Assembly (NCBI RefSeq): GCF_018320785.1 | Contig: NC_054867.1 | Coordinates: forward strand, 50,939,355-51,003,354 | Reading direction: 5' to 3' | DNA from: Cheilinus undulatus | Lineage: Eukaryota; Chordata; Actinopteri; Labriformes; Labridae | Length of the DNA: 64,000 bases | Shown: positions 1 to 64,000 of the stretch, piece by piece | Position numbering within the stretch: position 1 is the stretch's first letter | Layout: every line of letters begins with the position of its first letter | Translations under genes and position numbers: made by a program | The notes under the pieces: generated by a model | The model's input: only the letters and a program-made list of their open reading frames with translations | Told to the model about the DNA's origin: nothing | Databases searched by the model: none

Positions 1-781
1 CTGGGACCCAGCCAAACTGGGGGCCGATGGAGGTCAGCAAAATCATGGTCCATTGGGATGTTAAGCTGTGATATCCTGTGATATTCATTTGTGTAGTAAA
101 TGGCCTTCTTGAAATTAAATAACTTTTGTTAGAAACATATTTAAGGTGGGTGAAAAATTGCTTAAATTAGTGAATAATTGCAAAAAAAAGGTGGAAAAGG
201 TGGTGAAATTTGATTTTTAAAGAACATAAATGGGTTAAAAGTGGCAAAAATTACATAACAGTGGCGAAAAAATAACCAAAAATTGATTAAATTGGCAAGA
301 ACAGACAGCAAAAGTGGTAAAAGTGGATTTAAAAGCAGCTGAAAAGGGCTTTAAAGTGAAAAAATTGAGGTAAATTAGGTGGACTGGAATGAAAAATTGA
401 TATAAACTGTCCAAAATGGGATAACTGTAGTTAAAATGGGCATAAGGGGTGTAAAACGTGATTTATAGTGGCAATAATAAGGTAACAATAGGCAGAAAGT
501 GGCAAGAATTGGTTTAGAAGTGACAAAAACAGGCAGAATAAAGTGGTGGAAAGGGTATAAAATTGACACAAATGGGTTTTAAGTGGCAAAAATGTGCTAA
601 AATGGGCAAATTTGGTGTTAAAAGGTGATGAAAAAGAGTTAAAATTTGGTAAAATTTGTGTAAAGTGGCAACAGTGTAATTTAAAAAATATTCTAGGTTT
701 TTTTTTAAGGCATCTGTTGACCCCCCTCTCAGTGTCTCACGACCCCCAATGGGGTCCTGACTCCAAGGTTGAGAACCACTG
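1..781. mobile_element. hAT-like element, right part, with internal degenerate tandem array
   Basis: The right end reads as a hAT-type terminal repeat (inverse of CAGTGGTTCTCAACC, ending at 781), followed by CTCTAGAT, a plausible 8-bp target duplication. The left end lies outside the window. From about 150 to 690 the sequence is a degenerate array of roughly 20-bp units of the type AAGTGGCAAAAATGGGTTAA. Bases 1-100, read in reverse, match the unique part of the complete element at 57837-58745. No transposase is visible, so this is a non-autonomous copy. The short open frames here are products of the array and are not genes. Confidence 0.7.
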
Positions 782-835
782 CTCTAGATAATTGGCTAAA
801 GTTGGTGATATATGGCCAAATCTACTTGCTGGTAG

Positions 836-960
836 GGCTGAACAATTTGAGAAGATATTCTAGGTACATTTTTTTTTTTGCAATTGTGAACTTAAAATAT
901 GTAATTATTCTTAAAGTTCCTCACCCAACTTGTTTTCAAAAACCTTACGCATAAGGATTT
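836..960. mobile_element. MITE-like fragment (TAGGGCTGAACAATTTG type end)
   Basis: The stretch starts with the same end sequence as the elements at 6655 and 29711 (TAGGGCTGAACAATTTG), followed by T-rich sequence. Only one end is recognisable. From here to about 1780 I see no gene and no further clear repeat. Confidence 0.4.
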
Positions 961-1784
961 GTTCAGAGCTGGTGCTTAATTTTGCACCAGACGCTATCCT
1001 TCCATAGCCCTGGGCCAGAAAAAACAGTTCCAATGTGGCACCAGCTCCTGGCTGGTCCAGGGAAACGAAAAGGTTTATGTAGGGGTCAGTGTGCTTATGC
1101 TGGGGGCTGTGTGTTTACGTCTGTGGCTGGGGGTGAGCTTGGAATGTTCTAATAACCAAGAAGAGCACCACTTGTAGTCAGCAGAACATCAAACGAGAGC
1201 TAGTGGTGCTGGGAAAATGTAGATGCTCACGGACATTTACAGAGATTTACAGTGATGTAATGACTTGGTTCCCTGGCCAGTTGCAGCCCGTCAAAAAGAA
1301 AACTGGGTCACTGATGGTTCTTGAACTGAACCAACAGCTAACCAGCTTCAACTTTACCCCAGCACCAGCTCTGGAACTGATCAATATTTATCAGCTCTAG
1401 CTCAAATTAAATCTACTTAGTTTCAGTTGCCATGGTTTTATATACACAAACAAACAGGAAAAAATAGCAGAAGGACTAGAAGCTGGCATAAAAACCATAC
1501 TGCAGACTTGCATTTGGGCAGAGTATTGCAGAGCAATGCAGACATGCTAACACCCAGAAATATGCAGTGCTCACATTGACATAGGCCACTACAGCAAAGC
1601 TACAGTGTAGATTTGACTCACATAAAATAGTCTTTATTTTCTTTAAGATAACTCAAATAACCTGAGCTATGATCAGCTGGTTCTTCTCTACCACCTGTGC
1701 TTATGTGAAACCAAACCCCAGTATTAACTTTATGCTCCAACCAACAGTTGGGTGTGTTATCATTTGGACAGTGGTACAATCTTA

Positions 1785-2312
1785 AAGGTCACATATTATG
1801 CAAAAATCACTTTTTCAGGCTTTTATAGCAAAAATATGTGCCTCTGGGCTGTCCACAAACCTCCTAAGACTCAGAAAAAAACCATCCCCTCTCTTTCTCC
1901 ACCTTTCAGAAAATATGTACTGAAAAAAAAACGTCGTCAGAATTTCCCCCTATGATGTCATGTGGGAAGTTAGCACCACCCCCCGGGTTTGGTTGGCCCT
2001 GCCCACTTGGAAGAAAGTTCTGCCCTCCTCTCCTGATCCTCCTCTGAGCTGCAAGCGGAGAGGAGGATCAGGAGGGAAAATCCATTAAGCCACATGATGT
2101 CCTGAGAGGGGCGGGGTCAGGGGCGGAGTCAGACAGCTCACTAACAATTAAAGACACAGACACAGAAACAGCCCGTTCTGAGCAATGCTGAAAAAGAGGG
2201 TTTTTTAGACATGCAAAAATCCAATATTGGAGTGATTTTTCAGCAACAAACTTCACGGAACCTCTGAGACCAATATTAACTTGTCTTAAAGGGGTAAAAT
2301 ATGTGACCTGTA
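1785..2312. mobile_element. MITE-like inverted-repeat element
   Basis: The two ends are inverted copies of one sequence (AAGGTCACATATTATGC at the left; inverse of CAGGTCACATATTTTAC at the right). The middle is GC-rich and contains a perfect 16-bp inverted repeat (2030-2045 and 2059-2074). No coding capacity. Target duplication is not clear. Confidence 0.6.
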
Positions 2313-2611
2313 AACATTTTGCTTCTACTCCTCAACCCAGTGGATCTGAAATAAAACAATCAAGATGTGACTGAAGTGTAGACTTAAGAGTTAACATAAG
2401 AGGTTTCACAAGATCATGTCATTGGTGGTACACAGAATCAAAATGACAAAAATTGTTCCACTGTCCGAATAATTTTGGACCGATGAATCACAGTTTTTTC
2501 CTCACCCTAACCCAGAAGAAACTAACTGTGTATGTAAAACAGAATTGCCTCTTAGGGATTAATAAAGCTTGGCTTCTTCTTCTGATCAGCTATCTGAGAT
2601 TTGGCTATTCA

Positions 2612-4124
<1,513 letters not shown>

Positions 4125-4879
4125 CTGCAGCTCCGGGCCGTCTCTCTGTGTTGGTTCTCTTCAGGGTCAGACTGTTGTGAAGATCATATCTGGGGGTTTT
4201 CACGCCAACACCTGCAACAAGAGCACAAACAGCTTGTGAGACGGTTGCCATAGAGACAAGCAGCCAGCTGATGCTGCGTTGCCATGGCCCAGACATCATC
4301 TGGCTGATTAGTCTGGCATCCCTGATCTGTCCGTAAACTGCCAGTGAAAAACAAGACGAGGCGCCGTGCACCTCCCCTCTTAAATCCCACAGATTTAAAT
4401 CACATGAATGAACGTCGCTAAGCATGAATGAAATCCATTCAGCATGTAATAAGCTCAGATTAAATCGCACATCAAAAATCCAACTGAGCTGAGCAATGAG
4501 GAATCTGGAAAACTCTCTTGGTACCTCCATTTTAAAATCTGAATGTCGATTTTAATCATGCTTAACAACCCTCTCAGCACTGTCTGCTGCTCACGTAGCA
4601 GAACATCACTACAGAGAGCAGATGTGCTCTGAATTATAACTGATTAACCATTTATGAGAATTCTGACAGGGATGCAATGATATCATACCGATCAGTTTCA
4701 GAACATGAGATTATTCTATCACTTTGTTTCCTTTTAGTGTATTTTAGTTTTCATTAAGATTTGAGACTTATCTCTCTTTTTCTCATTTTCCTTCCATATA
4801 TAAGCAATGATCTTCGTCTTGTCGGCTGTTGACCTTTCATGTCTGTACACAGTAATGACGTTTAATGTGCAGAGGTGCA

Positions 4880-5110
4880 AAACTGCATTGAAAGCTGTTC
4901 TTGGTGGAGAGGATGTTTTGCTCTTCTGGACCAGCTTCAGCAAGAGTTTGATCTATTGACTGGCTCCACCACCGATAACAATGATAGCAGCTGCTTGTCA
5001 AGCTCACGTTATGTAATTTACATATTTTATTGCTCCGATTGGCCCGCAAAGAGTATGACAGACAGAATGTTCATCCAATCGCCCTCTGAGATCTTTCCCA
5101 AAGAGCACCT
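4880..5110 (-). repeat. Dispersed repeat, diverged copy
   Basis: Read on the minus strand, 5110 to 4990 contains GATTGGATGAACATTCTGTC, then CCAATCGGAGCAA, which parallels 50270-50330 on the plus strand (GATTGGATGAACGTTCTATC and CCAATCAGAGGAA). Two diverged copies on different strands show a dispersed repeat of unknown class. Confidence 0.5.
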
Positions 5111-5325
5111 TTGGGTGTTGCCAGATGGAAGCAAAATATATCCTGTGCAACAGATATGTGACACAGCTTTATCTGGCTTGCCTTATGAGTATCTATTATC
5201 AAATTTCATGTTAGCTTGTACACTTTGTATTTGATGTGTGTTTCTAAGGTCTTTAAAATGTTTGTTCTTGCAGTTGGGAAACCCCCAGAAACAATGGTGT
5301 CACGCAGCAGTTATTTTTCCCCAGA

Positions 5326-5350
5326 ATATATATATATATATATATATATT
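5326..5350. repeat. (AT)n microsatellite
   Basis: Uninterrupted AT dinucleotides directly beside the SINE at 5350-5514. A second (AT)n run lies at about 5620-5654. Confidence 0.9.
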
Positions 5351-5514
5351 TAAGATTTATTTTTGGCCTTATAATGCCTTCATTCTACAGAGGAGGATGG
5401 TGGACAGAGCTGGAAACGGGAGAGACATGCAGCATAGGGCCACAGGCCAGATTCAAACCCAGGACACCCACGTACATGGGTAGTGCTTTAGACCACTAGG
5501 CTATCTGTGTTGTG
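5350..5514 (-). mobile_element. tRNA-derived SINE
   Basis: On the minus strand the element has a tRNA-like head (GCCTAGTGGTCTAAAGCAC as A-box region, GGGTTTGAATC as B box at 5460-5450), a body with GCATGTCTCTCCC, and an A-rich tail after AATAAATCTTAAA. The copy at 13776-13972 has the same layout. Confidence 0.75.
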
Positions 5515-5616
5515 GTTTTCCTGTTCGTCTTGCCTTCCTTGCTTGATTATGACTTTTTTCCTATTTTATCATTTCAGTTTAATTTTTGAATGCCCAAAAT
5601 AATAATAATAAAAATA

Positions 5617-5656
<40 letters not shown>

Positions 5657-5989
5657 TATCAATTTCATATCATCATTCTTTTAATGATAGGTTATAATGG
5701 TTAATGATGGTAGGGCAGGAATAAGTTCCTAAAAAACTGCAAGCACTTCTTCATACTTTTTACCAGTAAAATTTAATATTTTGCTACATTTATGTTTTAG
5801 ACCCTTATCATGAAAGCTTTGGAAATCCCTGGATTTCCACAAAAGTTGGTACTCAAGATTATAAAGATTTCTGAAGATTTATTTTGGCCTCAGTCAAAAA
5901 GCAGTTGCAAGGAGTACTGCATGGGATTTGACAAGTTTAAAAATGCTTGAAAAAGAATTTTGTGTCTCTCTGGTGCTCTTCAGTGTGGG

Positions 5990-6185
5990 GATCCAACTTC
6001 AAATTTTGAGGAGATCTGAGGCACTCAGAGGGACTGTTGATAAAAAGCCTTTATTTCATGAGGGCTACAGAATCATCAAAAACATGCCAACATGTTTCAG
6101 CCTTACAGGCCTTCATCAGGGCAGTTACAAAATGGCCGCCAAGCTGCTTCCTTTAAAAGTTCTCAACAGGTCACAGGATTACTAG
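5990..6185 (-). mobile_element. Penelope-like repeat fragment with hammerhead-like core
   Basis: On the minus strand this dispersed repeat reads CTGATGA (6119-6113), a short stem-loop, then GAAAC (6098-6094), then CATG-TTGG-CATG (6094-6083). CTGATGA...GAAA is the conserved core of a hammerhead self-cleaving ribozyme, and the CATG pair would form stem III with a GUU cleavage triplet ending at 6081. Penelope-like retroelements are known to carry such motifs. I could not form a convincing stem I, so the copy may be inactive. The class assignment is from the motif only; no reverse transcriptase is seen. Confidence 0.45.
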
Positions 6186-6654
6186 TGGTCACATGATAAA
6201 GTCAAAGGTGACACAATTAAAAGATGTAAAGCAGTCAGTTAAATTATGTCTACATACATCAAACACATCAATATAAAAAAATCTAGTTCTCAATTAATTT
6301 AATAACTGCTTAGAAGGAACATTTCTGTGTGTCAATCCAGCGTAAAGTGATACAGATTTTGTATCAATTTATTTTAGCCTTTTAACTCAAACTTAATGGG
6401 ATGTGGAAAGAGTATAAAATGGGAGAGACACTAGGGAATAACACCAGCAACCCAGGAAGTCCACTTAGAGAACTACAGCCTAAGTTCATAGGGTTCACTG
6501 GGCCTAATTCTAAAGTCATCTGCACCTCAACCTGAAGTTTTGGTAAAAGGGTTGTAATGGTACAAGAAATGTAAACTTTGATATAAGACCAGCAAATCAA
6601 ATGATTTCAAAACAGCAGCAGCAACAACAACAACAACAAAATCTATGCACCAAA

Positions 6655-7060
6655 TAGGGTTGAACAATTTGGAAAAAATATCAAATAGCAAATTTTTTTT
6701 TCCAATATTGCAGCTGTGATTCAATTTTCCCATTATTTAAAAAAATCCTCATCTTGTGTATTTTTTTTACAAACATAGGCAATACAACACACAAAAAAAT
6801 CTACTTGCGATCATTTTGACTCATATTGTCGATACAATATGAATTTTTATACTGAAGGTAATCTCTTTTAGTAAAGAAAACACACAAAAACCAGGAAAGT
6901 TGATTTTTTGGCGAACAATTCTAGAACAAAATGGCAAGAATGATTGCATGATGTGTAGAGCAAGACGTCTGCAGAAAAAAATGCATTAAACTAGTTGAAA
7001 CAATTTCAAGTTGAAGCAAAATCGCATCTTCTGCAATTTTAAAATTGCAGTACTAGGACA
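6655..7060. mobile_element. MITE-like element
   Basis: It begins ATAGGGTTGAACAATTTGG and ends in TGCAATTTTAAAATTGCAGTACTAGG, with T-rich and A-rich sequence between. The same kind of left end recurs at 836 and 29711. No coding capacity. Confidence 0.5.
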
Positions 7061-7484
7061 TTGATTTGACATGAAGGCTTTTATTTTGAAATGCTTACCT
7101 TTCCCAATCATCACATGACTTCCTTTTCCTCAAGAATTCCATTAAATGAAGATAACAAAATAACGGAATTGAAAAAAATAATAACAATAAATTGGACCCC
7201 TTTTTTTTCCTAAATGTTGTAATTCTTTTTTCCGTTTTTGTGACCAAAATGAAAAAACAGCTTGTTGTTCCATTTTTGACTGAAAATGGAACAACAGAAA
7301 AACAGCTTGTTTTTTTTTTTTCATTTTTTCCATTTTTGGTCAAAAATGAATAAAACAGAATAACGAGAGTTTATCCTGTTTTTTTCAGTCTGGTTTCAAC
7401 CAGGAAATTGATCTGCCAGAAAATACACTGACCCTTTTGCAAGCAAACTTCTGCAACAAGTAATTTGCATAAAAACACTGGTGC

Positions 7485-8221
7485 TTAAAGATCCTGTAAA
7501 GTGAAATCCAAAGTTTTTGTCCTAACACTCTAGACATGTTGGAATCTGGTTACTGTAAACTTGAAAAAACTGAGATCTACATGGGACTGAATTCTGGATT
7601 TAGACTGTTAGAAATTTTTTCACCTCTTTTCAAGCTTGGTTTAACGTGGGCGGGGCTAATATGTGGGCTCATGATGTCACAAGCCCACAGTGAGGAATAA
7701 CCCCGCCCCTCTAACACTACAATATAAAATCACAAAGCAGTTCATCTCAGTAGTGTGTTGTTAGCTGATGTCACTGCCTTTATTGAAGGTTGACAGTCAG
7801 TTAAATGCTGTTTTTTTGGTTCATTGTGGGGTAAATTTGCCACAGTGGTCTATGGATCATTAAAAACATCATAACAATAATTTCAGCCAGAAAACTGACT
7901 TTGTCTCTTCTTCTAAGGTCAACAAAAGGTCAAGAAACAGACTAATGGCATGAGTGCTTTCCTCAATTCAGATTGTAACATTTTTTAAATTTGAGAGGAC
8001 TGTAGTTCTCCTGAGTGGGCGGGGCTTCAGCAAATTCAACAGACACACCCAAACCATCCTGGAGCAGATTTGACGGCCTTATTTTTCATGAATTTGAAGC
8101 TTAATTTCATAAATTTAGAGATGTTTTATGTGACTGGAATTGGGCCTGGAGGTTCATAACACAGTGACCTGTCATACAACAAACCTAAATACAGATTTAT
8201 TTTCACTTTAAGGGTCTTTAA
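7485..8221. mobile_element. TTAA-flanked MITE (piggyBac-type target)
   Basis: Left end TTAAAGATCCTGTAAAGTGAAA; right end, inverted, TTAAAGACCCTTAAAGTGAAAA. Both terminate in TTAA, the target used by piggyBac-type transposases. The interior has GC-rich blocks (GTGGGCGGGGCTAATATG near 7650 and an inverse-type block near 7700) but no transposase. Non-autonomous. Confidence 0.6.
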
Positions 8222-8825
8222 GAGTTGCCAGTAAGCGAATATTGAATTAAGACTATGCTCTGTATCTTTGTATTAAAACTAAATGTATGTGATGTGTTTC
8301 AAGCGTTGGCTACTATCTATCCTTAAAATAAAGGAATTTGTATTGATATAAAAACAGGGTATCAGAAGGTATCATGGTAAGTTTTAAACCTTGTATGAGG
8401 ATCTAGATTCATCTTCTGGTCGATCATTCAGACAACCCAACACCACACAGAAAAGAGCAACCTTCAAACCTGCTCGAAATATGTAAATAAACAAAATTTA
8501 CTTTGATCATAAAGTTAGAACTAAGACCTTTAACCTTAATTTACTCACTAGAGTAAGAAAAAATATCTGAGTTCAACTAGTGGCATTAATTCAGTCGCAG
8601 AAACATTCACTTCCCTAAACATGAATCCACAAAGACAAACACTGCAGCATCTTCAGATGTTGTGTTCACTGTCAGCAGTTCAATTCATTTTAAGGACTAG
8701 TTTAATGATGCTGTTAACACTCGTCACTGTTTTTGATATTTTGTTAAGAATTTGATATACGTGATATCAAGAGAAGTGTATAAAGGTGTTCTTTACCAGG
8801 AATTAGGTATAAATGATCTCACACC

Positions 8826-8841
8826 TCTCTCTCTCTCTCTG
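8826..8841. repeat. (CT)n microsatellite
   Basis: Short CT run about 130 bp downstream (minus-strand sense) of the putative kctd6 first exon donor. Between 8230 and 8820 I see no gene or clear repeat. Confidence 0.8.
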
Positions 8842-8973
8842 TGATTGAATGAGGCTAATCAGAGTTTAGCTGCGGTTAGCAGCTAGCTCGTTAGCATTGC
8901 ATCTATGCTAATAAAACGTCTCGCCGTCAGTTTAACAAATTAAATAAAATTTAAAAATGTCCGAAAGTCCTAC

Positions 8974-9110
8974 CTGTTAACGACTCATCACGACTGGTTG
9001 AATGAGAAAGGAAGAACGAAAAGGCTCCTAGAAAACAGCTCTATCCACATCATTCACTTTCACTACTGCCCCGTCAAGCTCGTTGATGAAGGAAGTACTT
9101 CCGGTGATAC
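8974..9110 (-). promoter_or_regulatory. kctd6: Likely kctd6 non-coding first exon and promoter
   Basis: On the minus strand the sequence ...TTAACAG is followed by GTAGGA at 8973-8968, a good splice donor with no long open frame before it, as expected for a 5' untranslated exon. Just upstream (9091-9102) is a perfect 12-bp palindrome GGAAGTACTTCC, two ETS-type cores head to head, in a short stretch richer in CpG than its surroundings. It would splice to the exon starting at 4211. The link to kctd6 is inferred from strand and position. Confidence 0.45.
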
Positions 9111-9769
9111 CTATCAAAATAAGATATTTTCATTTAAAAAAAAAAAAAGACTTTTTAAAAAAAATTTTTTACAATTTAAAATATATTGTGAGGGAATTAT
9201 TTATTTGTACGAAAGCAGAGCACATCAGATAACAAAAATATCAGCTGAAATAAGTGAAATACAATTTTGACCTGAAAATTGTTTCCTATTTCAATTTTGC
9301 TGTAAAGATTTTAAACCTATTAGGCTATGGAACAAATTATATCAGGCATATCTCAATCAGGGGGAAGGTAAAAAGATCATCCACAGGAAGGAAAAATACA
9401 GTCTGAGGGAAAAAATACAGACAGTAGGTCTGTCAGCATTAGCCTCTTAAAGCCTGTTGTATTATATTTGATACATGCTTAAATGATACCTGTATTTAAT
9501 CAATATGATCATAAATTTAAAAAAAAAACCTTCTGAATACAATCTGAAAAATGGTTTTACAAAAATGTCCTCAAGTGGATAATCAGTAACTAAAAAACAC
9601 CTAATGTATCAAATGAGATACAAAAAATATGATACATTTTATGGAAATTTGTTATTATTATTATTATTATTATTTCAGTAGAAAGTGAAATAGACATTTC
9701 ATTTCCAAAAAAATAGAGTTTTCCAGCTATAATTTGTGTTTTCAGGCTTTAAGGGGTTAATGCCTGAAT

Positions 9770-10245
9770 TTTAATTCAGGTCCAAAATTACTTTTTAAAT
9801 CACATTAATCATAATCTTTGTTGCCCCTTTCAACAAACTGGTAAAGCCAAAGTGATCTAAATAAAAAAAGTCCACCACTGCTCCTTATTGTGTTATTTTA
9901 ATTTTAAAAACAATCTCACTGACAGCTCAGTAGACAAGTCAAAAATTCATCTGCAACTTGTTTAATCAAAAATGTAATTGTTTTCTTATTTTCTTCTTCA
10001 ACACATAACAGGTTACCGTGATTTAAGTGAGCATCATAATCTTCAATTAACCTTAAGTTCATTATTTTCTTTCAAAATAAGGCAAGTGTATCCAAACAGG
10101 AAGTCAATAACCTTTAGTGAAAGCCACTATAAAAATAGAAAATAAAACAAAAACAATTTTAAATGCAAAAAAGTAAAATTGTGACCAAAAGGAATGGATT
10201 CATTGTGACTGACTATGGAAATTTCTGAGATTGATTATTATGACA
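9770..10245. repeat. Diverged copy of the 44.5-45.0 kb MITE interior
   Basis: Several blocks (ACAGCTCAGTAGACAAGTC, AACAGGAAGTCAATAACC, TTTTAAATGCAAAAAAGT) parallel blocks at 44660-44910 in the same order. Its ends are not clear. A short (TTA)n run lies at 9653-9676. From 10250 to 10680 nothing is recognised. Confidence 0.5.
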
Positions 10246-10897
10246 TTTTATTGTGACAGCACTACCACAAACTTATCAAAATAATTTTATGTTGATTTAA
10301 GCTCTTCAGATAAAACCTGACTTATCCACCTCCATGTCAGAGGTATTCTCCAAACATTTAGTCTTTCACAAGCTTAAAATCGATGTTAGTGGATCGCAGA
10401 TGATTCTACATTTCTTACTCTGTCACATCCTGATATCACAGTGTGGTTGTAGCAGGGTGGTCAGTAGAAAGCTTCTGCTCCCAGGCTCACTCCCTCTCTC
10501 CATCTAAGCCAAATTCAGGTGAACAGGTGAGTGTCATTCATTTAATTCCCATGAATGCTCTGGGGAATATGCCTACCACCAACAATAACATGATTGTGAA
10601 CAAACAATAGAAAACACAACCATCTTAAATTAATGACATTCAAGCCCATAATCTTATATCATAATTATTACCCAACTACCAAGAAATCAGTGAAACTTAA
10701 AATGTATCCGTTGTTCATACAGAAATTTTCCTTTTCTTCTATAAGCAAAAGGAAAAGCATTTAGGCCAGAATGATCTTTAGCATCATACACAAAAACATC
10801 ACCAGATGGGGTACAGATGGCCGAGTCGTTTGGTCGCAATTCATAATTCCTCACTATCTTATCCCTGCCTGACAAGATTGAAGGTCAGCATGCTCTC

Positions 10898-12875
10898 TTA
10901 GCTCCTTTGCCCCCAGAAGAAGGTAAACCTTTGTGACAGGCCCATCCAGATAGCCATGCTTGGTCCTTCGTAGTTTGAGTTATCTTTCCAGTAAGCCATC
11001 AGTTGCAGTTCAAGGTGTTGTGTCATCAGTATTAACACGATACCTCCAAGATTATAGTTGCGCTTCACACTGAACCGTTTCTGGCATTCCTGAAGAAGAG
11101 GAAGGTGTTCCTTGATCCAACATTTCCAGAATGAGTCAGCCATGTTCTGAACCTGTTTCCATCTGTGATGTGCACAGATGTCAACCTTTTTGAAACGTTC
11201 CTGGTGGCAAAGATGGTTGGTCGCCACCAGCAGAAGATGATTAGGAGTGAGAGATTTGAAGTCATTGGGGTCACTGGTTGCTCCAGTGATGTCATGATAG
11301 CTTCTGTATGCAGAGAACAAAGTGAAGTTTCTACTCATCAAGGTTCTGCACCTTAAGGATGGAATTCAGGACCCTGCTGACCAACCTCATCAATCCCCTT
11401 CTCTTCCAAGATGTGATTTGCTATGGGGATTGAAAAACCAAGTGAAGGGACACTTCACTTTCTAAAGGTTGGGTGATAATGGTAAGATTGAATCTGTCAG
11501 TTGTGTCCCTCAACCCATACTCAGCCACACAATTTGTTCCAATGTCTGGTCTCATTTCCAACCCTATCCGTGTCTTGCTATGAAGCATGGCTGGTCCTTT
11601 GGTTCTGCAGCCCTAAAATGACTCACTAAAAGAGAGCAACTTGCAGCTGAAGTTCTGAAGCATTTCATCTCTTTGCCATCTGCTTCCTGTCAGTCCTTCT
11701 CCAAACAAGACTGAGCAAAAGTCAGAATCAGTTTTTATTCAAACAAAAGTGCAGTAGCAGGTTCTGAACGTAAGTATACAACCAACTGGGTCCAAAAATA
11801 GAGGTGATGGATGGGATAGAGGTGGGACAGTGCATCTTTCTCCCCTTCAGGCTGCACAGCATTTACCACCAAGCTCAACTTGACCTCAGGGTCATGGGCT
11901 TAGATTTTCCCAGGGGTCATCAGGATTTAAAGACCATTCCTCCTTGGGTGACACGAGGAAATGAGGTCTAGACATCAATGTGTCCCCATTTTGACTCTCC
12001 TTGAGGCCAAATCCGCAGGATTGCTTGTGCATCTCCACTGAGACGGATTAGACACATTAAGTATCTTTGAAACCCCGTTGGCTAAAAGTTCAAAACCTTG
12101 ATGTCTTATTCCATATGTACTAAAGTACAGAAGTATTGTTCAGTTTAAAGACTATCTGTCTGAAAGACACTCCTGCAGATGCTCCTTCCTCCACATTTTG
12201 TCCATTTGACTTGCAATCATACCAGCAGTCGGCTCCATGCGGGGAACAATGACAGGTTTTAATGGGGTGGCCTTCTCCGTGTTAAAAGTGCAATGGGTTT
12301 CTTTGTTGATGTCATGTAGTAACAGGTATCTAACAGCTGCTTTCACATGCGTCTGCAAAGGGGATGTTACTGTGCTCCAGTTACTTCCCCAAATCCACTG
12401 ATTTCAGGCCTTTGTCAACTTTTGGATCTTCAAGCTGGGCAAGCTCCCACAACCAGCTTACACATTACCGTGTCGTCGATACTGGGATAACAGCATCCAG
12501 ACCAAGCGCTTGCATGGCAAGTCCTGTAGGATCTTATAGCACATAAGGGTTCACAGATTGAACTAACTGTGGAGAAGATCCCTCTTCTGGTGAATGCTGT
12601 CCTTTCCACTTGAAGTGAGCCATTTTCAAGTACAAATCCTTAACCTCTTTCGCCCTGTCTTTTGGCGGTATGGCAGCCAGCACCTCATGTCTATTGCTAA
12701 TCCACTTAGCAAGTTGAAAGCCCCCTTTAGCATAAAGTGCATGAATGTGTTGATGATCATGCTCCCACCAAAGAAACCCCAGCAGATCTGAATCCTCAAC
12801 TGGCTTGCTTATCGGATGAAACATGGCCTCAATGTCCGCCATTGGCACAACAAGCTCCTTTCTAAATGGGGTCAT
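10898..12875 (-). mobile_element. Degenerate BEL/Pao-type LTR retrotransposon remnant (pol)
   Basis: Three separate minus-strand open segments line up in pol order: 12875-12534 resembles the reverse-transcriptase region of BEL/Pao elements, 12358-12152 the segment just after it, and 11341-10898 the C-terminal integrase region with its conserved tryptophan-rich, basic stretch. They are in different frames and separated by stops, so the element is dead. I saw no paired LTRs. A further open minus frame at 10875-10687 (62 residues) is unrecognised. This is an old, broken copy with no intact protein. Confidence 0.65.
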
Positions 12876-13775
12876 GCCTTCTACCAGTGTGCTCGTGAAG
12901 TCTGGTCTTTTCAGGAGATGAACATTTAACGACTATTTCTTGAAACGTTGCAGCACCATCAGATCCCCTGAACAGATTACAAGACAAGTTGAAACTCACA
13001 ACTGGTTGCGATAGGCTGCTCTGCATGGTTCAGAATCTGTCAGTTCACATTGCTGCAACAGGAGGAGGTGGTGTGTTGTTTTCATTGGCAGGATGTCCCA
13101 TCTTTTTCGAGATTTTCCTGATTATTTCTGGAGCAGAGTTGGGCTCCGTCGCACGGAGACGAAAATGATATATTGCCGTTTTTTTCAATAAAGTTTTTCG
13201 TAAAGACGGGATCGTTTCAAGAAAGCGCGGAACCACTGAAAACGCTGTAGTGCATATGCCAAGCCTGTACGTGGCGCTGTATTACTGCCACGGAAATGCA
13301 CCAAAAGAGAGAAGAAGATCACAGAAAACTGACATAAATTCTCTTCTAGTTGCCCTTCTGGTTGTTCTCCTCGTTGGATTTAAGAACATATGGTTTATGC
13401 GTTTCACGGTGACAGTAAAGGAACATCAGGTTTTGCTGTAAAAGCCATAACAAGCTCAGTAGCTTCTGCAACACGAACGCAACCCTGTAGTCCGCCACTG
13501 TTGTTTTGGCCGGACCTGCGTCTTAAGAAAACTACGCTACGTCTGACGTAATCATTTCAAGAAAGATGCAGTTGGCTGTTTACATGTAGACGAAATGGTT
13601 GTCATTTATGGATTTGTGCACTCTGGGACCCGTTTTCAAAAAGTATAGTTTACAGTCACCCAAAACGCCATTTCCATGGGGATGAAACGCCGATACGACA
13701 AAAAACTTTTGTGTATACTCCTTAATTCGTCTACGTGGGGGTGGGGCCTTAGTGTTGCGTCAAACAGTTCATAAA

Positions 13776-13972
13776 TATGGGGAGCAGGTGCCTAGTGGTT
13801 AAAGGCGCTCCCCATGAACGCAGGCGGCCGGGGTTCGAATCCGGCCTGAGGCCCTTTACTGCATGTCTCTCCCCCCACTCTTGACCCTCTTTCTGACTCT
13901 ATCCACTGTCCTCCTCTATCTAATAAATGCCCAAAAATAAATCTTAAAAAAAAGACAAAAAACAAAAACAGA
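13776..13972 (+). mobile_element. tRNA-derived SINE with target-site duplication
   Basis: The head carries an A-box-like GTGCCTAGTGGTTAAAGGCG and a perfect B box GGTTCGAATCC at 13833-13843. The body contains GCATGTCTCTCCCCCC and the tail is A-rich (AATAAATCTTAAAAAAAAG). It is flanked by the direct repeat AAACAGTTCATAAA at 13762-13775 and 13973-13986, which marks L1/LINE-style insertion. The SINE is well preserved and so probably fairly young. The stretch 13240-13760 holds nothing I recognise. Confidence 0.88.
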
Positions 13973-14850
13973 AAACAGTTCATAAACATACTGTATGCTG
14001 CAGCCTACAAGCAATGTTTCCAAGGCTTCAGAATGCACTGGCTGTTAAAACACAGTATGCCTCTAATACCAGCTGCTGGAGAACTGAAAAACAAAATCAC
14101 AGGCAACGCCATCAGTCAGCAGTGCGACAGGTCAGTTCACACAGCTGTAACTGCGGCCCTGCAATGTTCTAACATGGTCTTATTGTGTTGTGAATCTTTT
14201 GTCTTAACTGAGCTTAAGAGCCCAGACCTAGCTTTGACTGCATTTGCTCCTTTATCTACACTCTGAACAACCTTCCATGGCTTCAATGCCTTTGAAACAT
14301 TAGCTCCAACATGCTGGTCAGTCTCTTACTCAATGTCTGTAGTTTTAACATGTTTGAAATGCCATCACATTTGGACGTCTTCCTGACAAAGAATCTTGGC
14401 TTGATGAACTGACACGGTGTTCTATGTGAGGATGCCTGACAGGCAGCTCACAACAACAGTCGCTGTCTGATGCAGTCACCTTTAAGCCTGAAATGAAATG
14501 GCTTCCAGCAACTTCCTTCTGACCCATACATTGGAGTAGAAGGTCGATTCTTCATCTCCTAAAATTCAGTGGGTAAAAAGCTGAGCACCAGAATCCAGAA
14601 GGGCGTAGGAAGTCGGTGTCTAATGTTTAAGGTATAGATAGTGTACAATCCTGTACACCAGCTCCTGTAAAGGCTCAGCTAGCCAATGTTTGACATACAG
14701 TCACATGGCAGAGGAAGTCGCAGCAAGCATTCCAGATAGTCTGAAAAAGTTAAAGAGCTAAAGAAGACTAAAGAAAGGTTAAAAAGAATAAGTGGCCTCA
14801 GTCATATTGAACCACCCAGGTTCTGAGGAACTGGACAAGGAACAATGCTA

Positions 14851-16870
14851 CAACTACATTTCTAAAAAAGTTGGAGCACTGAGTAAAATGTTAGTAAAAA
14901 CAGAATTCAATGACTGTCAAATCCCATAAACCCATTCTATTTACAATAGAACATAACAAAATAAAAGCTGTTGAAACTTTTGCCATTTCATGAAAAATAT
15001 GACCTCATTTTGCATTTGATAGCAGCAACACATCTCAAAAAAGTAGGGACAGAGCTGTGTTTACTATTGTGTAGCATCTACTCTTCTTTAACAACAGTCT
15101 GTTAACGTCTTGGAAGTGAGGTTCCAGGAGCTTTGGGAGAGGAATGTTGTCCCGTTCTTGTGTGATTTAGGATTTGAGCTGCTCACCAGCCCTGGGTCAT
15201 CTTTGCCAGATTTATTGTTTTATGATGCTCCACACGTTTTCTATTTGTGAAATGTCTGGACTGCAGACAGGCCAGTTCAGCATCTGAACTCATCTACTGT
15301 GAGGCCATGCTGTTGTGATGCATGTAGTATGTGATTTAATGTTGTTTGCTGAAATATGCAAGGCCTTCGCTGAAAGAGGTGTCTGAATGGGAGCATAGTT
15401 AGCTCTAAAACCTCTGTCTACTTATCAGCAATTGATAGTGCCCTTCTAGATGTGTAAGCTGCCCCCGCCATAGGCACTAATGCAGGGGTGTCAAACTCAA
15501 TCACAGCTGGGGCCGGATTCTTAATTTGGGTCAAACCTGAGGGCCTAACAGGGTCAATATTTAACCATTGACTGTCAACCTGAATGATTTAGATTTAAAA
15601 AGGTAAACATGATGAGTTGAAAACTCAAAATCTGAGATAAAAAGTCAAACTTACAAGTTTTAAAGGTAAAAACATGACATTTAAAGTCAAAATAATGTCT
15701 TTAAAAGGCAAAGTATGAGATAGAATTCTGAAACCATGATTTTTGGCAGAGGAAAATATGATATAAATGTCAAAATCATGAGTTTTAAAGGTAAGAAAAT
15801 AAACTAAAAGTCAAAGTTAGGAGTTAAAATGGTCAGCAAAACTGAGATAAAATTCAAAATCATATTTAACAAAAATGTGAGATAACTATCGAAATCGTGA
15901 GTTTAAAATGTCAAAATATGAGATTAGATTTCAAATTCATGGGTTTTAAAATCCAAAATATGAAATATAATTAAAACTCATGAGTTTTAAAGGTAAAAAA
16001 TGAGATAAAAGTCAAAATTAGGAGTTGAAAAAGGTCAAACTAGGGTTTAATGTAAAATTATGAATATTAAAGGTAAAAATTTGAGATAAAAAGTAACAGT
16101 TATGAGATGTAAGGGTTAAAATATGAAATAAAAAGTCAAAACCAAACCTTTTAGTCATAACTGAGATGCAAAATTGAAAATATAGAGAAAACAAATTTCT
16201 CCTGTGTTCTTGACTTTTTATCTGATCATTTTTACTGTTTACTTTCTCTAATTTTTATGACTCGGCAAAGATGTTATAAACCATCATGGTTAAATTTACA
16301 TTTTTATACTGGAGGAAATCTGCAGACCTCATACTGGTGGGCCAGTTCTAATAAAAATATTATGTGAATTGGTGGGCCAGGTAAAACTGCACCAGGGCCT
16401 TGAGTTTGACACCCCTGCACTAATGCAACCCCATACCATCAGAGATGCAGGCTTTAGAACTGTGGGCTGATAACAGGCTGAATGGTCCTCCTCTTTAGTC
16501 CTCAGGACATGATGTCTCTGGTTTGCACACAGAGTTTCCAATTTTTATTCACCTGACCACAGAACAGTTTTCTATTTTTCCTCTGTGCATTTTACATGAG
16601 TTTCAGCTAATTTTTACTTCTAGGAGCCTCTGCCTCTCTAAAAAACTCATAAATTAACCCAATTGTTTGCAATATGCTCCTCCAGTTGTTTTTCATTAGT
16701 ACCACTTGCATTTCTAGCTTTTTCTTGCCCTGTCCCTGCTTTTTTGAGATGTGTTGCTGCAACATCTGACATGTTGTTTATATAAAATACGGATTCCTGA
16801 GATTTGACAATTATTGCACTCTGATTTTCACATTTTAGCCAATGCCCCAATTTTTTTGGAATTGGGGTTG
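14851..16870 (-). mobile_element. Tc1-like transposon, dead, split by a hAT-like insertion
   Basis: The ends are inverted copies: left CAACTACATTTCTAAAAAAGT..., right (inverse) CAACCCCAATTCCAAAAAAAT..., with shared sequence (TTGTCAAATC etc.) further in, and TA at both borders (14849-14850 and 16871-16872). A transposase relic on the minus strand is seen at 16541-16426 (VLRTKEE, then KPASLMVWGC) and continues, broken by stops, from 15474 downward. The reading is split by the element at 15483-16417. Without that insert the element is about 1.08 kb, short for Tc1, so it also has internal deletions. Confidence 0.8.
15483..16417. mobile_element. hAT-like non-autonomous element nested in Tc1
   Basis: Terminal inverted repeats CAGGGGTGTCAAACTCAA and its inverse (TTGAGTTTGACACCCCTG) bound the element, and the perfect 8-bp duplication CACTAATG lies on both sides (15475-15482 and 16418-16425). 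The interior is an array of degenerate repeats built on AAACTCATGA / GTCAAAATATGAGATAAAA. No transposase. The element at 25722-26763 has the same build in the opposite orientation. Confidence 0.92.
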
Positions 16871-17059
16871 TAAATAACTTGAAGAAAATATCCTAAAGAT
16901 GTGGCTGCTCCTCAAGACAACACAGTCAATTTGCAAAGCAATTTGCAAGACGTCATATATCTATTAACCTTGAATTAAAAATAAATCACAATAGTCGTGA
17001 TTGTAATATCTGACCTATTTGAGCAGCCCTAACAATCCGTAATATCTAATGTTGAGTGA

Positions 17060-17785
17060 TACTCAACCTGTGGCTCTTTTGTGTCCTAATTTGAAAAATT
17101 ATTCCCTAAGAAAACCTTGAAAAATGGAAACTTTTTTGCCCCTTTTCACCATTTTTTTCCACCTTTCACCCATTTAAGTCACCTTTTGCCATTAAATACC
17201 ACTTTTCCCCTACTTTTTGCTCATTTTGGCCACTTATTTTTGCCACTCTTATCCCATTTTGCCCTTGGTCACCATTTTCTCTTCACTTTTTGCCCATTTA
17301 AGCTACCTTTTGCCATTAAATACCTCTTGTTTCCTCCCTTTTTGCCTGTTTTTGCCACCTCTTTTCGCCACTTTTAGCCCATTTTACCCTTTTTCAGCAC
17401 TTTCACTCATTTCATCCTCCTTATGCCACTAAATACCATTTGTTTCCTTTTTTTTGCCCATTTTTGTCAATTTTCACTCATTTTTTTGCTATGCTTTTTC
17501 CACTTTTGGACCATTTTATGCCAACCGTAACTCATTGTTTTGCCACTTGTCACTCATTTTTGCTACTTTCTGACTCTTTTTTCTCTTTTCCTCTCCATTT
17601 TCCACGCTTTTCACCCAATTTGTTGCTTTTTGATCATTTTCACCATCTTTGACTATTGTTATTGGTACTGGTACTGGTCCTGGCTGTTTTGGCCACTTTT
17701 CACCACTTAGATTGTGGCTTCTGCAAAGGTATTTTTTCAACAATTTGGCTCTTTGGTTGAGCTGGGTTCAGTAAAACTGATCTAA
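17060..17785. mobile_element. hAT-like element with TTTTGCCACTTT-type array
   Basis: The left end has ACTCAACCTGTGGCTC and the right end, inverted, CTCAACCAAAGAGCC, similar hAT-like ends but with no clear target duplication. Between them (17110-17700) is a degenerate array of units like CCACTTTTTGCCCATTTT. The open frames in this part are array products. Confidence 0.5.
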
Positions 17786-17879
17786 AAGAATATATGGTCA
17801 ACCTCCGGCCACAGGAGGGCGCTCCCTGCAGCCTCTTACCCTACAGTAGCAAGGAAACTGTGTTGTTTAGTAGTGGCTC

Positions 17880-18177
17880 CTTCCTCCTTTTGAGCTCTGC
17901 TATGGTTTCCATTTGGTCTGCAGCTGTTTCTACTAAGAAGTGTCTTACTTTCTTCTCCCCTGCTTCCGTTTAATCAGCTCCCTTTCCTCGACTCGTCGGT
18001 TAAAGCGTTTTAAAGATAATTTACTTTTCATCGTTGTCTGTCGTCCTGGTTTCATTCTGGCGGGCTTTAGTGTTAGCTTGTTGCTCTGTTAGCTTGTTTG
18101 GTGCGTAAACAGTGATGAACGAGTTTTTCTTCTTGAGTTTTTCGGTTGCTTGTTAAACCGGAGGTCCTGATTTTAAA
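17880..18177 (+). promoter_or_regulatory. 5' untranslated region and probable promoter of the 18-24.7 kb gene
   Basis: This stretch is less AT-rich than its flanks and has several CpGs (CTCGACTCGTCGG near 17990). A 13-codon upstream open frame, ATG at 18115 to TAA at 18154-18156, precedes the main start at 18178 by 21 bases. If included in the mRNA it could dampen translation. No TATA box is obvious. Confidence 0.4.
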
Positions 18178-21100
18178 ATGACAAGTGAAAAAAACGACAC
18201 GAACGCGGGAAATGAAGGGGAAGGCAGTCCTAAATCAGAGGCGAACGAGCACGACTATGCCCACAGTGCTGCTGGTAACTCTTCTACAGACCCGACCTCC
18301 TCCGGTACACCTGCAGCTGATGGCACAGTCATCACCACACAGGTAAGACTACACCAGTCCTGACCACACAGGTTAGACCCATTATACCAGTCATCACCAC
18401 ACAGGTTAGACCTATTATACCAGTCATCACCACACAGGTTAGACCTATTATACCAGTCATCACCACACAGGTAAGACTACACCAGTCCTGACCACACAGG
18501 TAAGACCCATTATACCAGTCATCACCACACAGGTTAGACCTATTATACCAGTCATCACCACACAGGTTAGACCTATTATACCAGTCATCACCACACAGGT
18601 AAGACTACACCAGTCCTGACCACACAGGTAAGACCCATTATACCAGTCATCACCACACAGGTTAGACCTATTATACCAGTCATCACCACACAGGTTAGAC
18701 CTATTATACCAGTCATCACCACACAGGTAAGACTACACCAGTCCTGACCACACAGGTAAGACCCATTATACCAGTCATCACCACACAGGTTAGACTACAC
18801 CAGTCCTGACCACACAGGTAAGACCCATTATACCAGTCCTGACCACACAGGTAAGACCCATTATACCAGTCCTGACCACACAGGTTAGACCCATTATACC
18901 AGTCATCACCACACAGGTTAGACCCATTATACCAGTCATCACCACACAGGTAAGACTACACCAGTCCTGACCACACAGGTAAGACTCATTATACCAGTCA
19001 TCACCACACAGGTTAGACCCATTATACCAGTCATCACCACACAGGTTAGACCCATTATACCAGTCATCACCACACAGGTAAGACTCATTATACCAGTCAT
19101 CACCACACAGGTTAGACCTATTATACCAGTCATCACCACACAGGTAAGACTACACCAGTCCTGACCACACAGGTAAGACCCATTATACCAGTCCTGACCA
19201 CACAGGTTAGACCCATTATACCAGTCATCACCACACAGGTTAGACCTATTATATCAGTCCTAACCACACAGGTAAGACCTACTACACAAACCATATAGCA
19301 CAGTACAATATAGGATACAAAAAACAGATTAGCTGTTGAAACTAAGACATTTTACAATTTCAGAGTACAGAGCGACCAACAAAAGGCTGGAAAAGTAAGT
19401 GTTACAAACTTGAAACAGCTGGGGGAGCATTTTGCAAGTAGTTAGGTTAATTGGCAACAGATCAGTAACTTGACTGGGTATAAAAAGAGCATTTTGAGAG
19501 GCAGAGTATCTCAGAAGTAAAGATGGGCAGAGGTACACCAGTCCAAAAAAAAAAAAAGCTTAACTGGCTTATTTGATATTGCTTTGGTAATTCCCCAACA
19601 TTGGGTGCCTAGGACTCGTATTTTTTAGGGGTGCACCCATCGATCAATCTGCGCCAATTTCCTTAATTTTGGGGGATCAGCCATCGGCCAATACTTACAT
19701 ATGAAAGCGATCTTATCCACTGATCTTAACTACCTCTATGTACTAAAATGTGAAAAATGAAAGACTAAAGGAACTGATATGATTTAGTATTATGGACAGC
19801 AATGCTCTAAACTTGTCATTTATATTTGAGCAAACTACCTCATGTGCAGTTAAAAAAACAAGTTTGCATTGTTTCACTGGTATTGTTCAGTGTTTTTCAA
19901 TAAAATAAGATTGGAACATTGAAGGTGTATGCTGTCAATTATATATATAAAAAAATCGGTATCAGCCAAAATTGGAATCGGTAGGCTTTTTAAAGATCTG
20001 TGATCGGCCAGAAAATTGCAATTGGTGCACTCCTCGTATTTTTGTTGTCTTAGTAGTATCTAAACTTGTGTCGATGCTGTATGATTAACTAGTATTTAGT
20101 GGTGGTATCTGCAAAAGCAGCACATCCAGCAAAAAATAAATGGTCTGTGTCATAGACTTCTCCCATATTTGGGACACCTCAAAGGGCCTTTAGATTTTGA
20201 ACGTAGCGCTCAACTTCTGCTGATTGTCTTCAGATAGAAAAATCATTATGAACTTATTGTGAGGGAAGAAAGTTGATAGAAATAAGTGCTGCCTGGTCAG
20301 TTTGCATTCCTAGAAATCCCAGAGAAGTGCAAAGTCTGACCTATCCTTCTCTGTCCCTGATTGGCTTACTGTGATTTACTTTATTTATTTAATTTTTTTA
20401 CCCAACCAAGTAGGGCTGTTCGATTATGGCAAAAATCAAAATCATTATTAACTGAACATTTTACCTTGATTATGATTAATAAATGATTAATTCATACCCA
20501 ACTTCTGACTGTTTGTTCTGTAAATATTTGTATATTAAAAAAAAAACAGCTGAAAGGAACAAGTGCAGATTAACAATTTATGTTTATCTTTTGAAACATT
20601 TGAAATCAAAACACATATCAGCTGAAATGATTTTTTTTTATTTAGTAAAAAGTCAAAGGGGAAAAATTGAAATAATTGACATGGCAGGTTTTCTTCGGTT
20701 AGAGGCTCTAAATGTCGGTTTCGAATATTTTTTGATTAATTTCCCAGCTCTACAACCATGGCAATAACAAGCTCCAGCCAATCAGAAGCAGAGTGAGGCA
20801 GGTCATGCCTTTGTCATACGTAGAAAAAAATGCCTAAACATGTATACTTGTGTATACCCTGCAATAAACACTGCTATTATTGTACTCAAGTTTAAAATTA
20901 TTCTATTGTGACAAACCCTCTGCAGGTAGAGCTTCCTGAACCAGCTGTTGGTGCAGAGGTGGACTGTCCAGGAGGACATGAAGTGGAAGCTCCCTCTCAG
21001 TCGGAGACAACAGGCGACCCTCAAAAGACACCAGCTTTTCAGCTGGAGAGTGCCATCCCTATCAGTACACCTCCGGGCGGCAACCGGCGCCGAAACTCCG

Positions 21101-24100
21101 TCCGGCGTCCGGAGGACAGGAACTGTTGTGCCTGCAAGTGTGAGTTTGAGCGGCAGGGCCGTAGCTTCAACCGGAGAGCAGTGTACACCTTTACCACACC
21201 GGACACCGTTTCCTGGGTTTTCCCTGGCGTCACCGTAAATGATAAGTCCTTCCTGTGTGAGACCTGCGCTCAGATCATCAGGACCAAATGCAAGCGCAAA
21301 CAGAACTCAAAGAGATCACTGTGGCTGAAACCTCCTGTCACACAACAGGTGTGTTACTGAATCTCTGCAGACATAATGACATGTTTGCAAGTGTTTTACT
21401 ATTCACTGTCATGTAATTAAACATTGAATACTTTGTGAAGTAGAGTTGTGCTTAAAAGAGCATTGGTTGAATCACATTTCATCACACTTTTTTTCTCTTT
21501 TGTGTTTGTTTTTTTTTTTGTTTTGTTTTTTTGGTGAGTGAAGTCAAAACTGAAAGACAAGAAGAAGAATGACCGCAGGATGGGGAAGAAGAGCAAAGCA
21601 GCGCTGCTGGTGAGCAAATCCTGCTACAAGGCAGCTCTAAAGATGCTTTGGTCTGCTAAAGGAGCCCGTAAACCCATGCTAGAGTTCTGGAGAAAACAGC
21701 TGAAAGAGGAGGTGAGGACACAAACTCCTGGTTGATGCATTCATTGATCAGTACACCGGGGTTTTCATGATACCAGATGATTAACCTTTGATATGATTCT
21801 AGTGAAGAGTCCTATTAAAAATTGTATCGTATTATAGAGAACATCTAACCTTGGTATAGTCTTGTTTACTTTTTCATTACTTTGTTGTTCTTGTTTGTGA
21901 TGTTTTCCAGATGAAGGCAATGACACGAAACACTGACAGTCCATTTCAGGAGAAGGTGTCGACCAAGAGGCCACTGTCATCCTTTCCCTGGCGTCGCTGT
22001 CTGGACTGGGCCCAGGAAAAAGCTCCACTCGTCTTCACTTGCCTCACCTCTCTGTTTCCTGACATCAATGCCCTCTCCAAGAGCGGACAGTAAGTCAAAA
22101 ATGTGATATGCTCACATATGTTTCATAAAGGTCATTTAGCTGAGATGTTTCTGATTTTAAAAGTGCTATTTAAACTCAGACTTAATCTGCTGTCTGTTCT
22201 TTGCATGTGTGCAGTCAGCTGTCAGAGGAGCAGGCTCAGACACTGCTGGAGCGAAGGACTGTGGTGGCGCTCTCCATCCCGCTCTTCACTAGGAACGTCT
22301 GGAAGAACAACTTCCTGCAGGCAGCTCTGGGGGCGGAACTGCGCCTACAGGGCTGCACAAGCTCCGCTCTTGAAGCCCTAAACACCATGGGACTGTGTCA
22401 AAACAAAGACACCGTCAGGCTGCTGCTGCATCGCCTCCGAAACAGCAAGAAGACTGTGAGTAACTCAATCAGCTGTCTTTGCATGGTAGTGAAACATTAG
22501 CTATCCATCAGGTGTCAAGTTCCGTTTATTTAGGGAGAACAGCAAAAGAAAAGAGAAAATTACAAATAAAATATGGACATCAGAAGTCACAAAGATGGAA
22601 AGGATGTGAATGAATCTGTGGGGCACAGCGAGGGGGCGAGCAGAGAAGAAATATCTGGAGGTGAATGACAGCTGTGTTTGTTTACAACGTGTTGAAGTGT
22701 TAGCAGAGAAATCTGCCTGCAATCAAAACTGCACCAGAATGAATAACTTAAGAGCAACCACACAACGGGGCATTGGATCCATTTTAACGGGGTATCTCTC
22801 TAGAGAAAGACTTTGTCACACACCCATTGACAAAAACCTGACATGTCTTAGCTTATATGTACTAGAACTTATGATTGGCTGCTGCCCCTCTTCACTTTGT
22901 CAATGTGGTAATTTATTTATATACATTAAACCAAGAAAACCTGATTGAGGTCAAGAAATTTTTATAAGAGTGATTTGGCCAAACTCGGCAGTTGTACTTT
23001 TAATGAAGTCACAGCCTTTTCAATCTGGCACTTTGTGCTTGCAGCTGCCGCGCATATTCCTTCCAGTGTGCATCGTCAAAGTTTTCATAAGTGCTCTGAG
23101 TGTTGGCTGCGTCTCCCTACAAGTGACTTGATTGATTTTTTAATGGCACCATGTCGGGGACTATTCAATATAAAAATACTCTGTACAATTAAAGGGAGTT
23201 TCTCTAAAGAAGTACTAAACCGAGCACAAACCATACTCAAACTGTGTTTAACTTTCCTGTAATGTGTTGTACTGGTGTGGAAATAGAAAGCTTTACTTAT
23301 AGAAGTGTAGAGAAAACTTTAAACAGTTGTATATTTGCTTGTGGCTTTCATCAGGGTCATCAGAGATGGACTGCAAACGAATTTTACCAATGCAGACATT
23401 TATTATTTGCTGTCTATTTTGGTTGATAATTGTGTGCAGAAAAAATGGCAAAACTTCAATATCTGTATTTTCCCCTGACTTTTTGACATATAAAAGAACT
23501 GAAAATCCAGTCGTGTCTAACGTGCCCATTGCACAGTCTAAAGCGACTATTACGGACCAAATACAGAGGCATTGTAAACACAGATCAACCCAGTTGGGGG
23601 TCACCAGTCAAAGTATCTGTAACCTGATGCATCTTCCCCCAATGTGTCTGATCTACCCTGGCAGTCTGTGTATGGGTCCAACTTGTGGCTCCTTTCCCAC
23701 AATTCTTTTTCCACTCTCCCTGATTTCTGATGCTGTCCTAAGCATATGAAAATAAATCTCAAAAACATAAAATCTGATTTGAAGAGACCAGCTCCTCTAG
23801 ACACAAATTTTCCTGCAGAAGTTTCCAGGCTGCAGGAGCAGCATACCTGAAACTCCAAACTTTAGGGGTAGATGGCAACAAAACAGAGCAGTGATTAGTT
23901 TATTACAAATTAAAGCACATTTTTATTGATTTTGAAATGAAAGAGCAGCTTCCTCTTCTGTGAGACAGCTGTGGCACAAGAGTTTATTCTGATAAAATGG
24001 TTAATGCCAGTATACACGCATCTTAATCATGTATAGTGACTTTGCAACATGTCCACAAGAGGGCGCCAAATTCATGCACACCTTAAGTTCTTTCTTCAGC

Positions 24101-24734
24101 TTTAAATTTGATTTTCCTGTGTTTAAAGTTGCAGTTTAAACTTTGTACCACGACACTTAATTAAGTGTAGTGCATTTTTGTTCATCCACAAGGGGGCAGC
24201 GCAGCAGAAGTGTATATTTCTGATTTGCTTCAATGTTTATGTCTACAGTCACAGAACGGAGGACGCCTAAAGATAAAACAAATGCAGATGAAAGGAGAAC
24301 AGATGGCCGATGTGGAAGAGGAAGATATCGAGGAGGATGAGGAAGAGGAGGAGGAGGATGAAGAAGATGACGAGGATGAAGATGAGGATGTAGAGGAGGA
24401 AGAAGAGCAGGAAATTGAGATGCAAGTAGAAGAAGAAGTGGAAGAGGCTGAAGTGCAGGACGAAGTGCCGATGGAGGAAGAGGAGGACCAGTCAGCAGCA
24501 GAGGAGGAGAAAAAGAGAAGGAGGAAGAAGGCGAAGAAGCAGAAGAAGGAGGAGAAGAGGAAGGAGAGAGGCAAACGAAAGGCTAAGGAGAGACGGGAGG
24601 AGGAGCAGCAGGAGGAGGCAGAGGAGGACGATGATGAAGGGTCGGAGCAGAAGAAGAGGAGGGTGGTGGTGGTGAGGCTCGGCCTGCTGAAGGGACACTC
24701 AGAGGTCGGACGGTCTGACCTATCAGCTCCCTGA
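18178..24734 (+). CDS. Unrecognised six-exon gene, Cys-rich protein with acidic/basic tail
   Basis: Exons: 18178-18342, 20926-21348, 21544-21711, 21911-22089, 22215-22455, 24249-24734. All junctions are GT/AG, phases match, and the joined frame is 553 codons plus TGA. The start at 18178 has A at -3. Residues 1-120 are Ser/Thr/Pro-rich; 122-177 carry CCACKC and later FLCETC, a likely zinc-binding pair of CxxC knuckles; 197-392 look globular and helical (FPWRRCLDWAQEKAP, LEALNTMGLCQN); 402-490 are Asp/Glu-rich; 485-540 Lys/Arg-rich, suggesting nuclear or nucleolar location. The N-terminal knuckles and the LNxxGLC motif recall uncharacterised animal proteins linked to transposon-like DUF6589 genes, but the long DUF6589 part is absent. 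Function unknown. Polyadenylation signals AATAAA at 24843 and 24954. Confidence 0.8.
18322..19290 (+). repeat. Minisatellite containing repeated splice-donor sequence
   Basis: Tandem units of 33 bp (GACCCATTATACCAGTCATC + ACCACACAGGTTA) and 29 bp (GACTACACCAGTCCTG + ACCACACAGGTAA). At the left they form a 128-bp higher-order unit (29+33+33+33) starting at 18343, 18471, 18599 and 18727, then become irregular. The last 18 bases of exon 1 (ACAGTCATCACCACACAG) are the first copy of the unit's end, so the array grew from the exon 1/intron 1 junction. About 15 copies of CACACAGGTAAGA are present, counting the genuine donor at 18343. Confidence 0.95.
19627..20034. mobile_element. MITE-like element in intron 1
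   Basis: Ends are inverted copies: AGGGGTGCACCCATCGATC at the left and, inverted, AGGAGTGCACCAATTGC at the right. CGTATTTT-like sequence flanks both sides as an imperfect duplication. The inner parts also pair (CGGCCAATAC / GATCGGCCAG). No coding capacity. Confidence 0.65.
20411..20752. mobile_element. MITE-like element in intron 1
   Basis: It starts TAGGGCTGTTCGATTATGG and ends, inverted, TAGAGCTGGGAAATTAATC. It is flanked by CAACCAAG (20403-20410) and CAACCATG (20753-20760), a 7-of-8 target duplication. The interior is AT-rich and non-coding. Confidence 0.7.
22500..24240. repeat. Intron 5 of the unrecognised gene, with a SINE tail
   Basis: No coding exon is supported in this intron. At about 23630-23770 the plus strand resembles the body and tail of the tRNA-derived SINE (CTCCTTTCCCACA..., CCACTCTCCC..., AATAAATCTCAAAAAC). 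The first kilobase has no repeat I can name. Confidence 0.35.
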
Positions 24735-24953
24735 GACTGGAAGCTCCGCCCAGGAAATCAATGAGCCCCATTATAATCAGAGACAGAGGGAGGAACTGAA
24801 AGGCATTCTGGGAGATGGAGAAACGTAATAATTGTCGAGAGAAATAAAAAGAGCTTTACTTTTTGTTTATTTTGATCTTATAAATATATGAACCAGGTGA
24901 GGTAATATAAGCTCTGAAATGACTCCAAAATGCAACATTTCTGCAGTGAAACC

Positions 24954-24959
24954 AATAAA
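24954..24959 (+). terminator. Polyadenylation signal candidate
   Basis: AATAAA 220 bp after the stop codon of the unrecognised gene. Another AATAAA at 24843-24848 is an equal candidate. From 24960 to 25710 nothing else is recognised. Confidence 0.45.
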
Positions 24960-25721
24960 ACAACAACAGATCACTGATCCATCATTATCTGCATTGTTTT
25001 ACTGATGCCAGTATTGATCATGTTTGCTGGATCCTTCAGCCTCTTCTTTTGTTCCTCCTTTATTACACGATGGTAGCAGATCTTTAACTACATTTTTGTT
25101 TGGCTTTTTTTTTTTACATACCTGACAAGTATAGAGAAATTTTTGCAAAAGGAAATTTTGATGCTGTTCAAATCAGGACAGTCTTTATTATTTTAATGAT
25201 CAATTGTGTTTAAACAAACCAAAGCTTTTTAAAATATTAAAACCTCCTTGGCTTCAGTTGTAATTTTCACAAAAAGCTGCCCCAAGAGAAGGCAGCGGTT
25301 CACCCTGATTCACAGGCTAAAAAACGTGTTTGCAAAAAAAAAAAAAATTGTTTGCAGAAAGTGCATTTATTTATTTATCTTACAGAGCAGTGTTCTGGTT
25401 GATATTAAAGCAAACAGAAAAATGAAAAGCACTTTTGTTTTATAAAAACGGTTGAACACCCACAAAGTATTAATCATGATTATCTAATACTTCTGTCATG
25501 AATAATTTCTAAATTTAGTATTAAAAACTCAGAATCAAATCCTACACAGCTGTGGTTCCTAAGGGATGTTTGATGCAAGACAGTGAGCTTTCAAATTTGT
25601 CCAGAATCTATGGAAGCCCTTAGTGGACATTCATCCACATATTTCCTGCTGTTTTCCTGTGATAGGGTAAAAATTTTGTGTAAAACCAACTTCTCACTGG
25701 AATAAGAGCGATGTTTTAGAT

Positions 25722-26763
25722 CAGGGGTGTCAAACTCAAGGCCTGGGGGCCAAATCTGGCCCGTGGTGCAGTTATACCTGGCCCATCAGATCATATGATA
25801 TTTTCATTATAACTGGCCCACCAGTATGGGGTCTGCAGATTTCCTCCAGTATAAAAATGCGAACTTAACCATGATGATTTATAATATCCTTGTCAAGTCA
25901 TAAAAATTAGAAAAAGTAAACATAAAAAAATATATATTATATTTTCAATTTTGCATCTCCCATAACTAAAAGTTATGATTTTGACTGTTTTTCATATTTT
26001 GACCTTTAAACCTCATAACTTTGACTTTTTCTCTCATATTTTTACCTTTTAGATTCAATATTTTACATTACAAATCCTATTTTGACCTTTTAAGTCATGT
26101 TTTTGACTTTCATCTCATATTTTGACCATTTTGAACTCCTAACTTTGACTTTTATGTCGGTCATTTACATTTAAAACTTGTGATTTTTAATGTTATTTCA
26201 TATTTTGACTTTTAAAACTCATGAATTTTAAATTTCATCTCATAATTTTACATTTTAAACTCCTGATTTTGATGTTTCTCTCACATTTTGATTGTTAAAT
26301 ATCATGATATTGAATTTTATCTCAGTTTTGCTGACCATTTCAACTCCTAACTTTGATTTTTATCTAATTTTTCACCCTTAAAACTCATGATTTTGAATTT
26401 TAATTCATATTTTGACTTTTAAAACCCATGGTTTTAAAATTTCTTCTCATATTTTGACCTTTAAAACTCATTATTTTGACATTTATATCATATTTTGACT
26501 TAAAAATCATGGTTTCAGAATTATATCTCATATTTTGACTTTTAAAAACATTGTTTTGACTTTAAATGTCATGTTTTTACCTTTAAAAATTATGAGTTTT
26601 ACTCTTTACCTCAGATTTTGAGTTTTTAACTTATCATTTTGACCTTATAATCTTAATATCATTTAGGTTGACACTTAGTGGTTAAATGTTGACCCTGTTA
26701 CGCCCTCAGGTTAGACCCAGATTCAGAATCTGGTCCCTGCTGTGATTGAGTTTGACACCCTTA
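25722..26763. mobile_element. hAT-like non-autonomous element with array interior
   Basis: Left end CAGGGGTGTCAAACTCAAGG, right end (inverse) TAAGGGTGTCAAACTCAATC, and a perfect 8-bp duplication TTTTAGAT at 25714-25721 and 26764-26771. Interior is a degenerate array built on TTTTGACTTTTATCTCATAT and AAAACTCATGATTTTGA. It is the inverse-orientation sister of 15483-16417. Confidence 0.9.
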
Positions 26764-26794
26764 TTTTAGATAATGAGATTAAAAGATGGCAACT

Positions 26795-27070
26795 GGCTGT
26801 TGTCTCACAGCAAGAAGGTTCCTTGTTTGCTTTCCCAGTCAGGGCCTCTGCAGAGTTTGCATGTTCTCCCAGTGCATGCTGGGGTTCTCTCCAGGTACTC
26901 CGGCTTTATTGGCGACTCTAAATTGGCCGTAGGTGTGAGTGTACCTGGTTTTCTCTACATGTCAGCCCTGGGATTGACTGGTGACCAGTTTTGGGTGTAC
27001 AGCTGGGATAGGCTCCACCCCCCCACCCCCCAACCCCACCCCCACCTCCTAAAAAGGATAAGTGGTGTAC
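26795..27070 (+). mobile_element. Retroposon with GAGTTTGCATGTTCTCCC core
   Basis: The stretch carries the word chain common to an abundant fish retroposon: TCTCACAGCAAGAAGG, AGAGTTTGCATGTTCTCCC, GGTACTCCGGCTTTATTGG, GACTCTAAATTGGCCG, AGCTGGGATAGGCTCCACC and AGGATAAGTGG. A related piece lies at 55485-55680. The open frame through it is not a gene. Confidence 0.65.
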
Positions 27071-27074
27071 AATT

Positions 27075-29700
27075 GTTGGTTGTTGGCGTAGGGCTGCTGT
27101 AGAAATCAGACCAAGGTTATTATAGTTGACTAAACCTAACTAAAAAATTAAAGTGTAGAAATCATTTGAGTCAACTGATACTAAATAAAAACAAAGCTTT
27201 TCAACTTAAACCTGTGTTTATGAAAGGAACTAAAGCAAAATAAAATTAGGGACAAAATCGCCTTAGTTTTAGACTTTGACAGCAGCAGACTGACCTTTAC
27301 ATCCAAGCCAAGAGAGAGTAAAATGTCCTGTTTTTATTCAAGACTTCACACAACGGTCTTTTAGGTCTTTAGTTAAATAAATAACGTAAATGAGGAGTAG
27401 CCTGTTTGTATGTGCTCTTAGAAATTGTATTACACTTTACTTTTTCTGGTCTTTTTTGGTCTCGCCCCTGTCAAATATCCCACTGCTGAAAAACAAACTC
27501 TAAAACTAATTATACCAAAACAAAGCATTTTTGCAAAATAAAATCAAGAACTAATTAAAACTAAACTGAAATCCAGACAAAAAGTACAAAGCTAAATAAA
27601 AACAAAAATGAATGAAAAATTAAAAACTATTCTAACCTTGGTCCAGGCATAATTATCGGCTTCTACATTCATCGTTGTAAAGCTTTACTGAAGTCTTCCT
27701 GATTCTGTAATGTGGTGCTGATTAAGTTTGAGGTTTTTTTCTGTTGGGTTTAAAATTGTTCTGTTTGGTTGATTAAATACAATAAACTCATAAATAAAAA
27801 TTACAGTGAAACTAAAAACCAAACAGCTAGAGAGTTGTGAGCTTTAATATTCAATCACAGTTAGTGCAGCTCAGATAAACCTGGAGGGGACTCATTAAAG
27901 TGTACAGATGACCTTTGAGCACATCAACCCATAAATTCATGTTCTTTGACTTTTTATGTGTGAAAACTAAATTCTGGTTGTTTTTCTCTAAATCTCAACT
28001 TGTGATCTTGCTATGTTGAGGTTAGGGTTAACAGCGCTGGTTTTCTTGATGATCTGTAAATTTATCAAGATGTTGCAAAAACAACCAATTTTAACAATGA
28101 GTAGATACAAGCGTTTTTATCTGAAATGCAGTGATAATAAGTTGTGATCTCAGAGAGAAAAACAACCAAAATTAACTCACTATCACAAGGAAGTGCTGTA
28201 AAATAAATAGTGTCCTCATATGTAAATAGTTTTTCTTTTTCAGTTGGGGTTAGCCCTGGATTCATAGTTTATCCAGTTTTTTATTTTCAGTTTTTTGACC
28301 CATAAAGTGTTGAATTGATCCTCTATCATTTAATTTTCACTGACTTATCCCCCTATTTGTAAAAACATGGCTCAACTTTTTCTCTCCAGGTCATAAATCC
28401 AAGAAACACTGTACATATTATTGTTTTTATTTTTGGAACAGGAGTCTGTTTGTAGGAGAAAATGTTTATATTTTTGTGTTTGAGTTGAGCAGTCGGTTTT
28501 CTGACGTTCTGAGACTGATGCAGATCTGTAAATGCTCGCCAAATAAAAATGTTTGAACCTTCACCTGATTCAAGTTTTCCATTCTTTTGCAACATCTCAA
28601 TTTGACTAAAAAAAAAAACCCACTTTACACTTTCAGTCATCTTTTGGTCTTTGTTTTGGGATCTCTTACATATTCTGCCACTGCCAAATCAACATTTAAA
28701 CCCACGATCCTCAACCATGCCTTAGATGTGAAGATCAACATGTGAAAAGGTTGGAAAATCATTTTTGTTACAGTGTGCTTTAAATTCTTGAAAAAAGGGA
28801 AGATGTAAAGCTTTAAAAACTACAGATCTTCAGTCATATTTTTAACTCAAAATAAACGTTTAAATTGCATATATCATTGGCTACATCTCATAAGACAGTC
28901 TGCAGTAGGGCTGCTTGGTTTTGGCAAAAATCCTAATTGTTATTTTGAGGTATTAAAGCAGAGTTTCCCACAGAATGACGATGTATTTGGGTGGTAGAGA
29001 TGTTTACCCCGCCCTGCCTCTTTGTTTAACTTTTGGTTTCTGCTTTTTTGACTGGTTGAAAGCGTATTGATGAGTCCGCTACCGTCATGCCAGAGTGTAG
29101 GAGCATAGGATGATACCAGCAGAAAATATTTAAATAATGGCATAGGCTTTAATGATTAATTACACCTCAAACAGCGTATTCATGGGAGGAGGAGGATGTC
29201 CCTCTTACATGCAGATGGTGGCTTTATACAAACTAAAATAACCAAAAAACATACCTGGATGCTACACCTATCAGTTAAGTATTGTTAGAGAGAGAGAGAG
29301 AGAGACCGACCCAGCGACCAACCATCATTTAGTCTGCAGGAGTGTATATTCATAAATTGGTCAGTTTTGGGTCCCTGAATCTTGTATTATTTGTTGTGTA
29401 TCTTATCTAATATCCTCTGTCTGACTGTACTTAACGCTGCACAGCACATTTGAATACTAATAATAGGAAGTAAATTCTTGTACATTCATCACAAAACAAC
29501 TTTGCTACTGCATAGAAAACTTTGAACCCAAAAAAACACACTATTCCACATAATGCTGCTGATGTTTTGTGCAGTGTGCAGGAGTTTAGCAGTAATATCT
29601 GTTAGTAAAAACATGAAATGACCCAATAGGAGGTGTTTAGGGCCACTTTTTTGTATTAAAAAGGTATCAAAACCGGTTTTTGTTTTTACAAATGTCACAT
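27075..29700. other. Intergenic, AT-rich, no gene seen
   Basis: No open frame with family resemblance or splice structure was found. A (GA)n run lies at 29288-29305, and a fragment starting TAGGGCTGCTTGGTTTTGG at 28907 is a MITE end. Confidence 0.4.
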
Positions 29701-29710
29701 TAAAATCTAG

Positions 29711-30145
29711 GGCTGAATGATTTGGGAAAATAATTGAATTTTGATTTTTTTTTTCCATATATTGCAATTTATTTTTAACTGAATATGTTTTACATTCCTT
29801 ATCTTATCTATTTCTAATCATCAAGCAAAAGCTAAATATATATGGATATTAATATCTTAAAAAGTAGCTAATTGAACTTACTTTGACTCATTGCAAATTC
29901 AGTATGAATTCTTTATAGAAGGGAATGATGATTTTGAGGTCTTTATCATTATTAATAAAACAAACAAATATGAAAACATGGAAAGTGGGGATTTTTTTTT
30001 TTTGCAAATTTTTCTTTCGAAAAAATTTAAACTTGAATGTTTACACAATGTGGAGAGAAAAAAATTGAAACACATTTCGTGGTCAAAGAAATATTTCACC
30101 TTCTAGGATTTGAAAATTGCAGGACATATGTGATTAAATACCCAG
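29711..30145. mobile_element. MITE-like element
   Basis: It starts TAGGGCTGAATGATTTGGG and ends, inverted, near TAAGGCTGGGTATTTAATC. The sequence between is AT-rich and its open frames are unconvincing. Confidence 0.55.
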
Positions 30146-30435
30146 CCTTACCCAGTCACTATATACTAAATACTATCATACTAAATGCTCTGCAATTAGG
30201 ATTTTTATTTTTAATTTCCACAGTATTAAAATGGTTATCCCTGTATTATTTGATTATAATATCATCATATCAATGTTTATCTCTACCGAGTTAAGGCAAC
30301 TTCAAACACCTGAGATCAAAATTATATTTAAAGACATAGACTGCTAACTCTTCACAACAAAAAAAATAAACAAAATGGAGCATTATAGGAGAGAAATAAA
30401 CCCGACAGAAACCAGAGCAAGTCGTATCAGGGGCT

Positions 30436-30442
30436 TAAAGGT
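30436..30442 (-). terminator. pdhb: Candidate pdhb polyadenylation signal
   Basis: On the minus strand GGAATAAAAACC lies about 1.1 kb after the pdhb stop codon. A nearer AATAAA is at 31259-31254. Neither can be chosen from sequence alone. Confidence 0.3.
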
Positions 30443-31560
30443 TTTTATTCCTGTAACAGATTCATTTACAGCAACAAAAACATCCACAGAGCTGCTGCAG
30501 CTACAACAAATATTCCCGACAACAGTCCATCTTAGCACTCGGCTAGTTCATTCTTCTTCACTGCTGCTTCAAGACACGAACCCCAGTCAGTGCAGGGTTT
30601 AAAGACAGAGTAGTTCATGGTTTGGTGGCTAGGTTTAGACTGGAGTTTAACAACAAAACTATAAGGAGCACAAATTTATTCATCACCAATCTGTGGGTCT
30701 GAATTTTAGAGCACGGTGGAGGAGACTGAGAATTAAATCTATTTTAGCTTTTTACTCTTAGGCTCAGTCTACTTTGTTTTGTTGGGACAGAGTCATTTTA
30801 TTTATGTTTAGTTCAGAGGAAATACAATTTTCCACCTTCTTTATTTTTTTCATGTGTTGGTACCACATTTAATAAAGTTTAACCCAAATATACAGGTTCA
30901 AAGTTAGATATTTAACCTAATTTATATTAAGAAATCAAATAAAAATAAATAAATAGAAGGTCTGACTGAGAATTTGACTTTTGCACGTAATGTCTCCTTT
31001 TTCTAAATAACTGACATTACAGTTAATACTGGTACAAACAAATTTAAGGAATCAGAGAGGAGAAGTTCTTCGAACTTCTTCTGGCAGGTTGAAAATCAAA
31101 TTTAAATGTTGTTTAAAACAACAATCCTCTTCTTAAACCCCAGCAGCTCAAAGACCTGCAGACTGATCAACCACAAACTTTTCCTTTTAAATGTCACTTA
31201 CAGTTTCATTGTTAAAACTCTCTATAAACACAAAATCCGACAGAGTAGAACATTTTATTTTGAAGGGGAGGAAGTGGAGAGAGCAGCAAGAGCCTCAGAG
31301 TTCAGCAAAGTTTGTAACCAGCTCACAGACGAGGTAAAAACTTGACTGAACTCAGGGTGTCTATCGCTCTGAATGCAGATAAACATCTGTGACCAACATC
31401 TGGCTAGAAACGTCACAACCTGGAGCGTATTTAAAAGGAGCGTTTATCTGTATTTACACTTGGTTTAGATTTTAAATCTGACGATGTTTACACCATCTGT
31501 GCGTAAAAGACAAAGAGGATTCAGGTTGGTCTGTCCTGTTTGTGAGTGAATGTGTGAGTC

Positions 31561-40920
<9,360 letters not shown>

Positions 40921-41120
40921 GTTGAACCTGTCCTCTGCCGGAGAGAAGGCGGAGTCTCCTCCGAGGTCAGAGGGTTTCAACCAATGAAAGCTTCAGTTCA
41001 CACGACGCACGAAGCGTCTAACAACTCAGAGCCAATCACAGAGGATCAAGTGAGAGAGGGGCGGCAGAAACCTCAAAAAATCCAAGGACACTGCCTTGCG
41101 CTGTCATTGGGCATGGAGGA
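40921..41120 (-). promoter_or_regulatory. pdhb: pdhb promoter region
   Basis: Immediately upstream of the ATG the sequence is CpG-bearing and GC-rich, with inverted CCAAT boxes (in minus-strand sense) at 40981-40985 and 41032-41036 and an ATTGG at 41105. No TATA box. The layout suits a housekeeping gene controlled through NF-Y. The start site is not determined. Confidence 0.5.
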
Positions 41121-41699
41121 GCATTTTACCATCAGGACAAACAGACTGAACATTGGGAAAAGGGGACTTTAAAATATTTTGTTAAAGTTTGGTATCATAG
41201 TGGCCAATAAAGACCAGTCAAATTAATTTTATTGCTACATTTTTTGGGAATTTGAAATAACCCAAACAAACTTTACATCCTTCTGCCCACCGCCTTTACA
41301 GTCAGTCAGCAGTATAACACACCCACTTACCAAAGATCAAAGTTTCTTATGGGCTCCCAGACTGTCAGACCAGTATGGAAACCTATTTCTGCCACTTAAG
41401 CAAATATACATTCAAAAATCTTGTCGCAAAATCATGAAATAAAGTTTAAATTATAAGATAGTAAGACATAGTAACAACATACAAAGGTGAAATTCTGGGT
41501 TAGGATAATTGCATGTGCATCAGTGGCAATAACTTACCTGAGCACAGCACTGATGTGCACAGAGAATGGGCCCTCCCCAGAAGTTGTTTATCAGTACTAT
41601 CAATAGATATGTATTGGATCAATAGCATTGGTGCTAACACCCTGGCTAACAGTTAGCTCATTATGGAGCTGAAAATGGTGTCAAGCTATTATTGGGTTT

Positions 41700-42545
41700 G
41701 AATTTGAAACTGTTTAATCATGGCCCTTTAAACCAGTTTTCACCACCTGTCCAATCTATTTTTAAACTTAAAACCAATTTTCACAACTTGTTTGCTACTT
41801 CTTACCCATTTTCACCATTTTTTGCCACTTTTCATACCTTTGTCCCACTTTAAATACATTTTCAAAAGTTTTTGTCCCTTTTAACCAATTTCACCACTTT
41901 TTTCAAGTTTCAACCATTTTCTAAGCTCATCTTGCCACTTACAAACCTTTTGCCAATTTAAACCTACTTTCCCAAATTTTTATCTATTTCTCACTATGGT
42001 TTTGCCACTTCAAAACAATTTGCCACTTTTTTTTGGTTGCTTTTCATCATTTTGTGCAACTTTCCATTTTTCTTTCCCACTTAAGACTAATTTTTGCCCG
42101 ATTTTGCCACTTTTAACCCATTTTTGCAGTTTTTCTTATACATTTTACCCATTTTCACCACTTTCTATACCTTTCTGACACCTTTAACCCATTTTCATCT
42201 TAACTACCTACTGACTCATCTTTGCTACTTTTAATCGGTTTTCACCACTATTTTGCCACTTTTTACCTTTTTCACAGCTATTTTGCCACTTCTAACCCAT
42301 TTTTTCCACTACTAGTATATATCCAAACCTTGTACCACTGTTAACTCTTTTTATTTTACAACAGCACTGATAAATAAAATTCATTTTTTTCTCTAATAGT
42401 AGTGATTTTTAGTCAGTAGAAATAAAATATGGTTATCACAGCTTTACCTGCAGTGGATCATGGTTTTCCTGACCTCCAAGGGGCCCCATTTGGCAGGGCC
42501 GCAGGAAGCTCTCACCTTTATCCCCCCTTATGGGCGGCCCAGATT
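41700..42545. mobile_element. Array-bearing element related to 57837-58745
   Basis: From 41720 to 42340 runs a degenerate array of CCACTTTTTGCCAATTTT-type units. The right flank, 42370-42545 (TATGGTTATCACAGCTTTAC, CCTCCAAGGGGCCCC, TTATCCCCCCTTATGGG), parallels 58520-58615 of the complete element. The ends with target duplication are not clear. Confidence 0.65.
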
Positions 42546-44460
42546 TTCTTCCTTTTAATTTGTTTTTTTACCCTTCATATTCTAATTTCAACTTTGAACA
42601 CGTTAAAATCAAACAATACAACAGTAAAGGAATAAATACGACACAAATGTATTTTCTCACCTAAAAAAACAAAAATATTTTTATTCTCCTAAATCTGTAC
42701 TCAGTACCACATGATGACAAAAGGAAAACAGAATTTATTGTTGTTGTTTTTTGTGCAAATTTATCAAAAATGAAAAACTGATACATCACCAAGCCTACTT
42801 GGAGTTTGCAAAAAACAAAACAAAAAACAAAACAAAAAAACAAAAAACCAACTCCAAATGAAATCAGCAAAAGACTCTAAAATTCTGTTTTCACTCTGCC
42901 ATACTGCAGTAATGGGTGTAGGTTTGAAAACTGATTTTTGTTTTCAATTTTTTTGATTGTTGCATCAGGCTGCAATATAGAAAAAGAAAAAAGACTGATT
43001 CCCTCTATCCACTGTTGTCCTTTCTGAATAAAGGCATAAAAAGCCCCAAAATACATCTTTTAAAAAGTGACAAAAGACAATTTTCTTTAACCACTTTTAA
43101 TCAAACGTTCATTCAGCTGATACAGTTTTCATGTCATCACAGCAGGGTTGGTAGATGTTTTCATTTTAATATCTATAATGAGGAGAGTCCTTTGTTGCTG
43201 CATTTAATGATGAGTTTAATGTAGAGGAAATATTTTCTAAAAACACAAACCTGGAATAAAATATTCTATGCATCTTGTATGATATAAATGTAAATGGCCT
43301 GGAGATAACAGAGTGGTTTTCATACTTAATGAACATGTAATCCAGCATCATCCCAATGAATTTATTTCCACACAAACATAAACACCTCTGGACTTGGCTT
43401 CCACCCCTCCTTGGTAAAGTGCTGCAGAGAAACATTCAGAAACAATTCAATGACCATTCAAGGTGTGAAGACCATCGCACTGGACCGGATTGCACTGAAT
43501 AATAAAAAACATATAGTTTAAGCATGAAGCAGCTGATAAAAACAATCATTCTAAAGGGGTAAAACTCAGACTGAAGTGATCAGAATCATCAGGAAGAAAG
43601 AGTTACCGGATGTCAAAAATCCCAAAAGAGTCTGAGCAGCAGCTCGGCTGACAGGAAAGTAACACTTTAACACACAGGATGTTTGTGCTACATGTGCAGT
43701 TTTCTCCACAAAATAAGAGGGAGCTGATCATAGGGTTAAGGGAGGCTGGTCTGATTAGGTCCTCACATTTGATACGAGTAAACATCAAACCATATCAATA
43801 CTGGTTTTGATACCAAAGGCACAAAAATAGATGTCCTAGACACTCACTAGTGAGTAAATTGTTTTGTTCAATGATAAGAAACTGCAGTTAAACTCCTGCA
43901 CACTAAACAACATTTAGTTTTTATGTGATTCAGACAGTGGGCGGGAGTTTGCAATTTTTTTCTGATTCATTTTCCTCATCCTCACTTGTCATGTAGAATT
44001 AGGATAGTTTTTTAAGCTTTGGCTGTTTTAATTTTTTTGCATTGTTTGCTGCATCCTGTGTGTTAAAGAGTTAATATCCCATTGAGACGGCTCCTTTTCA
44101 ACACCAAACATCTGATCACAAATAATACTTTGACAAAGACAGAACCCATAACATTCAGCTTTTCATTCCAGGCACAAGGATGCATATGGCACAATAAAAT
44201 TAAACAGAGGAAAAATACAACATAACATGGGGCAAAAATTAACTCTCAATGGCAAGTGGAGGGAACTCTAATAGTCAGCGCTATGACTGCTGTTAGGTGT
44301 GTTTATGTCTACAGATTTGACTCAGGTCTTGTAAAGAAAACAAATCAAAGCTCTGAGAACCTGAATATTATGTTTGCTTCTTTGCTGGCCTTGTAGGCCC
44401 TCAGGTTGTTCTTAAAATTGTGTAAAACTTGCTGCAGTGAGATCCATCCTTTTGCTAAAA
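42546..44460. other. pdhb-pxk intergenic stretch, no gene seen
   Basis: AT-rich, with a CAAAA-rich simple stretch at 42810-42850. No open frame with splice structure or family resemblance was found. Confidence 0.4.
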
Positions 44461-44467
44461 TTATTCA

Positions 44468-44998
44468 TAGGGCTGTCAAGATTAATCACGACTAACTACA
44501 ATCCACTACTAGTGCACTCATTTAATTTTTAATTGTGATTAATTTCATGCTTTATCGTCCGTTAGCACACTTGGGTAAATCCACATCAGTGCCTTCCTGC
44601 AGCCACAGTGATGTAAAATAAGTCCCCCTCTGCTCCTTAGTGTCTCATTTACCTTTAAAAACTCACAGACAGCTCAGTGGACAAGTTAAAAGCCATCTGA
44701 GCCTTGTATTATCAAAGATCTAACTTTATATTGTTCCTTTATTGTCTTTCCAATCCATATCAAGTTCTTTTTCCGAGGTTAAGTTCACATTATATGCTTC
44801 AGTCTACTTTTAATTGCAGGTCTGTATCCAAACAGGAAGTAAGTTACCCTTGATTTTAGACAGTAGAAAAATCCCAAATAACAAAATAATTTTAGATGCA
44901 AAAAAGTGGAGCTTTAAAATGTGTTAATAAGGATACAATTAATCTCAACTAACAACAGATATCTGGAGATTCATCGTGATTAAAAATGTGAAGCCCTA
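44468..44998. mobile_element. MITE-like element with 8-bp duplication
   Basis: Left end TAGGGCTGTCAAGATTAATC, right end (inverse) TAGGGCTTCACATTTTTAATC, flanked by ATTATTCA (44460-44467) and ATTATTTA (44999-45006). The interior parallels 9770-10245. Non-coding. Confidence 0.75.
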
Positions 44999-45063
44999 AT
45001 TATTTATTTTTATTTACATGGTTGTAATAATTCACCAATTATGCACTGGTTGCTGTTATAAAT

Positions 45064-46381
45064 CAGTGGTTCTTAACTGGTCTAGTATCAGAACCAATCA
45101 TCACCTCCTTGATAAAAAAAAATGTAACCCGAACTTCTTACATTTTTCAATTATATTCTTCAAAATAAAAGCACATCATGGATGTTTTGCTAAATATTTT
45201 TCCAGACACACATCTGAGACTAAGGATGGGTATTTCTCAAAGCCTCAATATACAATAGTAGTCACGTTACTGTCGCTGATTTGGGATAATAAATCTTAAT
45301 CTTAATCACATCTTAATAAATAGGTCCTTGATAGAATTCTCTACAGCAGCTGTCCTTTATTAAAGAGATGAACAGGAAATGTATAGTTTTAAGGACCCTA
45401 GAGTTTTAAACACGCAAGTTCACATCCTCAGAGAGCCAAGTAAATTAAAATGGTCTACTTATGATCAACAAAACTATTTATAAATGCAGACATAGTAATA
45501 TTTGAGTTTTTAAACTTAAAATGCCCACCTCTGTTGTCTGTCTTCCCTTTGTTTTTCATAAAATAATGTGGTTTCACTTAAGTATAAGCCTACTTGCATT
45601 TGTAAAAATGACTTTGTTTTGCATCTGAATAAATCTGAAGCACTGCAGTTTCTGTGATGAATGGACAAGTAGGAATTAACCAGCATTACTCACTATTTTA
45701 ATGCACCTACCTTAAGCCTTGGTTACCAGCACTACTGTTTGGCTTATGGCTGTACAAATAAAGCATAAAGTTGCTGATGATCTCTTGATCCTGTTAAGAA
45801 GTTATGGGAAATTTTGACTTTACATCGTCATTCAATGCTAGTTGGGACGACACAGATTAGCCCGGTGAGCCTTGCTGTTGTTGCAAACCGCTAATTAGCC
45901 TGGTGTCCTGTGTCGAAGAAGAATGGTGTTTCTGCAGTGTTTTACCTTGTTTACTGCACAGCTTTAATGGTCATGTTCAATTCCCGGTGTTGGGAATTAG
46001 TGTTTGAAGAAACCTAATATAATCCAGTATTTTAGCTTTTAGCGTACTGGCAGTGGATAAAATCCAGGATACATGTTGATGGTGTGAGTACAACTTCTAA
46101 CTTGTTTTAGTGTAAGGCATGAGACAGTGCTGCATCATGCTGTTTAACATCTACTGCTACCTGTTGACTTTTTTCTTGACTGTGCCATAGGGTTTTATTT
46201 TAACATCGTCGTCACAGCATTTACAGCCATATAGATTCTGTAACATCTGTATTGACACATGTATTGGTAAGGAGTGTTTGATGATATTGCAGTATTAATT
46301 TTTAGTCATCCTGGGACCCACTGAAAATGGCTTCCCTAACCCCCTTTGGGCCCCAGCCCGCCCACCAGTTGAGAACCAAGG
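45064..46381. mobile_element. hAT-like element, 1.3 kb
   Basis: Left end CAGTGGTTCTTAACTGGTC, right end (inverse) CCTTGGTTCTCAACTGGTGG, flanked by TTATAAAT and TTTTAACT, a 6-of-8 duplication. It lies directly after the element ending at 44998. No transposase frame. Near its right end GGACCCACTG and GGGCCCCAGCCC recall the other hAT-like copies. Confidence 0.6.
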
Positions 46382-46389
46382 TTTTAACT

Positions 46390-48570
46390 CATACCTTAAT
46401 GATGCAAAGAACAACACACTCAACACCTGTTAGAATAAATCAAGCTGTCAAGAGTCAAACTTTGAGTGACATAAAATTCGGTGTTTTGGGTGTGGGATTG
46501 GGATGTGGGAAGTTTTCCTATTCATAAATCTTCATGCTTTTTCTTATCAATTATCATTACACTTATCTTTAAATAACTATGAAAGATGTTCTCACTGCAG
46601 CAAATTTTAAGTCTTTGTAAGTCAATTTTAAGAGTGGACGCATAAGAAGAAGAGAAATGAAAACCTGGTGCATTCTTCAAAACAAAAATGAGCAGTGATG
46701 AGGTTTGTAGGCTAGAGCATACAAAAGCATCAGGACATTTTTGGATATTCAATAAAACCAAAGCAAAGAGGGTTAATCTGTCATTATTGGCAGTAATGTT
46801 TTTTAATTCTCCAGCCAAAATATCGGGGAGAAAATGGTGCATTTCAGACCTCAATATGTCCTTAGAGCTGAACTTTTCGTTGCAGATTCCTGATCTGATC
46901 GGTGACAGTGCAGACATCTGAGCAACCAAAGTGCAAGTCTGAAATTAAGCAAACCAGAAACATTACTTCTACTGGACAGAGCAGCTGCTTCCTGCCCATA
47001 TTTCTGCATGTTTTATCTGCTAATGGTCCTAAATTCAATACGTGGCAGTTTTATTTCTGTTGGACTCATTATGGTGGGTAAATTCCACTTTGATTATCCA
47101 GACTTGGTTTGTGATTGCTTAGTTCCCATCAATTTTCCAACAAAATCTAACATAAGTTTACTAAATTTAAATAAAAAGGGCATAACAATCATCGATAAAT
47201 GCATATCAAATATGTGGATATACGGGATCGGGGGCACCAAGATTAACACTTCTGGGTTTTATGCAGCTCTGCCTTCATTTTGTGCTCTACTTTGTGCAAA
47301 CATTTCACTCCAGCAGATTTGGTCTTTCATACCTAAAAACAACTAGACAGAAGGCCAGATGTTTACAGAGATGAACAGAGCAAAACTTGGACACCTCGCT
47401 CTAACTCAAACATAATCTTGATATATCTCTGTTTTTATGGTGAAATGGGAAACTGCAAAGGATCCATGTAATGGTTCAACTATTGTAATCTCACTGCAAA
47501 AATCTCAAACTGGTGAATGAAAAACACCAAATTAATCAAACTTAATTCTCAACCAAACAAATGCAGATGTGACTCCAAGCTTAAATAGGGTTTCAGGTGG
47601 ACACTAAAACATCTTTCTGATCGGATCCATTTGTCTCAGTTTCTTAAAACGAGTGAAAATAAATCCATTATTAGGTAAGAATTCTTTACTCATTTCCAAT
47701 AAATAAACATAATTTCTTTTATTTATTTGAAGATAAAATTGCTTTTCGTGCTTTAAATGCATAAATCTGCTTTCTTTTCCTTGACTCAGTGTGCAGACAT
47801 GACTAGAATCTTCTGAGTTTTTATAAAAGTCTGCACTTGATATAAGAAAATGATTTGAAGGGACTTAATTGTAGGCAGAATCAGCTTGACGACAGCTCGT
47901 TTTCTTCGTCACTGACGTCCTGCAGTGACAGTCTCAGCAGAGTCTGGAGGCTACATGTCAAAGACACTGAGATGATTTCTGGTGGAGGAAAGCTGGAGTT
48001 TGGTCCGGTTTGTCTGCTGCTCCAGGATCAGGATCAGCATGGTACCATGACAGCGTCACAGCTCTGACCTGAAGAGTTTTAGATCCAGGAAATTAAACCT
48101 CATCATCTAAGATGAGGCGTCCACAGTGGCTCCCAAAAATCAAATCCCTACTGTCCAAAAGCAAAGGTTTTAAGCAAGAAGCGCAGAAAAGAGGCCAGTT
48201 TGCTGGGAGCTAAAGCAGCAGGTCAACCAGAAAACCCTGTTCTTTAATATCTGGAGTTTGGTGGATGTCGCATGGTGACAAAGAGGACAAAGAAAGCAAA
48301 CCCTCGGATCTGGAGGATTGTCTAAAAATGGCACACCACAGCAGCCATTTCTCATCTCCTGTTCTGCAATCTGTCTAACCACAGCTACAGATTTTAAAGT
48401 TTAACAGCAGGAAAAGCAGAAATAATGATAAAAAACAAAAAGTTACTTGGATTTCCTCTTTGTTAGTGATTCCTTCCACATCCCAGAGGCGATAACCTGA
48501 CCCAGTTCAGACCACAGTGAAGAACCAGTGCGTATATCAGTCATGTTGCCGTAGTGATGGTTTAAAGAGG
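46390..48570. other. Region between repeats and pxk stop; probably pxk 3' UTR in part
   Basis: Open frames exist on both strands at 46522-46929, but they overlap each other and resemble nothing known. On the minus strand AATAAATAAA near 47725 could end the pxk mRNA, giving a 3' UTR of about 0.85 kb. Otherwise nothing is seen. Confidence 0.3.
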
Positions 48571-48578
48571 GGTCAGGG

Positions 48579-51500
48579 TCAGATGATGGGTTTGCTGCGG
48601 TCGGTGGTCTCGGCCTTCTTCAGTTTGCCCTTACTGAAAGTCTGGATGGAGCTCAGCAAAGCGCTGCGGCCTCCCCCTGCTCTGTCAGAGAAGGACAGAG
48701 GAGGAGGAGGAGGACAAGAGGAGGAGTTCAGCATGGGAGGAGGGGGAGGAGGAGGAGGAGGAGGAGGAGCAGCCTGGCCTCCTGTAGGAAAGACAGCAAA
48801 AGGGAGATTTCAGAATTTATATTACTGAACAAATACCGTAGTTGTTGGCTGCATGCATTTCCTCAGTAGCTGGTTTCACAAAGAAACATTCCACTGGTTT
48901 TCTGGCTTATGCTGGTCTTAAACTTACTGTCAGACTGGAAATAAATGCAGAGAAGACAAGACAAGAACTTATAGTTGCATCGAAAGCTTGTGTTGGCAGA
49001 GAAGATTTTTTTGCACGTCTCCTAACTGGCCTTGGCATTAATCAATTCACCGAAGAGCTCCACCATTCACAACTACAGCAGTGGTAGCATGTCAGCTCAG
49101 GAGAAGCACAGCTGATTGGCTCGTCACAAATGTGATCAATGGAATGTTACTCCAATCACCTTGTGAGAATCATTTGAAAAGTCCTGCCCTTCCCAAATGC
49201 TTTCTATGGAAGATTCATAGATGAGGATGAAATAAATCCAAGCAGTACATATATGAAACAGTTCATCACCTGGCAGTTCATGCCAGGTTAGCTGTCTCCC
49301 CTGTCCTCACATCCCTCTGCCAAAACACATTTCAGTCAGGCATTTCAACAGGCATCCCAGATAGTTGCAGTCAGCCATTATACAAGGTTTAAACCTTTTC
49401 TTGTTTGAATCTGTTGTCTAAAAAATGTCATGCACCCGATCCTTGCACACACCAAGTCTGATGCATTTATTTTTCTTTTCATTGTCAAAGTTCGTAGTAT
49501 GAGGAAAAATGTTTTCTTACTTTAAGGAAAAAGCAGTGAAAATGATTCTGTGGCTCTTTCACTCATTGAAAAGGTTAAAAAAAGGCAATGAGTCTATCCA
49601 ATCCTGAGGGAGACCTTCATATGGGTATTTGCACAAGCTTGTGTGCCACATCGCTGTACGAGCTTGGAGAGAGAGAGAGCACATCGTTCAATTCTGCTCC
49701 TTTATGGCAGAGTTGTGAGTACAATTTGGGACCTTTATTTAGTGGAGAGAGAGTTGCAGTCGTGACTCTGAAAAGTCAAAAATGTCTCTTATGTGTCTGT
49801 AAGCTGCTACTGGATACCTTAAATTACCCTTGGGGTTAATAAAGTATCTATCTATCTGTAAAGTCAATCACCCATTTGAATTATTTGGATAGATGTGAAA
49901 TAAATAAGAATTGAACCTGTTCTGGAAAAAAAATGTACAAAGTTTTGGTATCAGTGTGCAAATATATTCAACACAACATGAGATTTTATTTCTTGTAGAT
50001 GGAAAAACTGTGTGCAAAGATCTTTAACCTTTGCACAATGGCTCCAAAAATGGCTTGGGTACCAATGGGTGACATCACACAGATTTCATGTAATATTTTC
50101 TACAGTCTATAATCATTTCATTGTGATAATGTATTTCTATACCTCTTGGATACTCAATGAAGCAGTCACCTATAAAAAGGTGGATGGATTTGTGTCACAC
50201 ATCCATCTGGAAAACCTCCCATAGACAGTGTTTGGGAAAGGGCAGAACCTTTGAAAAAAACTCAGAGGGTGATTGGATGAACGTTCTATCACATCTTTAC
50301 GGACCAATCAGAGGAACAAAACACGTGACGTAGCCGCTACCGAGGAGTAAACTCCATAGAGAACTGCGTAACGTGAACCATGACGACTGTAGACATGTAA
50401 GTACTCAACTTTTGTTGTTTTTGAAAAGAAAAAAACTCACTGCTGGTCTTTCTTCTTCTTTTAATGAAGAAATTTTGTTAAGTTCTGATAAAACTGGTGC
50501 TGGCAGCATTCACGCTAATGTCTTCAGCCACAGTTGCACCGGCCTCTCTCATTGCTTGCTTATGTCACGACTCCGTCGTACCCAAAAGTACTGCCCCTCG
50601 GTGCTGATTGGTCCTGTCACTTTTTTACCGGGCAGGTGAGAGCCTTTCAAGATGGATTCGCTGGTGAGAAACATGGAAACGGGCGTATCCATCTGCTTTG
50701 CATGGTTAGTGCTTTCTTGGATTTTTTCAGAATAATAGTGACTGTTTCTGTAAAGAGTTTTTCTCTGTGAAACCAGCTTCTTCACATCAGGGATCAGGCT
50801 GAAGTCAAATCACCATCAGTTCAAACTTAATTAATGCCTCAAACTGAGGAACTTAAAGGCTTTTAAAAATACAGAGCAGACACATAGAGACAGTACAAAG
50901 AAAGTTCTAGGTCCTTATATCCTCACAGAGTTTAATGGCTCAAGCGTTCCTGAAGTCAATGGACATCCTATAACCATTAGTCACAAACATCCCATCTGTT
51001 TTAATGTAATCTCTCTTTAATCTACAGTACCCATGAGCCTTAGAGTGTCGCTATGAAGGAGGAAAGAGATCTATCATTGAGAATATTTAAATCAAATTTA
51101 AGTAAAAATCTGCAAAATCTTTCATATCTACTGATAACGATATAACACTTTTAAAGCTTTTGTCTGTCAATCATATCATGTGGATTATATCACACATCCT
51201 TGATTAGCTCTTGTGCCCCATATGTTTGTTTTAAGCACGTTTCCCTTCCATCTATGGAGTGAACTGATGGTGAATTGAACTTTAAACTTGTCTATTTTGG
51301 TCAGCTGCACCATTTTGCATCCCAAACTGAGGAAAAACCCAGGGACTACAGGCAGAGAGGCAAAATGGTGGAGAGCTTGACATGAACATGAAGCAGAGGT
51401 AAAAAGCCCAGACTGGATCCTCAGACTCCACTCTGAGTCTGAACCCTTGGAGATTTGTCTGCAGCGTAATGAAAGGAAACCAACCCTGAAGAAACCCCTC

Positions 51501-54500
51501 ACTGCAAGGAATAATGAGCATCTGGACAAGAAAACAAGCCTGAAAATAAAAACAAAAAACAAAAACGGAAACATTTGAAAAAGCAGATTTGCTTGCAGTG
51601 GAGAAGGATTATCTTCAGTATGGCTGTTTAACACTTTCATTTAGTCAGGCAGAAACTTTTGTGTTTATTGATGTGAATCTTGACATAAAACTGTAGTCAA
51701 GATCAGTTTCAATATTTCTGGAGTCCTCTTATGACAAAAAAAAAATAAGAGTTCAGCAGTGTCAGCATTTCAAAAATAAATCTGATATCTGTGTTCACAT
51801 CTGCAAAATCTGCTGACTAAATAACCTACAAACTAATAAAACAAGCTTAAGAAACTGCTCCTTATTCTATTTACATTTTTCAAAATTATGCAATTTCTGT
51901 TCTTTCTAGTAGCTAATTTTAACATATATATTTTTAAAAATATAAAATGGATCATTTTTTGTCGAGGTTGCATGTGTATTAACAACAAATCACTTATTAT
52001 CATTATTGTTATCAAAATAGTTATATTAAAAGTAATAAAAACAACAATAATAATTATTATTATTATTAATAATAATAACCATGATTACTTTTATCAAAAT
52101 TTTTTTTATTGACAATAATATAATGCTATAATTTATTCTTTTGTCATTATTATTAATATAATAATAATAATAACTGTAATAACTATTATTACCATTATTT
52201 TTACTATCATTATTGTTTTTATTACTTTTATCATAACAATTTTATTAACAATAATATAATACATTATTTTATTCTTTTGTGATTATTACTATTATTATTA
52301 TTAGCATCATTGTTTTTTATGCGACTATATAATATTCTTTTTTTATTATTATTATTATTATTATTACTACTATCATCTTAATAATATTACTATTTGATTA
52401 TCATAATAATTATTATATTATCATAATTATTTTTGTGATTACTGGTTGTCTTGGACTTCTATGTTTCTTTCAATTTCATCCAAAAATAGCTCCTATGTTA
52501 AGCATAATCTAGAGATCTCTTTTATATTTTCCTTGGTAACTGAACTTTGTGTTATGCTTTTGTTCTTAGCTTTTAAAGACTTGAAATGTATTTTCTATCT
52601 GGTTTACAATGACTTTCCTGCTACTGTCATAAATGACACACCAATTGAATTTAAAATATATACATATTGCTTGTCACTCGTTTAAAGACACAGCGAGTAA
52701 AACTGGGATTATCCAACTGAAATACGCAACAGTTAGATTCTAGATTGCAAAGCTCACTTCTGGTGTTAACCACTGGAATTAAAGGAACGTTTAACTGTGA
52801 TGTAGACTCTTCTGTGGTTCTGTAGAAATGCGACGGAGTTTGTGGAGGAGGACCCTGCTTGTGCATGAACAAAAGGCTTATTCTTAATTAAAAAAACCAA
52901 AACTATATATATATATATATATATATAGTCAAATGCTACAAAATATTATCTGGCTTTTTTTTTAGATCCTTATTGCAGTTTCCGAATATCTCACAAAATG
53001 ATTTATTTTTTTTTTTAATAATTAAAGGGCAACTGTGTAAGACAAGAAAGAAACCTCTACCAATAGTGTGGATTAATGCTAGTTTAATATGAGTGTATTT
53101 CAGGGGTTTGTTATTGAAAGTGAAAGCTTCAAAGATGTGATAAAGTTCATTATAATAACCCACTCCACAACCCCACACAAAGGCAGACAGAACATAAAAA
53201 CAGAAACAGAGACGGACATGCTACAAGCGACTGATTGAGCAGACAGACAGAACTGACAGATCACAATCTCCAATGAGAACTGCAGGTCTGAATACTGGAG
53301 GAGATTCATGTCTGAGAGGTTTGGGCATCATTGCAGATTGTGAGGTTTTTTTAAAAGCTGTATGTGCACCCTGATCAAGGCCAGCAGCTCGTTACCTTGA
53401 AACTTTAAAACCCTGAGTACAGAAGTATGCATGGACTCTCTGATATCGTCCTCTAGTCCATCTTTGGCCAGTAAACCTCTGTTCATGCAGGGATTGTGCC
53501 TCCTCTTCCACATTTTGTTCACTAAACTCTCTCTACCAACTTTCTGACTCTACACACTGTCTCGTCTAAATTAAGATACAGGTAAAAAAAGAAATCTTAT
53601 AAAACAAAAAAACATTCTGTCTTCATTTACCTCATTCATATCATAAGCATCACTGTGAAAAGTCATGAAGTAGAGAAGTGATTTGAGTCAAATTAGCAGG
53701 AAAATCTGTTTAAAGCACCCTGTTTGTCCTTAGAAAATTTCTGATAATTAGCATCAGGGATTCAATGATTATATTACACAAGTAGGGACAATAATATTTT
53801 GCTTTATTAATATTTTTCCCATTTCTATTCCAGTGTCAGGATGAGAAATCACATTTAAATTCAGCCTAAAATAATCTAAACCACTTTAATGTTATAATAA
53901 ACTCAACTTTGCAGCAGACTTCGAGTTATTCTCTGTCCTAACTGTTATCATTCTGAGATTATATCTGTGACAAGAGCATGCTGGGAGGCCAGGGTGTACC
54001 ACATCTTCAAAAACCACCAGAGACCTTCATCATCATCATCATCATCATTGTAATCGACATCATAAATCTTTTACTTTACCCAACGACATGGTCAGAATGG
54101 AGCATGCTCTATGGTGGAGACGGCACAAGAAGAGGAGAGAAAGGGAGATGACCATTATCTGTCCAATTAGCATTTACAGTTTCACCAGGACAAGGAGGAG
54201 GAAAGGAGAGAGAGGAGGAAAGAGGAGGAGAAACAAGGAGAGGAGGAAAGGAGAGGAGAGGAGAGGAGAGGAGAGGAGACATGTATGCCAGGGTAGAAAA
54301 CTGATGCCACATTTCTGTCAAAATACGTAGAAAACTGAAGGGCTACATCTGGATGGCCTGTTGTTTTTATAGTGAATCTGCTCATGGATATAAAGTTTTA
54401 CTGACAGCAACATGTGTCTCAGTAACTTGGAAAATGAAAAACTATGATGTAAAACTGATCATATTTATGAAGATCTGCTGTTTTTATCACTATAATGGTA

Positions 54501-57500
54501 AGCACTGTGAAGCACTTGGTGACCTTGTTCTATGAAAAGTGCCACATTTACTAAAACTTACTGGAAATATCTAATTTTATTCCCACTTCCACTCACGTGT
54601 TGCTAGTGAATTCCTTTGTTCAACAGTGTTCCTCTTTCACCAAAAAAACCTTTTCCATGGTCTCCTGCTGAATGTACTCATTAACACCCCAAATGAGAAT
54701 CAATTACCACTGAAAATAATGCACAAAATAAACAAACAGCCCCTGTTTAATTGTTAATTGATAAAAAATACTGATCAGGAAATAACTGATGCATTCTTAA
54801 AAAAATCAAACTGTATTTTGTATGGTTGAGAGTCCTAAAAAATATTAGACCAACTTATTCTTTAGTAGAAAACAAATGAGTGAAAGACTGTACAACAATC
54901 AGAGCACTGAGAGACAGACTGGCCCAACTGATTTGTCTTGTTGATAGGATTTCCTGTCAAAGAGGATTCATATGTCTGATAATAAAGTAAAGCATCAGTG
55001 TTTCCCACCCTGCATCCATCTAAAGACCAAACAAGACAGTTACAGCAAAGACAGATACCTGTCTGAAAAGCAGGTAACCATATGGTGAGAGACGAGAAGA
55101 GACAGACAGAGAGGTAGTTCAGGTGAGTCGATTTAAAATTCACTCATACAAAATTCAGATTAATTCAGGGTTAATTAAAGATGCTGTTATTGATCTGAGC
55201 AGCGTGCTGAGACTCCAGTCGAGGTGCTGACTGGCTTGTATTAAACTCTGTTAAACAGAGATAGGAGGACAGACAGACGTTCAGACGGACAGGCGTACCT
55301 GTAGTGGATGGTGGTGTAGGGGATGAGGGACATGTGGGAGGAGAGCTGGCTCCTGAACCTAAAAATAAACACAAAAACAAAGAAATAATCCCCATCAGTA
55401 ACTTTATCAGAAGTCTGAACATGGATAAACGACATCCCAACTGTTCATTTATTTAAGGAACACTGGTAGATCAGGATGCATGAAGGTGTGGCAGTGAGTA
55501 CTGTTGCCTCACAGCTAAAAGGTACGCGGTTTGAATCCGGATCAGACAGAGCTTTTCTGTGTGGAGTTTGCGTGCACTCCCCCTGCATGTAAGGGTTCAC
55601 TCCAGGTACTCTGGCTTCCTTCCACAGTTCAAAAACATGCTCATTATGTTAGATGGTGACTCTAAATGGAAATGCAATGACAGCTCGGACTGTCTTTGGA
55701 CAAGTGACGAGATACTAGACTGGCAAATCCTGCAGAAGACTGGGACTCAATCTGAGCTGTCGTCCGTCACAAATTAGTCTTTATTATTATCCTTTTTTTT
55801 ATTTTTACAAGATTGTTTTTGTGCTTCTTAGAAGATAAACTGTATATCTTAGGCCTTTTATGCATTTATTGATAGAGGATGACAGTGGACAGAATTAGAA
55901 ACAGGGATGAAAGAACGAGGGAGAGACATATGAAAAGAATCCACAGGCTGGGCTTGAACCTGGGCTGCCTGCTTATATGGGGCACGACCTAACGACCAGG
56001 TCATCTGCGCTCCATTGTTGTTTTTGTTTTGATAGGACAGCTGAAGAGAGAAAATAAGGGGAGAGTGGGCAAAGGCAAGTACCAAACAGTACCATGATCA
56101 GGAGTTGATCCTGCTACTAGTGCGTTGAGCACTCCAGTCTCTGTGTAAGTGCACCTGCTGTACCAACTGGACTACTGGCAGGTAGACTACTTGCCTACCT
56201 GCCATTATAGCCAAAAGCTGAGCTTTCTGTGACATCAGTTTCACCTTGTGTGCACTAAAACTAAATGCATGTATTTAAACCGGTGATGAAGGTGTTGCAA
56301 ACCCACCACTAATCCACTACAGGTAAGAACAAGATGTATAGCTAACTAACTAAACAGAAGTTTAAGTTGTAAAGATGACCTACCAGAGTTATTGTTGTTT
56401 CTAACGGACACGTCCTCTTCATTTTCATACGCTGACTGTCTGGATTTCTGCAAAAACAAGAACGCATCTTTGTTATAAAATGTACTGTGACATCAGTTCC
56501 AAACTTTGGAAAACAAACAAAAAGACACTGTTGATATTTAACTGTAAAACTTAGTTTGCAGCTCAATCTCAATACATGTAGTTAATTTAAGTCTCATGCT
56601 GGGGAAAACATTCCTGTGGGTTTCTGTCCTCATTTTGTCAAACCCAACAAGCAAAATAGCAAAACATCCCACAAGCAATTTAAGAGTTCTTTAATCTATT
56701 GTTGTTGCATGCTTGAAAATAATACTTTTGCCAGAAACTAGCAGGGAGTTTCTTACAAATGTCATTGTGTTTCTTTGTGTTGCTGTGTGATACAGACCTT
56801 CCTTGCTAGAATCTTTCTCCTCTTCCTCTCCTCCTCTGAGCCGTGATGAGACTGAGCTCGGGTCAGCCTCCTGTGCTGGTGGAGCTGAAATTAAACATTA
56901 AAACACAAGATTAGACTTGTTAGAAATAAGCAAGCTTTATATTTTTATTTTAAAACAGAGAGAAAAGAACCATCAAACATGTAATAAAGTGACGTACCAC
57001 TCTCTGCTCCTCGTGTAGTCTCTTCTCCAGACTCTCCTTTGCTGTCTTTAGTGCTTCTTTTAGCCTGCTGGGAATCTGGAAGGGTGGATTAAAATTATTA
57101 TAATTTGACAGATAATTTGACACAGATAAAGTTATATCAGGCCAAGCGTCTCACCTTGATCTGTGATTTTTCTGACTGTTGCAGCAGAACATCACTGAAC
57201 AACCTGCAAAACATACAAATGAGAAAAAAAAGTTGCTGTGGAACTGTTTATTTTTCAAGTGTCAGTATAAGTTTGCTAAAAGGTTTTTATTAATAAATTC
57301 TTGAGCTGACATTGGATGCATGGCTGAACTTTTGTTTATAGTTTGTGAGTTAACCTACTCAGCAGTGACTTTTATAATAGTTTGAAGCCACTACAAAGTC
57401 TATGATATTTTGAAGCACTTAGCAGAAAAATCATCCACACATTTAATTTTACTCAGTTCGGCCATGGCTAAGGGGATAGTTAAAAATACGTTTAGGCTGT

Positions 57501-60500
57501 TTTCTTGAGATCTCTACTTATTTACCTTCTCATCTTGGAAAAACAAGACTGTTTATTTCCATATGAATGTGTCAACTTTTTGAGATCTTTAGAAAAAACC
57601 CAAAATGTCCATTATAGCATAAGAAATGGAGCTAAATAAAAGGTAAGCATGCCCCCCAGAGCCTTTGAAATAATTTCTCTTTTGCTTCAGTCAAAGGTTC
57701 TTTTTCCATCAAAGACAAAAATGGCAACGTTCTTATTTTAATATGAATAATTGAAATGTGTTTGGAAGTTTGAGAGGGGATTCCTCATGAAGGAGGAGTA
57801 GTGAATCCTGAGACTTGTGAAACATCTGCCCTAGACCAGTGGTTCTCAACCTTGGGGTCTGGACCCCCTTGGGGTTGCAAGAGATTGACGGGGGGGTTAC
57901 CAGATGCCTACCACCAATTTTACCAAATGTTAACCCCTTTTCATCACTTTTCAACACCAATTTTAGCACATTTTTGCCACTTAAAACCCATTTATGTTGA
58001 TATTAAACCCTTTTCACCACTTTTTTTCTGCCTGTTTTTGTCACTTCTAAACCAATTCATGCCACTTTTTGCCTATTGTTGCCTCTGTTGACTCATTACT
58101 GCCACTATTAACCACTTTTTACACCTCTTTTTGCCCATTTTAACCACAGTTATCCTATTTCTGCGGGTTTATAGCAATTTTTCATCCCATTCCACCTAAT
58201 TTCCACCCACTTTTTGCACTTTAGCGCAATTTCAGCCATATTTTAACCCCCTTTTACCACTTTTTGTGCCAGTTTTTGCCAATTTAATCAATTTCTGGCT
58301 ATTTTTTGCCACTTTTAACCCATTTATGTTCTTTAAAAATCCAATATCAACACCTTTTCCACAATTTTTTGCCATTATTATCTAATTTAAGCAACTTTCA
58401 CCCATTTTAAATATGTTTTAAACAAAAGTTATTTTCATTCTAAGAAGGCTGTTTACTACACAAATGAATAGATATATTTGTTTCTTTGATAAGAGTGGTT
58501 ATTATTCAGGTCAAATTTAAAATATGATTATCACAGCTTAACTCTGACCATGATTTTGCTGACCCCCATGGGCCCCCTAGTTTGGCTCCTCCCCCTTTAT
58601 CCCTCCTTATGGAGAGCCTTTGTCTGCATATGACCATTCTTGAATGTGCATGGCTGTGTTCAGCCAGCTTCAGGTACAGCAGGGGTCCCCAATCTCTGGC
58701 ACCTTCATTTTGGGGGTCGCGGGCTGAAAAGGTTGAGAACTACTGCTCTAGACTCTTTTGAGTGAGTTAATTATATGGGCAGTTATTCAGCCTTTAGTCA
58801 CTCATATCAATACACAAATCAAACCTTAAGTTTCTATGTTAGCGTTTTTTGACAGACTGAAAAATGTATTTAAATTCAGTGGATTTACAACATTAAAGGT
58901 AATGATTCTGACTGTGCACAGATTATTTTGTGCATCTTTGCTCTTTGAAAAACAGTAAGTGAACTCACGGCGTCTGCATGAGCTCTGACACTGTCGGCAT
59001 CTTGCTCTTACAGGCCTCTGGAGACAGGATGGACTGCAGCACAGACACTAAGCACAGAAATACACATGCTTTAAATCATGATTATTACCAACATAGACAC
59101 TCTGAGACATTTCAGGTTTTAGTTGGTTCAGCATTTGCAGATACAGAGGAGTTGTGATAGCATGTTAGTAATCTTTAAACAGCTGTACTGACCCACAGTG
59201 GTGTAGGGGGCATCAGGGAACTGATCTACAGGGACACTGTCAGGTGGTCGGCCATACGTCATCTCGTAGAGTAAATGTCCAAAACAGAAAACGTCGATGC
59301 TCTCCGTGTTCTGCAGACACACGTAAACAAAGTCAGAAATATTTATCATAAACATTAGATGACAAAGTTAGCTAAGACAGTGAAAGATCTCTTAGCACAT
59401 GTAGAATATCAACAGATTTCAAAATACCGTTTACAAGTAATTATCTTAGACACTGTTCAACTTTATAAATATTAATTTTGGGGCTTTTTCCTTGTTATTT
59501 AGACAGGTCAGCTGGAGAGAAGGGGGGAAGATATGCATCAAACAGGGCAGAGACTGAGAATTGATCGACCCATAGCCTCTGTATAAGGGCAGCTGCATTA
59601 CCTACTGAGCTAAACCAGTGCCCACCATTCCACTTTAAACTTTTGATATGTTTCATATCCATCTTGCTAATCTGACCATTAAAAAGGCAGAGCAAACTCT
59701 CATGTTTATGAAATAAAATTTGAATGTTAAAAAAGTAAAAGGTTTCAATTATGAATAGACTTATTTGCATATTTTTGAATGTGTTATTAACTATTAATTA
59801 TTTCATGGTCAAACAACAATAACCTCACAACATTCAGGCTTACTCCACGTTAACGTACATTTATCTTCCTGAGCTGTGTGAAGGCTGGCCGCAGCGCTGA
59901 GGGAACTCCCAGCATGCCGTTCTCTACATCCGTGAGTCGACAAACGCCTTCATCCACGATTACGTTTGACGCATTTAGGTGACCGAAAAACACACCGCCG
60001 TCATGAAGGAGCTTCAGAGCCTGAAAACATGCAGAAATATACACATTTAAATTCCATCTTTTCCCCTTTAACACTTTTTTTTCTTTCATTTTTTGTATTA
60101 CATGTGTTTCTTGTTATAGTCTGCGTTTTTTCTCTTTACACAATAATATAAAATGTCACGTGTGTACGTTATGTAAAATGTAAAAGAAAAAAAGAATGTG
60201 TCCTTGTTAATCACTGTGTTTTCACCTCGAGGATCTGTCGTCCATACAGTTTGATGTGCTGCAGTTCGAGGCCCTGACTCTTCTTTGGGTTACAGTACTT
60301 CTTCAGGTAACTCTCTCTGGGCTTCACCTGCACAAAGAAAGGGGAAAGTGTGAATGTTTCATAGGAATTTAATAAAAAAAAAAATATTTTTGGCTCATCC
60401 GGAGTCACAGAAAAACTGTCACTGCTTTGTAGAGCACAAATTAAATTCTTTTTATCTCTTTTACGTTGGATTGGAGGCAAAACTAATACCCAAATTTCTC

Positions 60501-63500
60501 ATAACGCCAAATCTTTGAACTGCAAAATGATCTGGAGACACATGAAAGACAAAAAACTGGATTCACAGATTAAATTAGATGTTAAATCTGTTTAATTTGC
60601 ACAAAAATGTGCCTTCATTCTGTTGAAAAAAATAAAGTGTGCTGCTTAGATCTCTTAAGGACAGCTCTGGTTGATGTTCAGAGGGGCACTCAGACACTCT
60701 GGGTGTTTACCTTGCATATGTGGTCTCTCAGAGAGCCTCTCTCACTGAAAGGTCTGATGAGCAGAGCTGAAGACTCACTGGTGCTGGAGAACAACAGCGG
60801 ACACAGATACAGAGTCTGAGAAGAAAGAGAGAGAGGTTTGATTAGGTATAGTCCATGCTTAATTCAAAAGGAGGAGAGAACATACTTTATTAATCCTAAA
60901 AGAGATATTAGTATTTTCATTCTATTATTGAATATGCTGTGGTTGCTCCTGAACTCTGGAACAGTCTTTATCCAGAATATCAGGTCTGCTGAATTTTTCT
61001 GAACTCATTCTGTGCATCTGATGTTAGGGATCCACCAATATCACATTTTTCATGACAAGTACAAGTACAGACATTTGAGTACTTGTCAAGTACAAATATG
61101 ACTACTTAATGATTCCATAACTGACCTTGACTTTTTTATAAGTGCATTGTTTTCATTCTCTACTGTATTCCATCCTTTTTATGCTAAAATATCACCAAAC
61201 TGCAGACATGGCTCAGACTGACCACATACTCACATAACGAGAGGCTAGCATCATGCTTTAAAATCATACTTAGTACAAAATCTGCAGTGTTCTATGTATA
61301 TGAGTGCTTAGGCATGGTATCAGCACCAATAACCCATACTGGTAGCCTGTAAGGGAGTACCAGTAGTCATACTACATTCAGTCTCTTTCCCCCTGGCTGA
61401 ATACCTGGCTGGAGGTTTTTACATGTAGTTTGTTGTTTGGATGTGAATATGCATGCATTTTGCGTGTTTATGTCTTATTTCATGTACTCTGCCTGGTTTT
61501 GTGCCTAGATTTTGCTCACTCTCTCTCTCTCTATGGCACTGATCATCATCTGGCTGCCCAAGGGCCATATCAGGCCCCCAAAGCTTCCTATCCGGCCCCC
61601 AGAAGAATCATTAAATTCAGAAAAGGAGAAAAGAAGATGCTGTGGTTTTAAGGGTATTGTTTGGCTTTGTAACAATGTAATGTAACAACAATTAATATAG
61701 AAAAGTTTTGGAACGACTAAACATTTGGTCTAGTTTTAAAGAAATTCACTTGTCAGCCATTATTAGTAAATATTTTTAGGTTATATTTTAAAACGTTGAA
61801 ACGTTGAAATGTGGCATAAATTGAGTAAGTAAGAGGAAAAAAGGGGTAAAAAGTATCAAAAACAGGTTAAAAGTGGCAAAAATGGTACAAACAAATTAAT
61901 GAAAAGGGGTTAAAAAGTGGCAAAATAGATGATAAGTGGCAAAAAATGATTTAAAAAAAAGTAGCACAAAGGGGATAACACATGAAGGAAAAGTGGTAAA
62001 AAGGTATCCAAGAATTGCAAAAACTGGGTCAGAGAGGCAAAAAGGTGCTCAAAGCATCAAAAATTAACTAAAATTGGCAAAAAAATATAGCAAAAATAGC
62101 CTGGCAAAGTAGTGAAAAGTGGCACACAGGGGCAATAATAGGCAGTCAAGTGGCTAACAGGGGTTACATAGTGGTAAAGTGGGTAAGAAGTGGCAAACCT
62201 TGGTTTAAAAGTGTCAAAAATTATCAAAATGGGTTAAAGGTAGCAAAAAATGTTGCAGAACTAGCCAAATGAAGAAGTGAAAAGGGATTAAAAAGTGTCA
62301 AATATGGGTTAATATTGGTGCTAAATCACAATTGGGAGGGCCTATTCCCCAGGATTCAAAAGAAAATACTAACACTAATACAATAATGTGTTAATTAGCC
62401 CAAAATATTTATTTAATTTTTGTTTGTTTGAAAGTCTGGCCCTCAGAGTCTCTGTCAAAACTAAACCTGGCCCTTGTGCAAATTTACTTGATGACCCCGG
62501 CTCTATGGTTCTTTGTAGCTCTGTGTTTTAAAAAGTGATGAACAAATTAAGGTTACATCATAGCTGCACACTAATAGGTGGGGATTCTATACACATGCAC
62601 ACACTGGATCCTATGGACATGCACTAATGGAGCGATGGGGGTTTTGTTCTTCTCTCAAGGGTCTCAGAAGTGCTCAGTAGTGAGCTAGTACTTCTCCAGC
62701 CAGACCTTAGACCAGGCTTTTATCAGTATGGAGGCTTGCACTCAGTCCTGTTTTTTCCTCTTCCCTTATTTCTGAGTGCCCTCTTGGCCCTTGAAATAAC
62801 TTTACAAGCAGTAGTAAACTCTTCTCCTATGAAATGACCCTTCAAGTTCCTGAATTGCATCAGCAGTAGATGAAGGTGACTAAAATATAAATCTGGACAC
62901 TGGACAGTCGCTACATCTTCTTGCCATACTTACAGAGAGGCTGGTCAGCAGCTTCATGGCTGACTGAAGGTCTTTGTCTGACAGGAACTTATCAGGACCC
63001 AGGTCCACCTATAACACACATCAACAAAGAAACACACACTGAGATCAGTTATTTTGAAGTTTACTTGGCATTTTCCTGGGAAAGTCCCCTGTTTCACAAC
63101 TTAAATTAAGGACATACAGTTCTGAAAAGCCTTCTCTCAACCATTGAAAGCCCTTTGAAGCTTTAAAGGAGGTCATCTAAATCAGTTTTAACTCAATAAA
63201 TATCATCAGCAACAAAAACAAATCCATCATCTGAACAGAATAAAAAGTGAAAGATGAATAAATCCAGACCACATCATTCTGTAAACATTTGTTGCCTCTA
63301 AGTGAGAGACTTCCCTAAAGTACATCTGATTGAATTTAAACTTAACTAAATTTATTTGTGCTGGACTAAAGAAACCCTTCAGGATGAGAAGCAAATCACT
63401 AAGCTCCATCATAAAGACCAAGAGGTAAAGCCTCTATTTCTTCTTTCCCCTCTTTCTTTTTTAAGGAAAAATCAGAAGAAAGGAATTTAATGTTCTGAGA

Positions 63501-63975
63501 TTTTACTGAAGATTTTTACTCTGTGAGATTTTTCCTTGTGTTGTCTCTTAAAATCAATCAGTCACTGCTCTAAGATCTGTGACAAAAGGTTAAAAGTATA
63601 GAGATGTTTTCATTTTAAAATAAAATGCTTGGTTCAATGCATTTATACACTCACGGATCACTTTATTAGCTACACCTTTTCAACTGCTCATTAAGACAAA
63701 TATCTAATCAGCCTGACCATGGCAGCAGCCAATAAATCTAGGCATGGAGACGTCATGAAGATGATGTGTTGGAGTTCAAACCCAGCATCAGAATGAGAAG
63801 AAACATGATTTAAGCCAGTTTGAATGTGCCATTGCTGTCACATTTGACAATGGGTTCACTGAGCAAGAAAGTGTGGAGTTATCGATTTCTTTTTTACTCA
63901 CCCAGCTCAGCAGATATCTCTCCTTTGGCTGCTCTTTGTTCTTGATTAGAAAGTATTTCTTCCTAATCCTCCAGC
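48579..63975 (-). CDS. pxk: PX-domain serine/threonine kinase-like protein (PXK), C-terminal part
   Basis: Thirteen exons: 63975-63902, 63008-62934, 60815-60711, 60327-60226, 60020-59859, 59310-59193, 59047-58969, 57203-57155, 57075-56998, 56884-56798, 56447-56384, 55358-55299, 48781-48579. Phases fit and give 417 residues ending in TGA. The PX domain lies right of the window. Order: kinase-like fold (KKYCNPKK, YGRQILE, VFCFGHLLYEMTYGRPPDSV), basic stretch (EEERKRRKILARK), Ser/Pro-rich linker, polyproline runs, and a WH2-like actin-binding end (RSALLSSIQTF). The catalytic-loop HRD is replaced by GHLNASN and DFG by DVEN, as in a pseudokinase. Known role: endosomal membrane protein that promotes receptor trafficking. 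Very close in sequence and length to human PXK. Confidence 0.96.
50220..50400 (+). repeat. Dispersed repeat with promoter-like words
   Basis: Contains GACCAATCAGAGG (CCAAT box), CACGTGACGTAG, and an ATG followed by GTAAGT. A diverged copy on the other strand lies at 4880-5110, so this is a repeat and not a unique promoter. Confidence 0.5.
52030..52440. repeat. AT-rich trinucleotide simple repeat region
   Basis: Runs of ATT, TTA and AAT triplets, interrupted, over about 400 bp in the last pxk intron. Compound and imperfect. Confidence 0.85.
54190..54282. repeat. Purine-rich GGAGA/GGAAA minisatellite
   Basis: The strand is almost pure purine, with units GGAGA repeated five times at the right end. 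Such tracts can form triplex DNA. The open frames over it are compositional. Confidence 0.8.
55485..55680 (+). mobile_element. Retroposon fragment, same family as 26795-27070
   Basis: GTTGCCTCACAGCTAAAAGG, GGTTTGAATCCGG, TGTGTGGAGTTTGCGTGCAC, GGTACTCTGGCTTCCTTCC and GTGACTCTAAATGG follow in the family order. It lies in the pxk intron upstream (minus-strand sense) of the 55358 exon. Confidence 0.65.
55850..56180 (-). mobile_element. Two adjoining tRNA-SINE copies
   Basis: Two SINE-like units in the same orientation (about 55850-56013 and 56028-56180). The first has CAGGTTCAAGCC as B box on the minus strand near 55960; the second has GGATCAACTCC near 56110 and is more decayed. Both have the GACAGTGGACAG / GACAGCTGAAGAG body words. 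Confidence 0.55.
57837..58745. mobile_element. Complete hAT-like element with internal tandem array
   Basis: Left end CAGTGGTTCTCAACCTTGG, right end (inverse) CAGTAGTTCTCAACCTTTTC, flanked by CCCTAGAC (57829-57836) and CTCTAGAC (58746-58753). The left half and middle (57900-58400) are a degenerate array of CCACTTTTTGCCCATTTTAA units; the right part is unique sequence shared with 1-100 and 42370-42545. No transposase. It sits in a pxk intron. Confidence 0.85.
59470..59625 (-). mobile_element. tRNA-derived SINE, diverged
   Basis: Minus-strand A-box-like TAGCTCAGTAGGTAATGCAG near 59600 and B-box-like GATCAATTCTC near 59560, with body words CTCTCCAGCTGACCTGTC. Lies in a pxk intron. Confidence 0.55.
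61537..62500. mobile_element. hAT-like element with internal array
   Basis: A perfect 8-bp duplication CTCTATGG flanks it (61529-61536 and 62501-62508). The terminal repeats are imperfect (CACTGATCATCATCTGG and, inverse, CCGGGGTCATCAAG). CTGGCCC-type words lie near both ends. The interior, 61830-62330, is an array of AAAGTGGCAAAAATGGGTT-type units. Non-coding, in a pxk intron. The intron stretches 62510-62930 and 63010-63900 hold nothing I can name. Confidence 0.8.
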
Positions 63976-64000
63976 CTGAAAATCAAACATGTCACTTTCT

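Follow-up and report, generated by a model that had tools for sequence, protein, structure and literature searches.

Within the window analyzed here, a stretch of 64,000 nucleotides of Cheilinus undulatus DNA, we observed a minisatellite array of 0.96 kb (18326-19287, plus strand) that starts 17 bases within the predicted first exon of a gene and carries the predicted donor site of this exon in 30 copies. The original prediction had proposed that a live splice donor at a coding boundary was copied; this is probably the case, since the boundary lies in phase 0 at the end of an open frame, its donor is the strongest of the five in the predicted gene, and the start of the gene is richer in CpG. 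We consider it probable that the array is a mirage-type minisatellite in which the first donor is used and the later copies are mostly silent. Normal mRNA would be made from the first, cap-proximal donor at 18343, and the later donor copies would be mostly ignored, or would yield a minor share of transcripts whose frame closes at 18361-18363 and which are cleared by NMD. The array itself would most likely be a neutral and unstable by-product of tandem duplication.

We delimited the array using Tandem Repeats Finder and a donor scan. The repeat reported by Tandem Repeats Finder spans 18326-19279, its periods being 33, 128 and 161, and the end of the array was set at 19287, beyond this limit, where the last donor copy ends. 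Scanning for the pattern ACAGGT[AT]AGA, we found 30 consecutive copies in steps of 29 or 33, the copy-to-copy interval being 33 bp in 22 of the 29 cases and 29 bp in the other seven. Autocorrelation was maximal at 128 (0.807), followed by 33 (0.752), and the higher-order period of 128 corresponds to 29 + 3 x 33. Both the position of the array and its 128-bp higher-order period were thus as originally predicted, Tandem Repeats Finder and autocorrelation being in agreement. The donor-like sites comprised 15 GTAAGA (the one at 18343 included) and 15 GTTAGA; the earlier count of about 15 copies was right for GTAAGA and too low for the array as a whole, which holds 30 once GTTAGA is included.

Each unit is made of 17 exon-side bases and 12 or 16 intron-side bases of one predicted boundary. 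The exon part, CAGTCATCACCACACAG, starts at 18326 and is 17 bases long, one fewer than the 18 first assumed. All 17 bases are identical to the exon in 19/30 copies, and the remaining 11 carry CCTGA or CCTAA where the exon has CATCA. The last nine exon-side bases are identical in 30/30 copies, all of which share ACCACACAG directly followed by GT, and the splice signal CAG/GT is followed by AAGA or TAGA in every copy. An identical upstream context had been claimed for each GTAAGA copy, which is correct for the last nine bases (30/30), but the full exon context is present in only 7 of the 15 GTAAGA copies. The units could be sorted into ten types, in the order ABCCADCCADCCADEDDBFAGFFHCADBIJ, with A-D-C-C blocks repeated within the 5' half; the array is homogenised yet irregular in unit order. 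The last two copies exhibit base changes seen in no other copy, and the copy at the 5' edge is not diverged. The diverged 3' edge and the start of the unique intron lie at 19239-19310 (plus strand), with the last donor copy, GTAAGACCTACTACAC, at 19272. A search for the unit pattern in viral contigs gave 0 matches. Open frames on the reverse strand across the array were set aside and attributed to the repetition of a stop-free unit.

The predicted gene has six exons and five GT-AG introns, and its 553 codons run uninterrupted from the ATG at 18178 to the TGA at 24732-24734. On the plus strand, the coding part of exon 1 (18178-18342) spans 55 codons and ends in phase 0, the exon side of the repeat occurring for the first time in its bases 18326-18342, and exon 2 (20926-21348) starts in phase 0 after CTCTGCAG. 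The joined model continues with exon 3 (21544-21711), exon 4 (21911-22089), exon 5 (22215-22455) and the last exon, whose coding part with the stop (24249-24734) encodes an acidic and then lysine-rich C-terminus. As a prediction from sequence, this gene model is coherent. The CpG observed/expected ratio reached 0.76 and 0.80 in a pair of overlapping 400-bp bins over 17800-18399. It was 0.16-0.35 in the five preceding bins and 0.00 in the three spanning 18400-19199; such a CpG-richer gene start fits a promoter and first exon. No stop falls in the reading frame of exon 1, compared to between 1 and 5 in each of the other five frames, and 11.7% of shuffled versions of exon 1 are likewise open in the same frame. 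The coding status of exon 1 is the weakest link of the model and is weakly suggested by phase and context. In the translation, the first in-frame ATG downstream of exon 1 is located in exon 3; the cysteine-rich part encoded by exon 2 would therefore require exon 1 or some other ATG-bearing first exon. Searched against Pfam, the 553-residue protein matched no family up to E 10, and the first 403 of the 553 residues gave 7 weak matches among PDB sequences (best E 0.47). An ATG at 18115 in the probable 5' leader, in frame with 18178 and closed by a stop at 18154, is a possible short upstream reading frame.

We also observed repeats and other reading frames around this gene. An A+T-rich minisatellite family with a unit of about 41 bp flanks the gene in opposite orientation, at 15486-16144 and 26098-26760 (77.5% identity over 680 aligned columns), and a further inverted match links 16229-16399 with 25758-25928 (172 columns, 88% identity). 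The two flanking minisatellites are perhaps copies of one dispersed element. On the minus strand, an open frame at 35601-36038 matched Pfam DDE_3 (E 5.5e-11) and resembles a Tc1/mariner-type transposase. Another minus-strand frame at 36976-37596 matched the Pfam transketolase pyrimidine-binding domain (E 2.5e-14) and was grouped with a second one at 39700-39918; we take the two together to resemble pyruvate dehydrogenase E1 beta (PDHB).

To describe donor strength, we used U1 duplex energy and a donor matrix. The predicted authentic donor GTAAGA (18343-18348, plus strand; copy 1 of 30), as CAGGTAAGA, reached a duplex energy of -11.5 kcal/mol, compared to -5.6 to -10.2 kcal/mol for the other donors of the gene, and it ranked strongest among the five on the donor matrix too. 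The GTTAGA copies, as CAGGTTAGA, were weaker (-7.6 kcal/mol). Among the 29 later donors, the authentic hexamer recurs 14 times, the remaining 15 being weaker. On the donor matrix, only 4 of the 3360 plus-strand GT sites of the window outside the array scored at least as high as CAGGTAAGA, and the array holds 15 sites of this strength in less than 1 kb; the density of strong donors in the array exceeds chance. By the same matrix, 70 of these 3360 sites scored at least as high as CAGGTTAGA, and the GTTAGA copies are unexceptional as donors. The rest of intron 1 contains one more site, at 19395, scoring above CAGGTTAGA.

Each candidate end of exon 1 was then joined to the remaining exons and translated. 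The donor at 18343 gave 553 residues, and all 29 later donors gave the same 61-residue product ending in ITTQVRLHQS. The frame is closed in 29/29 cases by the TGA at 18361-18363 (plus strand), which confirms the predicted reading CAG GTA AGA CTA CAC CAG TCC TGA. What the original prediction overlooked is the frame neutrality of the 33-bp unit, the 29-bp unit being the sole source of the stop. With a length that is a multiple of three, the 33-bp unit is stop-free in the reading frame and translates as VRPIIPVITTQ in 16 of 22 cases and as three variants in the other six, and the 29-bp unit, 4 bases shorter, shifts the frame to the TGA. The stop hits every later donor because a 29-bp unit stands first in this allele; were the first unit of another allele 33 bp long, the next donor would add in-frame repeats instead. 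The stop-free 33-bp unit may be luck, 67% of shuffled 33-mers being open in a given frame. A premature stop with several exon junctions downstream is, as a general rule, expected to trigger NMD, to which transcripts from the later donors should be subject.

The closest parallels to the array were found in amphioxus, where mirage minisatellites have been described in Adh3 and in the globins BflGb6 and BflGb9 (available text of PMC3087553) and in TnC and PGBD5 (available text of PMC3902484). According to the same part of PMC3087553, the BflGb6 mirage is unstable in length, with haplotypes of 6 and 3 units, and the edge copies of mirages are left out of homogenisation. Using mirage features that we distilled from this part of PMC3087553, we observed in the present array units that span a predicted boundary, splice signals within the units, and a homogenised interior with a diverged edge. 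The amphioxus mirages, as far as described in these excerpts, are those of a cephalochordate and have units of 10 to 160 bp, whereas here 30 copies with a higher-order period repeat the donor of the first coding intron. According to these same excerpts, the mirages do not seem to disturb regular splicing (PMC3087553, PMC3902484), and we favor the use of the first donor for this reason.

A second parallel is the 31-bp VNTR of human CBS, c.1444_1467+7(16_21), which varies from 16 to 21 copies (available text of PMC2630376). Its name denotes 24 exonic and 7 intronic bases, and it should therefore copy a donor. By this name, it resembles the present array in its unit length and in its tandem copies over an exon-intron boundary, but it lies late in the coding sequence and not in intron 1, and its unit length is not divisible by three. 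In the accessible portion of PMC5188458, this VNTR appears by name in a table and among the references, with nothing on its splicing. Human internal tandem repeats in segmental duplications alter splicing when located at exon-intron boundaries, and the variable ones average 30-bp units, close to those of this array; they differ in that they are reported to form novel introns and have a mean of 4 copies (excerpt of PMC2812944). In potato RdRp, sequence at the boundary between intron 1 and exon 2 was duplicated in tandem, which gave a new intron (excerpt of PMC4974935); the duplication crosses an intron-exon boundary as here, and it differs in the reported intron gain. In Sparus MSTN-2, the 5' end of intron 1 carries a block of about 150 bp, present once or twice, which the available description does not present as a donor copy. 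The original prediction had called such an array unusual. This holds only in part, as the same structure is known from the amphioxus mirages in the available texts of PMC3087553 and PMC3902484 and fits the name of the CBS VNTR in that of PMC2630376. The array is a good fresh example of the known mirage kind and not a new kind.

Concerning its origin, a 33-bp segment across the boundary, with 17 bases from the end of exon 1 and 16 from the start of intron 1, would have been duplicated in tandem, and the copies would have expanded through unequal exchange or slippage. One unit would have lost 4 bp, the 128-bp block would then have spread, and homogenisation would have led to the 29- and 33-bp units with their 128-bp higher-order pattern. 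We infer both the tandem duplication and this order of events. The last copy, GTAAGACCTACTACAC, is, without its CTAC, exactly the intron side of the 29-bp type, GTAAGACTACAC, and it differs at three positions from each of the two commonest-looking 33-bp forms, GTTAGACCTATTATAC and GTAAGACCCATTATAC. Judging from these letters, it may represent the original start of intron 1, the old exon end lying at the opposite edge of the array. Alternatively, GTAAGACCTACTACAC could be an ordinary decayed edge unit, not an ancestral one.

Several other readings, partly non-exclusive, were weighed against the neutral one. The extra GTAAGA copies could act as a length-variable rheostat by drawing U1 off the first donor, a longer array giving less protein and more truncated, NMD-targeted RNA; we regard this as unlikely for the protein as well as for the RNA. 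The stop that closes 29/29 later donors agrees with it, as do the 14 later donors identical to the authentic hexamer, next to 15 weaker ones (-11.5 vs -7.6 kcal/mol). Judging by its title, the study by Lievers et al. 2001 ties the human CBS 31-bp VNTR to reduced activity, which also counts for a rheostat. It is opposed by the amphioxus mirages, reported without splicing disturbance in the excerpts of PMC3087553 and PMC3902484. Leakage to the later donors is plausible, since intron-proximal donors are said to be activated by SRSF1, though hnRNP A1 is said to favor distal ones (available text of PMC5585400), and since the more distal copy is strongly favored in human CBS 844ins68, a duplication of the intron 7/exon 8 junction (available text of PMC2630376). 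A preference for a later donor could occur and would count against the favored use of the first one. In a bolder version, the splice rheostat would be hypermutable and include a frame switch, a 33-bp first unit leading to 11-residue additions and a 29-bp first unit to an NMD trap at every later donor; this seems to us quite improbable. If it were true, recombination in the first unit or copy number would switch or tune protein output between individuals.

It is very unlikely that the array began as a coding VNTR, or still is one in other alleles, although such an origin would be compatible with the favored explanation for the present allele. At first there would have been only 33-bp units, and a later donor would just have added 11 residues (VRPIIPVITTQ-like) per unit; the loss of 4 bp in one unit and its spread would then have turned the array into non-coding intron. 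The 22/29 intervals of 33 bp, stop-free in phase 0, are in line with this, the stop being present only in the seven 29-bp ones, but openness counts for little when 67% of shuffled 33-mers share it, this sequence of events is itself inferred, and the first unit of this allele is already 29 bp long. An assembly artefact with a wrong copy number, or a wrong gene model in which 18342/18343 is no exon end, is hardly probable: near-identical 128-bp blocks are difficult to assemble, but the unit types, ten in all, can be told apart and follow no regular order, and the 3' edge is diverged, which argues against an artefact, and splice phases consistent over six exons argue against a wrong model. U1 sites protect transcripts from early cleavage and polyadenylation (telescripting), and the dense U1 sites could guard intron 1 in this way or boost a nearby promoter. 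This we hold to be extremely improbable; downstream of the 30 U1-like sites, intron 1 does contain five A(A/T)TAAA motifs, but such hexamers are expected anyway in A+T-rich introns. A row of recursive-splicing (ratcheting) sites is a possible reading that we do not favor: in the first 6 of the 30 copies, the acceptor-like ends were no richer in pyrimidines (share 0.56-0.63) than the five predicted acceptors of the gene (0.63-0.69), and an AG lay close upstream in 6/6, compared to 1/5 for these acceptors.

Overall, the favored reading is that of a mirage whose gene would be expressed from the donor at 18343, the other donors being nearly silent. With it, the mirages of amphioxus and the VNTR of human CBS would be joined by another long and regular array from a vertebrate. 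Should the first donor be faithfully used before 29 near-identical competitors, the array would be a natural experiment on a cap-proximal donor beating its own copies, and alleles differing in array length would make the question of donor competition testable.
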